Shown: positions 1-64,000 of the stretch, one piece after another | Position numbering within the stretch: the stretch's first letter is position 1 | Layout: the number at the start of each line of letters is the position of its first letter | Origin: Streptomyces griseiscabiei | GTDB lineage: Bacteria; Actinomycetota; Actinomycetes; Streptomycetales; Streptomycetaceae | NCBI RefSeq assembly: GCF_020010925.1 | Contig: NZ_JAGJBZ010000003.1 | Location: 310,001-374,000, forward strand | Length of the DNA stretch: 64,000 nt | Direction: 5' to 3' | The notes under the pieces: model-generated | Told to the model about the DNA's origin: nothing | Databases searched by the model: none | Seen by the model: the letters and a program-made list of their open reading frames with translations, nothing else | Made by a program: the position numbers and the translations under genes

Positions 1-300
1 GACGGCGCGGGACCGGTCCGACTTCAGGTGATCTGCACACCTGTCACACATCAGCCGGACGACGGAATGCCGATCCTGGTGGGAAACCGGGAGGCGGACG
101 CGGAACTGGCGAGGTGACACTGCTCCCGCGGGGCACCGCTCCGAAGCCATCGAGAACGCCGTCCCCGCGCTGGAGGTGCACCTGCGGCGGCAGCTCGCGG
201 ACAGCAGAACGATCTTGGCCGGTGATCGGTGAAGGGCGGCCAGGGCATGCGGACAACCCGGAAAACACTCCCGCTCGGAGTATGTGGAGAGGAGATTCGT
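1..300. other. Left-edge non-coding stretch
   Basis: No open frame here has the codon bias or start signal of a real gene. Only the last bases are interpretable: a purine-rich Shine-Dalgarno run (GGAGAGGAG) directly before the ATG of the following small gene. The rest could be the promoter and leader of that gene, but I see no clear -35/-10 pair. Confidence 0.4.
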
Positions 301-564
301 ATGACACGGGACAAGTTGGTGATCCGCTCCGGGCAGCTCACGAGGACCGAAGAGGGAAAAGTCGGAGGGGTGAGCAGCGCATCGGCCACCGAGTCGCGAC
401 CTGCCCGCGTGAAGCTGGCGGTTGTCGACGCCGACGGCACGGAACACAAGGAGCGCCTGGGGCTGGACGACACCTTCCCCGTGGGCTCGGAGACCTGGCG
501 CTTGATGGACGTCACGCACTTCGCCGACGGCAGGTGGGCGGCCGTGGCGGTCCCGCAGACGTAG
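301..564 (+). CDS. Small conserved hypothetical protein (DUF6406-like)
   Basis: An 87-residue soluble protein with no signal peptide, membrane segment or cysteine. The ATG was chosen because GGAGAGGAG sits just upstream; an earlier in-frame ATG has no ribosome site. The C-terminal half (LAVVDADGTEHKERLGLDDT, then SETWRLMDVTH) reads like a small beta-rich fold and resembles the streptomycete DUF6406 group; this family name is from memory. Function is unknown. It is monocistronic, with the next gene about 190 bases on in the same direction. Confidence 0.7.
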   Translation: MTRDKLVIRSGQLTRTEEGKVGGVSSASATESRPARVKLAVVDADGTEHKERLGLDDTFPVGSETWRLMDVTHFADGRWAAVAVPQT

Positions 565-756
565 CCGTCTCGATCACTGTGCCCGAGGATTCCACCTCCC
601 CGGAGACACCCGACGCATGACGTGGCCATGATCACCGGCCGGGTCGCGGGGCCGATCGGGAAGGTGCCCCGTGGTCGGCGCCGGGTCGCTGAACCAAGGG
701 GCCGGGGACAGCGTCTCACCAGGGGAAACGCGTACATCGGTGTCGGGGAGGCGCAC

Positions 757-1263
757 ATGGCCATGGTCGGACTGTTCTGGATCGCCGAGGACGGCGGGGT
801 GTACGTCGGGGCGCGGCCGGAGGGGTACGGGTACGGGGTGCGGCTGACGCGGGACTGGGTGGAGGCGCTCGGGACCGACCAGAGCGCCGTGTGGGGCTGG
901 TCGGAGATCCGGTCGGTCGCCGTGCGGTACGTACGGATCAGGTCCGGCGCCAGGCTGCTCGCCACCACGGCCGTCGACCTCGCCCTCAACGCCGTCGCGG
1001 GGGGTGGTGACGCCGCGGCTGCGTTCGAGGTGCACCTGGAGACCGCCGACAGGACCGTCGAGCTGAACGCACAGCTGGCCGCTTCCCTCGGCGGCTACGT
1101 CCAGTCCGAGTACGACCTCTCCGTCGCCCTGCTGGAGCGCCTGGCGGCGGGTACGGCGGAGGTCGACACCCTCGCGGAGTGGGGCCGCGTCCACGCCGCC
1201 GAGGGGACCCCGCGGCGCGAGGTGCGGGAGGCCCTGCTGCGGACGTGGGCGACCGGGGACTGA
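757..1263 (+). CDS. Conserved hypothetical protein, 168 residues
   Basis: The start is the ATG preceded by GGGGAGG at normal spacing; a longer in-frame version beginning at 622 has no ribosome site. The protein opens with a beta-rich stretch (GLFWIAEDGGVYVGARPEGY), continues with a region (WSEIRSVAVRYVRIRSGARL) typical of small PH-like or membrane-associated folds, then a short Ala-rich segment and an acidic C-terminal helix (LLERLAAGTAEVDTLAEWGR). No catalytic motif is visible and I do not recognise a named family. No signal peptide. It stands alone on its strand. Confidence 0.65.
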   Translation: MAMVGLFWIAEDGGVYVGARPEGYGYGVRLTRDWVEALGTDQSAVWGWSEIRSVAVRYVRIRSGARLLATTAVDLALNAVAGGGDAAAAFEVHLETADRTVELNAQLAASLGGYVQSEYDLSVALLERLAAGTAEVDTLAEWGRVHAAEGTPRREVREALLRTWATGD

Positions 1264-1804
1264 GCCGCGAGCCGGCGCGTGCCGTGCGGGGGCGGCTGGT
1301 CGAGGAGCGTGGGCGGCTGCCGCTCATCGAGGACCGGGCCCCGCATGAGGTCCGCGTTCACGTGAGGTCCGCCACCCGGCGCGTACGTCCCGTCGAGCGG
1401 TGGTGCTGACCGACACCGTGGGGACGGCGCTGATCCCGGACGCCGTCGAGCCCGGCCCTCGCCCTGGCCATGTCCGACCCGTCGGCGATCGGCCACCCCG
1501 CTGACCTGCGGCCCGCACCTCCAGGACTTCCGCCCGCACCACTACGAACCCCCTTCGTCCTCAACCCCCGCCCGTACGGCACCCCTTGATGACGCGGCGG
1601 AGTCGGCGACAGCCGCCGGCCCCCGTTCCGTGAAGGCCGAGCGGCGACAGCGGGGGCCCTTTGCTTTACCCTCTTCACACCGAGACCACACAAGGCTGTT
1701 GTCATCTCGTTAAGTGATTAGTCCTTGACGCTGAGGTGATCACCGCGTTGGCTTTCAGCCACCTGGGTCGCAGTTGCTGCACCCACGCCCGGAAGGCCCT
1801 TGAT
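1264..1804. other. Intergenic region with weak terminator-like hairpin and upstream region of the sugar-binding gene
   Basis: No gene is supported here. A short stem (GGCCCCCG at 1618-1625 with CGGGGGCC at 1651-1658) is followed by a pyrimidine-rich tract (CTTTGCTTTACC) and could end upstream transcription. The segment 1680-1760 is less G+C rich than its surroundings and contains TTGACG at 1727-1732, a possible -35 box for the next gene, without a convincing -10. Confidence 0.35.
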
Positions 1805-2962
1805 GTGAACGCCCGTACCACCCGCACCACCCCCAGCACTCGTATACGTCGTCGCACCACCGCTCTGCGCCGGACCGCCACCGCCCTCGCCGCCTCGGCC
1901 GCGGCCGTCTCCCTCGCCTCCTGCGGGGTCGTGGACGTCGGCGACAGCGCGGAGGCGAGCCCCACGAAGGGCGACGACATCACGGTGGGCGTGCTGTTCC
2001 CCGACAAGGACACCAAGCGCTACGAGCAGTTCGACTACCCCAACATCAAGAAGAAGATCGCCGAGCTCACGGACAACAAGGGCGTCACCAAGTACGCCAA
2101 CGCGGAGAAGGACCCGGAGACCCAGAACACCCAGATGGAACAGATGGTGGCCGACAAGGTCGACATCATCATCGTGGACGCCGTCGACTCCAAGAAGATC
2201 GCCCCCGCCGTGCAGACCGCGGACGACGCGGGTATCCCGGTCATCGCGTACGACCGGCTGGCCGAGGGCCCGATCGACGGCTATGTCTCCTTCGACAACG
2301 AGCTGGTCGGACAGGTGCAGGGCCGCTCGCTGGTGGAGGACCTGGGCGACAGCGCCGCCAACAAGATCGTCATGATGAACGGGTCGCTCTCCGACCCGAA
2401 CGCCGCGATGTTCAAGGAGGGCGCGCTCTCCGAGCTGCAGGACAAGGTGACGATCTCCGAGTCGTTCGACACCAAGGACTGGGACCCCAAGGTCGCCAAG
2501 GTCAACATGGAGGACGCCGTCGCCAAGCTGGGCGCCGACAACATCGACGCCGTCTACGCGGCGAACGACGGTATCGCCGGCGCGGTCATCGACGTGCTGA
2601 AGACCGCCGGTGTCTCCAAGGTGCCGCCGGTCACCGGGCAGGACGCCGACCTGGACGCCGTGCAGCGGATCCTCACGGGCGACCAGTACATGACCGTGTA
2701 CAAGTCCTTCCCGACGCAGGCCGCCGCGGCCGCCGAGATGGCCGTCGCCAAGGTCCAGGGCCGCTCGATCGAGTTCGACGCCCTGGCCAAGGACAGCATC
2801 GACTCGCCGACCACCAAGAAGATCCCGGCCCAGCTGGTGCCCCCGGTCGCGCTGACCAAGTCCAACATCAAGGACACGGTCGTCGCCGACGGCATCTACA
2901 CCGTCAAGCAGATCTGCACCGCCGACTTCAAGTCCGCCTGCGACGCGGCCAAGCTGGACTGA
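1805..2962 (+). CDS. Sugar ABC transporter substrate-binding lipoprotein (XylF/ChvE type)
   Basis: A 385-residue periplasmic-binding-protein fold (PBP1, ribose/xylose group) that would capture a sugar outside the membrane. The GTG start follows a GGAAGG ribosome site; the N-terminus has an Arg-rich n-region, an Ala-rich hydrophobic core and the lipobox LASC, so it should be a diacylated lipoprotein. Family-like segments are VGVLFPDKDTKRYEQFD, DIIIVDAVDSKKIAPAVQTA, GIPVIAYDRLAEG, MMNGSLSDPNAAMFKEGA, VYAANDGIAGAVI and VTGQDADLDAVQRILTGDQY. The dipeptides YDR and GQDAD resemble xylose-binding proteins. No ATPase or permease gene is adjacent, so it is an orphan component or serves a distant transporter. 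Confidence 0.9.
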   Translation: MNARTTRTTPSTRIRRRTTALRRTATALAASAAAVSLASCGVVDVGDSAEASPTKGDDITVGVLFPDKDTKRYEQFDYPNIKKKIAELTDNKGVTKYANAEKDPETQNTQMEQMVADKVDIIIVDAVDSKKIAPAVQTADDAGIPVIAYDRLAEGPIDGYVSFDNELVGQVQGRSLVEDLGDSAANKIVMMNGSLSDPNAAMFKEGALSELQDKVTISESFDTKDWDPKVAKVNMEDAVAKLGADNIDAVYAANDGIAGAVIDVLKTAGVSKVPPVTGQDADLDAVQRILTGDQYMTVYKSFPTQAAAAAEMAVAKVQGRSIEFDALAKDSIDSPTTKKIPAQLVPPVALTKSNIKDTVVADGIYTVKQICTADFKSACDAAKLD

Positions 2963-2988
2963 CCCCCGGCCCCCGCCTCCACGCCCCC

Positions 2989-3050
2989 TCGGCCCGGCAG
3001 GGCCACCGCCGGACCGGACCTCGGCCCGGCGGCCCACCCTGCCGGGCCGA
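2989..3050 (+). terminator. Hairpin terminator of the sugar-binding gene
   Basis: A perfect 14-bp stem: TCGGCCCGGCAGGG at 2989-3002 pairs with CCCTGCCGGGCCGA at 3037-3050, 26 bases after the stop codon. The 34-base loop is long and no U-tract follows, as is usual for Streptomyces terminators. Confidence 0.7.
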
Positions 3051-3203
3051 ACCGTTTCTCCATGGTCTAGGGTGACTGTTTGTCATGTCGTGATCACGGG
3101 GGACGACTGTCGCTTGTCTCGGAGCAGTTGGGACAGCCGTACGCGAGGTAGTCGCGTAGTGCGTCGTGCCCTTCCGCTCGCCGAGATCCCAGAGGAACCC
3201 TCC

Positions 3204-3767
3204 TTGCGCACCCCCGCCCGGCCGGACCGGCCCCGCCACCGTCGCCGCATGCCCGCCGCCCTCACCTCGTCCGCCTGCGCCCTGCTGCTCGCCCTCACCG
3301 TCTCCGCCTGCGGCGACGACGACGGTGGGATGCTGCCCTTGGCCAAGGACGCGAAGGCGGTCGCCCTCTTCCTGGACGAGCACGTCGGATGCCAGGACAC
3401 CGACTACTACGTGGGCGACGATCTGCAGGAGTTCCGCGCCGAGATCAGCTACGCGGTCGACAGCGCCGGTGAGTGCGACGTCAGCGAGAACACCGACATG
3501 GACTTCGTGCACTTCTCCAGGCTGGGTGACTTCCAGAAGGACGTGGTGAACTCCGAGATCGTCGACGACACCGGCCTGATGGTCGGCATGACCTTCGCCG
3601 TCGACGCCGACGACGACAAGGCCGCCGAGGCCCTCCTCGACGCCGGCCTCCTCTACCTCGTCTGCGACCCGGGCGTGGACATACCGAGCACCTACCGGCA
3701 GGACGAGGGCGAGGCGGGCTGCGTCCTCACGGACTACGCCCGGCAGGACGAGGAGGAGAACTACTAG
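3204..3767 (+). CDS. Putative lipoprotein of unknown function
   Basis: A 187-residue exported protein. A TTG start is preferred because AGAGGA lies seven bases upstream; a later ATG at 3249 is possible and would still leave the signal sequence intact. The N-terminus is Arg/Pro-rich, then ALTSSACALLLALTVSAC ends in a lipobox with Cys as the lipidated residue, followed by an acidic DDDGG. The mature part is acidic with four Cys besides the lipidated one (HVGCQDTDYY, GECDVSE, LVCDPG, AGCVLTD), which could form two disulfides outside the cell. No enzyme motif is seen. The bases CTAGGGT near 3067 could include a -10 element. Confidence 0.75.
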   Translation: MRTPARPDRPRHRRRMPAALTSSACALLLALTVSACGDDDGGMLPLAKDAKAVALFLDEHVGCQDTDYYVGDDLQEFRAEISYAVDSAGECDVSENTDMDFVHFSRLGDFQKDVVNSEIVDDTGLMVGMTFAVDADDDKAAEALLDAGLLYLVCDPGVDIPSTYRQDEGEAGCVLTDYARQDEEENY

Positions 3768-3874
3768 GCCTCCACCAGGCCTCCACCAGGCCGTGTCCGC
3801 GAAGTCCCGTCGTCCGCCCGGAGGGCGGGCCGCGAGGCAGCCCTCCGGGCGACGGAGGGAATCGTCGGGCAGCC

Positions 3875-4783
3875 CTAGGGACCAGGCCGGACGCCCTTCA
3901 GGACACGGTCGAGTGCCGCCCGGCCCAAGGGCCCCCAGTGCGGCTTGCCGCCGGGCAGGCCCCGGTCTCCGTTCTGCCCCATGAGCATCAGGAAGAGGCA
4001 CTTCATGGCGGCCAGCCCCCGGGCGCGCCGGATCGCCGCCCCGTCCGCGTGCGCGTACACGTCGAAGAACCGCGCGGCCGTCCCCGCGGGGAGCAGCACC
4101 CATGCGGCGGCGAGGTCCCACGCCGGGTCGCCCGCGAAGATGTCGCCGAAGTCGACGACGCCGGAGAGCGTCCCGTCCGAGACGACGACGTTCGCGGGGT
4201 GGAGGTCGCCGTGCACCCACACCGCCGGTCCCTCCCACGCGGGGGCCGCGACGGCGTCGTCCCAGACGGCCCGGACCCCGGCCGGGACGGCGCCGGGGTC
4301 CACGGCTCCCATGAAGCGCTCGAAGCCCTCCGTGCACTCCTTGGGATGGGCACCGCGGTCCCGGGCGACCGGCGCGTCGGCGGGCGCCTCCACATGGAGC
4401 GCCCGCAGGAAACCCGCCAGCGTGTCGGCCGCGTGGTCGCCGCGGCTGATCGAGCCGTGGTCCAGCGGCTCGCCGGGGACCCATGTCATCACGGTCCAGT
4501 GCTTGGGGAAGCGCGCGGACGGCTCGCCGCACCGCACCGGGGTCGGCACCGGGAGGGGAAGGCGCGGAGCCAGCACGGGGAGCCACCGCCGCTCGTTGAG
4601 CTGGAGCTCCGGGGTCGGGTCCATCCGCTGCATGCGTACGGCCAACTCGTCCCCGAGACGCCACATCTGGTTGCCCCACCCGCCCGCCACCTCACGGACG
4701 GCCAGCCCCGCGAGGTCCGGATGCTGTTCCCGCAGCAGGTCGCGGACCAGGCCGGCGGTGATCTCGATCTCGGTGTCGGTCAT
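3875..4783 (-). CDS. Aminoglycoside phosphotransferase (APH)-fold kinase
   Basis: A 302-residue cytoplasmic protein of the APH family (PF01636), which phosphorylates small hydroxylated molecules such as aminoglycosides or choline-like compounds with ATP. The nucleotide-binding lobe shows GGWGNQMWRLGDELAVRM, where Arg replaces the common Lys. The catalytic loop is VWVHGDLHPANVVV and the metal-binding motif VVDFGDIFAGDPAWDLA, both complete. The GTG/ATG context is ordinary. It is transcribed alone, against its neighbours. The substrate cannot be read from sequence; a resistance role is possible but unproven. Confidence 0.88.
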   Translation of the reverse strand: MTDTEIEITAGLVRDLLREQHPDLAGLAVREVAGGWGNQMWRLGDELAVRMQRMDPTPELQLNERRWLPVLAPRLPLPVPTPVRCGEPSARFPKHWTVMTWVPGEPLDHGSISRGDHAADTLAGFLRALHVEAPADAPVARDRGAHPKECTEGFERFMGAVDPGAVPAGVRAVWDDAVAAPAWEGPAVWVHGDLHPANVVVSDGTLSGVVDFGDIFAGDPAWDLAAAWVLLPAGTAARFFDVYAHADGAAIRRARGLAAMKCLFLMLMGQNGDRGLPGGKPHWGPLGRAALDRVLKGVRPGP

Positions 4784-5361
4784 ACGAAGTCACAGTACCC
4801 AGGCGGCAGTCGGAGCGGTTCTCGCGCGCCCGGGTGCGCGGATGCCGCCGGGTGCGGGGCCCGGAAGGCGGTGAGCGGGCGAAGAGGGAAGGCAAGCCCT
4901 GGGTCGCCGTCGCCCACCGGTTCTCGATGACACACGAACGCTCAGGACGGCAACCGGACGTCGCGCTCCAGCACCGGCCCTGTCCTCGAAGGACCGGCAC
5001 GACCTGCACGCGTCCGCGAGATACGCCGCACCAGGTCTGGTCCGCCCTGAACCGCAATGCGCCCGTTCCATGGGCCGCAGCGTCGGCCGTACCGGCGCAC
5101 GGGAGGTCCTGACCTCACCAGGCCGCTCAGGCATCTCCCTGATCATCAGTAACTTTCCGACACCTTGCGGGACGACCGTGAGGGAACGACGGCATCCGCC
5201 ACCCCGCGATCGGGTGGGAGACCCCCCGCCGGGTGGATTCTCGTGGAGATCACCGGCGGGCAGAGTGATGTCCGCAGGGATCGCACGGAACGAGCCGTGC
5301 GGACGGCTCTGTCTCGTCCACCGCGGGGGCGGCCGGAGCATCCGGAGAGAGGAAAGATTCT
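4784..5361. other. Intergenic region without recognised gene
   Basis: Nothing here has gene-like codon usage plus a start signal on either strand. The segment near 5139-5160 is locally A+T richer and contains the short palindrome CTGATCATCAG. It may hold the divergent promoters of the APH kinase and the small secreted protein. Confidence 0.35.
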
Positions 5362-5748
5362 GTGAACGTCACCATCGCAAGGCGTCTGGGAGTCGGCATC
5401 GTCGCCGCCCTGGCGTTCGGCACGGCCGCGCCGGCCATGGCCTACGAGATCGGGCCGCACGCGTACGACGGCGAGCTCAGGTTCTGGACCGAGGGCACCC
5501 CGGACCGCGGCATCATGAACATCAAGGACACGGGTGAGGACCACTGGGTCAAGGCGGAGTACTACCGTGTGGCTCACGCGGACGACAAGCTCACCCTGTG
5601 GAACAAGGACGGCCCGAACGGCCCGGCCGACAACGACGGCAACCGGGGCACGGTGGAGAGCGGCGAGCACTCCGAGATCTTCAAGGCGCGGGGCACGGTG
5701 TCGCGCAACAACCTGCCCGACTATCACACCTCGTGGTTCACGGACTGA
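5362..5748 (+). CDS. Small secreted protein
   Basis: A 128-residue protein with a Sec signal peptide: NVTIARRLGVGIVAALAF followed by AAPAMA as the likely signal-peptidase I site. The GTG start is preceded by GAGAGGAAAG. The mature part (about 100 residues) is rich in Asp, Gly, His and aromatic residues (ELRFWTEGTPDRGIMNIKD, HWVKAEYYRVAHADDKLTLW) and has no Cys; it looks like a small beta-sandwich. No family is recognised. It is monocistronic with a strong terminator right after it. Confidence 0.75.
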   Translation: MNVTIARRLGVGIVAALAFGTAAPAMAYEIGPHAYDGELRFWTEGTPDRGIMNIKDTGEDHWVKAEYYRVAHADDKLTLWNKDGPNGPADNDGNRGTVESGEHSEIFKARGTVSRNNLPDYHTSWFTD

Positions 5749-5805
5749 CCCCGTGACGCGCGGGACGAGGGATCGGTCCCGGCGATTCTGATTCCTCGAG
5801 TCCGA

Positions 5806-5840
5806 TCTGACCGAGAGGCCGACAGTGCCTCTCGGTCAGA
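5806..5840 (+). terminator. Strong hairpin terminator
   Basis: A perfect 14-bp stem, TCTGACCGAGAGGC paired with GCCTCTCGGTCAGA, with a 7-base loop. It separates the small secreted protein from the downstream ABC transporter operon. Confidence 0.85.
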
Positions 5841-5906
5841 CGTGTTCGCCGTCCGCGCCGCCCTGTCACTTTTCCCCCTTCTGCCCTTCGATCGAGGGAG
5901 CCTCGT

Positions 5907-6593
5907 GTGACCCCACCCTCCACCCAGCCCGTCCTGCGTCTGAGTGACGTCGTCTACGGGGTATCCGAACGACGACTGCTCGCGGGCGCCGATCTCACCG
6001 TGCCGGCCGGCCGCTCCGTTTCCGTGATGGGGCCGTCCGGCAGTGGGAAGTCCACGCTGCTGATGTGCCTCATGGGACTGATACGTCCCGAGTCGGGCCT
6101 GGTCGAGGTCATGGGCGAGGACCTCGCCCGGATGTCGTCCCGGGCCCTGGCCACGCACCGGCGTCGGCACATCGGCATGGTGTTCCAGTTCGGGGAGTTA
6201 CTGCCCGAACTCACGCCGGTGGAGAACGTGATGATCGCGAGCCTGCTGTCCGGGGATCCGGTCACCGCCGCCCGCTCCCGCGCAGAGGAACTCCTCGACG
6301 GCCTGGGAGTACCGCTGGGCACGGCCACCCAGGATCTCTCCGGGGGCGAGCGCCAGCGCGTCGCCGTCGCCCGTGCCCTGGTGAACACTCCGGAACTGCT
6401 GTTGGCGGACGAGCCGACCGGCTCCCTCGACGGGGACCACCGGGGGGCCGTCGCGGACCTGTTGTTCAGGACGCCCCGTGACCACGGATGTGCCCTGGTC
6501 GTGGTCACGCACGATCCGGTGGTGGCGAGCCGCGCGGACATGCGACTGCATCTCGACGAAGGCCGACTGGTCCCGGCTGAGGAGGTCCGGTGA
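5907..6593 (+). CDS. ABC transporter ATP-binding protein (MacB/LolD type)
   Basis: A 228-residue ATPase that would power the FtsX-like permease encoded next. Motifs in order are Walker A GPSGSGKSTLL, the Q-loop in GMVFQFGELLPEL, the signature LSGGERQRVAVARAL, Walker B LLLADEPTGSLD and the switch His in VVVTHDPVVA. The fold and the MGPSGSGKST/DEPTGSLD combination fit the MacB/LolD branch, which exports lipids, lipoproteins or peptides. Codon 98 is TTA (6198-6200), the rare leucine codon read by the bldA tRNA, so translation is probably tied to development. The stop overlaps the permease start by four bases (GTGA). Confidence 0.92.
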   Translation: MTPPSTQPVLRLSDVVYGVSERRLLAGADLTVPAGRSVSVMGPSGSGKSTLLMCLMGLIRPESGLVEVMGEDLARMSSRALATHRRRHIGMVFQFGELLPELTPVENVMIASLLSGDPVTAARSRAEELLDGLGVPLGTATQDLSGGERQRVAVARALVNTPELLLADEPTGSLDGDHRGAVADLLFRTPRDHGCALVVVTHDPVVASRADMRLHLDEGRLVPAEEVR

Positions 6594-8755
6594 GCGGGGG
6601 TGGGCTGCGTCGGCAGCTGCTGCGCATGGGCCGGGCCGCCTCCTGGACCGCCGAGGCGGGCCGGATCCGCTTCTTCGCGTTGTTCGCGGCGACCGCGGTG
6701 GCGGTTCTCGCTGTCTGCGGACACCTCCTCGCTTCTGCCTCTTTCGACGGCCGGGCCGAGCGCAGTGCGGCCCGGTGGCCTCAGGTCACCGAGACCGGAA
6801 CGGGCGAACTGCTGTGGAAGGCGACGGTCGCGACCGTCACCGACCGGCAGTACGACGTGGTCTACATCGAGCCCCGTACCGCCGACGCTCCGCTGCCGCC
6901 CGGCCTTGACCGATGGCCCCGGCCCGGCGAGGCCGTCCTCTCACCGGCGCTCATGGCCGCCCATCCCGAGGTACGACACGAGTACGGCGAACCCGTGGGA
7001 ACGATCGCTGTCGCCGGACTGGAGGCGCCCGGCGAGTACTTCGTCTACGTGCGACCGTCCGCCGAGCGCCTCGACCCCGCATCGATGGCCGAGGTGACGG
7101 GTTTCGGCGTGACCTGGTCGCCACCTCTCGGTGAGCATCTGTACAACTTTGGTCCCGGAGAGTTCCGTTGGGCCTATTTGGCGCTGTTCGGCCTGCCCGC
7201 CGCGCTGTTCGTCGTGATCGCGGCCCGGGTGGGCGCTGCGGCGCGTGACCGGCGTACCGCGGTTCTCACTGCTCTCGGAGCGTCCACCGGTGCGCGTGCC
7301 TGGTTCACCGTGGGAGAGGCCGTCGTTCCCGTCACTCTCGGTGGACTGCTGGGGGTCCTGGCGGTCGCCCCCGTGCTCGCTGTCGACATTCCGTTGCCCC
7401 TGGTCGACTTCGTGCTCCACCGACCCGATGCCCGTGCCGCGTTCGGTGCCCTGGCCGTTGCCGCCCTCGCGGTTCCGTTCGCGGTGCTGGCCGCCGTGGT
7501 GCTGCTCCAGCCGCCCTACCGGCCCGGCCGGTCGACCCGGCCGGCCGTGGCGCGACGGCGTCGGGAATGGACGCTGTGGCTGTTCCCCATCGCCCTGTTC
7601 GGCACGGTCCAGGGCACCGGCCTGGCCCCGTACGACCTGCGGCTGCCCGTGCTGGCGACCGGATCCGTCATCACCATCGCGCTGCTTCCCGGAGTGGTCG
7701 GGGCGGTGGTTGCGGCGACCGGCCCGGCGATGGCGCGGGTCGGGGCGGCGCGCGGCCGGATCGGCATGCTGATCTCCGGGCGCCGACTCGCGGCCGGGGC
7801 GCGCCCGGTCGCGCGACTGGTCGCCGCGGTGGTGATCGCGATCGGGCTGGCTGCCCAGGGACAGATCGCCATCAGCCTCTTCACGGAGATGAGCGACCGC
7901 GTCGACGCCATGGAGAACCACCTGGGCACCAGCGTGCTGCGGGTCTCGACCACGATGGACACGCGATCGGCGGACATGACCGCCTTCGAGCGTGAGCTGG
8001 GCTCAGGGACCGGAGTGTTCGCCGTACGGCAGGACCTGCACAAGGGCCGGATGGATCTCGTGGCCCCCTGCGTGGTGTGGCGAGGGCTGGATCTCCCCTG
8101 CCCCGAGACGGCCACCGAGCTGCGCACCGCACGGCACCCCGGCCTCGCGCAAGCCGTGGAGCTGGAGAGGTCGGTGGGGGTGAGGCTGTACGCCGTGACG
8201 GGGGACGCCGGCGAGGCCGTACGGACGACCGAGGACCCGATCCTGATGGTTCTCGCCGACGATGGCCGGGAGTTGTCGACGGCAGGGGTGCACCGGGCCG
8301 CGAACGAGTATCTGGCGATGGCGACGAAGGTGACCGTCTTCGCCGCGGCCGGCACGCTCGGTGGGAGCGGCGAGGGAGTAGCCGCGCGGCAGTGGCTCGA
8401 ACTGCTCTCCGTTGCCGGGGTGCTGGTCATCGTGGTGGTGGCGGGCATCGGGTCCGTCGCCCAATTCGTGCGTGCGGGACGTGAGTTGGGGCCGGTCTCC
8501 GTGCTGACCGGTGACAGCCGGGTGTACTACGCGGTCTCTGTGTGGTCCCTGCTGGCACCCGTCGTCTTCGCGGTGTGTGCGGCGGTCGCCGTGACCTGGT
8601 TCGTGACCACGCCTCTCATGGCCGGCTCGGCGAGTCGGCTGTCCGCGCTGTCCGCGGTGGGTGGCGCGGGACTGCTCTGCGCCGCGGCGATGGCGTGGTG
8701 GGGTGCCCGTACGGCGGCGGCCACAGGCTCTGTCTGGCGCCCGCGCAACGACTGA
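6590..8755 (+). CDS. FtsX-like ABC transporter permease
   Basis: A 721-residue membrane protein, translationally coupled to the ATPase. About ten hydrophobic segments are visible: one near the N-terminus (FFALFAATAVAVLAVCGHLL), a large extracytoplasmic domain of roughly 140 residues with SASFDGRAERSAARW at its start, a membrane block around residues 180-420, a second external domain, and three C-terminal helices (SVAGVLVIVVVAGIGSVAQF, the VWSLLAPVVF region and the LLCAAAMAWW region). This duplicated arrangement is typical of FtsX/MacB permeases with two cores. Substrate unknown; export or mechanotransmission is more likely than uptake, since no binding protein is present. Confidence 0.85.
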   Translation: MSGGGLRRQLLRMGRAASWTAEAGRIRFFALFAATAVAVLAVCGHLLASASFDGRAERSAARWPQVTETGTGELLWKATVATVTDRQYDVVYIEPRTADAPLPPGLDRWPRPGEAVLSPALMAAHPEVRHEYGEPVGTIAVAGLEAPGEYFVYVRPSAERLDPASMAEVTGFGVTWSPPLGEHLYNFGPGEFRWAYLALFGLPAALFVVIAARVGAAARDRRTAVLTALGASTGARAWFTVGEAVVPVTLGGLLGVLAVAPVLAVDIPLPLVDFVLHRPDARAAFGALAVAALAVPFAVLAAVVLLQPPYRPGRSTRPAVARRRREWTLWLFPIALFGTVQGTGLAPYDLRLPVLATGSVITIALLPGVVGAVVAATGPAMARVGAARGRIGMLISGRRLAAGARPVARLVAAVVIAIGLAAQGQIAISLFTEMSDRVDAMENHLGTSVLRVSTTMDTRSADMTAFERELGSGTGVFAVRQDLHKGRMDLVAPCVVWRGLDLPCPETATELRTARHPGLAQAVELERSVGVRLYAVTGDAGEAVRTTEDPILMVLADDGRELSTAGVHRAANEYLAMATKVTVFAAAGTLGGSGEGVAARQWLELLSVAGVLVIVVVAGIGSVAQFVRAGRELGPVSVLTGDSRVYYAVSVWSLLAPVVFAVCAAVAVTWFVTTPLMAGSASRLSALSAVGGAGLLCAAAMAWWGARTAAATGSVWRPRND

Positions 8756-8807
8756 CATCGCAGCCGTGGGCTGAGGTCCCGCGCTTGTTGGGCAGGGCCC
8801 TCAGCTC

Positions 8808-9617
8808 TCATCGTCGGTACGGATGAGGCATCGCCGCGCCGCTCGGCCGGAATCCGGTTCCCCTGCTGGCGGCCGTGTGGGAAAGGCCGGCCCGGGCCTC
8901 CGCGTCGGCTGTGGCGCTCGCGCCGACTCGGGCACCGGGTTCGGCGGAGATGCCTGCCTGGGCATCCGTTCCGGTGGAACAGCCGCTGTCCGCCTGCCAG
9001 GCGATACGGGCGGCTTGGACGCGGTTGTCGACCCCCAGTTTCGCGTAGATGGCACGGATGTGGTCCTTGACGGTGTGTCCGCTGATGTTCAGCGTGTCGG
9101 CTGTCTCCGCGTTCGCGACGCCCTTCTCCAGGAATCGCAGGATCTCCCTCTCACGAGGGCTGAGTAAGGCCACCAGCTTCAGCGCGGTGACCGTTTCCTC
9201 GGCCGGCCGGTCGGGCCTCGTGAGGCGGGCGGTCACGAATGCCGCGGCAGTGGGCGCGAGCGCGAGACCGCCCGCGGCGGCGGCCCGCACCGCCCAGTGC
9301 AGATGGCTGACGGAGTCCTCGCGGAGGAGGATTCCGTTGGCGCCGCGGCGCAGCAGCATCCTGGTGGTCTGTTCCGTCAGATGACTGACCAGCACGATGC
9401 TCGGCAGGGCCGGGGCCGTCGCGCGCAGCATGCTCAGTGCCTCGCTCGGGCTGTCGTGGATGGTGACGAGCAGGTTCGGCCTGGACGTCCGTACCAGGAG
9501 CGACGACTGGTCGGCCGGTCCCTCGCCGACGACCCGGATGCGCTCGTCCTCCTCCAGAACGCGCCGAACTCCCGCCCGTTCCAGTGACACACGCCCGATC
9601 ACTCCCACATGCAGCAT
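8808..9617 (-). CDS. LuxR/NarL-type regulator with degenerate receiver domain
   Basis: A 269-residue regulator convergent with the ABC transporter. Residues 1-120 follow a receiver fold but lack the usual acidic pocket (LHVGVIGRVSLERAGV) and the phospho-acceptor: the segment PNLLVTIHDSP has Ile where Asp is expected. It is therefore probably phosphorylation-independent. The output domain is normal: LLSPREREILRFLEKGVANA then ADTLNISGHTVKDHIRAIYAKL. About 50 residues after the HTH are Ala/Gly-rich and look disordered. Codon 151 is TTA (9165-9167), as in the neighbouring ATPase, suggesting joint bldA control. No kinase gene is adjacent. Confidence 0.88.
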   Translation of the reverse strand: MLHVGVIGRVSLERAGVRRVLEEDERIRVVGEGPADQSSLLVRTSRPNLLVTIHDSPSEALSMLRATAPALPSIVLVSHLTEQTTRMLLRRGANGILLREDSVSHLHWAVRAAAAGGLALAPTAAAFVTARLTRPDRPAEETVTALKLVALLSPREREILRFLEKGVANAETADTLNISGHTVKDHIRAIYAKLGVDNRVQAARIAWQADSGCSTGTDAQAGISAEPGARVGASATADAEARAGLSHTAASRGTGFRPSGAAMPHPYRR

Positions 9618-9964
9618 GTTCGTCCCCCTCGATTTCGCGGCATCTGGAGAACCTGCCTGACGCGGAGCCGCCGTCCGACCAGTCGCTCGCCGACGTCCTG
9701 GACGTCACAAGGCCCTCCCGCGGAGGGGTGCGCACGCGCATACCTCACCGGGCGTTCGGTCTCCATGAGTTCACTCACCCTGCACGGCATGTACACCTCA
9801 CCGCTATCTTCAGCTTGTTGCAGGGCGAACTGCCTGAGGGGTGGATCTAACGGCGAATACCATCCGGTATCAGGTCATTGTGATGGATCCGCCGTGTTGC
9901 GGTGCCGGTGCGGGCCGCGCATAGTTGCGCTGCGAACAGGTCGGAACCGGGGGTGAATTGGGCG
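9618..9964. other. Divergent promoter region between two regulators
   Basis: No gene is supported. The 3' part is less G+C rich and contains the palindrome ATACCATCCGGTAT at 9857-9870, a possible operator for one of the flanking regulators. Promoter boxes could not be assigned with confidence. Confidence 0.35.
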
Positions 9965-11026
9965 ATGGCCGGGCACACGACCGAAAAGCATCCGCATGGT
10001 GCCGACCGGCTCTGCGCGGCCGGGGACCGTGTGTACTCCAGAGCGGTACGGCGGGGCCGCGTCCCGCGCGAGGACGCCGACGCCGTGCCCTGCCTCCTCG
10101 AACTCGCCCTGCTGCACCCCGACCCCGACGACATGGGCTGGCTGATCCCGACCTCCCCGCAGGAGGTCATGACCCGGCTGCTGCGCGGCGTCCACGCGGA
10201 GGTCAGCGCCAGCCAGGCCCGGATGGGCGCGGCGGTGGACGCCGTCGAGTGGTACGCGGGCCTCGGCAGCTCCCGGGCCCGGCAGCCGGGGGAGAGCAGC
10301 GCGATCCGGGTGCTCGACGGGCTGGCCCGGATCCGCGCGGCGATCGACGAGGCCACCGACCGCTGTGCGACCGAGGTGCTGACCGTGCAGCCGGGCGGCA
10401 TCCGGCGCGAGGACGAGCTGCGTGAGGGGCTGCACCGGGCGCTGGCGATGTGCCGGCGGGGCGTGCGGATGCGGGACCTGTACACGCATGTGGCCCGGCA
10501 CGGGCAGGGCCTGCACAACTACATGGAGCTGATGGGGGAGTCGGCGGAGGCCCGCACCCTGGACGAGGTCGTGGAGCGCCTCATCGTCTTCGACCGTACG
10601 GTGGCCTTCATCCCCGCCAACAGCGACCGCACCATGGCCCTGGAGATCCGTCACCCCGCGCTGGTGGAGTACCTGGTCACGGTCTTCGAACGCCTCTGGC
10701 GCCTCGCCGTCCCGCTGGCCGCGTCCCTCCCCTCGACCGGCGTCGCGGGCATCACCCACCGGGAGCGGTCCATCGCCGCGCTGCTCGCGGAGGGGCATCA
10801 GGACGCGGTGGTCGCCGAGCGCCTCGGCATCAGCGTCCGCACCTGCCGGGCCCACATCGCCCGCCTCTCCGAACGCCTCGGCGCGGCCAGCCGCACCCAG
10901 CTCGGCGTCCGCATAGCCGAGGCCGGCCTCGAAGGCCCGCCCCGCACCACCCCACCGGACGACCTCCCCGCCCTTCCCTCCCCTACGCTCCCGGTCCCCG
11001 CTCCAGAATCCCCGACCGCCCGATGA
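9965..11026 (+). CDS. LuxR-HTH regulator with TrmB/PLD-like sensor region (paralog 1)
   Basis: A 353-residue regulator, the first of three related genes in this locus. The ATG at 9965 was chosen because GGGGGTGA precedes it by nine bases. The N-terminal part shows the shared block RLCAAGDRVYSRAVRRGRVP and ELALLHPDPDDMGWL. The middle (CRRGVRMRDLYTHVARHG, ARTLDEVVERLIVFDRTVAF, EIRHPALVEYLVTVF) resembles the phospholipase-D-like sensor of TrmB-type regulators. The C-terminal HTH is THRERSIAALLAEGHQDA followed by AERLGISVRTCRAHIARLSE. It has no receiver domain and no partner kinase. Its 3' end overlaps the convergent paralog by 44 bases. Ligand unknown. Confidence 0.85.
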   Translation: MAGHTTEKHPHGADRLCAAGDRVYSRAVRRGRVPREDADAVPCLLELALLHPDPDDMGWLIPTSPQEVMTRLLRGVHAEVSASQARMGAAVDAVEWYAGLGSSRARQPGESSAIRVLDGLARIRAAIDEATDRCATEVLTVQPGGIRREDELREGLHRALAMCRRGVRMRDLYTHVARHGQGLHNYMELMGESAEARTLDEVVERLIVFDRTVAFIPANSDRTMALEIRHPALVEYLVTVFERLWRLAVPLAASLPSTGVAGITHRERSIAALLAEGHQDAVVAERLGISVRTCRAHIARLSERLGAASRTQLGVRIAEAGLEGPPRTTPPDDLPALPSPTLPVPAPESPTAR

Positions 11027-11999
11027 GGTAGCCGAGCTGGGCCCGGCTCTCACTGCCGAGCAGTGAGGCGAGTTTGGCGATGTGGACGCGGGCGGTGCGG
11101 ATGTTGAGGCCGAGGCGGTCGGCTATGACGGCGTCGGTGTGGCCTTCGACGAGGAGGGTGGCTATGGCGCGTTGGCGGGGGGTGACGCCGTCGATGACAG
11201 GGAGCTGGACCGCGTCGGGGTACATGGGCGTCGCCAGGTGCCAGAAGCGGTCGAAGGTCGTGGCGAAGAACGAGATCAGCGTGGGGTGGCGGACCTCCAG
11301 GGCCAAGGTCCGCTCGGTGTCCGCCGGTATGAAGGCCACCGTGCGGTCGAGGAGGATGAGGCGGTCGGTGACCTGGTCCAGGGTGCGTGCCTCGGCGTCG
11401 CCACGCAGTTGTTCGTAGCGGGTCGCGATGAGCGGGGAGTGCCGGAGAGTGTGTGGGTAGAGAGCACGGATGCGGCAGCCCCGGGACAGCATGGCTTGGT
11501 CGCGTCCGAGGGAACCGGCCTGGCCATCTTGGCCGCGTCGGCCGTGTTGGTGGGTGTGTGGCTGGATGCAGAACATTTCCCGAGTCGCCTCGGCCATGGC
11601 TTCGGTGATGGCGGCGTTGATCTGCCCGACGCCACTGAGCAGGGTGACCGCAGGGGTACCGGTGTCGGACACTGCCGTGTGCGTGTCCGCCAGCCGCAGC
11701 AGCGGCTCGAAGGCCGCCGTCAGCCGTTCCTCCCGGCGCCGCTCCTCGGCGACCCGGTCCTCGATGCCGCGCAGCAGCCGGTGCAGGGCGGTCACGGGGG
11801 CGGCCGGCTCCAGCCGGTGCGGGGTCCCGATGGCCGGGTGCAGCAGACCGATGTCGATCAGGCAAGGCGCGGCGGCGGTTTCCTCGGCGGCTACGCCGCC
11901 TTCCCGCAGCGCCCGTGCGTAGAGCGCCGCGCCGGCCTCACACAGCTCGTCGGCCGCGTGCCCGTGGGGCTCAGCGGTCACCTGTGGCTCGCTTCCCAC
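10983..11999 (-). CDS. LuxR-HTH regulator with TrmB/PLD-like sensor region (paralog 2)
   Basis: A 338-residue paralog with the same layout: ELCEAGAALYARALREGGVA, DIGLLHPAIGTPHRL, the sensor segment SRGCRIRALYPHTLRHSP with ARTLDQVTDRLILLDRTVAF, and the HTH VTPRQRAIATLLVEGHTDA then ADRLGLNIRTARVHIAKLAS. A GTG start is used, one base after the stop of the upstream paralog, with AGGAAG as ribosome site inside that gene's end, so the two are cotranscribed and probably coupled. A His/Gly-rich insert (HTHQHGRRGQDGQ) interrupts the middle and is absent from the other copies. Confidence 0.85.
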   Translation of the reverse strand: MGSEPQVTAEPHGHAADELCEAGAALYARALREGGVAAEETAAAPCLIDIGLLHPAIGTPHRLEPAAPVTALHRLLRGIEDRVAEERRREERLTAAFEPLLRLADTHTAVSDTGTPAVTLLSGVGQINAAITEAMAEATREMFCIQPHTHQHGRRGQDGQAGSLGRDQAMLSRGCRIRALYPHTLRHSPLIATRYEQLRGDAEARTLDQVTDRLILLDRTVAFIPADTERTLALEVRHPTLISFFATTFDRFWHLATPMYPDAVQLPVIDGVTPRQRAIATLLVEGHTDAVIADRLGLNIRTARVHIAKLASLLGSESRAQLGYLIGRSGILERGPGA

Positions 12000-12000
12000 A

Positions 12001-13011
12001 TCAGTCGGCTTCCTGCTCCAGCAGCCCCGACTGGGCGATGAGATAGCCGAGCTGCGCCCTGCTGCCGCTGCCCAGCGCGGTCGCCAGCTTCGCTATATGG
12101 GCGCGGCAGGTGCGGACGTTCATCCCGAGGCGGCGGGCGATGGCCTCGTCGACGTGGCCCTCGACGAGCAGCTTGGCTATGGAGTGCTGGATGTCGGTGA
12201 TGCCGTCGGGGGCGGTTTCGTAGGGGGCGCCGGCGGTGAGGGGGACGGCGCGGGACCACATGAACTCGAACACCTTGATCAGGTAGCGGACCAGACCGGG
12301 GTGGCGGAGTTCCAGAGCGACCTGCCGGTCGTCGCGGGTGGGGATGAAGGCCACCGTCTCGTCGCACACGATGAGGCGTTCGACCAGCTCGTCGATGGTG
12401 CGTATCTCCACCTTGCCGGCCACCTGATCCACGTACGCCAGATTGGCGGGACTGTAGCGGGCGGTGTGCTGGTAGAGCGTCCGGATGCTGACGCCGCGTT
12501 CGAGCAGCGGTCGGTCCCGCTCCAGCCCCTGGACGATCCTGCGCTCGGGGCGGTTGGTGCTCGGCTGGACCGTGAGCATCTGGCTCTGGCACTGGGACGT
12601 GGCCAGGTCGAGTGCCGCGTTGATCCGGTCGCTTCCCTCCAGCACGGTGATCGAATGGGTGTCGCTGGCCACCCGGGCGCTGAGGGCCATGAACGGCTCG
12701 AAGGTCTCCGCCAGTTCGGTGGTCAGCCGCCGACGCTCGGTGATCTCACGTTCCAGCGGGTGCAGCCGCTGAGCCAAGGCGGCCGACGGAGGAATGGGGC
12801 GCAGCCAGTTCGCATCGTCGAGATCTGGCTGAAGCAGGCCGAACTCCATCAGACATGGAGCCGTCTCCACATCCGCACGGTCGATACGTCCCGCGCGAAG
12901 AGCATTCGCATAGAGACGGCTGCCGTCCTCGCACAGTTCGGTCACCGTGTGAGGATGTGTCCCTTTGGTCCAGCTTGTTGCCAAATCTCCACCCCCCAGG
13001 GTCCTGAACAT
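12001..13011 (-). CDS. LuxR-HTH regulator with TrmB/PLD-like sensor region (paralog 3)
   Basis: A 336-residue paralog and first gene of a two-regulator operon, divergent from the exported-peptide gene. Conserved blocks: ELCEDGSRLYANALRAGRID, EFGLLQPDLDDANWL, the sensor ERGVSIRTLYQHTARYSP and RTIDELVERLIVCDETVAF, and the HTH ITDIQHSIAKLLVEGHVDEA with ARRLGMNVRTCRAHIAKLAT. The true start is uncertain: the first ATG lacks a good ribosome site, and an internal TTG about 30 bases later sits close behind GGTGGAG. Its position suggests it senses or controls the neighbouring peptide/Rieske-like unit. Confidence 0.83.
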   Translation of the reverse strand: MFRTLGGGDLATSWTKGTHPHTVTELCEDGSRLYANALRAGRIDRADVETAPCLMEFGLLQPDLDDANWLRPIPPSAALAQRLHPLEREITERRRLTTELAETFEPFMALSARVASDTHSITVLEGSDRINAALDLATSQCQSQMLTVQPSTNRPERRIVQGLERDRPLLERGVSIRTLYQHTARYSPANLAYVDQVAGKVEIRTIDELVERLIVCDETVAFIPTRDDRQVALELRHPGLVRYLIKVFEFMWSRAVPLTAGAPYETAPDGITDIQHSIAKLLVEGHVDEAIARRLGMNVRTCRAHIAKLATALGSGSRAQLGYLIAQSGLLEQEAD

Positions 13012-13097
13012 GCAGGAACATGATGCACCGATTATGTGGCCATGACGTGCCCGAATGAGCCATCGTCGTACACGACGGGGGAAGAGGGGACCTTCAA

Positions 13098-13325
13098 GTG
13101 AGGACGAAGCCGACTATGCGTAAGGGATTGCTTCGCTCGGTGCTTGTCGCCGCCTTCTCCGCCGTTATGGCCTTCGGAGTGGTGAGTGTGCACTCCGCTG
13201 CGAAGAGCGACGCGCCTGCGGACAGCTATTGGGGTGGGGCGGTGGTGCAGATGGACACCGTCGTGCCCGGCGACAGTATCTGGCCATTGGCGCCACAGGG
13301 TTCGGACGAGACTGTGCAGGCATGA
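13098..13325 (+). CDS. Short exported peptide, possible signal or modified-peptide precursor
   Basis: A 75-residue protein. The GTG start follows AGGGGA at suitable spacing. The N-terminus (MRTKPTMRKGLLRSVLVAA, then FSAVMAFGVVSVHSAA) is a classical signal peptide with a likely cut near HSAA/KSD, leaving about 40 residues: SDAPADSYWGGAVVQMDTVV then PGDSIWPLAPQGSDETVQA. The mature part has no Cys, two Trp and one Tyr, and is acidic. Only one base separates its stop from the start of the Rieske-like gene, so they form one operon. The family is not recognised. Roles as an extracellular signal for the adjacent regulators or as a modified-peptide precursor are inference only. Confidence 0.7.
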   Translation: MRTKPTMRKGLLRSVLVAAFSAVMAFGVVSVHSAAKSDAPADSYWGGAVVQMDTVVPGDSIWPLAPQGSDETVQA

Positions 13326-13326
13326 C

Positions 13327-13662
13327 ATGACGACTCCTCCCGACGACCGTTCCTTCCGCCGCGAGATGGCCACCGCCTATCGCTCCGGTTGGCACTTCAT
13401 CGACCTGGCCACCGCCATCCCCCACAGCGGTGACTCGTTGATGGTGACCGTGTTCGGCGAACCGGTGGTGGTGACGCGGGACGAGGACGAGGACATCCGG
13501 GCGTACCGGTGTCTGCGGCGACCGCGCGGCGCGCCGCAGCCAGTGCGGTGTGCCGTTCGGTACGGGATGGTCTTCGTCAATCTCGACCAGCGCGACCACC
13601 GGCTCGCCGAGCCGGAGACCACGGCCTCCACGGCCGTCTCAGCCACCCCCCGCAGTGCCTGA
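13327..13662 (+). CDS. Small Rieske-oxygenase-like protein with incomplete cluster motif
   Basis: A 111-residue protein. SGWHFIDLATAIPHSGDSLM, VTVFGEPVVVTRDEDEDIRA and RYGMVFVNLD match the N-terminal domain of Rieske non-heme oxygenases, where they flank the 2Fe-2S loops. Here the first loop reads YRCLRRPRGAPQ (RGAP kept, ligand His missing) and the second C-x2-H loop is deleted, so a normal Rieske cluster is unlikely. The ATG lies one base after the peptide gene's stop. The frame is open with normal codon bias, which argues for a retained protein rather than a fresh pseudogene. It could bind or modify the peptide, but function is unknown. Confidence 0.65.
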   Translation: MTTPPDDRSFRREMATAYRSGWHFIDLATAIPHSGDSLMVTVFGEPVVVTRDEDEDIRAYRCLRRPRGAPQPVRCAVRYGMVFVNLDQRDHRLAEPETTASTAVSATPRSA

Positions 13663-13706
13663 AGCGATTCCCCCGTCGTTTCAAATCGCTCAGGCGCTTC
13701 CCCCCA

Positions 13707-13747
13707 GCAGCGGCGTCACCGTGACCTGAACACGGTGACGCCGCTGC
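13707..13747 (+). terminator. Very strong hairpin terminator
   Basis: A perfect 17-bp stem (GCAGCGGCGTCACCGTG with CACGGTGACGCCGCTGC) and a 7-base loop, 44 bases after the Rieske-like gene. It isolates the peptide/Rieske-like unit as its own transcript. Confidence 0.88.
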
Positions 13748-13871
13748 AGGTTCGGGGGACATTTCAGGATGCCCACCGGTATCGGCACGGGCCCCCGCCC
13801 GTTCATCTGTCCGAAAAAAGGTCAACCGGAACCGGGCGGTCACCGTCCGCCCCTCCGATCCGCCCTGCCGG

Positions 13872-14285
13872 TCAGCCGCGCCCCAGTGCCCCGGTGAGTT
13901 CGATCTCGATCACCACGCGGAGCGGATTGGGCTCCGGCTGCCGGCCGTACCGCTCCGCGTAGCGCCGCTCCGCCTCGGCGACCCGCTCCCGGTCCTCGTA
14001 CACCCGGGCGAGCCCTTCCAGCGTGGCCCAGCGCGGCCCCTCCATCTGGCACACCGCGACGCGGGCGCCCGCGTCGCCCGCGGCGCGCACATGCCGTGCC
14101 TTCGCGCTCCCTGTGCGGGTGATCACCCGAGCGAGCCGGGCTTCCGGTTCGTATGTGACACCGACGGGCACGACATGCGGGCTGCCGTCGGCGCGGAGGG
14201 TGGTCAGGGTGCAGAGGTGGCGCTCCCGCCAGAAGGCGAGATACGCGGCGTCGGGCTCACCGGGGTCCACTCGATAGATGCTCAC
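13872..14285 (-). CDS. PPOX-class flavin/F420-dependent oxidoreductase
   Basis: A 137-residue split-barrel protein of the pyridoxamine-5'-phosphate-oxidase-like group, which in actinobacteria often uses F420 or FMN to reduce or bind small molecules. Typical features are [60 protein letters not shown] and [20 protein letters not shown]. The GTG start has AGGA six bases upstream. It is divergent from clpB, and the HspR operator lies only 37 bases from its start, so heat-stress control of this gene is possible. It ends beyond a strong terminator of the opposite strand. Confidence 0.85.
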
Positions 14286-14321
14286 GGTCCTGGAATCTAG
14301 CGGGAAGACTCCCCGCTCCAC

Positions 14322-14342
14322 CTTGAGTGGAATAGACTCAAC
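14322..14342 (+). promoter_or_regulatory. HAIR element (HspR operator) upstream of clpB
   Basis: CTTGAGT, seven bases, then ACTCAAC: 13 of 14 positions fit the HspR-associated inverted repeat CTTGAGT-N7-ACTCAAG. In Streptomyces, HspR represses dnaK, lon and clpB through this site. The left half also provides TTGAGT as a plausible -35 box, so repressor binding would block the promoter. Confidence 0.9.
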
Positions 14343-14436
14343 TTTGTGTACGTTGCCCAAGTCACTGTTACGACGGCTGATGACCGACGGCCGACGGCCG
14401 CTGACTGACGGCTGACGCAAGGAGGGAAACGCGAAC

Positions 14437-17067
14437 GTGGACGCCGAGCTGACCAACAGGAGCCGGGACGCGATCAACGCGGCCAGCAACCGGGCCGTGT
14501 CCGAGGGACACGCCGACTTCACCGCCGCCCACCTGCTGCTGGCTCTGCTCCAGGGGCAGGACAACGAGAACATCATCGATCTGCTCGCCGCCGTCGAGGC
14601 CGACCAGGCCGCCGTACGCGCCGGCGCGGAGAAGATCCTCTCCGGCCTGCCCAGCGTGACCGGCGCCACCGTCTCGCCGCCCCAGCCCAACCGCGAACTG
14701 CTCGGCGTGGTCGCCGCCGCCCAGGCCAAGGCGAAGGAGCTGGGCGACGAGTACGTCTCCACCGAGCACCTGCTGATCGGGATCGCCGAGAAGGGCGGCC
14801 AGGCCGGGGACGTACTCTCCCGGCAGGGGGCGAACGCCAGGAAGTTGCAGGAGGCGTTCCAGCAGGCAAGGGGAGGACGCCGGGTGACCACAGCCGATCC
14901 GGAGGGCCAGTACAAGGCCCTGGAGAAGTTCGGGACCGACTTCACCGCCGCCGCGCGGGAGGGGAAGCTCGATCCCGTCATCGGCCGGGACCAGGAGATC
15001 CGGCGGGTCGTACAGGTGCTCAGCCGCCGTACGAAGAACAACCCCGTGCTGATCGGTGAGCCGGGCGTCGGCAAGACCGCCGTCGTCGAGGGGCTCGCCC
15101 AGCGGATCGTCAAGGGCGATGTGCCCGAGTCCCTCAAGAACAAGCGGCTGGTCTCGCTCGACCTCGGCGCGATGGTCGCCGGCGCGAAGTACCGGGGCGA
15201 GTTCGAGGAGCGGCTGAAGACGGTCCTCGCGGAGATCAAGGACTCCGACGGGCAGATCATCACCTTCATCGACGAGCTGCACACCGTCGTGGGCGCCGGC
15301 GCCGGCGGCGACTCCGCCATGGACGCAGGCAACATGTTGAAGCCGATGCTGGCCCGCGGCGAACTGCGCATGGTAGGCGCGACCACCCTCGACGAGTACC
15401 GCGAGCGCATCGAGAAGGACCCGGCGCTGGAGCGCCGCTTCCAGCAGGTGCTGGTCGCCGAGCCGACCGTCGAGGACACCATCGCGATCCTGCGCGGACT
15501 CAAGGGCCGCTACGAGGCCCACCACAAGGTGGTGATCGCGGACGCGGCGCTGGTCGCCGCCGCCACCCTCTCCGACCGGTACATCACCTCCCGCTTCCTG
15601 CCCGACAAGGCCATCGACCTGGTCGACGAGTCCGCCTCCCGGCTCCGCATGGAGATCGACTCCTCGCCCGTCGAGATCGACGAGCTGCAGCGGTCCGTGG
15701 ACCGGCTGCGCATGGAGGAGATGGCCCTCGACAAGGAGACCGACGCCGCCTCCCGCGAGCGCCTGGAGAAGCTGCGCCGCGACCTCGCCGACCGGGAGGA
15801 GGAGCTGCGGGGCCTCACCGCCCGCTGGGAGAAGGAGAAGCAGTCCCTCAACGCCGTCGGTGAGCTGAAGGAGAAGCTCGACGAACTGCGCGGCCAGGCC
15901 GAACGCGCCCAGCGCGACGGCGACTTCGACACCGCCTCCAAGCTCCTCTACGGCGAGATCCCCACCCTGGAGCGGGCGCTGGAGGAGGCCTCCGAGGCGG
16001 AGGAGGAGGCCGCCGCGTCCAAGCACTCCAAGAACACCATGGTCAAGGACGAGGTCGGCTCCGACGACATCGCCGACGTCGTGGCCTCCTGGACCGGCAT
16101 CCCGGCCGGCCGTCTGCTGGAGGGCGAGACCCAGAAGCTGCTCCGCATGGAGGACGAGCTGGGCCGCCGCCTCATCGGCCAGACCGAGGCCGTACGCGCG
16201 GTGTCGGACGCCGTACGACGCTCCCGCGCGGGCATCGCCGACCCGGACCGCCCCACCGGCTCCTTCCTCTTCCTCGGCCCGACGGGCGTCGGCAAGACGG
16301 AGCTGGCCAAGGCTCTCGCCGACTTCCTCTTCGACGACGAGCGGGCCATGATCCGCATCGACATGTCGGAGTACAGCGAGAAGCACAGCGTGGCCCGCCT
16401 CGTCGGCGCGCCTCCCGGCTACATCGGCTACGAGGAGGGCGGCCAGCTCACGGAGTCCGTCCGCCGCCGCCCGTACTCGGTGGTCCTGCTCGACGAGGTG
16501 GAGAAGGCCCACCCGGAGGTCTTCGACATCCTGCTGCAGGTGCTGGACGACGGCCGGCTCACCGACGGACAGGGCCGTACGGTCGACTTCCGCAACACGA
16601 TCCTGATCCTCACCTCGAACCTGGGCAGCCAGTACCTGGTCGACCCGGTCACCAGCGAGGAGGAGAAGAAGCGGCAGGTCATGGACGTGGTGCGGGCCTC
16701 CTTCAAGCCGGAGTTCCTCAACCGCCTGGACGACCTGGTGGTCTTCTCCGCCCTGGACAAGGCGGAGCTGGAGCGGATCGCCGGGCTCCAGCTCGACCGC
16801 CTCGCGCGCCGCCTCGCCGAACGCCGCCTCACGCTGGACGTCACCCCCGCCGCCCTCGCCTGGCTCGCCGAGGAGGGCAACGATCCGGCCTACGGCGCCC
16901 GCCCCCTGCGCCGCCTCGTCCAGACCGCCATCGGCGACCGCCTCGCCAAGGAGATCCTCTCCGGTGAGGTCAAGGACGGCGACACGGTCCGGGTGGACAC
17001 GTTCGGCGAGGGAGAGGGCCTGATCGTGGGGCCCGTGACGGGCCCGTCGATGGAGAAGAAGGCGTGA
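14437..17067 (+). CDS. clpB: ATP-dependent disaggregase ClpB
   Basis: An 876-residue Hsp100 chaperone that works with DnaK to pull proteins out of aggregates. The GTG start follows AAGGAGGG. Order: Clp N-domain (residues 1-145, [17 protein letters not shown]); first AAA+ module with [10 protein letters not shown] near residue 207 and Walker [13 protein letters not shown]; the coiled-coil middle domain (about 405-525, rich in Glu/Arg); second AAA+ module with [10 protein letters not shown] near residue 613, [17 protein letters not shown] and [14 protein letters not shown]; and the sensor-2 motif YGARPLRR. The length is normal and no IGL/IGF ClpP-docking loop is apparent, as expected for ClpB. 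Controlled by HspR through the site upstream. Confidence 0.97.
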
Positions 17068-17216
17068 TCCGGGGTACCCGAAAGGTTCCCCGCCACGCTC
17101 GTAGCTGAATCCCGTTCCGGATCCGGCCAAGGGCGACGAACCACGCGGGGCAGGGGTTGCCACCCCCCGCCCCGCATGGGGGAGGATGGCGGAATCCGTA
17201 CGAAGGGAAAATCACG

Positions 17217-17762
17217 GTGAGCATCGACCCGTCCTCGATTCCGAACTTCGGGGGCCAGCCCGAGCCGCAGCCCCAAGGGCCGGCGGGCCCCGTCGTCCCG
17301 GATCAGGACCTCGTGAAGCAGCTCCTGGACCAGATGGAGCTGAAGTACGTCGTCGACGACGAGGGTGACCTCGCGGCGCCGTGGGAGGAATTCCGTACGT
17401 ACTTCATGTTCCGTGGCGAGGGTGACCAGCAGGTCTTCTCGGTGCGCACGTTCTACGACCGCCCGCACCAGATCGACGAGAAGCCGGCCCTGCTGGAGAC
17501 CATCGACGACTGGAACCGCCGCACCCTGTGGCCCAAGGTCTACAGCCACACCCACGACGACGGCACGGTCCGTCTCATCGGCGAGGCCCAGCTGCTGATC
17601 GGCACCGGCGTCAGCCTGGAGCACTTCGTCTCGTCGACGGTGAGCTGGGTGCGCGCCGCCATCGAGTTCGACAAGTGGCTCGTCGAGCAGCTCGGCCTGG
17701 CCGAGGACGTCGACGAGGCCGACAAGCCCAAGGACGAGAAGGACGACGAGGGCGACGAGTAA
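17217..17762 (+). CDS. YbjN domain-containing protein
   Basis: A 181-residue acidic soluble protein. The GTG start is chosen for AAGGGA nine bases upstream and because the preceding in-frame codons lack coding bias. The YbjN fold (related to type III secretion chaperones) covers residues 25-155: DQDLVKQLLDQMELKYVVDD, GDLAAPWEEFRTYFMFRGEG, VRTFYDRPHQIDEKPALLET, IDDWNRRTLWPKVYSHTHDD and VSLEHFVSSTVSWVRAAIEF. The C-terminus is a highly charged Asp/Lys/Glu tail. Precise role unknown; YbjN proteins are linked to stress tolerance. It lies 150 bases after clpB and is probably separately transcribed. Confidence 0.88.
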   Translation: MSIDPSSIPNFGGQPEPQPQGPAGPVVPDQDLVKQLLDQMELKYVVDDEGDLAAPWEEFRTYFMFRGEGDQQVFSVRTFYDRPHQIDEKPALLETIDDWNRRTLWPKVYSHTHDDGTVRLIGEAQLLIGTGVSLEHFVSSTVSWVRAAIEFDKWLVEQLGLAEDVDEADKPKDEKDDEGDE

Positions 17763-17781
17763 CCGCCCCGCACACCTCCGT

Positions 17782-17813
17782 GGCCACCGGCCGGTCGTCC
17801 GCCCCCGGTGGCC
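17782..17813. terminator. Bidirectional hairpin terminator
   Basis: GGCCACCGG pairs with CCGGTGGCC around a 14-base loop in the 63-base gap between two convergent genes (YbjN and the aminotransferase), so it can stop transcription from both sides. Confidence 0.65.
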
Positions 17814-17825
17814 GCGCGGAGAGCG

Positions 17826-19040
<1,215 letters not shown>

Positions 19041-19052
19041 CCTGCGCCGAAC

Positions 19053-19159
19053 CTCTGGACTTCCTCAACTTCGCTTTGACGGATGAGACGCGGGGGCATT
19101 CCCAGGTCACGCACGACCCACGGGGGGTCTGCAAGGGGGAACGAAAGGCAGGTGCCGCG
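19053..19159 (+). repeat. Leader repeat, copy 1, before the first Gly/Cys-rich gene
   Basis: The segment starting CTCTGGACTTCCTCAACTTC and ending shortly before the ATG shares its order of blocks with the leader of the second gene: CTCTGGACTT-CTCAACT-GCTTTGA, then CGGGGGCAT, then an ACGGGGGGTC-like block. The similarity shows that promoter/leader and gene were duplicated together. Confidence 0.6.
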
Positions 19160-19378
19160 ATGGAGATCTTCTTCTTCCTCTTCGTGGGCGCGGTCGCTCT
19201 GATCGGCATCGTCTCGGGGGGCCGCGGTGCGCGGCGGGGCCGTCGCCGCTCGCACAGCTGGTGGGCCGACAGCGGATCGTCCCACGGGGGCGGCGGGGGC
19301 GCGTCCTGCGGGAGCGGCTCGTCCTGCGGCGGTGGGTCCTCCTGCGGCGGCGGAGGCGGGTGCGGCGGCGGCAGCTGA
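19160..19378 (+). CDS. Membrane-anchored Gly/Ser/Cys-rich small protein 1
   Basis: A 72-residue protein: one N-terminal membrane helix (MEIFFFLFVGAVALIGIVSG), a basic Arg-rich stretch (RGARRGRRRSHSWW), then a tail of Gly, Ser and five spaced Cys ending CGGGGGCGGGS. The positive stretch after the helix predicts the tail stays in the cytoplasm, with the N-terminus outside. No family with a known role is recognised. It is the first of three tandem paralogs and lies divergent from the aminotransferase. The Cys spacing could bind metal or a cluster, or allow crosslinking; this is inference. Confidence 0.7.
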   Translation: MEIFFFLFVGAVALIGIVSGGRGARRGRRRSHSWWADSGSSHGGGGGASCGSGSSCGGGSSCGGGGGCGGGS

Positions 19379-19405
19379 CCGCGACGGCGAAACCGGCGAC
19401 ACAAG

Positions 19406-19533
19406 CTCTGGACTTGCTCAACTCGGCTTTGAGCGGTCACCGGCGGGGGCATCCCCGCGACACGCAGGTGAGCGAGGCGCCCGACGGGGGGTCGCTTCGG
19501 GGGACACAGGCAAGGAAGAGGGGAGGGTGGGCC
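19406..19533 (+). repeat. Leader repeat, copy 2, before the second Gly/Cys-rich gene
   Basis: Begins CTCTGGACTTGCTCAACTCG, closely matching copy 1, and ends GGAAGAGGGGAGGGTGG. Its second half (GGGGGGTCGCTTCGGGGGAC, then ACA and an AAGA...GGGGAGGGTG ribosome site) is repeated almost exactly before the third gene at about 19808-19875. Confidence 0.65.
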
Positions 19534-19782
19534 ATGGCGGAAGTCGGGATCATCCTGGTGCTCGGCGTCATCGGTCTGGCCATCGTCATCGGGGTCGTCA
19601 GGAACTCCAGGCGGCGCGGACGGCGCGGCAGCTGGTGGGCGGGCGGGGGCTCGTCCGGGGGATCGTCGTCCGGGAGCACGTCGTGCGGGGGTGGCTCGTC
19701 CTGCGGGGGCGGGTCCTCCTGCGGAGGCGGAGGCGGAGGCGGCGGCGGAGGCGGCGGAGGCGGGTGCGGCGGCGGCAGCTGA
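19534..19782 (+). CDS. Membrane-anchored Gly/Ser/Cys-rich small protein 2
   Basis: An 82-residue paralog: membrane helix GIILVLGVIGLAIVIGVV, basic RNSRRRGRRGSWWAGGG, then Ser/Gly with Cys at regular intervals (TSCGGGSSCGGGSSCGGG), an uninterrupted Gly run of fourteen and the same CGGGS end. The start ATG follows GGGGAGGGTGG. The shared WW after the basic stretch and the identical C-terminus show common descent with the first copy. Unknown function. Confidence 0.7.
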   Translation: MAEVGIILVLGVIGLAIVIGVVRNSRRRGRRGSWWAGGGSSGGSSSGSTSCGGGSSCGGGSSCGGGGGGGGGGGGGGCGGGS

Positions 19783-19875
19783 CCGCGCACGCACACACGG
19801 GCAGTGGCAAGTGAGCGGGGCGCCCATGGGGGGTCGCTTCGGGGGACACAGCAAGAAAGAGGGGAGGGTGACGTC

Positions 19876-20301
19876 ATGAACGCACCCGTGGTGATCGGCT
19901 TCGTCCTGGTGACGGTCGTCGGGCTGACGACGGTGATCGGAGTCGTCGGCAGCCGCAGGAGGGCCGCGGCGCGGGCGGCCGCTCGCCGCCGCTCGACGGG
20001 CGGCCGCGGGGGCGGCAGCGCGTACCGCGGCACCCGAGGCCACAGCGGTTCCGACAACAGCGGTTCCGACAACAGCGGTTCCGACAGCAGCTGGTGGGTG
20101 CTCGGGGCGGCGGCCGGTGTCGGCGACAGCGGCTCCTCCCACTCGTCGTCGAACGACGACCGGGGTTCGTCGTCGGGGGGCGGCGGCTCGTCCTGCGGCA
20201 GCGGCGGCTCCTCGTCGTGCGGCAGCAGCAGCGGCTCGTCCTGCGGCGGCGGGTCCTCCTGCGGTGGCGGTGGCGGGGGCGGATGCGGTGGAGGCAGCTG
20301 A
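19876..20301 (+). CDS. Membrane-anchored Gly/Ser/Cys-rich small protein 3
   Basis: The longest copy, 141 residues: helix VVIGFVLVTVVGLTTVIGVV, a longer Arg/Ala-rich juxtamembrane segment, a repeated GSDNSGSDNSGSDSSWW block, a Ser/Asp-rich spacer, and the Cys tail (SSCGGGSSCGGG, ending GGGCGGGS). The start lies behind GGGGAGGGTGACGTC. Compared with its paralogs it gained about 60 residues between the helix and the Cys tail, as if the distance of the tail from the membrane were varied. Confidence 0.7.
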   Translation: MNAPVVIGFVLVTVVGLTTVIGVVGSRRRAAARAAARRRSTGGRGGGSAYRGTRGHSGSDNSGSDNSGSDSSWWVLGAAAGVGDSGSSHSSSNDDRGSSSGGGGSSCGSGGSSSCGSSSGSSCGGGSSCGGGGGGGCGGGS

Positions 20302-20795
20302 CACGGGGCAGCTGAGCTTCACGACACGAGCGCCCGCCGGGAAGCCCGACTTCCCGGCGGGCGCTCGCGTGTGTGGTGCTCCGCGGATCGGGCAGGCGCA
20401 CGGGTGTGGCTGTTGTTCACGCCTGAGTACGCCGGGTGGTCCCGGTTGTCCGGCGGGCGCTCCCCGGAGTCCGCGCGCCTGGCGCGACGGGCGCGTGGGG
20501 AGCGTGTCGGCCGGTGGGGCGTACGCCTGGTTGAACAGTTGAGCTGGGCTGCCCTCGGGGGGATGGAAAGCACGTCAAGTTGGGTAAAAACGCTGTGGTG
20601 GTGCCACAGTTCATGATTCCCTATAAATCGCCAACGCAGCCCCCGGACGTCCCTCCCGGCAGGCCTGACACGGCTGACCGGACCGACTGGGACGTCGTCC
20701 TCACCCGACCTGGCTGACCGGACCCTGTCTCCCGGTGCCGACCGGGGTGCGCCGGACCCACTCCTCTTCTCTTTGCGTCGCTGCGGAGCCGACCC
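20302..20795. other. Intergenic region between the Gly/Cys-rich genes and the DUF2617 gene
   Basis: Besides the terminator listed separately, the segment 20575-20640 is unusually A+T rich for this chromosome (GGGTAAAAACGC, CCCTATAAATCG) and contains the small hairpin TGTGGTGGTGCCACA. It probably holds the promoter of the downstream DUF2617 gene (TATAAA near 20622 could be a -10). No gene is supported. Confidence 0.4.
20327..20367 (+). terminator. Strong hairpin terminator after the Gly/Cys-rich trio
   Basis: A perfect 18-bp stem (CGAGCGCCCGCCGGGAAG with CTTCCCGGCGGGCGCTCG) and 5-base loop, 26 bases after the third gene. Confidence 0.88.
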
Positions 20796-21317
20796 ATGCT
20801 CACGACCCTGAACACCGCCTACACCGACACGCGCGCGGCAGACCTCGCCTGGGCCCTGGGGCGTGAACCGCTGCCCGCGCTCGCCACGCTCGACCTCGAA
20901 CTCACGGGCGCGAAGCTGCAGTTGAGACTGCTCGGCGCGTCCCACCAGGTACTCCTGGAGGAGGAGCGGGGCGGCCACTGTTCGGAGACGGTCGCCTGTA
21001 TCCCGGGGTCCAGCACGCCCCTGCCGCTCGGTGTGGCCAAACGCGTGGGCGACTGGGAGTACGAGTTCGCCGCGCGCGTCGAGGTCCTGTCCCCGGGGTC
21101 CTTCGCCGGCCGTGCGCAGGAGCTGCTGGCCCTCGTCTCCGACCATCCCCACGGTCTGGCCGGTGTCTTCCCCGGCAGCCCGCACGCGTTCACGGCGATG
21201 CTCGCGCAGCGGCACGAGGGGCAGGTGCACTGGCGCACCTGGCACGCGTACCCCCAGGACGGGCAGCTGGTCGCCACGAGAACGAGAGTGGGGGCGAGAG
21301 TGGCTGTGGCGTTGTGA
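20796..21317 (+). CDS. DUF2617 family protein
   Basis: A 173-residue protein matching the actinobacterial DUF2617 family, whose function is unknown. The ATG follows GGAG eight bases upstream. The fold appears alpha/beta, with ALATLDLELTGAKLQLRLLG, HQVLLEEERGGHCSETVACI, GDWEYEFAARVEVLSPGSFA and a HAFTAMLAQRHEGQVHWRTW block containing several His and Trp that look like a conserved site. No signal peptide or membrane helix. Its stop codon abuts a long palindrome. Confidence 0.85.
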   Translation: MLTTLNTAYTDTRAADLAWALGREPLPALATLDLELTGAKLQLRLLGASHQVLLEEERGGHCSETVACIPGSSTPLPLGVAKRVGDWEYEFAARVEVLSPGSFAGRAQELLALVSDHPHGLAGVFPGSPHAFTAMLAQRHEGQVHWRTWHAYPQDGQLVATRTRVGARVAVAL

Positions 21318-21543
21318 GGGGCGCCTAGTGGCTCGGGGGTTCGGGTGCGTGGGCGGGTGCGGGTGAGTGGGGCTTCTCGCGCAGTTCCCCGCGCCCCTGA
21401 AAGACCAGGCCCCTGCGGGCCTGGAAGCGGGGAAAAGCAAGGGGCGCAGCCCCTGCTTTCCAGGGGCGCGGGGAACTGCGCGAGAAGCCCCCACCGGGCC
21501 CGCACCCGCCCACGCACCCGAACCCCCGAGCTATTAGGCGCCC
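21318..21543. repeat. Long inverted repeat, dispersed intergenic family (copy 1)
   Basis: Almost the whole 226-base segment folds on itself. The outer arms GGGCGCCTA and TAGGCGCCC pair, then CTCGGGGGTTCGGGTGCG with its complement, the GGGCGGGTGCGGG block, and the inner GTGGGGCTTCTCGCGCAG and TTCCCCGCGCCCCTG with their complements. Parts recur at 28.6, 56.3 and 60.2 kb. It begins directly after the DUF2617 stop and probably also terminates transcription. Confidence 0.85.
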
Positions 21544-21567
21544 GCCCCAGCGTCGCAGACCACCCGT

Positions 21568-23253
21568 GTGGGTGACCCAACAGAGCGTGACCGTGACGGT
21601 AGCGTGCGAGGAGTGATCGAGCCGCACGCCCCCGCACCCCCCGGCGCCCCTCCCCCCTGGCGGGGCCACGGCGGCCCGGGCGGCACCCAGGCGTGGCTGC
21701 CGGTCCGCCCGGGCATCGGCCGCTTCCTCGTCCTCGCCGGCGTGTTCGTCTGCGCCGCCTGCGGACTCGTGTACGAACTCGAACTCGTCGCCCTCGCCTC
21801 GTACTTGATCGGCGACTCCGTCACCCAGGCCTCGGTCGTCCTCTCCGTCATGGTCTTCGCGATGGGCATCGGCTCCCTCGCCGCCAAACGCCTCAGCCCC
21901 CGCGCGGCCCTCGGCTTCGGCGCCATCGAGGCCGCCCTCGCCCTGGTCGGCGGCTGCAGCGCCCTCGCGCTGTACGCGGCGTTCGCCTGGACCGGCGACT
22001 GGGGCGGGATGTGGGCGAGCGGCTCCCGCTATCTCCTCGTCGCGTTCTCCCTGGCCATCGGTCTGCTCATCGGCGCCGAGGTCCCCCTGCTGATGGAGCT
22101 GATCCAGCGCATCCGCCGCCAGGACGCGGGCGGCGCGGTCGCCGACCTGTTCGCCGCCGACTACGTGGGCGCGCTGGTCGGCGGCCTCGCCTTCCCCTTC
22201 CTCCTCCTGCCCTGGCTGGGCCAGCTGACCGGCGCCCTGCTCACCGGCACGGTCAACGCCCTCGTCGGCGGCGCCCTCGTCCTCGGCCTCTTCCGCCACG
22301 ACCTGAGCCGCCGCGCCCGCTGGCTGCTGGTCACCACCAACCTCGCCGTCCTCGGCCTCCTCGCCACCGCCGCCGTCCACGTCGACGACTTCGAGCGCGC
22401 GGCCCGGCGCGCGGTGTACGGCAAGGACGTCCGGGTCGCGCTGCAGACCGGCGTCCAGGAGGTCGTCCTCACCGGGGGCCGGGACGGACGCCCGCTCTCC
22501 CTCTTCCTCGACGGCCGGCTGCGCATCAGCGGCCACAACGAGGGGCGCTACCACCGGGCCCTCGTCCACCCCGCCATGAACGCGGGCCCGCACGCCCGCG
22601 TCCTCGTCCTCGGCGGCGGCGACGGCCTCGCCGCCCGCGAGGTGCTCCGCCACGACGACGTACGCCGGGTGGACGTCGTCGAGATCGACCCGGGCGTGGT
22701 GCGCCTGGCCCGCACGGACCCCGCGCTCTCCGCGCTCAACGGCCACGCCTACGCCGACGACCGGATCCGCGTCCACACGGAGGACTCCTTCGCCTGGCTG
22801 CGCGGCGCCCACCCCGCACAGCCGTACGACGTCGTGATCTCGGACCTGCCCGACCCCGGGATCACGGCGAGCACCAAGCTCTACTCGCAGGAGTTCTACG
22901 GTCTGGCCCGGGAGGTACTTGCCCCCGACGGGCGCATGGTCGTGCACGCGGGGCCCGTGGCGTCGCGGCGGCAGGTGTTCTGGACGGTCGACGCGACCGT
23001 CCGTGCCACGGGACTGGACACCACGCCCTACCGGGTGACCGCCGCCGACCCCGGCTTCGTCACCGGCCCCGACCGTACGGCCCACACCTCCCGCGCCCCC
23101 CACGACTGGGGCTTCGTCCTCGCCACCCGCCCCGGGACCGGGGCCGGCCCCGGCTCCCCGCCGCCCCCCGGCGCCGGTACCGGCCTCGTCGCCCCGGACG
23201 GGATGCGGGACCTGCCGGCGTCGACTCTGGTGCACCCCAGGTACACCGGCTGA
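21568..23253 (+). CDS. Membrane-bound spermidine synthase-like protein
   Basis: A 561-residue protein with an N-terminal polytopic membrane domain (about seven helices from [20 protein letters not shown] through [15 protein letters not shown] and [20 protein letters not shown]) fused to a spermidine-synthase-type methyltransferase fold. That domain has the SAM/dcSAM-binding [34 protein letters not shown] and [20 protein letters not shown]. The Asp of SDLPDP fits the catalytic Asp of aminopropyltransferases. It would make polyamines, or a related product, at the membrane. Start is uncertain: GTG codons at 21568, 21604 and 21613 are all in frame without a clear ribosome site. The tail is Pro/Gly-rich. 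Confidence 0.85.
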
Positions 23254-23383
23254 GCCGAGTCCGCGTGGGGTGGGAGGAGAGGCAGGGACGAGAGGGGACG
23301 AGAGTGGGCGGGAGGGGCGGAATACGAGCAAGAACGCGTATGTGCGGGTGCGCGGCGGCGTCACCTGGGTAGGCTCGGATTCC

Positions 23384-24211
23384 ATGGAGCATGAGGTGTT
23401 CGTTCCGGTTCCCGTCGGCCGCCTCCGGGAGGCGCTGTCCGACCCCGAGCGGGTGGCCCGAGCGGTACCCGGGCTCCAGCAGGAGGCGGGCACCCCACCC
23501 GTCGCGGGGCGCCTGAAAGTACGGGCCGCCGGTCACACCATCACCTACCGCGGCACCCTCCGCGTCACCGCCCGGGACGACGGCACGTACGCGATGGAGG
23601 GCGACGCCGCCGAGGTCCGCGGCACTGGTACGGTGACCCTCGCCCTCACGCTCCGCCTCGCCCCGGCACCCGATGACGGCACCACCCTCACGTACACCGG
23701 TACCGCCACCTCCACCGCCGACGGCCGCATCACCGAGCTGCCCTCCGACGCGGTGGCCTCGGCACTGACCCGGCTGCTGACCAGGTTCACGGAGAACCTG
23801 GCGACACCTGCCGAGCCCGCGCCCGAGCCCGGGCCCAGGCCCGAGGAGACGCCGAAGGCGGAGGCCGGCGCCGCTGAGGCCGTGGAAGCCGCCGGCGAGC
23901 CGGAGGAGCAGGACGAGCCCTCGGCCTCCCTCTTCGAGACGGACGTCCCGCCGTCCGCGCTGGACCCTTATGCCGAGGGGGACTTCGTCGCCGGAGGTGA
24001 GCCGCCCGCCGAGGCCGCGCACGCACGGCGGACGATGATCGGCCGCAGCGCGGAGGAGGTGGACCACGCCCCGCCGCGCGGCCGGTACGCCCCGGTCCCG
24101 GCCCCCGAAGCCGTCTCCGCGAGCGCCACGCTCCGCTGGGCGGCCCCCGCCGCCGCCCTCGCCGTCGCCTCGGCCATCATCGTGAGCCGCGCCCTGCGCA
24201 AACGCCGCTGA
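23384..24211 (+). CDS. SRPBCC (CoxG-like) protein with C-terminal membrane anchor
   Basis: A 275-residue protein. Residues 1-145 form a START/SRPBCC hydrophobic-pocket domain similar to CoxG: EHEVFVPVPVGRLREALSDP, VARAVPGLQQEA, AGRLKVRAAGHTITYRGTLR, TGTATSTADGRITELPSDAV and the C-terminal helix VASALTRLLTRFTENLA. A Pro/Glu/Ala-rich linker of about 90 residues leads to a tail anchor (WAAPAAALAVASAIIVSRAL then RKRR). The ATG was chosen at the start of homology. The ligand is unknown. Tail anchoring suggests it presents a bound lipid or cofactor at the inner membrane. Confidence 0.85.
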   Translation: MEHEVFVPVPVGRLREALSDPERVARAVPGLQQEAGTPPVAGRLKVRAAGHTITYRGTLRVTARDDGTYAMEGDAAEVRGTGTVTLALTLRLAPAPDDGTTLTYTGTATSTADGRITELPSDAVASALTRLLTRFTENLATPAEPAPEPGPRPEETPKAEAGAAEAVEAAGEPEEQDEPSASLFETDVPPSALDPYAEGDFVAGGEPPAEAAHARRTMIGRSAEEVDHAPPRGRYAPVPAPEAVSASATLRWAAPAAALAVASAIIVSRALRKRR

Positions 24212-24300
24212 GGGGTCCGGCCGGGCCCGGACCGGGCGCACCCGTCCCGCGCCGTGGTGTTCGGCAACTGCCCCGCCGTGGCGGCCAGTAGGGTCGAGGG

Positions 24301-25095
24301 GTGAGTAGCGAAGAGATCAGGTTGGCCGCGGGTGACGCGGAGGTGGTCCTGGCGCCGGGGAACGGCGGCCGGGTGGCGGGACTCCGGATCGGTGGGGTCG
24401 AACTGCTGCGCCAGGGCGAGCGGTTCGGCTGCTTCCCGATGGTGCCCTGGTGCGGCCGGGTCCGGGACGGCCGGTTCCGCGACGGCGGCAGCGTCCGGCA
24501 ACTGCCCCTGAACGCCCCGCCCCACGCCATCCACGGCACCACCCGCGAGAGCGCCTGGCGCGTCGCGAGCCACGGCGCCACCGAGGCGGTCCTCACGTAC
24601 GACCTGGTCGCGCCCTGGCCCTACCCCGGCCGCGTCACCCAGGTGTTCACCCTCACCCCGGACAGCCTCACCCTCGCCATGGCCGTGGAGGCGTACGACT
24701 CCTCGTTCCCGGCCCAGATCGGCTGGCACCCCTGGTTCAACCGGAGCCTCACCGGCGGCGGCGAGGACGTACGGATCGATTTCACGCCCGCCTGGCAGGA
24801 GGAGCGCGGCGCCGACCACCTCCCCACCGGCAACCGCGTCGACCCGAAGCCCGGCCCCTGGGACGACTGCTTCGGCATGCCCGACGGCGTCGACGTCACC
24901 CTCACCTGGCCGGAACGGCTGGAGCTGAAGGTCGCCTCCCGCCAGGAGTGGGTCGTGGTCTACGACGAGCAGACGGAGGCCGTCTGCGTCGAACCGCAGA
25001 CCGGGCCGCCCAACGGCCTCAACACCCACCCCCGCCTCGTCACCCCCATCGACCCGCTGGAGGCGGCCACGACCTGGACCTGGCGTCGCCTGTAA
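24301..25095 (+). CDS. Aldose 1-epimerase (GalM-like) family protein
   Basis: A 264-residue sugar mutarotase-fold protein. The beta-sandwich motifs are present: GNGGRVAGLRIGGVELLR, FPMVPWCGRVRDGRF, the His-containing LNAPPHAIHGTTRESAW, QIGWHPWFNRSL and the catalytic-Glu segment VCVEPQTGPPNGLN. It would interconvert alpha and beta anomers of an aldose, possibly a phosphorylated one. The GTG start is at the beginning of homology. It lies 32 bases upstream of pyrE and may be co-transcribed with it. Confidence 0.88.
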   Translation: MSSEEIRLAAGDAEVVLAPGNGGRVAGLRIGGVELLRQGERFGCFPMVPWCGRVRDGRFRDGGSVRQLPLNAPPHAIHGTTRESAWRVASHGATEAVLTYDLVAPWPYPGRVTQVFTLTPDSLTLAMAVEAYDSSFPAQIGWHPWFNRSLTGGGEDVRIDFTPAWQEERGADHLPTGNRVDPKPGPWDDCFGMPDGVDVTLTWPERLELKVASRQEWVVVYDEQTEAVCVEPQTGPPNGLNTHPRLVTPIDPLEAATTWTWRRL

Positions 25096-25127
25096 GCGGA
25101 CATAAGGGCCCCCTTAAGCTGGCTGCC

Positions 25128-25682
25128 ATGACTGACGTGGACGTACGTGGATCTTTGCTGCAGCAGATCAAGGACAAGGCCGTGGTGCACGGCAAGGTGA
25201 CCCTGTCGTCGGGTCTGGAGGCGGACTACTACGTCGACCTGCGCCGCGTCACCCTCGACGGCGAGGCCGCCCCGCTGGTCGGACAGGTGCTGCTCGACCT
25301 GACCGCCGATCTGGAGTTCGACGCGGTCGGCGGTCTCACGATGGGCGCCGACCCCGTGGCCGCCTCGATGCTGCACGCCGCCGCCGCCCGGGGCAGGCGG
25401 CTCGACGCGTTCGTCGTCCGCAAGGCGGCCAAGGCCCACGGTATGCAGCGGCAGGTGGAGGGGCCGGACATCGCGGGCCGCCGCGTCGTCGTCGTCGAGG
25501 ACACCTCCACCACCGGCGGGTCCCCGCTGGCCGCCGTCGAGGCCGTGCGCGAGGCCGGGGCCGAGGTCGTCGCCGTCGCCACCATCGTCGACCGGGCGAC
25601 CGGCGCCGCCGAGAAGATCGAGCAGGGCGCCGGGGTCCCGTACCGGTTCGCGTTCTCGAAGGACGAACTGGGCCTCGACTGA
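25128..25682 (+). CDS. pyrE: Orotate phosphoribosyltransferase
   Basis: A 184-residue enzyme of pyrimidine synthesis (orotate + PRPP to OMP). The PRPP-binding loop is VVVVEDTSTTGGSPLAAVEA and the orotate-side motif SSGLEADYYVDLRRVTLDGE. The flexible catalytic loop VVRKAAKAHGMQRQVEG carries the conserved Arg-Lys-x2-Lys-x-His pattern. Length is normal for bacterial single-domain PyrE. The ATG start is the only one fitting the family. A short palindrome (CATAAGGGCCCCCTTAAG, 25101-25118) lies just upstream and might be regulatory. Confidence 0.95.
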   Translation: MTDVDVRGSLLQQIKDKAVVHGKVTLSSGLEADYYVDLRRVTLDGEAAPLVGQVLLDLTADLEFDAVGGLTMGADPVAASMLHAAAARGRRLDAFVVRKAAKAHGMQRQVEGPDIAGRRVVVVEDTSTTGGSPLAAVEAVREAGAEVVAVATIVDRATGAAEKIEQGAGVPYRFAFSKDELGLD

Positions 25683-25856
25683 GGTCGATCAGTCGATCAG
25701 CGGACAAGAACACCAAGGTCAGGGGTTACCGAACAGTTCCGGACACCCTGGCCGGAGCATCGGGTCCCGTCTGGAAGGATGGGGCCGACGATGATGTCGC
25801 GACCCTAGGTCAGGGACCGTAAGCACAACGCCACCCGCACATACAAGGAGCGGACC

Positions 25857-26879
<1,023 letters not shown>

Positions 26880-26898
26880 CCGGCACGGCACGACGCGA

Positions 26899-26942
26899 CT
26901 GCCCGCGACCGACTCTGTTCGGCCGCGGGCAGCCGCATGTGC
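26899..26942 (+). terminator. Hairpin terminator of the aldolase gene
   Basis: CTGCCCGCG pairs with CGCGGGCAG around an inner loop that can pair partly again; it lies 20 bases after the aldolase stop. Confidence 0.7.
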
Positions 26943-27053
26943 GGTGGACCCGCGCGCGCACCGCTCGGCCTCACAGCCCCGGGTCCCGGGACTCCGCTCG
27001 ACCACCCCACCGCACACCTGGCCCTGACACCTCCGGCGCGGGATGATCCGTCC

Positions 27054-28583
27054 ATGCCCGACGTACGCCTCTCCTCCCCCCGGGGCAGATGGATCCTGCT
27101 GACCACGATCCTCGGCTCCAGCATGGCGATGCTGGACTCGACCGTCGTCAACGTCGCCCTCCCTCGCATCGGCCTCGACCTGGACGCCGATCTCGCGAGC
27201 CTCCAGTGGATCGTCAACGCGTACACCCTCACCCTCGCCGGCCTGATCCTCCTCGGTGGCGCGCTCGGCGACCGCTTCGGGCGCCGCAAGGTGTTCGTCG
27301 TCGGTGTGGTGTGGTTCGCCGCCGCCTCCCTGCTCTGCGGCATCGCCCCCAACGGGGGCGTACTGATCGCCGCCCGGGCCCTGCAGGGCGTCGGCGGCGC
27401 GCTCCTCACCCCTGGCTCCCTCGCCCTCATCCAGGCCTCGTTCCACCCCGACGACCGGGCGAGGGCGGTGGGCCTCTGGTCCGGCTTCGGCGGCATAGGC
27501 GCGGCTGTCGGCCCGTTCCTGGGCGGCTGGCTGGTGGACGGCCCCGGCTGGCGCTGGGTCTTCCTGCTGAACGTCCCCCTGGCCCTCCTCTGCGTCCCCA
27601 TCGCCCTGCGGCACGTACCCGAGTCCGCTGGGGGCACCTCCCGCTCGAGCGAAGCCGAGAGCGGGGGAGGTCGTAGCCATGACCGCGGCTTCGACATCCT
27701 GGGCGCGGTGCTCGGCGCCGCGTCCCTCGCGTTCATCACGTACGCGCTGATCGAGGCCCGGACGGGCACCCTCGCGGTCGCGGTCACCGCGCTCGCCGGA
27801 GTGGCGGCCGCCGTGGCCTTCGTGTACGTCGAACGCCACCGCGCCGACCCGATGATGCCGCCGGAGATCTTCGCGTCCCGCCAGTTCACGGCGGTCAACA
27901 TCGTCACCCTGTTCGTGTACGCCGCCTTCGGCGGCTTCTTCTTCCTCGCCGCACTCCAGCTCCAGGTGGTCTCCGGCTACTCCGCCCTCGGCGCCGGTGC
28001 GGCCCTGCTGCCCATCACCGTCCTGATGCTGCTCCTCTCCGCCCGCGCCGGTGCCCTCGGCGAACGCGTCGGCCCGCGCATCCCCCTCACCGTCGGCCCC
28101 CTGCTGTGCGCGGCGGGCGTCCTGCTGATGCTCCGCGTGGGCCAGGACGCCTCGTACCTCACGGACGTCCTCCCCGCCCTGCTGGTCATGGGCCTCGGCA
28201 TGGTCACCCTGGTCGCGCCCCTGACCGCCACGGTCCTCGCCTCCGTCACCACCGACCACGCGGGGCTCGCCAGCGGTATCAACAACGCCGCCGCCCGCGC
28301 GGCGGGCCTCCTGGCGGTGGCCGCGCTCCCGCTCATCGCGGGCATGGGCCCGGAGGCGTACCGTTCGGCCACCCAGTTCGACAGTGCCTTCAACACGGCC
28401 ATGATCGTCTGCGCGGTCGTCCTCCTTGCCGCCTCCGCCGTCGCCTACGCCACGGTCCGCCGCCCCGCCCCCGACTGCAGCCACCCCGAATGCCGCACCC
28501 ACGGCTGCGTGACGGCTCCGCCGCTGGAGGGGGAGCAGCCACGGGGGGAGCAGCCGAGGGGAGAGCAGCCGAGGGGCGCGTAG
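27054..28583 (+). CDS. MFS multidrug exporter, DHA2 (EmrB/QacA) family
   Basis: A 509-residue, 14-helix proton-driven drug exporter. Motif D1 near the first helix is MAMLDSTVVNVALPRIGLDL, motif A is GGALGDRFGRRKVFVVG, and motif C is in the fifth helix (GGIGAAVGPFLGGWLV). Between helices 6 and 7 an in-frame repeat insertion adds AGGTSRSSEAESGGGRS (see the repeat feature). The C-terminus carries three GEQPR repeats encoded by 15-base direct repeats. The ATG at 27054 begins the family homology. The substrate is unknown; it is transcribed alone. Confidence 0.9.
   Translation: MPDVRLSSPRGRWILLTTILGSSMAMLDSTVVNVALPRIGLDLDADLASLQWIVNAYTLTLAGLILLGGALGDRFGRRKVFVVGVVWFAAASLLCGIAPNGGVLIAARALQGVGGALLTPGSLALIQASFHPDDRARAVGLWSGFGGIGAAVGPFLGGWLVDGPGWRWVFLLNVPLALLCVPIALRHVPESAGGTSRSSEAESGGGRSHDRGFDILGAVLGAASLAFITYALIEARTGTLAVAVTALAGVAAAVAFVYVERHRADPMMPPEIFASRQFTAVNIVTLFVYAAFGGFFFLAALQLQVVSGYSALGAGAALLPITVLMLLLSARAGALGERVGPRIPLTVGPLLCAAGVLLMLRVGQDASYLTDVLPALLVMGLGMVTLVAPLTATVLASVTTDHAGLASGINNAAARAAGLLAVAALPLIAGMGPEAYRSATQFDSAFNTAMIVCAVVLLAASAVAYATVRRPAPDCSHPECRTHGCVTAPPLEGEQPRGEQPRGEQPRGA
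27627..27670 (+). repeat. Small inverted-repeat element inside the MFS coding sequence
   Basis: Contains CACCTCCCGCTC and GAGCGGGGGAGG as imperfect complementary arms separated by GAGCGAAGCCGA. The same type of sequence is widespread between Streptomyces genes (from memory). Here it keeps the reading frame and encodes a Ser/Gly/Glu-rich loop. Confidence 0.75.
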
Positions 28584-28609
28584 TCGGCCGGCGGTGCGTG
28601 GGGGCTGGA

Positions 28610-28677
28610 GGGCCGTAGGCACTCAAGGGGCGCGGGGAACTGAGCGACCAGCCCCCACCGGACCCGCGCCCACCCAC
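28610..28677. repeat. Dispersed intergenic repeat, partial copy 2
   Basis: GGGCCGTAGGC...AAGGGGCGCGGGGAAC then AGCCCCCACCGGACCCGC corresponds to the right arm of the element at 56.3 kb. The left arm is missing apart from a short GGGGGCTGGAGG trace. Confidence 0.75.
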
Positions 28678-28721
28678 CCACGCCGCACCCGCACCCGCGT
28701 CCATGCGCCAGACTGGAACCC

Positions 28722-29135
28722 ATGACGATTCACGAGAACCTCCTCGGGGGCCCGCCCCCGACGCACCTCCCCGACGACCCGGAGCCCCGCGAACTCCTCG
28801 CGAACGGCACCGCCCCCTCCGACGTCGCCGCCAAGTACCCCACCTCCTCCCTCGCCTGGGCCCAGCTCGCCGACGAGGCCTATGAGCGGGGCAGCGTCGT
28901 GGAGTCGTACGCCTACGCCCGTACGGGCTACCACCGCGGCCTCGACGCGCTGCGCCGCAGCGGCTGGAAGGGCCACGGCCCGGTCCCCTGGGAGCACGAG
29001 CCGAACCGCGGCTTCCTGCGCGCCCTGCACGCCCTCGCGCGCGCCGCGGGGGACATCGGTGAGCAGGAGGAGTACGAGCGCTGCTCCCAGTTCCTGAAGG
29101 ACTCCTCCCCGACGGCGGCCCAGACGCTGAGCTGA
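28722..29135 (+). CDS. DUF3151 family protein
   Basis: A 137-residue actinobacterial protein of unknown function. It is all-helical after a short N-terminus: FTPR-like repeats SSLAWAQLADEAYERG, VESYAYARTGYHRGLDALRR and LRALHALARAAGDIGEQEEY look like tetratricopeptide-type helices. GPVPWEHEPNRGFLRAL is the most conserved block of the family. No signal peptide. It lies ahead of kynA, separated by 153 bases. Confidence 0.87.
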   Translation: MTIHENLLGGPPPTHLPDDPEPRELLANGTAPSDVAAKYPTSSLAWAQLADEAYERGSVVESYAYARTGYHRGLDALRRSGWKGHGPVPWEHEPNRGFLRALHALARAAGDIGEQEEYERCSQFLKDSSPTAAQTLS

Positions 29136-29288
29136 TCGAAGGTTTGTTCGTGCGGGTCCGCCTGGTGTGACCGGGCGGACCTTGCGGTGCGGGGGTGGTA
29201 TCACCGACCATTCCGGTGGGGACCGGGGCCCCCGTGTCGGAATTCGGCAGGGGCGGACCGCTACCCGGAGTACAAACAGGAGACAGCG

Positions 29289-30134
29289 ATGTCCCTTCCG
29301 GCTCAGCCCCACGAGGCTTCGGAGCCCGAGACCCCGCATCTCGACTTCCAGGGCACGACCCCGTACGAGGACTACGTCCAGGCGGACGTCCTCACCCACC
29401 TCCAGCACCCCCTCTCCGACGACCCCGGCGAGATGGTCTTCCTGGTGACGACCCAGGTCATGGAGTTGTGGTTCACCGTCATCGTCCACGAGTGGGAGAC
29501 CGCGACCGCGGCCGTGCGCAACGACGACGTCGCGACGGCGAAGGACGCGCTGAAGCGTTCCGTCCGCGAGCTGGAGGCCCTCAACGCCTCCTGGCGCCCG
29601 CTCGCCCAGCTCACGCCCGCGCAGTTCAACTCCTACCGCGCCGCCCTCGGCGAGGGCTCCGGCTTCCAGTCGGCGATGTACCGCCGGATGGAGTTCCTGC
29701 TCGGCGAGAAGTCCGCCTCCATGCTCGTCCCGCACCGGGGCGCCCCGCGCGTCCACGCCGAGCTGGAGAAGGCGCTGCACGAGCCGAGCCTCTACGACGA
29801 GGTCCTGCGGCTCCTGGCCCGCCGCGGCCACGCGATCCCCGAGTCCGTCGTACGCCGTGACGTCTCCCAGCGCTACGAGCCCTCCCCGGAGGTCGAGGAG
29901 GTGTGGACCGAGCTGTACTCCGGCGACCCGGACCACGAACTCGCCCGCCTCGGCGAGGCGTTGACCGATGTCGCCGAGCTCGTCTGGCGCTGGCGCAACG
30001 ACCACCTCGTCGCCACCCGGCGCGCGATGGGCGCCAAGGCCGGCACGGGCGGCTCCGCCGGCGTGGCCTGGCTGGAGAAGCGCGCCCGCAAGAACGTCTT
30101 CCCCGAGCTGTGGACGGCGCGCTCCCATGTCTGA
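29289..30134 (+). CDS. kynA: Tryptophan 2,3-dioxygenase
   Basis: A 281-residue heme dioxygenase that opens the indole ring of L-tryptophan to give N-formylkynurenine. ATG with AGGAG upstream. The family blocks are YEDYVQADVLTHLQHPLSDD, EMVFLVTTQVMELWF, SGFQSAMYRRMEFLLGEKSA (substrate-carboxylate Arg), and the proximal heme His in WRNDHLVATRRAMG followed by AGTGGSAGVAWL. Compared with the Xanthomonas enzyme, the distal pocket His (QHQ) is Thr (TTQ). The stop overlaps the start of kynU by eight bases, so both are made from one transcript. Confidence 0.94.
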   Translation: MSLPAQPHEASEPETPHLDFQGTTPYEDYVQADVLTHLQHPLSDDPGEMVFLVTTQVMELWFTVIVHEWETATAAVRNDDVATAKDALKRSVRELEALNASWRPLAQLTPAQFNSYRAALGEGSGFQSAMYRRMEFLLGEKSASMLVPHRGAPRVHAELEKALHEPSLYDEVLRLLARRGHAIPESVVRRDVSQRYEPSPEVEEVWTELYSGDPDHELARLGEALTDVAELVWRWRNDHLVATRRAMGAKAGTGGSAGVAWLEKRARKNVFPELWTARSHV

Positions 30135-31452
30135 GCCCACCGTGATGAGTACCGCGCTGGCCTCCCTCGCGAGAGAGCTGGACGCGGTCGACGAACTGTC
30201 CGGTCTGCGTACGCGTTTCGTTCTCGACGACGCCGTGTACCTCGACGGCAACTCCCTCGGCGCCCTGCCGGTGTCGGTCCCCGGCCGCCTCACGGACGTC
30301 GTGTACCGCGAGTGGGGCGAACTGCGCATCCGTTCCTGGGACGAGAGCGGCTGGTGGAGCGCGCCCGAGCGGATCGGCGACCGTATCGCCCCGCTGGTGG
30401 GCGCGGCCCCCGGCCAGATCGTGGTCGGCGACTCCACGAGCGTCAACGTCTTCAAGGCGGTCGTGGCGGCGGTCCGTATGGCGGAGCAGGCGGAGGAGGA
30501 GGGGGAGGCGGAGCAGGCGGGGAAGGCAGGGAAGACGGAAGGCCGGGGTGCCGGCCGTCGCGACGAGATCCTGGTCGACGCGACGACGTTCCCCACGGAC
30601 GGTTACATCGCGGAGTCCGCGGCCCGTATGACCGGCCGCACGATCCGCCCCGTGACCCCGTCCGAGGTCCCGGCCGCCCTGAGCGACCGTACGGCCGCCG
30701 TCCTCCTCAACCACGTCGACTACCGCACGGGCCGCCTCCACGACCTGCCCGGCCTGACCGCGGCGATCCACGAGGCCGGGGCGTACGCCGTCTGGGACCT
30801 CTGCCACAGCGCGGGCGCCCTCCCGGTCGGCCTCGACGAACACGGGGTGGACCTGGCGGTCGGCTGCACCTACAAGTACCTCAACGGCGGCCCCGGCTCC
30901 CCGGCGTACCTCTACGTACGCCGCGACCTCCAGCCCCGCTTCGACTCACCCCTCCCGGGCTGGACCTCCCACGCCGAGCCCTTCGCCATGCGGCCGGCGT
31001 ACGCTCCCGCACCGGGCGCGGTGCGCGGCCGGGTCGGCACCCCGGACATCCTGTCGATGCTGGCGCTGGAGGCGGCGCTCGACGTCTGGTACGGGGGACG
31101 GGACGGCGACTCCGCCGACGGGGCCGCCTCCCGGCCCGCGGTGACGATCGAGTCGGTCCGCGCCAAGTCCCTCGCCCTGACGGACTTCTTCCTGCGCTGT
31201 GTCGCGGCGTACGTCCCCGAGGGCCGGGTCGAGTCCCTGACCCCGACCGCCCACGCGGAACGCGGCAGCCAGGTCGCTCTCCGCTGCGACGACGCCGGCG
31301 AGGTCATGAAACGCCTCGTCCACCAGGGCATCGTCGGCGACTTCCGCCACCCCGACGTCCTCCGCTTCGGCTTCACCCCTCTTTACGTCGGCTTCGCCGA
31401 CGTGGAACGAGCGGCGCGAGTACTGGGGGAGACGTTGAACCCGACGGGCTAG
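30127..31452 (+). CDS. kynU: Kynureninase
   Basis: A 441-residue PLP enzyme that splits kynurenine into anthranilate and alanine. Features: VYLDGNSLGALPVSVPGRLT, GDSTSVNVFKAVVAA, LLNHVDYRTGRLHD, YAVWDLCHSAGALPVGLDEH and the PLP lysine in GCTYKYLNGGPGSPAYLYV. Between the first domain strands there is an extra Glu/Ala/Lys/Gly-rich loop of about 28 residues (MAEQAEEEGEAEQAGKAG...), absent from typical kynureninases and probably a surface loop. Coupled to kynA by overlap. Confidence 0.95.
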   Translation: MSEPTVMSTALASLARELDAVDELSGLRTRFVLDDAVYLDGNSLGALPVSVPGRLTDVVYREWGELRIRSWDESGWWSAPERIGDRIAPLVGAAPGQIVVGDSTSVNVFKAVVAAVRMAEQAEEEGEAEQAGKAGKTEGRGAGRRDEILVDATTFPTDGYIAESAARMTGRTIRPVTPSEVPAALSDRTAAVLLNHVDYRTGRLHDLPGLTAAIHEAGAYAVWDLCHSAGALPVGLDEHGVDLAVGCTYKYLNGGPGSPAYLYVRRDLQPRFDSPLPGWTSHAEPFAMRPAYAPAPGAVRGRVGTPDILSMLALEAALDVWYGGRDGDSADGAASRPAVTIESVRAKSLALTDFFLRCVAAYVPEGRVESLTPTAHAERGSQVALRCDDAGEVMKRLVHQGIVGDFRHPDVLRFGFTPLYVGFADVERAARVLGETLNPTG

Positions 31453-31466
31453 CGGTTGTCCGGTCC

Positions 31467-31537
31467 GCTGGGGCTGGGGCTGGGGCTGGGGCTGGGGCCG
31501 GGGCTGGGGCTGGGGCCGGGGCCGGGGCCGGGGGCGG
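31467..31537 (+). repeat. GGGGC(T/C) hexanucleotide array
   Basis: Eleven consecutive runs of four to five G separated by CT or CC, directly after the kynU stop. On this strand it can form G-quadruplexes, which could act on the 3' end of the kynA-kynU mRNA. Confidence 0.85.
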
Positions 31538-31584
31538 TGGTGGTGGTTCGGTTTGCCTCGGCGGGGGCGGCCGCCACGCCCCCG

Positions 31585-31647
31585 GGCCCGTCCTGACTGC
31601 GGGCAATCGTCGCGCCTCCCCGGCCCGTTCTGACTGCGGGCAGTCGT
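31585..31647 (+). repeat. Pair of 26-base direct repeats
   Basis: GGCCCGTCCTGACTGCGGGC at 31585 and GGCCCGTTCTGACTGCGGGC at 31622 continue as AATCGT and AGTCGT; the copies differ at two positions. GACTGC...GCAGTC inside is self-complementary. Such elements are frequent between Streptomyces genes (from memory). Confidence 0.7.
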
Positions 31648-31900
31648 GCCGCCGGGGCTGCGCGGGTGGGCGCGGCGGCACCCGGCGAGCGCCGGTGAGC
31701 GCAACCGCCCTCCGCCCGGCGGGCGTTGGCCGCCGAGCCCCGCTCCCTGACCCCTGCACCCCAGCCCCTGACCCGGCGTCACATCCCCGTGTCAGCGCAC
31801 GTCACGGGCCTGATACCGTCCCCGCCAACGGCAGGCGCCCCTTTCCCAGGCGCCCGCCCACCCAAACCCTTCCAAATCCGTTTCCCCGAGAGGTTGGCGC

Positions 31901-32803
31901 ATGCCCGACGACGACGCCGCACTCCGCGATGCCGCCGAAGAGGCATCCGCCTTCTCCCACCCACCGGTCACCCCCGACTCCACGGCCGCCTACGGCGACC
32001 ACCCCGACCAGGTGATCGACTTCTACGCCCCGCGCACCCCAGACCCGGCTGAGGGCACGGGCACGGCCCCTGTCGTCGCGGTCCTGCACGGCGGCGCCTG
32101 GCGCACCCCCCACGACCGTCACCACATCACCCCCTTCGCCGACTTCCTCGCCCGCCACGGCTTCGCGGTGGCCAACATCGAGTACCGGCGGGGGAGTTCC
32201 CTCCCCGCCCAGTCCGGCCCCACCGGCACCCCCGCCCCGGTCGCGGGCCGCTGGCCGGAGACGTTCGACGACATCGCCGCCGCCCTGGACGCCCTGCCGG
32301 ACCTCGTACGCCGGGCCCTGCCCCAGGCGGACCCCCGCCGCACCGTCCTCACCGGCCACTCCGCCGGCGGCCACCTCGCCCTGTGGGCCGCCGCCCGCCA
32401 TGTGCTCCCGTCCGACTCCCCGTGGCGCACCCCCCGCCCCACCCCTCTCCGCGGCGTCGTCGCCCTCGCCCCCATCGCCGACCTCGCCGTGGCGGAGAAG
32501 CTGGACGTCTGCGGCGGCGCGGCCGTCCAACTCCTCGGCGGGCAGGCCAAGTTCGCGGACCGCCGCCCCTACGCCGACCCCGCGCTCCTGCTCCCGACCG
32601 GCATCGCCACCACCCTCGTACAGGGCCGCTCGGACATCGTCGTGCCCCAGACCGTCGCCGAGGCGTACGCCGACGCCGCGGCCAAGGCGGGCGAGGTCGT
32701 GGGCCTGACCCTGCTGGAGGACGTCGGGCACTTCCCCCTGATCGACCCGGCGGCGGACGCGTGCGCGGTCGTGGTGGAGGAGATCGCACAACTGGCCTGG
32801 TGA
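31901..32803 (+). CDS. Alpha/beta hydrolase, probable kynurenine formamidase
   Basis: A 300-residue serine hydrolase. The oxyanion motif VLHGGAWRTP is the HGGxW signature shared by esterase-like kynurenine formamidases. The nucleophile elbow is LTGHSAGGHLALWAA, the acid residue is likely in VQGRSDIVVPQTVAEAY, and the catalytic His is in EDVGHFPLIDP. Position right after kynA-kynU supports hydrolysis of N-formylkynurenine, which would complete tryptophan to anthranilate. The alternative is a general short-chain esterase. It has its own start region 450 bases beyond kynU, so it may be separately transcribed. Confidence 0.85.
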   Translation: MPDDDAALRDAAEEASAFSHPPVTPDSTAAYGDHPDQVIDFYAPRTPDPAEGTGTAPVVAVLHGGAWRTPHDRHHITPFADFLARHGFAVANIEYRRGSSLPAQSGPTGTPAPVAGRWPETFDDIAAALDALPDLVRRALPQADPRRTVLTGHSAGGHLALWAAARHVLPSDSPWRTPRPTPLRGVVALAPIADLAVAEKLDVCGGAAVQLLGGQAKFADRRPYADPALLLPTGIATTLVQGRSDIVVPQTVAEAYADAAAKAGEVVGLTLLEDVGHFPLIDPAADACAVVVEEIAQLAW

Positions 32804-32867
32804 ACAGAGCCTGAGCCACGCCCCTGAGTTACGCCCCTGAGCCATGCCCCTGAGCCACCCCCGCCGA

Positions 32868-32922
32868 TACCCGTAGTACCTGGGAGCTACCTCCGAGGTG
32901 AGCTCCCTGGCGGGACGCCGAC
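32868..32922 (+). promoter_or_regulatory. Shared motif before the hydrolase-acyltransferase-two-component operon
   Basis: TACCCGTAGTACCTG at 32868-32882 followed by GACGCCGAC at 32914-32922. Exactly the same two blocks, at nearly the same distance, lie before the second histidine kinase. It is probably a promoter or response-regulator operator. Confidence 0.55.
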
Positions 32923-32999
32923 GATGCCTTCCGATCCATAACTTCCTTCTCGGAGCGGCCCGGCGGACGGGCGGCGCGGAGGGGGAAGGGGCGGGTGAC

Positions 33000-34034
33000 A
33001 TGAGGGTCGCGACATGGCCGGAGGCGGAGCTCCGACCACCCACGGAACCGAGCGGTTCGGCACCACCACGGGCGCTCGCAGCCCGCACCTCCTGGCCGGC
33101 GCGTCTACGCCGGACGTTCCTCGCCCTCCTCGTGGCCACGGCCGTGATCGTCCCGGTCTCCGCCGCGGCCCGCCCCCATATCCCCGCCCCGCCCCCGGCG
33201 CCGCTCGCCCCACCGACCCCGACGACGCTCCGGTCGACGTACGAGGCCAACCGCGCGAACGCCGAAGAGGCGTCCCGTAGGGCCGACGCCCACGGCGACC
33301 GGAGCCGGGCCGCGACGGACCGCTGGCTGGCCTCACCCGCCCGACAGCTTCTGACGTTCGACGGCCGGGGCCCCGGCCGGGCCGTGGAGGTCCTGGGCGA
33401 CCTGCTGACGGCCGACCACATAGCGATCCTGGTCCCGGGCTCGGACACCAGCCTGGACACGTACGACCGTTTCCACGAGGCCGCCGCCGCCCTGCACGAC
33501 CGCACGGGCCCGGACACAGCGGTGATCGCCTGGCTCGGCTACGAGACGCCGGGCACGATCAGCACGACGGTCCTCACCCCCGCCCGAGCCGACCGGGCAT
33601 CGCCCCACCTGCGCGCGTTCGTCCGCGAACTACGGGGCCTGGTGGGCGACTCGACCGGCGTCGCCCTGCTCTGCCACTCCTACGGCTCGGTCGTCTGCGC
33701 CCGGGCGGCCACCGGTCTCGACGACATCGACGACCTGGCCCTGATCGGCAGCCCCGGCACGGGCGTGGACAGCGCGGCGGCCCTGCACACCTCGGCCCGC
33801 GTCTGGGCGACCCGAGGCACGGACGACTGGATCGCCATGGTCCCCCACACCCGCGCCGACCTCTTCGGCACCACCATCGGCTTCGGCCCCGACCCCACCT
33901 CCCCCTCCTTCGGCGCCCACGTCTTCCCGTCGGGCCCCGCCGGCCACAGCGACTACTTCACCCCCGACTCCACCTCCCTGGAAAGCCTCGCCCACATAGC
34001 CCGAGGCACCCTCCCGGAGCCCGCCCATGCGTAA
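33000..34034 (+). CDS. Exported/membrane-anchored alpha/beta hydrolase (DUF1023)
   Basis: A 344-residue protein with a N-terminal membrane segment (TFLALLVATAVIVPVSAAAR) after a basic LRR, then a Pro-rich linker, an Arg/Ala-rich helix and the DUF1023 hydrolase domain: HIAILVPGSDTSLDTYDRFH, AVIAWLGYETPGTI, the nucleophile GVALLCHSYGSVVCARAA (CHSYGS in place of GHSYGS), and a C-terminal GHSDYFTPDSTSLESLAHI that provides His/Asp. Probably acts outside the membrane on a lipid or ester. ATG chosen behind a GGGGAAGGGG stretch. It overlaps the acyltransferase by eight bases and heads a four-gene operon. Confidence 0.85.
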   Translation: MRVATWPEAELRPPTEPSGSAPPRALAARTSWPARLRRTFLALLVATAVIVPVSAAARPHIPAPPPAPLAPPTPTTLRSTYEANRANAEEASRRADAHGDRSRAATDRWLASPARQLLTFDGRGPGRAVEVLGDLLTADHIAILVPGSDTSLDTYDRFHEAAAALHDRTGPDTAVIAWLGYETPGTISTTVLTPARADRASPHLRAFVRELRGLVGDSTGVALLCHSYGSVVCARAATGLDDIDDLALIGSPGTGVDSAAALHTSARVWATRGTDDWIAMVPHTRADLFGTTIGFGPDPTSPSFGAHVFPSGPAGHSDYFTPDSTSLESLAHIARGTLPEPAHA

Positions 34035-35415
34035 CCACCACGCACCGACGCCAACGGCTACAGCCCACCGACGCCCGACAGGGGCCAACCCACGCGAAAC
34101 CGCGACGAACAACGGAACCGAAGCCGCAGGCGCCGATGGCGCTCAACCCCCACAGGGGCCACTCGCACCCACCCCACTACCGACGTCACTCCCACCCCGC
34201 CGCCGCCCCGCCCTCACCCCCATCCACCGAGCCGTCCACCGCATCGACACCGCCACCCCACCCCACCGAGACCGCGCCGTGGACGCCCTCCGCGCCCTCG
34301 CCATACTCGGCATAATCCTGGGCCACTGGCTGGTCACCGCCCTGGTCGCCGACGGCACCGCCCTCCACACCACCAGCCCCCTCCAGTACCTGCCGCACCT
34401 GGCCCCCATCTCCTGGCTGTTCCAGACCCTCGCCGTCTTCTTCCTGGTGGGCGGCCACGTGGCCACGAGGAGCTACACCTCCGCCCAGACCCGGGGCACC
34501 CCGTACACCCACTGGCTCCGCACCCGCCTGACCCGCTTGTTCCTCCCGGTCGCCGCTCTCCTGACCCTCTGGACGGCGATCACACTCACCCTCCTGGCCA
34601 CCGGCACCCGTATGGAGACGGTCCACACCCTCCTGAAGCTGGCGCTGTCCCCGCTGTGGTTCCTCCTGGTCTTCGCGGCACTGACGGCGGCCACCCCTCT
34701 CCTGACCCGCCTCAACCCGCTCTGGCCCCTGGCCGTGGTCCTCCACGTCGACCTCGTCCGCTTCGGTCTGGGCGGCCCCCAGGCCGTCGGCTGGCTCAAC
34801 CTGGCGGCGGGCTGGCTGGTCCCGTACACCCTGGGCGCGGCCTGGACCCGAGGTGAACTGGAACGCCCGCGCGCCGGCTGGACCCTGCTGCTGTCCGGCA
34901 CGGCGGCGACGGCGGGCCTGATCCTCTGGGCGGGCTACCCGGCGTCGATGGTCGGCGTCCCCGGTGCCCCGGTCTCCAACCTGAACCCACCCACCCTGGC
35001 CGCCGTCACCTTCGGCCTGGCCCAGTGCGGCCTGGCCCTCCTCCTGCGCGACCCCCTCCGCCGTACGCTGCGCCGCCGCCCGGCGGCCTGGGCGGCGGTG
35101 GCGATGGTCAACCTCTCCGCGATGACCGTGTTCCTCTGGCACCAGACGGCGATGATGGCGACGACCGCGACAGGCCTGGCGGCGGGACGCCTCCCCGGCC
35201 TGCACACCCTGCCCGACGACCTGACGTGGGTGGCGGCCCGCCTGGCCTGGCTGCCGGTGTTCACCCTCGTCCTCCTCCTCTGCCGGTCCGCGTTCCACGG
35301 CTACGAGAACCGCCGCCCGCGCGGGACGTCCCGCACGACCCGACCCCGCTCCACCTCATCTCCCACCACCCCCCAACCGCAGAACCCACCGTCCCGAGCG
35401 GTGCGCCATGCCTAG
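34027..35415 (+). CDS. Membrane acyltransferase (acyltransferase 3 family)
   Basis: A 462-residue polytopic membrane protein of the acyltransferase_3 (PF01757) type, which O-acylates cell-surface sugars or lipids. After a Pro/Thr-rich cytoplasmic N-terminus of about 75 residues, the domain begins RDRAVDALRALAILGIILGH with the catalytic-type His. It continues with FFLVGGHVATRSYTSAQ, YTHWLRTRLTRLFLPVAALL and about nine to ten helices, ending VNLSAMTVFLWHQTAMM and a basic tail. Sits between the exported hydrolase and a sensor kinase, overlapping both, so all four products likely serve one envelope-related response. Confidence 0.87.
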   Translation: MRNHHAPTPTATAHRRPTGANPRETATNNGTEAAGADGAQPPQGPLAPTPLPTSLPPRRRPALTPIHRAVHRIDTATPPHRDRAVDALRALAILGIILGHWLVTALVADGTALHTTSPLQYLPHLAPISWLFQTLAVFFLVGGHVATRSYTSAQTRGTPYTHWLRTRLTRLFLPVAALLTLWTAITLTLLATGTRMETVHTLLKLALSPLWFLLVFAALTAATPLLTRLNPLWPLAVVLHVDLVRFGLGGPQAVGWLNLAAGWLVPYTLGAAWTRGELERPRAGWTLLLSGTAATAGLILWAGYPASMVGVPGAPVSNLNPPTLAAVTFGLAQCGLALLLRDPLRRTLRRRPAAWAAVAMVNLSAMTVFLWHQTAMMATTATGLAAGRLPGLHTLPDDLTWVAARLAWLPVFTLVLLLCRSAFHGYENRRPRGTSRTTRPRSTSSPTTPQPQNPPSRAVRHA

Positions 35416-36865
35416 GGTGTGGGGGATGAGGGCGGTGGAGGAGCGGCTGACCGGAGGGCTACGGCTGCTGCGCGAGGACCTGTGGAGCGCCAAGCCGCAC
35501 CCGTTGCCCCCCTCCGCCCGGCTGCGCCGGCTTCCGCACGGCATGGTCGCCGTGTTCGCGTTCATCACGATGCTCGGCAACATCGACCAGATGGACGACC
35601 GCTACCAACTGGGCGGCGAATACACGCTGTTGTGCTCGCTGGCGCAGGCGGTGGCCGTGGTGCTCGCGCTCTGGTGGCCGGTTCCCGCGTGGTGGTCCTC
35701 CATGGTCGTCACGACTGTGGTCGCCCTCGGTGTCCGGGCCAGGCTCTTCGCCGAACAGACCGACCCCGGCTCACGCTTCGAGCGGCCCGACGCCCCCGAC
35801 GCCGGCACGGGACTCACCGGTCCGCTTCCCCAGGGCGCGGTCGACCACGACGTGCCGTGGCCATGGAGCCCGATGGGGCTGGTCGCGCACGCGCTCATCC
35901 TCTTCCTCCTCGCGCTGCGCCTGCCCAACCGCGTGGTGATCGAGGTGCTGGTGCTGACCACACTGGGCACCTTCGCCCTCCAGAGCCTCGCCGGCTCCCA
36001 CGCGTACGCGTCGACGAGCCCGCTGGCGCTGGCCCTGTTCGTCGGTGCCGCACTGCTCGGCAGTGCCATGCGCGGCCGTCGCGAGGCCCGCTCCCAGCTC
36101 GTCGAGCAGACGAGCATCACCGCCGAGGAGCGCGCCCGCCGCACCCTCCTGGAGGAGCGCAGCCGTATCGCGCGCGAGCTGCACGACGTGGTCGCCCACC
36201 ACATGTCGGTGATCTCGATCCAGGCCCAGGTCGCCCCGCACCTCGTGGAGAACCCCTCCGAGGAGCTACGGGAGAACCTCCACGGCATCCGGCAGAACGC
36301 GCTGGAGGCCCTCACCGAACTCCGCCGTGTCCTCGGCGTCCTGCGCTCCGAGAACCCGTCGGACACCGGCCCCGACGACCCGCCCGGCACGACCGCCGAG
36401 GGCACCGCCCGGCACGCCCCGCAGCCCACCCTGGACCGGCTCGACGCGCTCATCGACAACACCCGCGCGGCCGGCCTGACGGTCGTCACCGAGATCGACG
36501 GGGAGGTGAGACCGCTGCCGCCGGGCGTGGAGCTGTCGGCGTACCGGATAGTGCAGGAGGCCCTCAGCAACGCGCTGCGGCACGCACCCGGGTCGACCGT
36601 TCGGGTGGAGCTGACCCACTTCCCGCGCGGCCTGCAGGTGCGGGTGATCAACTCCCGTCCCGCGCACCGGGCCCCGCCGTCGCCCGGCGCCGGCCATGGG
36701 CTGCTCGGCATGCGTGAGCGGGTCGCCATGCTCGGTGGCACGCTCATGGCGACCGAGACCTCCCACGGCGGCTTCGCCGTCGTGGCCTTCCTTCCCCGCA
36801 ACGGCGACCCCGGTGGCGAACCCCTGGAACGCGCACCGGACACGACAGGAGAGACGACTCCATGA
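35408..36865 (+). CDS. Two-component sensor histidine kinase (HisKA_3/NarL type), first pair
   Basis: A 485-residue membrane kinase. About five helices lie in residues 45-220 with a Pro/Asp-rich loop between them that could be the sensor. The phospho-acceptor region is SRIARELHDVVAHHMSVISI; the ATPase domain has AYRIVQEALSNALRHAPGST (N box) and AGHGLLGMRERVAMLGG (G box). The start could be ATG 35408 or 35426; the first overlaps the acyltransferase stop. Its stop overlaps the response regulator start (ATGA). Confidence 0.93.
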   Translation: MPRVWGMRAVEERLTGGLRLLREDLWSAKPHPLPPSARLRRLPHGMVAVFAFITMLGNIDQMDDRYQLGGEYTLLCSLAQAVAVVLALWWPVPAWWSSMVVTTVVALGVRARLFAEQTDPGSRFERPDAPDAGTGLTGPLPQGAVDHDVPWPWSPMGLVAHALILFLLALRLPNRVVIEVLVLTTLGTFALQSLAGSHAYASTSPLALALFVGAALLGSAMRGRREARSQLVEQTSITAEERARRTLLEERSRIARELHDVVAHHMSVISIQAQVAPHLVENPSEELRENLHGIRQNALEALTELRRVLGVLRSENPSDTGPDDPPGTTAEGTARHAPQPTLDRLDALIDNTRAAGLTVVTEIDGEVRPLPPGVELSAYRIVQEALSNALRHAPGSTVRVELTHFPRGLQVRVINSRPAHRAPPSPGAGHGLLGMRERVAMLGGTLMATETSHGGFAVVAFLPRNGDPGGEPLERAPDTTGETTP

Positions 36866-37536
36866 CCCGCAGCGCCATCCGTGTAGTGATCGCCGACGAC
36901 CAGCAGATGGTCCGGCAGGGCTTCTCGGTGCTGCTCAACACCCAGCCCGACATCGACGTCGTCGGCCAGGCGGTGCACGGCCTCGACGCGATCGACAAGG
37001 TCACCGAGCTCGCCCCGGACGTCGTGCTGATGGACATCCGCATGCCCGAGCTGGGCGGGATCGAGGCCACCCGGCGCATCACCACCGAGCACCCGCACAT
37101 CAGAGTCCTCGTGCTCACCACCTTCGACCTCGACGAGTACGTGTACGAGGCGCTGCGCGCGGGCGCGTCCGGCTTCCTCCTCAAGGACGCCTCCGCCGAC
37201 CAGCTGGCCGAGGCGGTACGGGTCGTCGCGGCGGGCGACGCCCTGCTCGCACCCGGGATCACCCGCCGTCTCATCGCCGAGTTCTCCCGCCTCGGCACCG
37301 CGCCCCGCGCCCCGCTCAAGGACCGCGTCGGCGATCTGACCGAGCGGGAGACGGAGGTGCTCGGCCTGATCGCGCAGGGCCTGTCCAATGCCGAGATCGC
37401 CCAGCGCCTCGTCGTCGCCGAACAGACCGTGAAGACCCACGTGGGCCGCATCCTGGTCAAACTGGGCCTGCGCGACCGCACCCAGGCGGCCGTCTTCGCC
37501 TACGAGTCGGGCCTCGTCCGCCCCACGGGCTACTGA
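36862..37536 (+). CDS. NarL-type response regulator, first pair
   Basis: A 224-residue regulator. Receiver with intact acidic pocket (VVIADDQQMVRQG), phospho-acceptor Asp in PDVVLMDIRMPELGG, Thr in VLTTFDLDEYVYEAL and the conserved Lys in SGFLLKDASADQLAEAV. LuxR-type HTH: LTERETEVLGLIAQGLSNAE, AQRLVVAEQTVKTHVGRIL. It is last in the operon with its kinase and should be phosphorylated by it. Highly similar to the second regulator downstream. Confidence 0.95.
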   Translation: MTRSAIRVVIADDQQMVRQGFSVLLNTQPDIDVVGQAVHGLDAIDKVTELAPDVVLMDIRMPELGGIEATRRITTEHPHIRVLVLTTFDLDEYVYEALRAGASGFLLKDASADQLAEAVRVVAAGDALLAPGITRRLIAEFSRLGTAPRAPLKDRVGDLTERETEVLGLIAQGLSNAEIAQRLVVAEQTVKTHVGRILVKLGLRDRTQAAVFAYESGLVRPTGY

Positions 37537-37574
37537 GGAACAGCCACCCGCGTACCCCTTACCCGTACCCGCCG

Positions 37575-37632
37575 TACCCGTAGTACCTGAGACGGACCCG
37601 GACAGACCCTCCTCACTGGTGACGACGCCGAC
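37575..37632 (+). promoter_or_regulatory. Shared motif before the second two-component operon
   Basis: TACCCGTAGTACCTG (identical to the 32.9 kb copy) followed after 34 bases by GACGCCGAC. It lies 27 bases upstream of the second kinase's GTG, so it is in promoter or leader position. Confidence 0.55.
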
Positions 37633-37658
37633 CCCGCCCTCCGCCTACCGTTTTACCT

Positions 37659-39008
37659 GTGACCGAGACGACCCAGACGCAGACGATGCCCTCGCGCGGC
37701 GGGGGCAGGACAAGCAGCCCGGAGTTCCAGGTGGCGATGGACGCGTGGCGCAGGCTGCGACAGGACCTGTTCCACGACGCGTTCGCCTACCGACCACTGC
37801 CGCCCCTGAAGATGGACGGCCTGTTCACCCGCCGTCTCTCCGGCCGCCTCCGCGAGTACGGGGCCTGGACCCCGCACGCGACGGTGGTGGCGGCCGGCCT
37901 GCTCACGGCGATCATCGCGTCCTCCTCCAGCCACAGCGCCGGGGACCTCGGTGTGCTGCTGGTCGCGGTCCTCGCGCTCGGCCCGGTCCTGCTGACACTG
38001 GTCCGGCCCGTGGGCGCGTTCTGGGTGTCCATGGCGGCGACACCGGTCACCGCCGCGTTCGCCAGCATGTGGAGCGACTGGCCGTGGGCGCCCGGCAGCT
38101 TCGCGGCCCAGCTCGTGGTGATGACGGTCGTGGCACTGCGCACCCGGCCGCGCATAGCCGCCTGGATGTGGGGACTGACCGCGGCCTACGGAATCGTCAT
38201 CGAGGGCGTCCTCGGCGCCGGGCACTACGGGTCCAACACGGGCGCGCTGCTGGTCGTCTCAGCGATGTCCCTGCTGGCCGCCTCCGCGCTGACCATACGC
38301 CGCACCGCCCAGCGCGAGGTGACCGCGCAGCAGACGGTGACCGAGCACGAGCGCTCCAAGCGCACCCTCCTGGAAGAGCGCACCACCATCGCCCGCGAGC
38401 TGCACGACGTGGTGGCCCACCACATGTCGGTGGTCGCCATCCAGGCCGAGGCCGCGCCCTACCGCGTGGAGAACCCGCCGCCGGAGCTGGAGCAGGCCTT
38501 CGCCACGATCCGGGAGAACGCGGTCGCCGCGCTCACCGAGCTGCGCCGCGTCCTCGGCGTGGTCCGCGCCGAGGACTACGAGGCCCCGGACGCCCCGCAG
38601 CCCACCCTCGCCGACCTCGACGGCCTGCTCGCCAATGTGCGCGAGGCCGGCCTCCCGGTCGACAAGGTGGTCACCGGAGCGGTCCGTGAACTCCCGCAGG
38701 GCGTGGAGCTGTCGGCGTACCGCATCGTGCAGGAGGCCCTGAGCAACACCCTGCGGCACGCGCCCGGCGCGACCGCCCGTGTGGAGATCGGCTACGTCCT
38801 GGGCGGACTGGGGCTGCGCATAGTCAACGGCCCGTCGCCGGAGGTGACCCTGGTGAAGTCCACCCACGGCACGGGCCACGGCCTCACCGGAATGAGCGAG
38901 CGGGTCGCGATGCTGAACGGCGAGATGACGACGGGCGAGACGGAGGACGGGGGCTACGAGGTGACGGTGTTCCTGCCGGTGTCCAGTGCGAGCGAGGCCG
39001 ACGCATGA
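37659..39008 (+). CDS. Two-component sensor histidine kinase, second pair
   Basis: A 449-residue paralog of the preceding kinase. The N-terminus (MTETTQTQTMPSRGGGRTSS) is polar; about five to six membrane helices span residues 65-215. Kinase motifs: TTIARELHDVVAHHMSVVAI, LSAYRIVQEALSNTLRHAPG, GHGLTGMSERVAMLNGEM. The membrane sensor region is poorly similar to the first kinase (no Pro/Asp-rich loop), so the two likely sense different cues. GTG start; ATGA overlap with the regulator gene. Confidence 0.93.
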   Translation: MTETTQTQTMPSRGGGRTSSPEFQVAMDAWRRLRQDLFHDAFAYRPLPPLKMDGLFTRRLSGRLREYGAWTPHATVVAAGLLTAIIASSSSHSAGDLGVLLVAVLALGPVLLTLVRPVGAFWVSMAATPVTAAFASMWSDWPWAPGSFAAQLVVMTVVALRTRPRIAAWMWGLTAAYGIVIEGVLGAGHYGSNTGALLVVSAMSLLAASALTIRRTAQREVTAQQTVTEHERSKRTLLEERTTIARELHDVVAHHMSVVAIQAEAAPYRVENPPPELEQAFATIRENAVAALTELRRVLGVVRAEDYEAPDAPQPTLADLDGLLANVREAGLPVDKVVTGAVRELPQGVELSAYRIVQEALSNTLRHAPGATARVEIGYVLGGLGLRIVNGPSPEVTLVKSTHGTGHGLTGMSERVAMLNGEMTTGETEDGGYEVTVFLPVSSASEADA

Positions 39009-39670
39009 CGATCCGCGTACTGATCGCCGACGACCAGATGATGGTCCGCGAGGGCTTCTCCGTCCTGCTCGGTGCGATGCCGGACATCGAGGTGGTCGGC
39101 GAGGCGGTGAACGGCCGGGACGCGGTCGACCGGGTCCGGGAGCTGTCACCGGACGTCGTCCTGATGGACATCCGGATGCCCGAGCTGAACGGCATCGAGG
39201 CCACCCGGGAGATCGTGGCGTCGGACGGCGGGGCGAGAGTGCTGGTGCTGACCACGTTCGACCTCGACGAGTACGTGTACCAGGCGCTGCGCGCGGGGGC
39301 CTCCGGCTTCCTCCTCAAGGACGCCTCCGCCCGGCAGCTGGCCGACGGGGTCCGGGTGGTGGCCGCCGGTGAGGCACTGCTCGCGCCGTCCGTCACCAAG
39401 CGTCTGATCACGGAGTTCTCCAAGCTGGCCCAGGCCCCCCGCCCCTCGGCGGCCTCCCAGCTGGCGTACGGCGAGCTCACCGACCGCGAGACCGAGGTCC
39501 TGGTCCTCATCGCGCAGGGCCTGTCCAACTCGGAGATAGCCGAGCGTCTGGTGGTCGCCGAGTCCACGATCAAGACCCATGTGAGCCGTGTCCTGGTGAA
39601 GCTGGGCCTGCGCGACCGTACGCAGGCGGCGGTGTTCGCGTACGAGGCGAGACTGGTCACCCCGGGCTGA
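39005..39670 (+). CDS. NarL-type response regulator, second pair
   Basis: A 221-residue regulator: VLIADDQMMVREGFSVLLGA, PDVVLMDIRMPELNGIEATR (phospho-Asp), VLTTFDLDEYVYQALRAGAS, GFLLKDASARQLADGVRVVA, and the HTH LTDRETEVLVLIAQGLSNSE with AERLVVAESTIKTHVSRVLV. The DNA-recognition helix VAES-TIKTHVSRVL is nearly the same as VAEQ-TVKTHVGRIL in the first regulator, so overlapping target sites are expected. Confidence 0.95.
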   Translation: MTIRVLIADDQMMVREGFSVLLGAMPDIEVVGEAVNGRDAVDRVRELSPDVVLMDIRMPELNGIEATREIVASDGGARVLVLTTFDLDEYVYQALRAGASGFLLKDASARQLADGVRVVAAGEALLAPSVTKRLITEFSKLAQAPRPSAASQLAYGELTDRETEVLVLIAQGLSNSEIAERLVVAESTIKTHVSRVLVKLGLRDRTQAAVFAYEARLVTPG

Positions 39671-39767
39671 CCGGTCGCGGCGGGCGGAGCCGGTCCCGGG
39701 CGGCAGGATGGCCCGCACCGGCAGGACACCCCTGGTCAGAACGGGGGAACCGGGCTAGCGTCGCTCC

Positions 39768-40985
39768 ATGGCAGCTGCTCTCGACCTCGCTTTCGACCCG
39801 TGGGACCCCGACTTCGTGGCCGACCCGTACCCGGCGTACGAGGAGCTGCGGGCCAAGGGCCGGGTGCGGTACTTCGAGCCCACGAACCAGTGGCTCGTCC
39901 CGCACCACGCGGACGTCTCGGCGCTGCTGCGGGACCGGCGGCTCGGGCGGACGTATCAGCACCGGTTCACGCACGAGGACTTCGGGCGGACGGCGCCGCC
40001 GGCGGAGCACGAGCCGTTCCACACGCTGAACGACCACGGGATGCTGGACCTGGAGCCGCCGGACCACACGCGGATCAGGCGGCTGGTGTCGAAGGCGTTC
40101 ACGCCGCGCACGGTGGAGCGGCTGAAGCCGTATGTGGAGGAGCTGGCCGGTGAGCTGGTGGCCGGGCTGGTGGAGGCCGGCGGGGGCGACCTGCTGACGG
40201 ATGTCGCGGAGCCGCTGCCGGTGGCGGTGATCGCCGAGATGCTCGGGATCCCCGAGTCGGACCGGGCGCAGCTGCGGCCCTGGTCGGCGGACATCTGCGG
40301 GATGTACGAGCTGAGCCCCTCGCAGGAGACGGCGAAGCGGGCGGTGCGGGCGTCGGTGGAGTTCTCGGAGTATCTCCGGGAGCTGATCGCGCACCGGCGG
40401 GCCGAGCCCGGCGAGGACCTGATCTCGGGCCTGATCGCCGCCTACGACGAGGGGGACCGGCTCACCGAGCAGGAGATGATCTCGACCTGTGTGCTGCTGC
40501 TGAACGCGGGGCACGAGGCGACGGTGAACGCCACGGTGAACGGCTGGTGGGCGCTGTTCCGCAACCCGGAGCAGCTGGCGGCCCTGCGGGCGGACCACAC
40601 TCTGGTGCCGGCGGCGGTGGAGGAGCTGATGCGGTACGACACCCCGCTGCAGCTGTTCGAGCGGTGGGTGCTGGACGACATCGAGATCGACGGGACGACG
40701 GTGCCCCGGGGCGCGGAGATCGCGATGCTGTTCGGCTCGGCCAACCACGACCCGGCGGTGTTCGCCGCCCCAGGGAAGCTGGACCTCACCCGCAGGGAGA
40801 ACCCGCACATCTCGTTCAGCGCGGGCATCCACTACTGCATCGGCGCACCCCTGGCCCGTATCGAACTGGCGGCCTCGATGACGGCTCTCCTGGAGAAGGC
40901 GCCGACCCTCGCGCTCGCCTCGGAACCGACCCGCAAGCCGAACTTCGTGATCCGGGGCCTGGACGGCCTATCCGTCCGGACCTGA
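39768..40985 (+). CDS. Cytochrome P450, CYP107-type
   Basis: A 405-residue soluble bacterial P450 (heme monooxygenase, normally fed by ferredoxin). Heme-ligand motif FSAGIHYCIGAPLARIE with the Cys; oxygen-activation helix ISTCVLLLNAGHEATVNATV (acid-Thr replaced by the usual E-A-T form); ExxR in AAVEELMRYDTPLQLFERW. The position between the two-component locus and the ABC exporter agrees with the S. coelicolor CYP107U1 locus as I remember it. No ferredoxin gene is adjacent. Substrate not readable from sequence. It starts with ATG and overlaps the convergent small membrane gene by 18 bases. Confidence 0.93.
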   Translation: MAAALDLAFDPWDPDFVADPYPAYEELRAKGRVRYFEPTNQWLVPHHADVSALLRDRRLGRTYQHRFTHEDFGRTAPPAEHEPFHTLNDHGMLDLEPPDHTRIRRLVSKAFTPRTVERLKPYVEELAGELVAGLVEAGGGDLLTDVAEPLPVAVIAEMLGIPESDRAQLRPWSADICGMYELSPSQETAKRAVRASVEFSEYLRELIAHRRAEPGEDLISGLIAAYDEGDRLTEQEMISTCVLLLNAGHEATVNATVNGWWALFRNPEQLAALRADHTLVPAAVEELMRYDTPLQLFERWVLDDIEIDGTTVPRGAEIAMLFGSANHDPAVFAAPGKLDLTRRENPHISFSAGIHYCIGAPLARIELAASMTALLEKAPTLALASEPTRKPNFVIRGLDGLSVRT

Positions 40986-41282
40986 GGAACCCCCACGGCT
41001 TGCCCCCGGCCCCCTTCGCCGGGTCGTTACCAGCGCGATCGCCAGGCAGACGGCGGCCGGGAGGGCGGCCCCGACGAGGACCACGAACGGAAGCTCGGTG
41101 GCGAGGACGGTGTAGTCCATGTCCTCGCCCTCGAAGCCGCCCCGGAGATGGCGGCGGGTGCGGTCCGAGGTGCTCCAGACGAGCGTCGCGGCCAACGCCC
41201 CCACCACCGACAGCACACACCCCCCGCACCCCCACACACTCTGCCGCTCCGGCCCGCGGTCCTCCGGTCCTGTTCGGTCCAT
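40968..41282 (-). CDS. Small membrane protein with two predicted helices
   Basis: A 104-residue protein: SVWGCGGCVLSVVGALAATL as first helix, an Arg/His loop (SDRTRRHLRGGFEGEDMDYT), ELPFVVLVGAALPAAVCLAI as second helix, and a basic tail TTRRRGPGASRGG. It lies 59 bases after the ABC permease gene on the same strand and may be its last operon member. Codon bias fits coding on this strand, but the ribosome site is weak and no family is recognised. Confidence 0.6.
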   Translation of the reverse strand: MDRTGPEDRGPERQSVWGCGGCVLSVVGALAATLVWSTSDRTRRHLRGGFEGEDMDYTVLATELPFVVLVGAALPAAVCLAIALVTTRRRGPGASRGGSSGPDG

Positions 41283-41341
41283 GACCGGAGGGACGCGTCG
41301 TGTTCGGCGGTGGTTCTTGGTCCTCCGGAGGGGCCCTGCCC

Positions 41342-42961
41342 TCAGCTGGTCAGATCCCGGCGACGCAGCCCGGCCAGACCGCCCGCCACCAGCACCGCCG
41401 CGATCCCGGTCAGGGCCAGGACCGGAGTCCACCGCATCCCGGCGCCCGGCAGCTTCGGGAGGTGGCCGAAGGGGGAGAGGTCGAGGATCAGCTGGGGGGC
41501 GTCGAGCACGGGGCCGATCCAGCCGACGAGGAGGACGGCTCCGGCCAGACCCCAGGCGGCCGGAGCGGCTCGGGGGGCGAGCCCGTAGCACAGGACGGCC
41601 GCGCCGCCGACGACCCAGACCCCGGCGACCTGGACCAGACAGGCGCCCAGGATCGGGCCGGCCTCCTTGCCGTAGCCGAGGGCGAAGCCGACGCCGGCGA
41701 GGAGCATGATCCACACGGTTCCGCCGAAGGCGACGGCCAGATGCCCGGCGACCCAGCGGAGCCGGCCCACCGCGCCCGCGAGGAGCGGTTCGGCGCGCCC
41801 GGAGGTCTCCTCGCCGTGCAGACGCAGCACGGCGCCGACGACGTAGAGCGCGGCGATCAGGCCGAGCATGCCGATCATCGAGGCGAGAAAGGCGTCGGTG
41901 AGGCCGGACCGGCCGCCCATGCGCTCGAAGATCTCGCGGGCGCCCTTGTTGTCGCCGACGAAGTCGGCCGTGCCCTCGGTCAGCCCGCCGTAGACGAGGC
42001 CGGTGAGGAAGAAGCCGATGCTCCAGCCGAGGACGTTGCCGCGTTGCAGCCGCCAGGCCAGCGCGCCGGCCGTACCCAGTCGTCCGGCCGCCGGGCCCGG
42101 CCGGGTCGGCAGGAAGCTCATGCCGACGTCACGGCGGCCGGCGAGGGAGTACGCCACCGCGCCCTGGAGCGCCGCCGCGGCCACGAACAGCAGCAGCACC
42201 CACCACCGCTCGTCCGCGAACGAACGCTCGTTTTCGAGCCACCCCAGCGGCGACACCCACGTCCAGAAAGACGAACCTTCGTTCTCGGAGGCGTCGCCCG
42301 CCGCCCGCAGTACGAACGCCGCGCCCAGCACCCCCGCCGTGAGCCCTCGTGCCAGCCGCGCGCTCTCCGTCAGTTGGGCCACGACCGCAGCCATCGTCGC
42401 GAACACCATCCCGACGCCCGCGATCCCCAGCCCGAAGGCGAGCGCGCCCGCCGTGCCGTGCCCGGCCAGACCGAGGGTGACGAGGAGCGCCAGTCCGCCG
42501 TTGGCGACGGCGGCCGTGAGCAGGGCGGCGGTCAGGGGAGCCCGGCGCCCGACCATGCCGGAGGCGATCAGTTCCTGGCGCCCGCTCTCCTCCTCGTCGC
42601 GGGTGTGGCGGATGACGACGAGGAGGCTCATGACGGCGGCGAGGAGACCGGCGTAGACGCCGACGCGCCAGGCGGTCAGGGCGCCGAGGGAGTCGTCGAA
42701 GACGGGGCCGACCAGGGCGCGCAGCGAGGAGTTGGTGGTCATCTGGCGCATGAGGTCGGCGCGTTCGGCGGCGGTGCCGTACAGGCTCTCCAGGCTGTTC
42801 GGCATGGAGAGGACCATCAGGGCCGTCACCAGCACCCAGACCGGCACCATCACCCGGTCGCGGCGCAGGGCGAACCTCAACAGGGTCCCCGTACCGGCCA
42901 GTTCGCGGGTCCCGCCGGACCGTACGGCGAGCGGGTCGGCCGCGGTCGCGGTGGCGGTCAT
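41342..42961 (-). CDS. ABC exporter permease (drug/polyketide-efflux type)
   Basis: A 539-residue permease with about twelve helices arranged as two six-helix halves, the first starting [20 protein letters not shown], the second [20 protein letters not shown]. Both halves carry the cytoplasmic motif [20 protein letters not shown] or [20 protein letters not shown], typical of actinobacterial antibiotic-efflux ABC permeases. The start (ATGA) overlaps the ATPase gene. Together they should export a drug-like molecule; the substrate is unknown. Confidence 0.9.
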
Positions 42962-43899
42962 CGCGCGCTCACCTCTGTCAGTCCCGCCTGGTCGCCCGGC
43001 TGGCCTCCCGCATGGTCTCCCACCTGGTAGTGCCGCAGGAACAGTTCCTCCAGGGTCGGGGGAGTGGACGTCAGGGACCGTACGCCGGTGTCGGTCAGGG
43101 AGCGGAGGACGGCGTCGAGCTTGTCGGTGTCGACCTGGAGGTGCACCCGGTGGCCCCGGACGTCGAGGCCGTGGACGCCGGGGAGGCGGGCCAGCCCGTT
43201 CGGCGGACCGGCGAGTTCCGCCGTGACCGTGGTGCGGGTCAGATGGCGCAGGTCGGCGAGGGAGCCGCTCTCGACGGTGACGCCGTTGCGGATGATGCTC
43301 ACCCGGTCGCACAACTCCTCGACCTCGCTGAGGATGTGGGACGAGAGCAGGACCGTACGGCCCCGGTCGCGCTCCTCCCGTACACAGCGCTGGAAGACCT
43401 CCTCCATCAGCGGGTCCAGGCCCGAGGTCGGCTCGTCGAGGATGAGGAGGTCGACGTCGGAGGCGAAGGCGGCGACGAGGGCGACCTTCTGGCGGTTGCC
43501 CTTGGAGTAGGTGCGGCCCTTCTTGGCGGGGTCCAGTTCGAAGCGTTCGACGAGTTCCGCGCGGCGCCCGGTGTCCAGGCCGCCCCGCAGCCGGCCGTAC
43601 AGGTCGATGACCTCGCCGCCGGAGAGGTTCCGCCACAGGGTCACGTCGCCGGGGACGTACGCGATCCGGCGGTGCACCTCCACCGCGTCCGTCCACGGGT
43701 CGCGGCCCAGGACCTGCGCGGCACCGGAGTCGGCGCGCAGCAGGCCGAGCAGGACGCGGATGGTGGTGGACTTTCCGGCGCCGTTGGGGCCGAGGAAGCC
43801 GTGGACCTCGCCGGTCTCGACGGTGAGGTCGAGGCCGTCCAGCGCAGGGGTCCGTCCGAAGGACTTGTGCAGTCCGGCGACGGTGATGGCCTTCGTCAT
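42958..43899 (-). CDS. ABC exporter ATP-binding protein
   Basis: A 313-residue ATPase of the DrrA-like group. Walker [21 protein letters not shown], a signature with Ser replaced ([24 protein letters not shown] in place of LSGGQ), Walker [20 protein letters not shown] and switch His in [19 protein letters not shown]. The C-terminal 90 residues form the usual DUF4162-like regulatory domain ending at [11 protein letters not shown]. It is the first gene of the operon, facing the GbsR/MarR gene across a shared operator region. Confidence 0.93.
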
Positions 43900-43910
43900 G
43901 TTTCAGAACG

Positions 43911-43949
43911 TACGCTTACTTCAGAAATTTGTGAAGTTAAGGAAGCGTA
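43911..43949. promoter_or_regulatory. Palindromic operator between ABC exporter and regulator
   Basis: The outer arms TACGCTT and AAGCGTA and the inner arms ACTTCA and TGAAGT are each complementary, in an A+T-rich patch 12 bases from the ABC start. This is the expected position for repression of the exporter by the divergent GbsR/MarR protein. Confidence 0.65.
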
Positions 43950-44022
43950 TGAATCAACGGTAGGCTGGCCATGGTGTCTGACCAGGGGGTATCGAGGGGA
44001 TACCGAGGGAGTTGATCCAGGG

Positions 44023-44586
44023 ATGGCGGATTCGAAGGCCAGGGCGGAGGCCGGGTCGGCGACCGAGGTGGAGGCCGAGGTGGAGGCCGAGGCTGAGGTG
44101 GCGACCGGGGGGCGTGATCCCGAGTCGGTCTCCCGTTTCGTCGAGCACTTCGCGGCGCAGCTCGTCGAGGCCGGGATGCCGCGCATGGCGGCCCGGATCT
44201 TCGCCGCGCTCCTCGCCTCCGACACCGGCGCGCTGACCTCCGCCGAACTGGGCGAACAGCTGAAGATCAGCCCGGCCGCCGTCTCCGGCGGGGTCCGCTA
44301 CCTCGCCCAGGTGCACCTGGTGTCACGCGAGCGCGAGCCGGGTTCGCGCCGCGAGCGCTACCGCGTCCACAGCGACCAGTGGTACGAGGCCCTCACCAAC
44401 CGCGAGGCCATCATGAAGCGCTGGGAGGAGGCGCTGGGCGAGGGCGTCGTCAGCCTGGGCGCCGACAGCCCGGCGGGCCGTCGGCTCGCCGAGACCCTAG
44501 CCTTCTTCGAGTTCGTCGAGACCGAGGTCGAGGAGATGATGGGCCGCTGGCGCGTACGCCGCGAGGAGTTGTTCGGCCGGGGCTGA
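44023..44586 (+). CDS. GbsR/MarR-type transcriptional regulator
   Basis: A 187-residue winged-helix regulator divergent from the ABC exporter. After a Glu/Ala/Val-rich N-terminal tail (VEAEVEAEAEVATGG) the domain reads RFVEHFAAQLVEAGMPRMAA, ARIFAALLASDTGALTSAEL, the recognition helix GEQLKISPAAVSGGVRYLAQ and the wing REREPGSRRERYRVH. The long C-terminal helix (RRLAETLAFFEFVETEVEEM) is the dimerisation arm. Likely represses the exporter genes and itself until a drug binds. ATG at 44023; the upstream ribosome site is weak. Confidence 0.88.
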   Translation: MADSKARAEAGSATEVEAEVEAEAEVATGGRDPESVSRFVEHFAAQLVEAGMPRMAARIFAALLASDTGALTSAELGEQLKISPAAVSGGVRYLAQVHLVSREREPGSRRERYRVHSDQWYEALTNREAIMKRWEEALGEGVVSLGADSPAGRRLAETLAFFEFVETEVEEMMGRWRVRREELFGRG

Positions 44587-44648
44587 CACCCGGCCGGAGT
44601 GCATGGCCGGTCGAAGTCCGGCGGCGGGCTTCGGGGCTGTTGGCGGGG

Positions 44649-45077
44649 CTATCGGTCGGTCTTCTCCGTACGGCTCGTCAGGCGTTCGTGGCGCTGGCGT
44701 GCCGCCTGAGGGGTCTGGAGGCCGAGGCCGAAGGCGATCTCCGGCCAGGTCATGCCACGGCCCCGGGCCATGTCGAGGAGGCCGACCTCCAGTTCGTCCA
44801 TCTCGCCCCGCGCGAGGGGGATCAGGGTCAGGGCGGCGGTGATGTCGGCGCGATCGACCTCCTCCTCGCCGTCGCCGAGGAGCGCGGCGCCGCTGAGCAG
44901 GTACGAGACCAGCCGGATCGCCTCATGCGGACCGAGGACGTACGGGTGCACCTGGCGGTTCCGCCGCTCGGCCGTGCCCGCGTGCCGCTCGGCGATACGG
45001 AACAGGGACGTGGGGACCCGCTGGGCGCGCGCCTCGTCCGCGCTCGGGGGCGTGAACGGATCGGTGGGTGACGTCAT
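44649..45077 (-). CDS. Predicted DNA-binding protein with HTH at C-terminus
   Basis: A 142-residue protein. The C-terminal MARGRGMTWPEIAFGLGLQT then PQAARQRHERLTSR reads as a sigma-like helix-turn-helix. The middle (ADITAALTLIPLARGEMDEL) is helical. A more upstream ATG exists at 45101, but the start at 45077 fits codon bias better. The upstream A+T-rich patch contains TTGACA on this strand (about 45108-45113), a possible -35 box. Similar small proteins are common in Streptomyces; role unknown. Confidence 0.7.
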   Translation of the reverse strand: MTSPTDPFTPPSADEARAQRVPTSLFRIAERHAGTAERRNRQVHPYVLGPHEAIRLVSYLLSGAALLGDGEEEVDRADITAALTLIPLARGEMDELEVGLLDMARGRGMTWPEIAFGLGLQTPQAARQRHERLTSRTEKTDR

Positions 45078-45159
45078 GCGTCCAGCGTGAAATGCAAACA
45101 TTCTGTTGTCAACGAGTTATTGCTCCTTGCCTGCCTCGCGTCCTGTCGTGGCGTCCGGG

Positions 45160-45720
45160 TCATCGTCGTCCGCCGAACTCCCACTCCCGTACCTCGATCT
45201 CGGCGTACCGTTCCCCCGCCAGTACGGCGCTCGCCGCGTCCCCGTCCGAGGCGCGGACCAGTGCCGCCGTGCCCAGCCAGGCCGTGCCGTCGTCGGACAG
45301 CAGCGGCCCGTACGCGATCAACTCGTCCCGCCACGCGGCCGGTACGGCGACCCCGGAGCTGATGTCGGGGTCCGGTCCGAGGCCGAGCACCAGGTAGCGG
45401 CGGCCGCCGCCGGTGCGTCCGCCCGGGAACTCCCACATCGTGCGGCCCAGCAGGTTCCGCCAGCGGCGCAGCAGCACGTCCCGGAACACACCGGCCTGGT
45501 GGTTGGGCTCGTCGAAGGCGAACGCGCGGGCCGTGGCGGGGTCCGGCAGGTCGACGATGTGCACGCTCCCGGTGGGCGTCTCCCCGTCCGCCGCGAAGGT
45601 CGGGCCGCGGGCGATCAGCTCCTTCTCGTACCCGTCCATGTACGACCAGTGCGCCTCCACCAGCCCCTCACGGAGGTCGAGGGTGCCGGCGCGGTCACGG
45701 TGAAAGCAGAAGAACTCCAT
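45160..45720 (-). CDS. Tandem YCII-domain protein
   Basis: A 186-residue protein made of two YciI-like ferredoxin-fold domains. Domain 1: MEFFCFHRDRAGTLDLREGL, the His-containing VEAHWSYMDGYEKELIARGP and a SVHIVDLPDPATARAFAFDE segment. Domain 2 repeats the layout (YLVLGLGPDPDISSGVAVPA, AWRDELIAYGPLLSDDGTAW, AALVRASDGDAASAVLAGER) without the His. YciI proteins are proposed small enzymes or adaptors; in this one, only the first domain could be catalytic. Divergent from the GNAT gene. Confidence 0.83.
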   Translation of the reverse strand: MEFFCFHRDRAGTLDLREGLVEAHWSYMDGYEKELIARGPTFAADGETPTGSVHIVDLPDPATARAFAFDEPNHQAGVFRDVLLRRWRNLLGRTMWEFPGGRTGGGRRYLVLGLGPDPDISSGVAVPAAWRDELIAYGPLLSDDGTAWLGTAALVRASDGDAASAVLAGERYAEIEVREWEFGGRR

Positions 45721-45836
45721 GCCCGAAGCCTCTCCGGTCCTTCCCGCGGTCTCAACGGACTTACGGGCGTGGGGATGTACGGGCGTACGGAATCGGCCAG
45801 TGGACGCGGTTCGACGAGGTGACGGATGATCCCCGC

Positions 45837-46343
45837 ATGATTCGTACCGCCACCGTGCACGACGTCGCGGAGATCATCGTGATGATCCGTGAACTGGCCG
45901 CCTACGAGAAGGCCGTCGACCAGGCCCGGGCCACCGAGGAGCAGCTCCGCGAGGCGCTGTTCGGCGAGCACCCGGCGGCGTACGCGCTGATCGCGCAGGA
46001 CGACGACACGGGCGAACCGGTGGGCTACGCCCTGTGGTTCCCGCTCTTCTCGACCTGGACCGGCACGCGCGGCATGCACCTGGAGGACCTCTACGTACGT
46101 CCGGACGCACGGGGTGGAGGGCATGGCAAGGCCCTGCTCGCGACCCTCGCCGCGCTCTGTGAGCGCAATGGCTACGAACGCTTCGAATGGTGGGTGCTGG
46201 CCTGGAACGAGCCGACGATCGACTTCTACAAGTCGCTGGACGTCGAATTCCTCGACGAATGGAGAGTGTGCCGCCTCAGTGGCGAGCCGCTCGGCGCACT
46301 CGCGGCCCGGGCCCCGGCCGTCCAGGCATCTCGCACTGACTAA
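45837..46343 (+). CDS. GNAT N-acetyltransferase (diamine-acetyltransferase-like)
   Basis: A 168-residue acetyl-CoA-dependent transferase. IRTATVHDVAEIIVMIRELA starts the fold; VGYALWFPLFSTWTGTRGMH and LEDLYVRPDARGGGHGKALL (acetyl-CoA pyrophosphate loop, R-G-G-G-H-G-K) and GYERFEWWVLAWNEPTIDFY follow. This pattern is close to spermidine/diamine acetyltransferases; a polyamine substrate is plausible. ATG at 45837 chosen at the start of homology; an in-frame GTG lies 18 bases earlier. Confidence 0.9.
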   Translation: MIRTATVHDVAEIIVMIRELAAYEKAVDQARATEEQLREALFGEHPAAYALIAQDDDTGEPVGYALWFPLFSTWTGTRGMHLEDLYVRPDARGGGHGKALLATLAALCERNGYERFEWWVLAWNEPTIDFYKSLDVEFLDEWRVCRLSGEPLGALAARAPAVQASRTD

Positions 46344-46355
46344 CATGCATGCCGG

Positions 46356-46386
46356 AACCCCGGCTCGATTACGGCGAGCCGGGGTT
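46356..46386. terminator. Bidirectional hairpin terminator
   Basis: AACCCCGGCTCG pairs with CGAGCCGGGGTT around a 7-base loop, followed by T residues, between two convergent genes. Confidence 0.82.
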
Positions 46387-46435
46387 TCCAGTGGTGCGAC
46401 GAAGCCTTTCGGGCTCCGTTGTTCAGATGTCAGGA

Positions 46436-46993
46436 TCAGTGGTGTCCGTTGTTGATCACGCGGAAGCTGCCCACGACCGCCAGGGGCTGAAGCGGCTGCT
46501 GCGCGGCGACCGAGTGGCTGGAGCTGCGCGGGCCGACCGTGGCGACGGGAGCGCCGTTGTCACAGGTGACCCCGTTGTAGAACTCGACGGTCCGGTCGCT
46601 TTCGTTCCGGATGTTGAAGCTGTTGGTGTTCACCCCGGGGACGATCTGGCTGTTCACGTTGACCACGACGATGCAGGACCCCGGGTCGGCCGAGTACGAC
46701 CGCTCGTTGATGTAGATCCGGCCCTCTTCGCGGTTGTCACCCCGCTCGCCGCGGCCCTCGCCCCGCTTGCCGCTCCAGTTCTCCTTCCCTCCGGAGTCGG
46801 ACGCGGCGTTCGAGCCGGCCTCGGTGCCGGTGCCGTTGCCGCCGCGCGGAGCCGGGGCGGGGGCGGCGTCCTGGACCATCGAGGTCGACCGGGGAGCGGA
46901 CTCCAGGGCGGAGCTGGCGTAGGTGACACCGGTGGCGGCCGCGACTGCCACGCCGACGGAGGCGGCGATCACTGTGACTTTACGAGTGCGCAA
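46436..46993 (-). CDS. Secreted protein of unknown function
   Basis: A 185-residue exported protein starting at TTG, with GGGGAAG eight bases upstream. Signal peptide: RTRKVTVIAASVGVAVAAAT then GVTYASSALE. A disordered Gly/Ser/Pro/charged linker (about residues 30-85) precedes a C-terminal domain with one disulfide-capable Cys pair (PGSCIVVVNVNSQIVPGVNT and VEFYNGVTCDNGAPVATVGP). A beta-sandwich with QPLQPLAVVGSFRVINNG at the end is likely. The mRNA leader contains a hairpin directly before the ribosome site. Confidence 0.78.
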   Translation of the reverse strand: MRTRKVTVIAASVGVAVAAATGVTYASSALESAPRSTSMVQDAAPAPAPRGGNGTGTEAGSNAASDSGGKENWSGKRGEGRGERGDNREEGRIYINERSYSADPGSCIVVVNVNSQIVPGVNTNSFNIRNESDRTVEFYNGVTCDNGAPVATVGPRSSSHSVAAQQPLQPLAVVGSFRVINNGHH

Positions 46994-47009
46994 TGCACTT
47001 CCCCTTCTC

Positions 47010-47046
47010 TTCGTTCTCGTCGACAGGACCTGCCGACGAGAACGAA
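47010..47046 (-). promoter_or_regulatory. Hairpin in the leader of the secreted-protein gene
   Basis: A 13-bp perfect stem (TTCGTTCTCGTCG with CGACGAGAACGAA on the + strand) with an 11-base loop ends only a few bases before the Shine-Dalgarno of the TTG-start gene. It could be an operator or a translation-controlling RNA stem. Confidence 0.6.
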
Positions 47047-47438
47047 CGTAATGACGGCCAATTCGGCTGTCATTTCGAGCGGGCTCGGAGAAGTGTGAAA
47101 ATAGGGCTGAACGGCCGTGTGAAATGTCGCCCCGGAGGGTGACGGTCGGCGCGCCTGACGTCTCATCAAAATATGGCAATGAGCTGGCACTTTGATCTGA
47201 CGGGAGTGTCTGTTCGGAGCGCGCTGACGCGTCGTCACTCTCTTGGACGTGCTGTGAGCACCCTTCCTCCTGAGTGCTCGTCAGGTCGCTCCTTGCCGCG
47301 CGCAGCTGACGGCGTCTCAAGAAGCCTCAGGGCGAGATGAATACGCGATGCGGCCCCCCGCGTGAATTCCGCGCCGAGAAATGCGCGGCAGCGGCGTGTC
47401 GCGCGCTTTTCCGTGCTCCTTCGCGCCTATCGTGATCG

Positions 47439-47546
47439 GCCCTCCGCGCCCTCCGCGCCCTCCGCGCCCTCCGCGCCCTCCGCGCCCTCCGCGCCCTCCG
47501 CGCCCTCCGCGCCCTCCGCGCCCTCCGCGCCCTCCGCGCCCTCCGC
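47439..47546. repeat. Twelve perfect copies of GCCCTCCGC
   Basis: A 108-base tandem array with 9-base period and no mismatch, lying 7 bases beyond the 3' end of the DAG-kinase-like gene. Any reading through it encodes only Ala-Arg-Arg or Ser-Ala-Pro tripeptides, so it is treated as non-coding. Confidence 0.9.
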
Positions 47547-47553
47547 GCCGCCC

Positions 47554-48765
47554 TCACCCCGGCAGCGTCAGCCCCCACGCCCCCTCCCGTACCGTCCACG
47601 TCCGTGTCCGTACGGGTCCGGCCACCAGGGAGTCCGCCCGGTAGCGGAAGTCCGCGCCGGAGACCGTCACCCGGTGGCCGGTCGCGTGCAGCGGGGACGC
47701 CTCGGCGCCGAGGGACACCGGCCGGATCTCCACGTCGGCGCCGCCGTCGACGCCGGGGGTGATCGACACGGCCTCCACGGGCTGGTCGAGGTCGACGAGC
47801 ATCACCCCGTCCACCTCCACCCGCAGCCGCGCCGGCCCGGCACCGCCGCCCGCGGAGACCCGTATGCGCGAGGGCCGCAGCGGACGGGACATCCGGGCGG
47901 GCCGCACCGGGCGCGTCGACAGCGTACGGGCGAGGGACTGCGGCCAGGCGCGCAGCCAGGAGTGCTGGCCGGACGACGAGCCGTGCTCCTCGGCCGCGTC
48001 CCCGGCTCCCGCCCCGGCCCCGGCCCCGTGGCCCGCCCCCGGGCCACCGCCCGCGCCGGAGCCGTTTCCCGTGCCGGAGCCATCACCCGTTCCTGCTCCC
48101 GTCTCCGTCCCCGGGCCCCTCCCCGCACCTCTCCCCGTGCCTGCTCCCGTCCCGGGGTTCGCCCCCGGTCCTGCCGCCGGGCTCTTCCCTCTGCCCAGCC
48201 CCAGTCCCAGCCCGAGGCCCAGTCCGAACGCCGGGCCCGTGCCGTCGGCCGTCCCCTGGCCCGCCTCCGTCCCCGGCCCCGTGCCGTCCGTGCCGCCGAG
48301 GCCGTCCACGTGGTCCGGTGAGAGGGGTGTGCCCGGCAGGACCGGGATGCGGAGGGTGCCCAGCACCACCCCGTCGCTGTCGTCGACGAGCAGATCGAGC
48401 CGGCGCTCGACGCCGTCGAGGGCGGCGCGGGCCGCCGCGACCGCGCCCGTGGGCACGCCGAGGGAGTGGGCGAGGCCCAGGGCGGAGCCCACGGGGATCA
48501 GGGAGAGGGCGCACGCCCCCAGCTCCCGCCGCCGATGCAGAAGAGCCACCGTCCGCAGCAGCGCGCGGTCGTCGCCGACCACCACCGGGCGCCGTGAACC
48601 GCGTCGGACGAGCGCCCGCGCGAATTCCTCGGGGCCCTCCGGAAGGCACACCTTCGTACTCGCCGCACCCGCGCTGAGCACGTCTTTCGCGATCCGTACG
48701 GCCTCGCCGTCCGTGCGACGGGCGAGGGGGTCGATGACCACGAGGAGCTGGTCGTCAGTCGCCAC
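47554..48765 (-). CDS. Diacylglycerol-kinase-like protein with degenerate active site and Gly/Thr-rich insert
   Basis: A 403-residue protein. GTG start preceded by AGGA; longer in-frame starts lack a ribosome site. The N-terminal part resembles the DAGK/LcbK catalytic domain: [20 protein letters not shown], then [18 protein letters not shown] where family members have GGDGT, and [17 protein letters not shown] in place of PxGTxNDxA. Both nucleotide-binding motifs are altered, so kinase activity is doubtful. Residues about 158-270 are a low-complexity Gly/Thr/Ala insert; after it come the beta-sandwich C-terminal strands ([40 protein letters not shown]). Divergent from purA. Confidence 0.8.
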
Positions 48766-48807
48766 CTCGGTCCTGCCTCGCTTCCTCGGGTAGCATCTTT
48801 GTGCAAG

Positions 48808-48835
48808 AGCCCCTTGCGCTATTGCGCCAGGGGCT
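48808..48835 (+). promoter_or_regulatory. Hairpin in the purA leader
   Basis: AGCCCCTTGCGC and GCGCCAGGGGCT pair with one mismatch around TATT, about 130 bases ahead of purA. TAGCAT at 48791-48796 could be the -10 box, which would place the stem at the 5' end of the transcript (stabilising or attenuating). Alternatively it is simply a terminator against read-through. Confidence 0.5.
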
Positions 48836-48962
48836 TCGTCTATTCCGGGGCATCCGGGTCCGACAGGTGCGACCAACGGCGGTCGCGGCGCACGCGACGG
48901 TAATGAGCCATCGCGTACGCCCCCGACCTTGGACATGCCCCGCCCGGAAGGGGTGTACGCGC

Positions 48963-50246
<1,284 letters not shown>

Positions 50247-50273
50247 CCCCACCCCGCTCGCTCTGGGCGGACA

Positions 50274-50305
50274 CCGGCCGGGCACGCGCAGGCGTGCCCG
50301 GCCGG
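50274..50305 (+). terminator. Hairpin terminator of purA
   Basis: A perfect 14-bp stem (CCGGCCGGGCACGC with GCGTGCCCGGCCGG) with a GCAG loop, 27 bases after the purA stop. Confidence 0.88.
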
Positions 50306-50364
50306 GCCTATTCTGGAAAGTGCGCAGACTTACGCATATCGGGCGACCGGAGGAAGTGAGTGCG

Positions 50365-50658
50365 ATGCGCGTTCTCTTCAAGGCACGTTTCGACACCGAG
50401 AAGTCGAACGACGCCATCCGCAACGGCACGCTGGGGAAGCTGATGCAGGCCTCCCTGGAGCAGGTCAAGCCGGAGGCGGCCTACTTCACCACCGACGAGG
50501 GGCACCGCACCTGCTACATGGTCTTCGACATGCAGGACAGCTCCCAGATGCCGGCGATCGCCGAGCCGTTCTTCCTCGAACTGGGCGCGGACGTCACGTA
50601 CACCCCGGTCATGAACCCGGAGGACATGCAGAAGGGCCTCGCGGCACTGGGGCGCTGA
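50365..50658 (+). CDS. Small dimeric alpha/beta-barrel-type protein (DUF3303-like)
   Basis: A 97-residue protein with a strong GGAGGAAG ribosome site. The layout MRVLFKARFDTEKSNDAIRN, LEQVKPEAAYFTTDEGHRTC and YMVFDMQDSSQMPAIAEPFF then VTYTPVMNPEDMQKGL is beta-alpha-beta-beta-alpha-beta, as in ferredoxin-like dimeric alpha/beta-barrel proteins. No catalytic motif. Similar small proteins lie near purA in other streptomycetes (from memory). Function unknown. Confidence 0.78.
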   Translation: MRVLFKARFDTEKSNDAIRNGTLGKLMQASLEQVKPEAAYFTTDEGHRTCYMVFDMQDSSQMPAIAEPFFLELGADVTYTPVMNPEDMQKGLAALGR

Positions 50659-50693
50659 GCCTCGGGAGCGTGGGGCTTCGGGACCGTCGGTCC

Positions 50694-51344
50694 TCAGCTG
50701 AAGACGATCATCGAGCCCTGGGCCAGGCTGCGGGTCGCCGCGGCGTGCAGGCCCAGCCAGACGTGCCGCTCGCGGGCGAAGGGGCTCGGGTCGTAGGGCG
50801 CCGGGACGGCCGGTTCCTCCAACTCCGTGGGCGTGAGCGGCGCTTCGGGAGGGGAGGGCGGGTTCGCCGGGTCGATGCCGATGGCCGGGGCCACGAACTC
50901 CAGTTCCCGCAGCAGGCCCTGGGCGGAACCCAGGGGGCCGCCCCCGGCGAGGAGTTCGTCGCTGGAGAGGGGCTGCGGGAAGTCGACCGGCACATAGGCG
51001 CCCGCGTGGTCGTAGTGCCAGACCAGATGCGACTGCTGGGCCGTGCCCTCGAACATCTCCAGCAGCTGCTCGTAGTCCCCGCCCAGCGCGTCCACCGGGG
51101 CCACCTCCAGGCCGCACACCTGCAGCAGATAGGCCCGGCGCAGGAAGTGCAGCGCGTCGTAGTCGAAGCCCGCGACCGGGGCGACCTCACCGGTCAGACC
51201 CGGCATGTACTGGTACACCGGAACCGGTGGCAGCCCGGCCTCACCCAGCAGCTTGTTGTAGAGCGCGAGTTCGTCGGCGAAGGGGTTGTCGGGCGTGTGG
51301 CACAGCACGTCGACGAGCGGGACCAGCCAGAGGTCACAGGCCAA
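50694..51344 (-). CDS. Conserved hypothetical protein, 216 residues
   Basis: The TTG start (AGGAG seven bases upstream) gives MACDLWLVPLVDVLCHTPDN, which fits better than an upstream GTG with a basic lead-in. The protein is acidic with many aromatic residues: FLRRAYLLQVCGLEVAPVDA, YEQLLEMFEGTAQQSHLVWH, YDHAGAYVPVDFPQPLSSDE. It continues with a Pro-rich segment (PANPPSPPEAPLTP) and ends HVWLGLHAAATRSLAQGSMI. No signal peptide, no membrane helix, no recognised family. Possibly an actinobacteria-specific cytoplasmic protein. Monocistronic. Confidence 0.68.
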   Translation of the reverse strand: MACDLWLVPLVDVLCHTPDNPFADELALYNKLLGEAGLPPVPVYQYMPGLTGEVAPVAGFDYDALHFLRRAYLLQVCGLEVAPVDALGGDYEQLLEMFEGTAQQSHLVWHYDHAGAYVPVDFPQPLSSDELLAGGGPLGSAQGLLRELEFVAPAIGIDPANPPSPPEAPLTPTELEEPAVPAPYDPSPFARERHVWLGLHAAATRSLAQGSMIVFS

Positions 51345-51445
51345 AGGAGAACTCCTCGGTCGTCCGGCCGTACGCACACGCACGGTAGGGCTACGTTCGC
51401 GTACGGCACACAGTGGTCAGGGAAGCGTAGTCGCTGAACGCGGCT

Positions 51446-53905
51446 TCAGTCCCCGTCGTGCAGGTCCCATACCCACACACCGCCCACCCACCTACCGGGT
51501 CGCCCGACCAGCTTCTCCACGGTCTCCCGCAGCTGCTCGTCGTAGGGCTGCGGGCGCAGGACCAGGGCGCCCGCGTGCCAGTACGCGAAGTCCTTGCGGG
51601 CCTGTGCCCGCCAGTTCACGCCGATCACCGGGACCTTGCCGGTGTAGCGGACGTCACGCAGCAGATTGGAGGTGTGGCGGGGGACGGCGCCGTAGATGCC
51701 GACGCGGTCCTCGCCGAACGGGCCGTTGAAGTAGCCGCCGGGCATCCGGAACCCGAAGTCCGCCGCGGTCTGCCAGCGCAGCGCCTCCGCGTTGCCCGGG
51801 TCCGGCAGCGGCACGGGCATCAGCGTCTCGCCGGCCGCCGTGTCGACGTACGACCGCCAGGCGCCGTCCGCGATGAACGCCGGGACCTCGGCGCGCTCCA
51901 CGGATCTCAGCGGGGCCGGGACGATCGGGAGGAGGGCGAGGCTCACGGCCAGGAAGCCGAGATAGCGGGTGCCGAGGCCGGGGGCCGCCGCGAGCCGTTC
52001 GCAGGCGATCGCCAGCAGCATGCCGAGGACCGGGGCGCAGATCATCGCCACCCGGCCCTCGATGACCGACTCGAACAGCGGCCTCTCGGCGAGCAGCGCC
52101 CACGGGCCGGGCAGCACGAGGTCCGTCTGCGGCAGCCGGAACTCCTTGCCGAGGGAGAGGACGGCCGCCGCGACCGCCGTGCAGGCCAGCGCCTTCACCA
52201 GGGCCCGCTCCCACAGCCGTACGACGATGCCGACGGCCAGCAGGACCAGGGGCCAGCCGTAGAAGGCGTTCTGCTCGGTGATGTTGAGGGAGAGGGCGTC
52301 CGCGCGCTCGCGGTCGCCCGCGAGGAGGGAGCGTTCGGCGAAGGAGAGGAGGGCGAGCGGGCTGTTGCCGGCGTTGTCGCCGTGCGCGATGTTGCCGTAG
52401 CTCTGCGGGCCGAAGAACTGCCAGGAGAGCGGGAAGGCGACCAGCGGGAGCGTGACGAGGGCCGCGACGCCGAGGCCCTTCAGGAGCGGGCGCCACGCCT
52501 CGCGGGCCACGTCCGGGCGGGCGGCGCCGTACGCGGCGGCGAAGAGCAGCATGCCCATGGCGGCGAGGAGGAGGGGTTCCTCGCCGAGGAAGATCTGGTA
52601 GGCCGCCATCAGACCGAGGACGATCCCGTCGTGCCGGGTGCGGGCGCCCGTGCACAGGCGCAGCGCCCGGTCGACGATCAGCGGGATCATGAACAGGACG
52701 ACGAAGTTCGGGTGCGCGTTGGCGTGGCTGACCATCGGCGGCGCGAACGCGGCGAGGGCCGCTCCGGCGAAGGCCGCGCCCCGGTGCCGTACGACCCGTT
52801 TGACCATCAGCCAGTACCAGGCGGCGCCGGTGGCGGCGAGGCCCAGGGTCATCACCAGGGCGAGCGTGACGGCCGGGCCCAGCAGGAGGGTGACCGGCGC
52901 GAAGGGGACGGACAGGCCCAGCATGACCGTGTTGGCCATCAGGTTCACGCCGTCGGGGAAGCCCTGGAAGGTGGTGAAGAGCGGGTTGCGGAGGTGGACG
53001 AGGTTGTCGGCCGTGACCGCGAAGAACCACTCCCACTGGTTCTGGTCCTGGAGCGAGTCCGGGAGGTAGCGGCCGTTCGGGTCGAGCCAGCGGCCGCTGT
53101 AGAGCGCCACCGCCATCAGGAGGAAGCCGAGGACCGCGAGGACGTCGGCGCGGCGCACGGAACGGGCCCGCAGGGCGGCGAGTTCGCCGAGGACGCGGGC
53201 GTAGTCCCGCGGCCGGATCTTCGAGCCGGGCTGGTGGGACCAGCGGACGGGGACCTCGGCGACGGGCCAGCCGCTGCGGCGGAAGAACCGCAGGATCTCC
53301 ACGTCGATGCCGAACCCGTCGAGCCGGGACGCGGCGAACGCCTCGCGGGCGCGGTCGCCGTCGAACAGCTTGAAACCGCACTGGGTGTCGCGGATGCCGG
53401 GCACCGCGACCCCGCGTATGAGGAGGTTCCCGGCCCGGCCCAGCGTCTCGCGCAGCCGGTGCTGATGGCGCTCGATGTGCGCGCCGGGCGCCTCGCGGGA
53501 GCCGATCGCGGCCGTGTGCCCGTCGGAGAGCGCCTTGTCCAGGCGCTCCAGCTCGTCGATGGGCGCGGAGAGATCGGCGTCCGTCAGCAGCACCCGGCGG
53601 CCGTGCGAGGCGAGCACCCCGAGGCGCAGGGCGTGGCCCTTGCCCCGGTTGCGGGGCCCGCCGGAGACCAGCTGGACGCGGGCGTCGCGCGCGGTGACGG
53701 CGGACACGACCTCGGCGGTGCCGTCGCTCGACCCGTCGTCGACGACGATGATCTCCCAGCGGGCGGCGGCCTCGGTCGCCGTGAGGTGGGCGATGATCGC
53801 GTCGAGGCTGGGGGCGAGGCGGGCCTCCTCGTTGTAGGCGGGGACCACGACCGAGAGGTCGACGCTCACCTGTCCGCCGCCGCCCGGCTGCGAGGTGGTG
53901 CTCAT
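51446..53905 (-). CDS. GT2 glycosyltransferase fused to a polytopic GT-C-like membrane domain
   Basis: An 819-residue protein. Residues 1-250 are a dolichyl-phosphate-glucose-synthase-like GT2 domain: LSVVVPAYNEEARLAPSLDA, WEIIVVDDGSSDGTAEVVSA, RGKGHALRLGVLASHGRRVL, the DxD LTDADLSAPIDELERL and CGFKLFDGDRAREAFAASRL. From about residue 255 follow about ten to twelve helices with an extracytoplasmic acidic motif near the first loop (SLQDQNQWEWFFAVTADNLV), as in GT-C enzymes, and a C-terminal soluble region. It could load a polyprenyl sugar and transfer it to a surface glycan or protein. The ATG overlaps the GntR stop (ATGA). Confidence 0.85.
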   Translation of the reverse strand: MSTTSQPGGGGQVSVDLSVVVPAYNEEARLAPSLDAIIAHLTATEAAARWEIIVVDDGSSDGTAEVVSAVTARDARVQLVSGGPRNRGKGHALRLGVLASHGRRVLLTDADLSAPIDELERLDKALSDGHTAAIGSREAPGAHIERHQHRLRETLGRAGNLLIRGVAVPGIRDTQCGFKLFDGDRAREAFAASRLDGFGIDVEILRFFRRSGWPVAEVPVRWSHQPGSKIRPRDYARVLGELAALRARSVRRADVLAVLGFLLMAVALYSGRWLDPNGRYLPDSLQDQNQWEWFFAVTADNLVHLRNPLFTTFQGFPDGVNLMANTVMLGLSVPFAPVTLLLGPAVTLALVMTLGLAATGAAWYWLMVKRVVRHRGAAFAGAALAAFAPPMVSHANAHPNFVVLFMIPLIVDRALRLCTGARTRHDGIVLGLMAAYQIFLGEEPLLLAAMGMLLFAAAYGAARPDVAREAWRPLLKGLGVAALVTLPLVAFPLSWQFFGPQSYGNIAHGDNAGNSPLALLSFAERSLLAGDRERADALSLNITEQNAFYGWPLVLLAVGIVVRLWERALVKALACTAVAAAVLSLGKEFRLPQTDLVLPGPWALLAERPLFESVIEGRVAMICAPVLGMLLAIACERLAAAPGLGTRYLGFLAVSLALLPIVPAPLRSVERAEVPAFIADGAWRSYVDTAAGETLMPVPLPDPGNAEALRWQTAADFGFRMPGGYFNGPFGEDRVGIYGAVPRHTSNLLRDVRYTGKVPVIGVNWRAQARKDFAYWHAGALVLRPQPYDEQLRETVEKLVGRPGRWVGGVWVWDLHDGD

Positions 53906-54699
53906 CCGTCCGCCAGCCGTTCCACCAGGGTCAGGGACTGCTCGTCGTACCCGGCGATGATCTCCTGGGCGCTCTGGGCGTCCCGGCGGGTGAGCGCGTC
54001 GACGAGGTCGGTGTGGTCGGCCCACAGCCGGCCCTTGAGATCGTCCGTGCCGGCCGTGCCGACCGTCCCGGCCGCGCCGTCGTCGCCCTGGCGGAGGTGC
54101 TGCACCGCGCACACCCAGGCCTGGACGCGCAGCCGGTGCAGGAAGTCGGTGAGGTACGGGTTGCCGAACAGGGCGCTCAGCTCGCGCCAGAACCGCAGGT
54201 CGTAGCCGATCAGGATGTCCAGGTCCCCGGCGGTCGCGGCCCGCCGCGCCTCCTCGCCGCGCCGCCGCACCCCGGCGAGCGCGGCGGCCGTCCGCGGATC
54301 GACCTTGCGGTCCCCGAGCCGCCGGAACATGCCGTCGGTGACCAGGATGCGGGCCTCGACCATGTTCCGGTAGTCGGCCACCGAGTACGCGTGGACCTCG
54401 AAACCCCGGTGCTGCACGGCGTCCAGCAGCCCCTGCGCCGACAGGTCCACCAGGGCCTCGCGCACGGGTGTCGCCGAGACGCCGTACTGCTCGGCGATCT
54501 CCTTGACCGTGAACTCCTGCCCCGGCTTGAGTCTGCCGGCCAGCACCTCGTCACGGAGCGCGTCCGCGAGCTGCTGCCGCAGGGTGCTGCGGGTCACGGC
54601 GCCATTGCCGCCGCCGGTGCCGGGCATCGTGGTCTGGGTCCCCCATCCGCGTAACGCGTACGCGTCCTGTGTGTGCTCTCTGAGTTCTCTTACGAGCAC
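53902..54699 (-). CDS. GntR/FadR-family transcriptional regulator
   Basis: A 265-residue regulator with a N-terminal winged helix (LADALRDEVLAGRLKPGQEF, TVKEIAEQYGVSATPVREAL, VDLSAQGLLDAVQHRGFEVH) and a C-terminal FCD ligand domain of helices, where metal-binding His/Asp candidates are visible (GYDLRFWRELSALFGN, WADHTDLVDALTRRDAQSAQ). The GTG at 54699 has AAGG in front; an inner ATG at 54627 would skip only disordered residues. It lies between the aminotransferase and the glycosyltransferase genes in one direction and probably regulates its upstream aminotransferase neighbour. Effector unknown. Confidence 0.88.
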   Translation of the reverse strand: MLVRELREHTQDAYALRGWGTQTTMPGTGGGNGAVTRSTLRQQLADALRDEVLAGRLKPGQEFTVKEIAEQYGVSATPVREALVDLSAQGLLDAVQHRGFEVHAYSVADYRNMVEARILVTDGMFRRLGDRKVDPRTAAALAGVRRRGEEARRAATAGDLDILIGYDLRFWRELSALFGNPYLTDFLHRLRVQAWVCAVQHLRQGDDGAAGTVGTAGTDDLKGRLWADHTDLVDALTRRDAQSAQEIIAGYDEQSLTLVERLADG

Positions 54700-54781
54700 G
54701 TCACCTTACGCGTTCGGGTTTCGGGGAGGAGTTTTCGCCCTTACCGCTCGGCACCGCGGACTTCCGGGTCCGCACCCGGGT

Positions 54782-56143
54782 CTACACCGTGTGTTCGTCC
54801 GCCACGGACAGGGCCGCGTCCAGGGCGGCGAGGCCCTCCTTGGCCTCGGCTTCGGTGATGTTGCACGGGGGGACGACATGGGTGCGGTTCATGTTGATGA
54901 AGGGCCACAGACCGTTCGCCCTGGCGGCGGCGCCGAAGGCGAGCATGGGGGCGCCTGCCTCGCCGGTCGCGTTGTAGGGGACGAGGGGTTCGCGGGTCTC
55001 CTTGTTCCGCACCAGCTCCAGGGCCCAGAACATGCCGGTGCCGCGCACCTCGCCGACGCAGGGGTGCCGGGCGGCGAGGTCATGGAGGGCGGGCCCGACG
55101 AGGGAGGCGCCGAGGGAGGCGGCGTGGGTGACGACCCCCTCCTCCGCCATGACCTCGATCGTCGCCACGGCGGCGGCGCAGGCCAGCGGGTGGCCGGAGT
55201 ACGTCAGACCGCCGGGGTAGGGGCGGCGGGCGAAGGTCTCGGCGATCGCGGGGGAGATGGCGACACCGCCGAGGGGGACATAGCCGGAGTTCACACCCTT
55301 GGCGAAGGTCATCAGATCGGGTACGACGTCGAAGAGGTCGGCGGCGAACCAGGTGCCGGTCCGGCCGAAGCCCGCCATCACCTCGTCCAGCACGAACACG
55401 ATTCCGTACTTGTCGCACAGCTCCCGGACGCCGGCCAGATAGCCCGGCGGCGGGACCATGATCCCGGCGGTGCCCGGGACGGTCTCCAGGATGATCGCGG
55501 CGATCGTCTGCGGCCCCTCGAAGACGATCGTCGTCTCCAGGTGCTCCAGCGCGCGGGCGCACTCCTGTTCCTCCGTCTCCGCGTGGAAACGGGTGCGGTA
55601 GAGGAACGGCGCCCAGAAGTGCACGACCCCCGCCGTGCCGGTGTCCGAGGCCCAGCGGCGCGGGTCGCCCGTGAGGTTCACGGCCTGCTGGGTGCCGCCG
55701 TGGTACGAGCGGTACGCGGCGAGGACCTTGGGGCGGCCGGTGTGCAGCCGGGCCATGCGGGTGGCGTGCTCGACCGCGTCGGCGCCGCCGTTGGTGAAGA
55801 AGATCTTGTCGAGGTCGCCGGGAGTGCGTTCCGCGATGAGCCGGGCCGCCTCCGAGCGGGCCTCGATCGCGAACGCCGGGGCGAAGGTCGTCATCGTGGC
55901 GGCCTGCTCCTGGATGGCCGCGACGACCTTCGGGTGCTGGTAGCCGATGTTCGTGTAGACGAGGCCGCTGGTGAAGTCGAGGTAGCGGTTGCCGTCGTAG
56001 TCCCAGAAGTACGAGCCCTCGGCGCCGGCGACGGGGAGGGGGTCGATGAGGTCCTGGGCGGACCAGGAGTGGAAGACGTGGGCGCGGTCGGTGGCCTTCA
56101 CGGTGGCGCCGGTGGCAGGGCTGGGGGCCGGGTGAGGGGTCAT
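54782..56143 (-). CDS. Class III PLP aminotransferase (omega-amino-acid type)
   Basis: A 453-residue enzyme moving an amino group from an omega-amino acid, amine or taurine-like donor to pyruvate or 2-oxoglutarate. HVFHSWSAQDLIDPLPVAGA and SYFWDYDGNRYLDFTSGLVY open the fold; FFTNGGADAVEHATRMARLH binds PLP phosphate; VFVLDEVMAGFGRTGTWFA carries the Asp for the pyridine N; the PLP lysine is in LMTFAKGVNSGYVPLGG. No strong ribosome site precedes the ATG. Substrate specificity unknown. A putative GntR regulator follows. Confidence 0.9.
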   Translation of the reverse strand: MTPHPAPSPATGATVKATDRAHVFHSWSAQDLIDPLPVAGAEGSYFWDYDGNRYLDFTSGLVYTNIGYQHPKVVAAIQEQAATMTTFAPAFAIEARSEAARLIAERTPGDLDKIFFTNGGADAVEHATRMARLHTGRPKVLAAYRSYHGGTQQAVNLTGDPRRWASDTGTAGVVHFWAPFLYRTRFHAETEEQECARALEHLETTIVFEGPQTIAAIILETVPGTAGIMVPPPGYLAGVRELCDKYGIVFVLDEVMAGFGRTGTWFAADLFDVVPDLMTFAKGVNSGYVPLGGVAISPAIAETFARRPYPGGLTYSGHPLACAAAVATIEVMAEEGVVTHAASLGASLVGPALHDLAARHPCVGEVRGTGMFWALELVRNKETREPLVPYNATGEAGAPMLAFGAAARANGLWPFINMNRTHVVPPCNITEAEAKEGLAALDAALSVADEHTV

Positions 56144-56251
56144 GGGGTGAGGCTAGGGGTGGGGTGCGGGGGGCGGATATCGGCGGTTTGTCAGCGTGCG
56201 GCTGCTCGGGCGCGACAGTGTGTCGCCCCCGTGGGGGGTGCGATGTCGGGT

Positions 56252-56388
56252 GCGGGTCCGGTGGGGGCTGGTCGCGCAGTTCCCCGCGCCCCTGAAAAGC
56301 GGGGCTGCGCCCCTGCTTTTCGGCCCGAAAGGGCCGTAGGCCCTTGAGGGGCGCGGGGAACTGCGCGAGAAGCCCCCACCGGACCCGC
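56252..56388. repeat. Dispersed intergenic inverted repeat, copy 3
   Basis: Two 42-base arms (left begins GCGGGTCCGGTGGGGGCTGG, right ends AGCCCCCACCGGACCCGC) are complementary except at two bases, around an inner hairpin containing CTGCTTTTCGGCC. The same core GGGGAACTGCGCGA occurs in copies 1 and 4. Confidence 0.85.
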
Positions 56389-56411
56389 GGACGACCGACC
56401 CCCTCACTCTA

Positions 56412-56448
56412 TTGACAGCATGCTGTCGAGATGGCAGTCTGCTGTCAT
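56412..56448 (+). promoter_or_regulatory. Promoter/operator of the DJ-1-MarR operon
   Basis: TTGACA at 56412 overlaps the perfect palindrome GACAGCATGCTGTC (56414-56427), and a second, imperfect palindrome (ATGGCAGTCTGCTGTCAT, 56431-56448) lies four bases further. Likely the MarR protein encoded in the same operon binds here and autoregulates. Confidence 0.7.
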
Positions 56449-56477
56449 AAGGATCGGCGGAAACCGCAGGAGGAACC

Positions 56478-57089
56478 ATGAGCGACCACAAGCCCGTGCA
56501 TCTCGCCGTCTACGACACCTACGCGGACTGGGAGACGGGGCACACGACCGCATGGCTCGCGCGGAACGGCTACGACGTCCGGACGGTCGGGGCGGGCCCG
56601 GACGGTGTGCGCACCCTCGCGGGGATGCGCATCCTGCCGGACGACACGCTCGCGGCGCTGCGGCCCGAGGAGAGCTCGCTGCTGATCCTCACGGGGGCGG
56701 ATCTGTGGGACGCGGGTGACGACCTCGCACCGTTCGCCAGGAAGGCGCGCGAGTTCCTGGCCGCCGGCGTGCCCGTCGCCGCGATCTGCGGGGCGACCGC
56801 CGGGCTCGCGCGGGAGGGGCTGCTGGACGACCGGGAGCACACCAGCGCGGCCCCCTTCTATCTCGCCGCCACCGGATACGCGGGCGGTGAGCGGTACATG
56901 GACGCGGACGCCGTGACCGACGCGTCCGGGCTGCTCGTCACCGCCGGGCCCACCGAACCCGTCGCCCTCGCCCGTGAGGTCTTCCGGCTGCTCGGTGTGT
57001 ACGAGGGAGAGGTTCTCGACGCCTGGTACCGGCTCTTCCACGACTCGGACGCGGAGGCGTACGCCGTGCTGGAGGCGGCGGGACAGTGA
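56478..57089 (+). CDS. DJ-1/PfpI-family (glutamine-amidotransferase-like) protein
   Basis: A 203-residue alpha/beta protein. The Cys nucleophile elbow is VAAICGATAGLAREGL, with Glu candidates in HLAVYDTYADWETGHTTAW; the fold runs VRTVGAGPDGVRTLAGMRIL, LLILTGADLWDAG. Related proteins act as chaperones, isonitrile hydratases, glyoxalases or proteases; which applies here cannot be told. The MarR gene overlaps its end (GTGA), so the substrate may be the MarR inducer. Confidence 0.88.
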   Translation: MSDHKPVHLAVYDTYADWETGHTTAWLARNGYDVRTVGAGPDGVRTLAGMRILPDDTLAALRPEESSLLILTGADLWDAGDDLAPFARKAREFLAAGVPVAAICGATAGLAREGLLDDREHTSAAPFYLAATGYAGGERYMDADAVTDASGLLVTAGPTEPVALAREVFRLLGVYEGEVLDAWYRLFHDSDAEAYAVLEAAGQ

Positions 57090-57613
57090 GCCGGGAGAAG
57101 CAGGAACAGCGGGAGCAACAGCAGCAGGAGCGGCAGAAGCAGCAGGATCTTCTCAGCCGGGCCGCGCTCGGGGTGTTCCGGCTGAACGGGCAGTTCCTTT
57201 CCGTGGCCGACGAGTTGGCGCGTCCGGCGGGCCTGACCGCCGCCTGGTGGCAGGTGCTGGGCGCGGTGCTGCCCGAGCCGCTGCCCGTCGCCGGGGTGGC
57301 CCGGGTCATGGGCATCACCCGGCAGAGCGTGCAGCGGGTCGCCGACCTCCTCGTCGGCAAGGGGCTCGCCGTGTACGTGCCGAACCCGGCCCACCGCCGC
57401 GCCAAGCTCCTCGCCCCGACCCCCGCCGGGCGCGCCGCGATCGCGGAGATCGAGCCCGGCCACGCCGCCCTGGCCGCCCGGCTGACGGAGGCGCTGGGGG
57501 AGGAGGGGTTCGCGGCGGCCGTACAGGCGTTCGAACGGCTGTCGGGCGCCCTGGACGGTCTCGCGGCGGCACAGGGGGACGGCGGGGCGCCCGCCGCTGT
57601 TACGGAACCGTAG
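57086..57613 (+). CDS. MarR-family transcriptional regulator
   Basis: A 175-residue winged-helix repressor. An unusual Gln/Glu/Arg-rich N-terminal helix (MSREKQEQREQQQQERQKQQ) precedes the domain LLSRAALGVFRLNGQFLSVA; HTH and recognition helix: LPVAGVARVMGITRQSVQRV ADLLVGKGL; wing: VPNPAHRRAKLLAPTPAGRA; C-terminal dimer helices to EAFERLSGAL-like residues. Cotranscribed with the DJ-1 gene and probably represses it through the palindromes at 56.41 kb. Confidence 0.9.
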   Translation: MSREKQEQREQQQQERQKQQDLLSRAALGVFRLNGQFLSVADELARPAGLTAAWWQVLGAVLPEPLPVAGVARVMGITRQSVQRVADLLVGKGLAVYVPNPAHRRAKLLAPTPAGRAAIAEIEPGHAALAARLTEALGEEGFAAAVQAFERLSGALDGLAAAQGDGGAPAAVTEP

Positions 57614-57756
57614 ACACCGGTCCATCCGCCTCTTCTCACGGCCGCACTACGATCGGTCCGTTGCGCACGTACACGACGTACCCGTACGTACGCGTACACA
57701 TACGGATCGTGTCGTGTCGTGCGCAGGGGTGGCGCGGGGAAGACGGGGGCGTGGCG

Positions 57757-60078
57757 ATGGAGAAGCTCGGGGCCGGGGATCCACAGAGGATCGGGGCGTA
57801 CCGGCTGCTCGCGCGGCTGGGGGCCGGCGGGATGGGCAACGTGTACCTGGCCCGCTCCGAGCGCGGCCGTACCGTCGCCGTGAAGCTGGTGCGTCAGGAA
57901 CTGGCGGAGCAGGAGGAGTTCCGGGCGCGGTTCCGGCAGGAGGTGCGGGCCGCGCGGCAGGTGGGCGGGTACTGGACCGCGCCCGTGCTGGACGCGGACA
58001 CCGAGGCGGGCATCCCGTGGGTCGCCACCGGATACGTCGCCGGGCCCTCCCTCCAGGCCGTCGTCGGCCGGGACCACGGGGCGCTGCCCGAGCGGTCCGT
58101 ACGCATCCTCGCGGCGGGGCTCGCGCACGCGCTGGAGGACATCCACGCGGCCGGACTCATCCACCGGGACCTCAAGCCGTCCAATGTGCTGGTGACCATC
58201 GACGGGCCGCGCGTCATCGACTTCGGGATCGCGCGGGCGCTGGAGACCGTCACGGACGGCGGGCTCACCCGGACCGGCGCGCTCGTCGGTTCGCCGGGCT
58301 TCATGGCACCCGAGCAGGTGCGCGGCGACCGGATCACCTCCGCCTGCGACGTCTTCTGCCTCGGCTCGGTCCTCTCCTACGCCGCCACCGGCAACCTCCC
58401 CTTCGGCGCCGCCAACTCCGGTGTCCACGCCCTGATGTTCCGCATCGCCGAGGAGGAACCGGACCTGGAGGGGCTGCCGGAGGGCCTGTACGACATCGTC
58501 CGCGACTGCCTCCGCAAGGACCCCGCCGCCCGTCCCACCCTCGCCCAGATCCTCCAGCGCACCGGCGCCGAGGACACGGTCTTCGCGGGCCGCTCCCGCG
58601 ACCCCTGGCTGCCGAGCGCGCTGGTGGCCCAACTGGGGCGGCACGCCGTGCAGTTGCTGGAGGTGGAGGATCCGGAGGAGTCCGGGGGGCCGGGGGAGCC
58701 CGGCGGATCGGGGGAGCCGGCGGGCGCCGCGGGTGTCGCCGCCGCGGGTGGTCCGGCGGCGGCTTCGGGTGACGCGAGCCCGTCACCGTCGGCTTCCGTG
58801 GACCCGGCCGGTCCTGCCTCCGGCACCCCGTCCCCGTCCACGCCCGCACCCACGCCCGCACCCACGCCCGCATCCGCTTCCGCTTCTGCGATGCCGCCCG
58901 TTCCCGCCGGGCCGCCGCCGTCGACCCCGCCCGTGTATCCGCTGGGCGATCCCAGTTCTCCGTACGGTGGTTCGGGGGCACCGGCCGGTGCATCGCAGGC
59001 GGGTGGGGCGGGTGCCCCTCCCGGCGGTGCCGCGCCCCCGTCCGAGCACCCGGCCGCCGCGCCCGAGGGGGCCGGACCGCCGCCGCCGGGAGCGCCCGGG
59101 GCCTCGTCGCTCGACCGGATGCCGACGCAGGTCGTCGGGGCGGAGGGAGCGCCGCCGCCGCCCACCGCTCCGCCGGGGCCCGTACCCGGCGGACCCGGTG
59201 CCGCGCCCGCCGGGTACGGCTTCCCTCCGCCGTACACCCAGCAGCCGGCCGGTGGCGGATACGGGCAGCAGCCCCCCGCCTCCGGCTACCCGCAGCACCC
59301 CGGCGGCACCGCCCCCGGCTACGGCTACCCGTACAGCGCGCCGCAGGCGCCGTACGGGCAGGGGCCCTACGGCGGTGGGCCGGGCCCCGGAGGAGCCACC
59401 GGGACGGGGCTGGGAGCGACCCCGCCGTACGGCCCCGAACCTGTCTACGGACCCGACCCGAACTACGGGCCCGGGGCGGGCCCCGAACCCGCGCGCGGCA
59501 ACCGCCGCTCCTCCGCGCTGCTCGTCGTCGTCGCGCTGGTGGTCGCGCTCGGCGCCGGCGGCACGGTGTACGCGTTGATGAAGAAGGGGGGCGACGGAGG
59601 GAAGGAGGACGACGCGAAGGGCGGTAGGGCGACCAGCGCGCCGCGGACCCTGGAACCGACCGGCGAACAGCCGACGGATCCGGAGACCTCGCCGGACCCC
59701 ACCACCGAGTCGCCCGACGCGGGCCCGATCCCGGCGGACTTCCTCGGCACCTGGGACGCCACCCTCGACGGCTCCGGCGGCGGGAACACCCGTCAACTCG
59801 TCATCCAGCAGGGCGAGGTCGGCGACACCGTGCTCTCCCTCACGGCGGACGGCCCGCTCGACGGCGGCGGGACGTACCACTGCGTGTTCGAGGCCGCGCT
59901 GACGGACGAACCGGACGACGACGGCCCGTTGGAGATCGGCCCCTCGACCGTCACCACCGGCGAACCGGCCGCCTCCTGCTCCCCCGGCGCCGCCACCACC
60001 GTCACCCTCCTGCCCGACGGGCAACTGCGGCGCGTCGACACGGCGGGGAAGTCGGTGACGTACACGAAGACCGACTGA
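57757..60078 (+). CDS. Transmembrane Ser/Thr protein kinase (PASTA-less, PknB-like)
   Basis: A 773-residue Hanks-type kinase. The kinase domain covers residues 10-265: LGAGGMGNVYLARSERGRTV AVKL (Gly loop and Lys), catalytic LIHRDLKPSNVLVTIDGPRV IDFGIARAL, activation end GSPGFMAPEQVRGDRI. A linker of about 320 residues is extremely rich in Pro, Gly, Ala and Ser. One membrane helix (SALLVVVALVVALGAGGTVY) near residue 590 leads to an external domain of about 165 residues with two Cys and no PASTA repeat. ATG at 57757 with GGGGGC upstream. Ligand and targets unknown. Confidence 0.93.
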   Translation: MEKLGAGDPQRIGAYRLLARLGAGGMGNVYLARSERGRTVAVKLVRQELAEQEEFRARFRQEVRAARQVGGYWTAPVLDADTEAGIPWVATGYVAGPSLQAVVGRDHGALPERSVRILAAGLAHALEDIHAAGLIHRDLKPSNVLVTIDGPRVIDFGIARALETVTDGGLTRTGALVGSPGFMAPEQVRGDRITSACDVFCLGSVLSYAATGNLPFGAANSGVHALMFRIAEEEPDLEGLPEGLYDIVRDCLRKDPAARPTLAQILQRTGAEDTVFAGRSRDPWLPSALVAQLGRHAVQLLEVEDPEESGGPGEPGGSGEPAGAAGVAAAGGPAAASGDASPSPSASVDPAGPASGTPSPSTPAPTPAPTPASASASAMPPVPAGPPPSTPPVYPLGDPSSPYGGSGAPAGASQAGGAGAPPGGAAPPSEHPAAAPEGAGPPPPGAPGASSLDRMPTQVVGAEGAPPPPTAPPGPVPGGPGAAPAGYGFPPPYTQQPAGGGYGQQPPASGYPQHPGGTAPGYGYPYSAPQAPYGQGPYGGGPGPGGATGTGLGATPPYGPEPVYGPDPNYGPGAGPEPARGNRRSSALLVVVALVVALGAGGTVYALMKKGGDGGKEDDAKGGRATSAPRTLEPTGEQPTDPETSPDPTTESPDAGPIPADFLGTWDATLDGSGGGNTRQLVIQQGEVGDTVLSLTADGPLDGGGTYHCVFEAALTDEPDDDGPLEIGPSTVTTGEPAASCSPGAATTVTLLPDGQLRRVDTAGKSVTYTKTD

Positions 60079-60161
60079 CCTCCGGGGGCGCGGGGTTCGT
60101 CGGCGGGCAGCGGGCGCGCCGTGGTCGCTCGCGCGGTCCCTCGCGTCCCTCAGAAGCTCAG

Positions 60162-60210
60162 CCCTGCTTTTCAGGGGTGCGGGGAACTGCGCGACCAGCC
60201 CCCACCCACC
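60162..60210. repeat. Dispersed intergenic repeat, partial copy 4
   Basis: CCCTGCTTTTCAGGGGTGCG followed by GGGGAACTGCGCGACCAGCC and CCCACC corresponds to the right arm of the full copies; only one arm is kept. Confidence 0.78.
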
Positions 60211-60267
60211 CGCACCCTCCGACGAATCCCGCACCCCCGACCGCTACCGAGCCCCCTACCGAGCCCG

Positions 60268-61035
60268 CTACCTAGCCTCCGGCGGCCGCTGCCGGGGCAT
60301 GTTCGGCCGAGCCCCCGGCGGCAGCGGGATCCGTCCGTTCATCCCCACCTCTGGCCGGGCGACCACACCCCCCACCTGCACCCCCAGCGGCGCGGGACCC
60401 GCCCGGAACTCGACCATCCAGTCCGCCGTCTCCGCCCGCACCAATTCCGTCACGTCCTCGGAGAACCTCCGCAGGACGCCGAGGCACCGCTCAGCCGCCT
60501 CCCCGGCCGTCCCCTCCGCAGGGCCCAGCACCTCCCGCGCGCTCTCGGACGCCCAGTCGAACCGCAGGACCTGCAGCCGCCGCTGCACCGCCTGGGCCGT
60601 GGCGACATCCCGCATCCATCCGGACGTGACCCCGAAGAACCGATCCACCGCGACACAGGCGGCACAGGACAGCAGCGCGAGGTACCCCCAGGGCGCCACC
60701 CCGCCCACCGCCCCGGTGAGGTCGAGCAACGGCAGTGCCGCCCCGGCGAGCGCCCCCGCCGCCGCCCCGATCCGCAGCACGCGCGCCACCGTCCGTTTCC
60801 ACACCCGGTCCGCGAGATACCACGCGGCGGTCTCCAGGGCCGCCCGCTCGACCCAGTGGTACAGCTCCTCCAGCCGCTCGGCCGGCGCCCCCCAGTCCCC
60901 TTGCGGAAACGGCCGCCCGGTCAGGTCCCCCACCCACGGCCCGGTCCCCGGCACCCATGGCTCCGCCCACAGCCCGGACCCCTCACCCCGCCCGTCCTGG
61001 GGTCCCCCCTCGGGCTGCATCTCCGGCTGGCTCAC
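60268..61035 (-). CDS. Predicted SLATT-type two-helix membrane protein
   Basis: A 255-residue protein starting at GTG with GGGAGTG upstream. After a disordered, Gly/Pro/Trp-rich N-terminus (1-45), a helix EELYHWVERAALETAAWYLA leads into two membrane segments (VLRIGAAAGALAGAALPLLD and PWGYLALLSCAACVAVDRFF) and a long amphipathic helix ATAQAVQRRLQVLRFDWASE. This is the SLATT layout, whose members are thought to act as pore effectors in nucleotide-signalled defence systems. No nucleotide cyclase, SLOG or NUDIX partner is adjacent here. The match is by layout only. Confidence 0.65.
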   Translation of the reverse strand: MSQPEMQPEGGPQDGRGEGSGLWAEPWVPGTGPWVGDLTGRPFPQGDWGAPAERLEELYHWVERAALETAAWYLADRVWKRTVARVLRIGAAAGALAGAALPLLDLTGAVGGVAPWGYLALLSCAACVAVDRFFGVTSGWMRDVATAQAVQRRLQVLRFDWASESAREVLGPAEGTAGEAAERCLGVLRRFSEDVTELVRAETADWMVEFRAGPAPLGVQVGGVVARPEVGMNGRIPLPPGARPNMPRQRPPEAR

Positions 61036-61313
61036 CCGGCACTCCCTACGTACGTACGGCGCTCACGCACCACCCTGACGCGGCCGGACCCTTCCTACCG
61101 CCCAATGGGTGGCGAAGATGGTGTTTTCACCGCTTTTCCCCTGGAAGATGCCCTTGATCAGGTATACGAATCCCCGGCCGACTCACTCGAAAGAGTGGCC
61201 CGGCGCGGGCCGGGCCGACCACGTAGGCTCGTGGCGACCGGAATAGAGAAGTGAAGTACAGACGTACCCCCAGACGTACCCGCAGACATATCCGTACTCA
61301 CGAGGAGCCGAAC

Positions 61314-61658
61314 GTGATCCCCGGTGGTGGCCAGCCCAACATGCAGCAGCTGCTCCAGCAGGCCCAGAAGATGCAGCAGGACCTGGCGAGGGCACAGGAG
61401 GAGCTCGCGCGGACGGAGGTCGACGGGCAGGCGGGCGGCGGCCTGGTGAGGGCCACGGTCAACGGCTCCGGCGAGCTGCGCGGTCTGAAGATCGACCCCA
61501 AGGCGGTGGACCCGGAGGACACCGAGACCCTCGCCGACCTGATCGTCGCGGCCGTCCAGGCGGCCAACGAGAACGCCCAGACCCTCCAGCAGCAGAAGCT
61601 GGGCCCCCTCGCCCAGGGTCTCGGCGGCGGCGCGGGCATTCCCGGCCTGCCGTTCTGA
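61314..61658 (+). CDS. ybaB: YbaB/EbfC-family nucleoid-associated protein
   Basis: A 114-residue DNA-binding protein, conserved directly upstream of recR in most bacteria. GTG start behind [25 protein letters not shown] is the N-terminal helix, followed by the beta hairpin [20 protein letters not shown] and the helix [20 protein letters not shown]; the tail is Gly/Gln-rich ([11 protein letters not shown]). Acts as a dimer on DNA. The recR start lies 110 bases downstream. Confidence 0.94.
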
Positions 61659-61768
61659 GCACCTCCGCGACCCCCCTCTGAGCCCATCCGTGCCCCGTAC
61701 CGCCTTCCTCGGAGCGGCGGCGGCCGACTACGGTACGTACGGAAAGACACCAGGAAGGACGGCAGTCC

Positions 61769-62368
61769 GTGTACGAAGGCGTGGTCCAGGACCTCATCGA
61801 CGAGTTGGGGCGGCTGCCCGGCGTCGGTCCCAAGAGCGCGCAGCGGATCGCCTTCCACATCCTGCAGGCGGAGCCGACGGACGTACGGCGCCTCGCGCAG
61901 GCCCTCCTCGAAGTGAAGGCGAAAGTCCGTTTCTGCGCGACCTGCGGAAATGTGGCGCAGGAGGAGCTGTGCGGCATCTGCCGCGACCCGCGCCGGGACG
62001 TCTCGGTCATCTGTGTCGTGGAGGAACCGAAGGACGTCGTCGCGATCGAACGCACGCGCGAATTCCGGGGCCGGTACCACGTGCTCGGCGGCGCGATCAG
62101 CCCCATCGAGGGCGTCGGCCCCGACGATCTGCGCATACGGGAGCTGCTGACCCGGCTGGCCGACGGGACGGTCACCGAGCTGATCCTGGCCACGGACCCC
62201 AATCTGGAAGGCGAGGCCACGGCCACGTACCTCGCCCGCATGATCAAACCCATGGGCCTCAAGGTCACCCGCCTGGCCAGCGGCCTCCCGGTGGGTGGCG
62301 ACCTGGAATACGCGGACGAGGTGACTCTCGGCCGCGCCTTCGAGGGGAGACGATTGCTGGATGTCTGA
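61769..62368 (+). CDS. recR: Recombination mediator protein RecR
   Basis: A 199-residue protein that, with RecO and RecF, loads RecA on gapped DNA. GTG start. N-terminal helix-hairpin-helix [20 protein letters not shown], zinc site [16 protein letters not shown] (four Cys), Toprim domain with [16 protein letters not shown] and [20 protein letters not shown], and the C-terminal [20 protein letters not shown]. All key residues present. Overlaps the next gene by eight bases. Confidence 0.96.
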
Positions 62369-63026
62369 CGCCACGCTGCACGCGACGGACCTGAACCCGG
62401 ACGACTTCGCGGTCCAGATCGCGGACCAGATCGAGAGCTTCCTGGTCGCCGTCACCGAGGTGGCCAAGGGCGACGAGCCGGACTCGGCCGTCCCCTTCCT
62501 CCTCCTGGAGGTGTCCCAGCTGCTCCTGGCCGGCGGGCGCCTCGGCGCGCACGAGGACATCGTGCCGGACGAGCGCTACGAGCCCGACCCGGGTTTCGAA
62601 CCGGACGTGGACGAGTTGCGCGAACGCCTGGCCCTGATGCTCGACCCGGTCGACGTCTACTCCGAGGTCTTCGACCCCTACGAGCCCCGCAAGGCGCCGG
62701 TCCCGGCCCGTATCTCCGACGACCTCGCCGACGTCATCGCCGACCTCCGCCACGGCATGGTCCACTACCGCGCGGGCCGCACCACCGAGGCCCTGTGGTG
62801 GTGGCAGTTCTCCTACTTCTCCAACTGGGGCTCCACCGCCTCGGCCACCCTCCGCGCCCTGCAGTCCCTGGTCGCGCACGTCCGCCTCAACCAGCCCCTC
62901 GCCGAACTGGACGGTCTCGACACCGACCAGGAACTCATGGGCGACGAGACCCTGGAGTTCGAGGCGGGCCAGGTCATGGCCGAGGAGATCGCGGGACCGC
63001 TGGGGCTGGGCAGGAAGGTCACTTAG
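62361..63026 (+). CDS. DUF5063 family protein
   Basis: A 221-residue acidic helical protein of unknown function found downstream of recR in streptomycetes. [60 protein letters not shown] and [20 protein letters not shown] are the main blocks; the WWW motif is distinctive. It overlaps recR, so both are translated from one message; a role in recombination is possible by context only. Confidence 0.88.
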
Positions 63027-63033
63027 CCGTCCG

Positions 63034-63056
63034 GGCCGGCTGTTCGGCAGCCGGCC
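63034..63056. terminator. Hairpin terminator after the recR operon
   Basis: GGCCGGCTG pairs with CAGCCGGCC (9 bp, 5-base loop) ten bases after the DUF5063 stop, between convergent genes. Confidence 0.65.
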
Positions 63057-63100
63057 GGTCCGGGACCGGGCCCCGTCCGACGCGGTGGGGTCCGTCCGCG

Positions 63101-63832
63101 TCACAGACCCTGGACCCCTTTCACGAGGGCGCTCGCCCCGCCCCCGAGCGCCAGCGCCAGTACGAGGAACCGCGCCCCCTTCTCCGGCACGCGTCCGGCC
63201 AGTTCCCGCCCCAGCAGCGCGCCCACCGCCATGGCGCCGGCCACGAGCGCCCACACGGACGGGCCGAGCCGGGGCACCCCGTTCGACGCCACGGACACGG
63301 CGTTGACGACGACCCCGTAGAACTGCGCGTTGGGCACGAACTCCCGTACGCTCCAGCCCGCGTTGACGGCGTAGAGGGAGACCGGTGGTCCGCCGACGGC
63401 CGCCGCCGCGTTCATGAACCCGCCGAGCGCACCGGCGGTGACAGCGCCCCCGGACCCGCGCAGCGCACGCACCCGGACCCCGCACATCACCACGACGACG
63501 GCCACGACGACGAGGGCGCCCGTCCCGGTCAGCAGCCAGGGCGCGGACAGCCGCCGGGCCACCCAGGTCCCGACGGGCACGGTGCACACGGCCGCGACGC
63601 ACAACGGCACCATCGTCCTCGTCCGCACCTGCCGCCATCCGTCGGCCAGCCCGACCGCGCAGATCACCCCGGCCGCGCAGTTGGCCAGCACGACCCCCTC
63701 GGCGGGCCCGAGCAGCAGCACGAGCGCGGGCACCGCGACCAGCGCGAACCCCATCCCGGTCAGCCACTGCACGGAGGAGCCGAGCAGCACGATCAGCACC
63801 AGCGGTACGTTCGCCGCCCACCCATCTGTCAC
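63101..63832 (-). CDS. TauE/SafE-family membrane permease
   Basis: A 243-residue membrane protein with about eight helices (PLVLIVLLGSSVQWLTGMGF, VAVPALVLLLGPAEGVVLAN, MVPLCVAAVCTVPVGTWVAR, LVVVAVVVVMCGVRV and others) and the duplicated half-repeat of the sulfite-exporter TauE/SafE family: GMGFALVAVP in the first half and GGFMNAAAAVGGPPVSLYAV in the second. It may move sulfite, sulfoacetate or another organic anion out of the cell. Transcribed alone, convergent with the recR operon. Confidence 0.88.
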   Translation of the reverse strand: MTDGWAANVPLVLIVLLGSSVQWLTGMGFALVAVPALVLLLGPAEGVVLANCAAGVICAVGLADGWRQVRTRTMVPLCVAAVCTVPVGTWVARRLSAPWLLTGTGALVVVAVVVVMCGVRVRALRGSGGAVTAGALGGFMNAAAAVGGPPVSLYAVNAGWSVREFVPNAQFYGVVVNAVSVASNGVPRLGPSVWALVAGAMAVGALLGRELAGRVPEKGARFLVLALALGGGASALVKGVQGL

Positions 63833-63952
63833 GAAGGGGCATCCTGCCGGGTGCGCCCCGCCCGGTGGAACACCGGGAACCGATCCCGGGCCGGTGATCC
63901 GTGCCCGGCGGTAACTCTCCCCGTGGGGACAGCCGTTCGCGACAATGCCCCC

Positions 63953-64000
63953 ATGACACTGAAGCCGTGGGCATGGGCCGGTCTGGGGATCGCGGGGGCG
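63953..64000 (+). CDS. Start of a gene cut by the window edge
   Basis: Only 16 codons (MTLKPWAWAGLGIAGA) are visible; an ATG with a hydrophobic beginning suggests a membrane or secreted protein. No ribosome site stronger than weak is seen, and the family cannot be named. Confidence 0.35.
   Translation, partial: MTLKPWAWAGLGIAGA

Follow-up and report, generated by a model that had tools for sequence, protein, structure and literature searches.

Covariation suggests a novel type of peptide signal, with a matching receptor, in Streptomyces

Communication among actinomycetes is usually described in terms of small molecules made by enzymes (part of PMC10075063), and one review also mentions cyclic or modified peptides (part of PMC4748050). 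The closest described peptide systems are those of the RRNPP group (Rap, PlcR, PrgX, Rgg and NprR of the Bacillota), for which part of PMC10075063 gives as criteria a receptor of 250-500 amino acids with TPR repeats, a directly adjacent gene for a Sec-exported propeptide of 10-100 amino acids, and return of the mature peptide into the cell, where the receptor binds it. The window analysed here, a stretch of 64,000 nucleotides from Streptomyces griseiscabiei, holds three paralogous regulators (R1-R3), of which R3 stands divergently to, and 86 bp from, the gene of a 75-residue precursor, a length within 10-100 amino acids that some relatives exceed. The original prediction had named the regulator paralogy, the exported peptide, the spacing and a 17-bp inverted repeat beside a Rieske-like gene, all of which were confirmed, and had proposed that one or more of the regulators read the peptide, either as a signal or as a modified product. 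Site-level covariation supports such a role for R3 only of the three, and its predicted binding residues change with the two middle letters of the core (x1 and x2). The D-x-x-W precursor and R3 thereby suggest a type of peptide messenger and receptor that is new for Streptomyces. The features are, in positions of the window:

9965..11026, + strand: R1 paralog, with near-constant residues (V, A, G, R, L) at the pocket-equivalent sites
10983..11999, - strand: R2 paralog, the window copy with the Met145 and Asp166 equivalents
12001..13011, - strand: R3, 336 amino acids, TrmB/PLD-like sensor and LuxR-type HTH, predicted tetrapeptide receptor (fold, covariation, adjacency)
12577-12579, - strand: R3 Met145, predicted contact codon (covariation)
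12556-12558, - strand: R3 Thr152, predicted contact codon (covariation)
12550-12552, - strand: R3 Arg154, predicted contact codon (covariation)
12514-12516, - strand: R3 Asp166, predicted contact codon (covariation)
12442-12444, - strand: R3 Asn190, weaker predicted contact codon (covariation)
13012..13097, no strand: divergent promoter region between R3 and the peptide gene, candidate operator (conservation; several blocks at least 95% conserved among aligned loci)
13098..13325, + strand: peptide precursor, 75 amino acids, a signal-like segment followed by two D-x-x-W cores (sequence, family)
13221..13232, + strand: core 1, DSYW, precursor residues 42-45 (sequence)
13272..13283, + strand: core 2, DSIW, precursor residues 59-62 (sequence)
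13327..13662, + strand: Rieske-like protein, 111 amino acids, without iron-sulphur ligands, genus-conserved (database matches, alignment)
13707..13747, no strand: perfect 17-bp inverted repeat 3' of the two-gene unit, without a T-run (sequence)

The precursor, its cores and the Rieske-like neighbour

The precursor ORF precedes the Rieske-like gene in 161/161 loci, a count from an ORF caller that favours motif-bearing ORFs (it recovered all eight precursors first read by eye), and carries up to 12 copies of the core. In the strict scan an upstream D-x-x-W ORF was found at 140/158 R3 genes, 0/108 R1 genes and 0/114 R2 genes of the locus. The motif [DEN]xxW is present in 159/161 precursors and F/I-TEW in the remaining two; 45 different tetrapeptides occur, 40 of them as locus consensus among the 159 [DEN]xxW loci, and x1 and x2 vary widely between species. 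Within a precursor, by contrast, all four core residues are identical across the repeats in 120/129 multi-copy cases while the linkers diverge; identity is 99.6, 98.7, 94.2 and 100% along the core, 74.5% at the next position and 16-41% in the flanks. The window precursor is one of the 9/129 that are not homogeneous, with Ser at x1 in both cores. Where the residue is the same, codon identity at x1 and x2 is about 0.6, like that of the flanks (0.41-0.68), and the repeats differ synonymously in 101/120 homogeneous precursors. Since the cores are identical while the linkers diverge and the repeats differ synonymously, the tetrapeptide is under selection, and the view that the repeats are alike solely through homogenisation of the DNA was rejected. 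Judged from its sequence, which includes a signal-like segment, the 75-mer is a precursor that would yield short D-x-x-W peptides, in this case DSYW and DSIW.

The original prediction had staked itself on a check, namely absence or random placement of the small genes where the regulators are kept, and came through it for the ClpB-linked locus: R3 adjoins the Rieske-like gene in 160/160 fetched loci and the peptide ORF is present in 161/161, window included. Of 95 Rieske-like matches without a locus, 80 were fetched first and the other 15 at the end, as held-out cases; R3 and the peptide accompany 13 of these 15 and neither accompanies the other two. Both are missing next to a Rieske-like gene that is a second copy (L340) and next to a weak match that resembles part of a larger oxygenase (L344). 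Loci L120-L162 were left out of all locus counts.

The Rieske-like protein itself has matches in 124/150 genomes of the genus, and in only 1/17 genera of a family sample of 101 genomes. Foldseek, run on a model of pLDDT 73, suggests a possible likeness to the N-terminal beta fold of Rieske oxygenases (lowest E 3e-3 at probability 1.0; TM by query 0.46-0.60). Rieske [2Fe-2S] clusters are held by ligands in CxH and CxxH. The segment with these ligands is absent here, a conserved RCLRRPRGAPQPVRC standing in its place, so that an iron-sulphur enzyme was rejected; the protein also has no catalytic domain of Rieske oxygenases, and nothing was found in support of its modifying the peptide. A role in anti-phage defence was likewise rejected, PADLOC giving no match for R3, the Rieske-like protein or the peptide.

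R3 and its covariation with the core

Structure-model matches assign the sensor of R3 a TrmB/PLD-like fold (predicted model pTM 0.49). Its LuxR (GerE) HTH falls below the Pfam cut-off (E 0.005), with an HTH fold match at residues 267-334 that resembles VqmA and NarL-family structures; the same HTH lies above the cut-off in R1 (E 1.8e-10) and R2 (E 5.7e-6). In Pfam none of R1-R3 matches an autoinducer-binding domain or the TrmB family, and R3 matches no TPR family; the NCBIfam matches fall within the HTH region.

Residue rules were derived from 157 of the 161 loci, four (L034, L036, L061 and L202) having no R3 translation above 300 amino acids. Ser at x1 coincides with Met145 in 157/157 loci (fourfold counts 70/0/0/87), and Ser or Thr at x1 with Asp166, again in 157/157 (104/0/0/53). 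At x2, Ser154 accompanies Arg/Lys in 11/13 loci vs 0/144 otherwise, Arg154 occurs in 0/22 loci with a basic x2 vs 104/135 otherwise, and Asp152 in 9/9 with His vs 11/148 otherwise. The 13 held-out loci, which had no part in finding the rules, fit all of them: Ser-Met 6/6, Thr-Val 2/2, Ile-Val 1/1 and Pro-Leu 4/4, with Asp166 in 8/8 of those with Ser/Thr and 0/5 of those with another x1.

Distances between motifs and between R3 sensors are correlated, with a partial r of 0.467 (permutation SD 0.04, p 0.001), with ClpB, PPOX and Rieske-like distance as controls, in a Mantel test on the 142 loci that have all control genes. The HTH of R3 alone gives 0.303, and 0.046 (p 0.10) after controlling for the sensor. 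Weaker partial correlations with the motif, 0.178 (p 0.001) for the whole Rieske-like protein and 0.065 (p 0.034) for ClpB, indicate that some signal of linkage or ancestry exists. The site most strongly associated with x1 reaches 0.70 in R3, 0.39 in the Rieske-like protein, 0.29 in ClpB, 0.27 in PPOX and 0.15 in R1; for Ser/Thr the best site reaches 0.74 in R3 and one Rieske-like site 0.51. The state of x1 (Ser or not) changed at least 31 times on the control-gene tree (154 loci) and 21-22 times on trees of R3 itself with the contact codons left out; Asp166 changed only 3-6 times on the R3 trees, so that its association with Ser/Thr has few independent events.

Neither of the other two regulators was supported as a reader. 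R1 does not track the motif (partial r -0.108, p 0.985, 92 loci) and its pocket is near-constant, for which it was rejected. R2, present in 0-4 full-length copies across the named loci, has variable pocket residues that do not follow the linked peptide and was rejected as the main reader.

Relatives of R3 away from the locus

A divergent exported [DEN]xxW ORF lies beside 31/61 off-locus relatives in the strict scan, and 30/61 have none; 60 relatives were taken in score order, skipping hits in the ClpB-linked locus and split fragments. With another last residue in place of W, the same scan finds 1 (F), 2 (Y), 2 (H), 0 (M) and 2 (I) of 61, and other control patterns give 12 ([DEN].W), 10 ([DEN]...W), 5 ([STG]..W), 3 ([KRH]..W) and 2 (W..[DEN]). 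The core DDRW also satisfies the spacing-control patterns [DEN].W and [DEN]...W.

Residue 166 is acidic in 13/13 off-locus relatives with Ser/Thr vs 1/18 others (p 7e-8; non-redundant, 9/9 vs 1/8). One of them, L298, had two candidate ORFs, of which DTSW was counted; with DHRW the figures are 12/12 vs 2/19. DMGW in L248, paired with Glu166, runs counter to the rule. Val145 accompanies Thr in 8/8 cases vs 6/23 others, and Pro is found with Val once (L292) and with Leu twice; the window genome's own fourth paralog, off the locus, has DPGW with Leu at 145. The Ser-Met145 rule is not universal, since Ser occurs with Leu (4) or Ala (1), and Met145 with DDRW (L303). One further relative outside the 61 (G372, locus L345) has DDEW with Leu145 and Ala166, and would give 32/62 and, for residue 166, 13/13 vs 1/19. 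A relaxed scan of the 30 strict negatives returned six ORFs; the four plausible ones, at L260, L264, L272 and L287, fit the residue code, post hoc and outside the counts.

Outside the family, 7/10 loci (L320-L329) carry such an ORF beside the gene, small signal-bearing ORFs having been picked by eye among ORFs of at least 30 amino acids on both strands of about 1.5 kb, with no control motif. Met is found in 3/3 with Ser and 0/4 with Thr; x1 is only Ser or Thr and Asp166 is present in 7/7, hence residue 166 offers no contrast. In L320-L325 the core coincides with, or is close to, the N terminus predicted for the mature product.

Proposed mechanism and comparison with known systems

We consider it likely, arguing from sequence patterns, that the system is a secreted tetrapeptide pheromone read by R3 as a cytosolic one-component receptor, with export, processing, re-entry and binding all predicted. 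The precursor would be exported by its signal sequence and cut outside the cell into free D-x-x-W peptides, probably of 4 or 5 residues to judge from the conservation between repeats, which would presumably re-enter by an oligopeptide permease. R3 may then bind the peptide in its TrmB/PLD-like sensor domain, where residue 145 would face x1 and match it in size, Met going with Ser, and Val, Leu or a smaller residue with Thr or anything larger. Asp166 would pair with the Ser/Thr hydroxyl, and the charge tolerated at x2 would depend on residues 152 and 154. Binding is predicted to alter the grip of R3 on the divergent promoter, so that precursor and receptor would be autoregulated. Variation at x1 and x2 between species could create private dialects; R2 copies might, speculatively, be extra or eavesdropping receptors, and R1 would read something else.

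It is improbable that R3 binds D-x-x-W of the unexported precursor in the cytosol, as a feedback or secretion monitor instead of a means of cell-to-cell communication. All of the covariation fits an unexported precursor equally, and neither an importer nor a protease was found among the conserved locus neighbours tracked; up to 12 identical cores and the strong divergence between species nevertheless suit a released ligand better, as does the core position in L320-L325, which would allow easy release of a free peptide. That the cores mature into a modified, RiPP-like product sensed by R3, with help from the Rieske-like protein, seems very unlikely: a constant Trp and an acidic residue do flank the variable ones, and the Rieske-like gene lies directly 3' of the peptide ORF in 161 loci, albeit loci found through that gene, but the protein lacks both cluster ligands and oxygenase catalytic domain, and off-locus and other-genus pairs exist, though no Rieske-like homolog was found in other genera of the 101-genome family sample. 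Scarcely credible, and already largely refuted, is the view that slippage or gene conversion homogenised the repeats and neighbourhood alone produced the R3-motif correlation, for which the 86 bp between the genes and the Rieske-like partial correlation of 0.178 speak, against synonymous repeat differences and diverged linkers, the 21-22 changes on R3's own trees, a stronger x1 association in R3 than in the closer-lying Rieske-like gene, ClpB, PPOX or R1, and a residue-166 rule kept in unlinked relatives; simple R3-peptide linkage was rejected on the site-level associations, the partial correlation and that rule.

For the pheromone reading, it is somewhat probable that actinomycetes hold a large, undescribed family of exported D-x-x-W precursors and TrmB/PLD-LuxR receptors that read them inside the cell by a simple residue code, with dozens of private Streptomyces dialects and additional receptors that might pick up the signals of neighbours. 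No paper on the D-x-x-W/R3 system was found in the open-access PMC literature, which omits most subscription papers and preprints, so that the system may be in print elsewhere. If true, a gene-encoded peptide channel, widely shared to judge by the linked Rieske-like marker, would give these antibiotic producers a new level at which the timing of their activity is controlled. Many LuxR regulators whose signals are not known would gain a ligand class, and the functions of the TrmB/PLD fold would come to include peptide sensing. A readable residue code would allow ligands to be predicted from sequence at once and, synthetic tetrapeptides being cheap, makes the idea directly testable.

Like RRNPP systems, the locus has a small exported propeptide gene beside a receptor gene, the receptor being a cytosolic one-component protein within the range of 250-500 amino acids, and the two partners change in concert from species to species; unlike them, the receptor combines TrmB/PLD with a LuxR HTH in place of TPR repeats, the D-x-x-W core is often repeated identically within a precursor, and the hosts are actinomycetes. 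In archaeal TrmB regulators a winged HTH stands at the N terminus and the sensor binds sugars. R3 shares the sensor-domain fold of TrmB/TrmBL2 (2f5t, 3qph, 5bpi), but its HTH is C-terminal and of LuxR type, and its predicted ligand is a peptide. The C-terminal LuxR HTH is common to the quorum-sensing receptors SdiA, CviR and VqmA, whereas the sensor here is neither autoinducer-binding nor PAS and the signal would be a gene-encoded peptide. In yeast, alpha-factor comes from a single exported precursor in which the short signal is repeated in tandem; the likeness lies in this layout and involves no homology, the yeast system being eukaryotic with a surface GPCR. The gamma-butyrolactone receptors of Streptomyces are cytosolic and of TetR type, with species-specific signals; the proposed system would resemble them in its cytosolic receptor and species-specific signal, and differ in that their signal is an enzyme-made small molecule and their receptors are TetR-type.

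The locus and its distribution

The window (G000:C3:310001-374000) lies inside a 10.6-Mb genome, and its three regulators, exported peptide precursor, Rieske-like gene and hairpin were found where the original prediction had placed them:

9965..11026 (+), regulator R1
10983..11999 (-), regulator R2
12001..13011 (-), regulator R3
13098..13325 (+), exported 75-residue peptide precursor
13327..13662 (+), Rieske-like protein of 111 residues
13707..13747, hairpin (17 bp of perfect pairing, without a T-run)

Domain scans of R1-R3 matched LuxR HTH and generic HTH models only, besides sub-threshold matches. The AlphaFold2 model of R3 (75-row alignment, mean pLDDT 78.6, pTM 0.49) shows a PLD/TrmB-like domain at ~118-258 and the LuxR HTH at 267-334, so that the "TrmB/PLD-like" label first given to the sensor is correct. 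At 5362-8755 the window encodes a 128-residue exported-looking protein with no Pfam match, then an ABC ATPase (5907-6593) and a 721-residue protein (6590-8755) that matches FtsX below the threshold. The response-regulator-like LuxR protein adjoining R1 (8808-9617) has a MadR-like NCBIfam match below cut-off and a weak Pfam match to a receiver.

Named matches of the locus are all Streptomyces, except one labelled "Actinobacteria bacterium". In 80 named loci, collected via the Rieske-like protein as the best 80 of 468 matches, the gene order is R1(+), R2(-), R3(-), then divergently peptide(+) and Rieske-like(+), followed, contig permitting, usually by a PNPOx-like gene (-; labelled PPOX) and ClpB(+). 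R3 is present in all 80 and R1 in 76 (in the others the contig stops or the sequence is masked); in a second set of 80 loci, from lower-scoring matches in a 150-genome sample, R3 occurs in 80 and R1 in just 31. R2 has 0-4 full-length copies per named locus, the number upstream of R3 differing across this range among L044, L052, L056, L065, L026, L049, L050 and L086, and some copies are fragmentary (matches split or short), as if receptors were quickly gained and lost.

The Rieske-like gene was matched in 124/150 genomes of the genus (E 1e-10); four matches, at 41-44% identity, are weak: three mark a complete but diverged locus, and the fourth (L344) is apparently a different oxygenase. Among 101 genomes of the family, 19 have a match, every one from the window's genus, with none in the other 16 genera sampled. 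One genome (L340, ~6001-6324) carries a second, 64% identical copy adjoined by neither R3 nor peptide. The protein is similar to the N-terminal region of the alpha subunits of Rieske oxygenases (E 1.4e-7 with residues 40-103 of GbcA, below the model's cut-off; Foldseek probability 1.0 at E 3e-3 for its own model) and ends like that domain (YGMxFVNLD), and the cluster-binding segment is missing from it. It is highly conserved, at 74-90% in an alignment of 38 of the 120 relatives listed.

Repeated cores of the precursor

A precursor ORF is present in 161/161 loci, ending at most 45 bases from the Rieske-like start. The aligned precursors share a conserved signal-like start, often MRTKPTM..., followed by 1-12 copies of a tetrapeptide core, [D/E/N]-x1-x2-W, which fits [DEN]xxW in 159 loci and is F/I-TEW in two. 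There are 45 distinct tetrapeptides and 40 distinct locus consensuses, including DSTW, DSSW, DSGW, DTSW, DSVW, DSHW, DLGW, DIGW, EPSW, DTVW, DSKW, DVGW, DTRW, EISW, DITW and DPGW. The longest array seen has twelve EPSW cores (L236), and another locus (L192) has nine DSGW.

Where a precursor has at least two copies, these are identical at all four core positions in 120/129 cases; the window's own precursor (DSYW and DSIW) belongs to the nine others, seven of which keep x1 unchanged. Within precursors, the four core positions have mean identities of 0.996, 0.987, 0.942 and 1.0; the residue that follows Trp has 0.745, and the flanks have 0.16-0.41. Since codons for the same residue agree no more in the core (x1 0.62, x2 0.59) than in the flanks (0.41-0.68), and since 101 of the 120 homogeneous precursors have synonymous differences between repeats, the repeats are not recent duplications of the DNA. 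Core identity is, on sequence evidence, selected at the protein level, and each repeat must give the same predicted short peptide.

Covariation of R3 with the core

Distances between motifs were correlated with those between regulators across 142 loci, with ClpB, PPOX and Rieske-like protein distances as controls. The R3 sensor follows the motif (partial r 0.467, permutation SD 0.04, p 0.001; 142 loci) and still does so given the HTH (0.375), whereas the HTH alone gives 0.303 and, given the sensor, 0.046 (p 0.10). The controls reach 0.035 (PPOX, p 0.20), 0.065 (ClpB, p 0.034) and 0.178 (Rieske-like, p 0.001), and R1 gives -0.108 (p 0.985) in the 92 loci where it is present. By adjusted mutual information, the best R3 site also exceeds the best sites of Rieske-like, ClpB, PPOX and R1 for x1 (0.70 vs 0.39, 0.29, 0.27 and 0.15), for the Ser/Thr label (0.74 vs 0.51, 0.36, 0.31 and 0.25) and for x2 (0.36 vs 0.19, 0.10, 0.10 and 0.12). 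A strict scan of the main locus placed the ORF upstream of R3 in 140/158 cases, of R1 in 0/108 and of R2 in 0/114.

Residue 145 of R3 is the sole standout position for x1: across 157 loci, Met145 occurs in 70/70 with x1 = Ser and 0/87 with any other x1, Thr is matched by Val (32) or Leu (2), and Pro by Leu (12/12). Asp166 is found in 104/104 loci whose x1 is Ser/Thr and in 0/53 others. As for x2, Ser154 accompanies Arg/Lys in 11/13 loci vs 0/144 others, Arg154 is found in 0/22 loci with basic x2 vs 104/135 others, and Asp152 accompanies His in 9/9 vs 11/148 others. These pairings show the complementarity of size, hydrogen bonding and charge expected of the predicted direct contact. Block transfer cannot explain the Ser-Met pairing, because the Ser/non-Ser switch requires 31 changes on the ClpB+PPOX+Rieske-like tree (154 tips) and, on trees of R3 itself built without the contact codons, 21 or 22 (shuffled labels, ~51); the Asp166 switch requires just 3-6 on R3's own trees.

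Fifteen further Rieske-like matches of the 150-genome sample were fetched once the pairing rules had been fixed. R3 and a D-x-x-W ORF are present in 13, all of which fit the rules (Ser-Met 6/6, Thr-Val 2/2, Ile-Val 1, Pro-Leu 4/4; Asp166 in 8/8 with Ser/Thr and 0/5 others); R3 and peptide are both absent from the remaining two.

Pairs beyond the locus and the proposed mechanism

A fourth family member in the window's genome (L243, G000:C1:1053299-1054282) has Leu at 145, like the Pro loci, and a divergent exported ORF ending NAPGDPGWP, which makes it a second, unlinked pair, on contig C1 (L243 numbering below):

7010-7210 (-), peptide ORF ending DPGWP
7300-8307 (+), TrmB-LuxR paralog

Together with 60 relatives from 150 genomes of the family, picked by score rank (L244-L303; one relative left out), this gives 61 off-locus genes, 31 of which have a divergent signal-bearing [DEN]xxW ORF. 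Control motifs with W replaced by F, Y, H, M or I score 1, 2, 2, 0 and 2 of 61, and spacing variants 10-12 of 61, partly since DDRW also fits them. Acidic 166 is found in 13/13 pairs with Ser/Thr vs 1/18 others (p 7e-8; non-redundant at <60% identity, 9/9 vs 1/8, p 4e-4) and Val145 in 8/8 with Thr vs 6/23 others. The exact Ser-Met pairing is not kept off-locus, where Ser goes with Leu (4) or Ala (1), Met145 is found once beside DDRW, and Pro pairs twice with Leu and once with Val. A class-wide search found relatives in 49/246 genomes, about half from the window's genus. At ten of its loci, from other families, such an ORF adjoins the gene in seven, with the core mostly just after a signal-peptidase-like site; Met145 accompanies Ser in 3/3 and Thr in 0/4, and Asp166 is present in 7/7, all with Ser/Thr at x1. 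In L320-L325, from another actinomycete family, the core lies directly or one residue past that site (AHA-DTSWG), and its ORF lies past the receptor gene's 3' end, not upstream. Because pairs exist in family genera in which no Rieske-like homolog was found, the Rieske-like protein seems not to be essential to peptide-receptor pairs in general.

Comparison at the sequence level establishes the precursor architecture, selection for identical cores, the species specificity of the cores, receptor covariation at a handful of sites and generality beyond the locus. In the proposed mechanism, the precursor would be exported and cut into peptides of four or five residues, which would return to the cytosol, bind in the PLD-like pocket of R3 and act on the conserved divergent R3-peptide promoter (13012-13097), which contains blocks at least 95% conserved. 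The main rival explanation is that R3 binds the precursor before export.

No description of this system was found in the openly accessible literature, the only literature searched. Because of this, and because features of RRNPP, LuxR and TrmB each match in part, it is classed as a peptide signalling system that uses a cytosolic receptor, with a type of receptor and of ligand not found described there. R3 shares the HTH of LuxR proteins but not their autoinducer domain, and the sensor fold of TrmB but neither its HTH nor, as predicted, its ligand. RRNPP systems are nearest in their way of working, although R3 lacks the TPR repeats that define their receptors.
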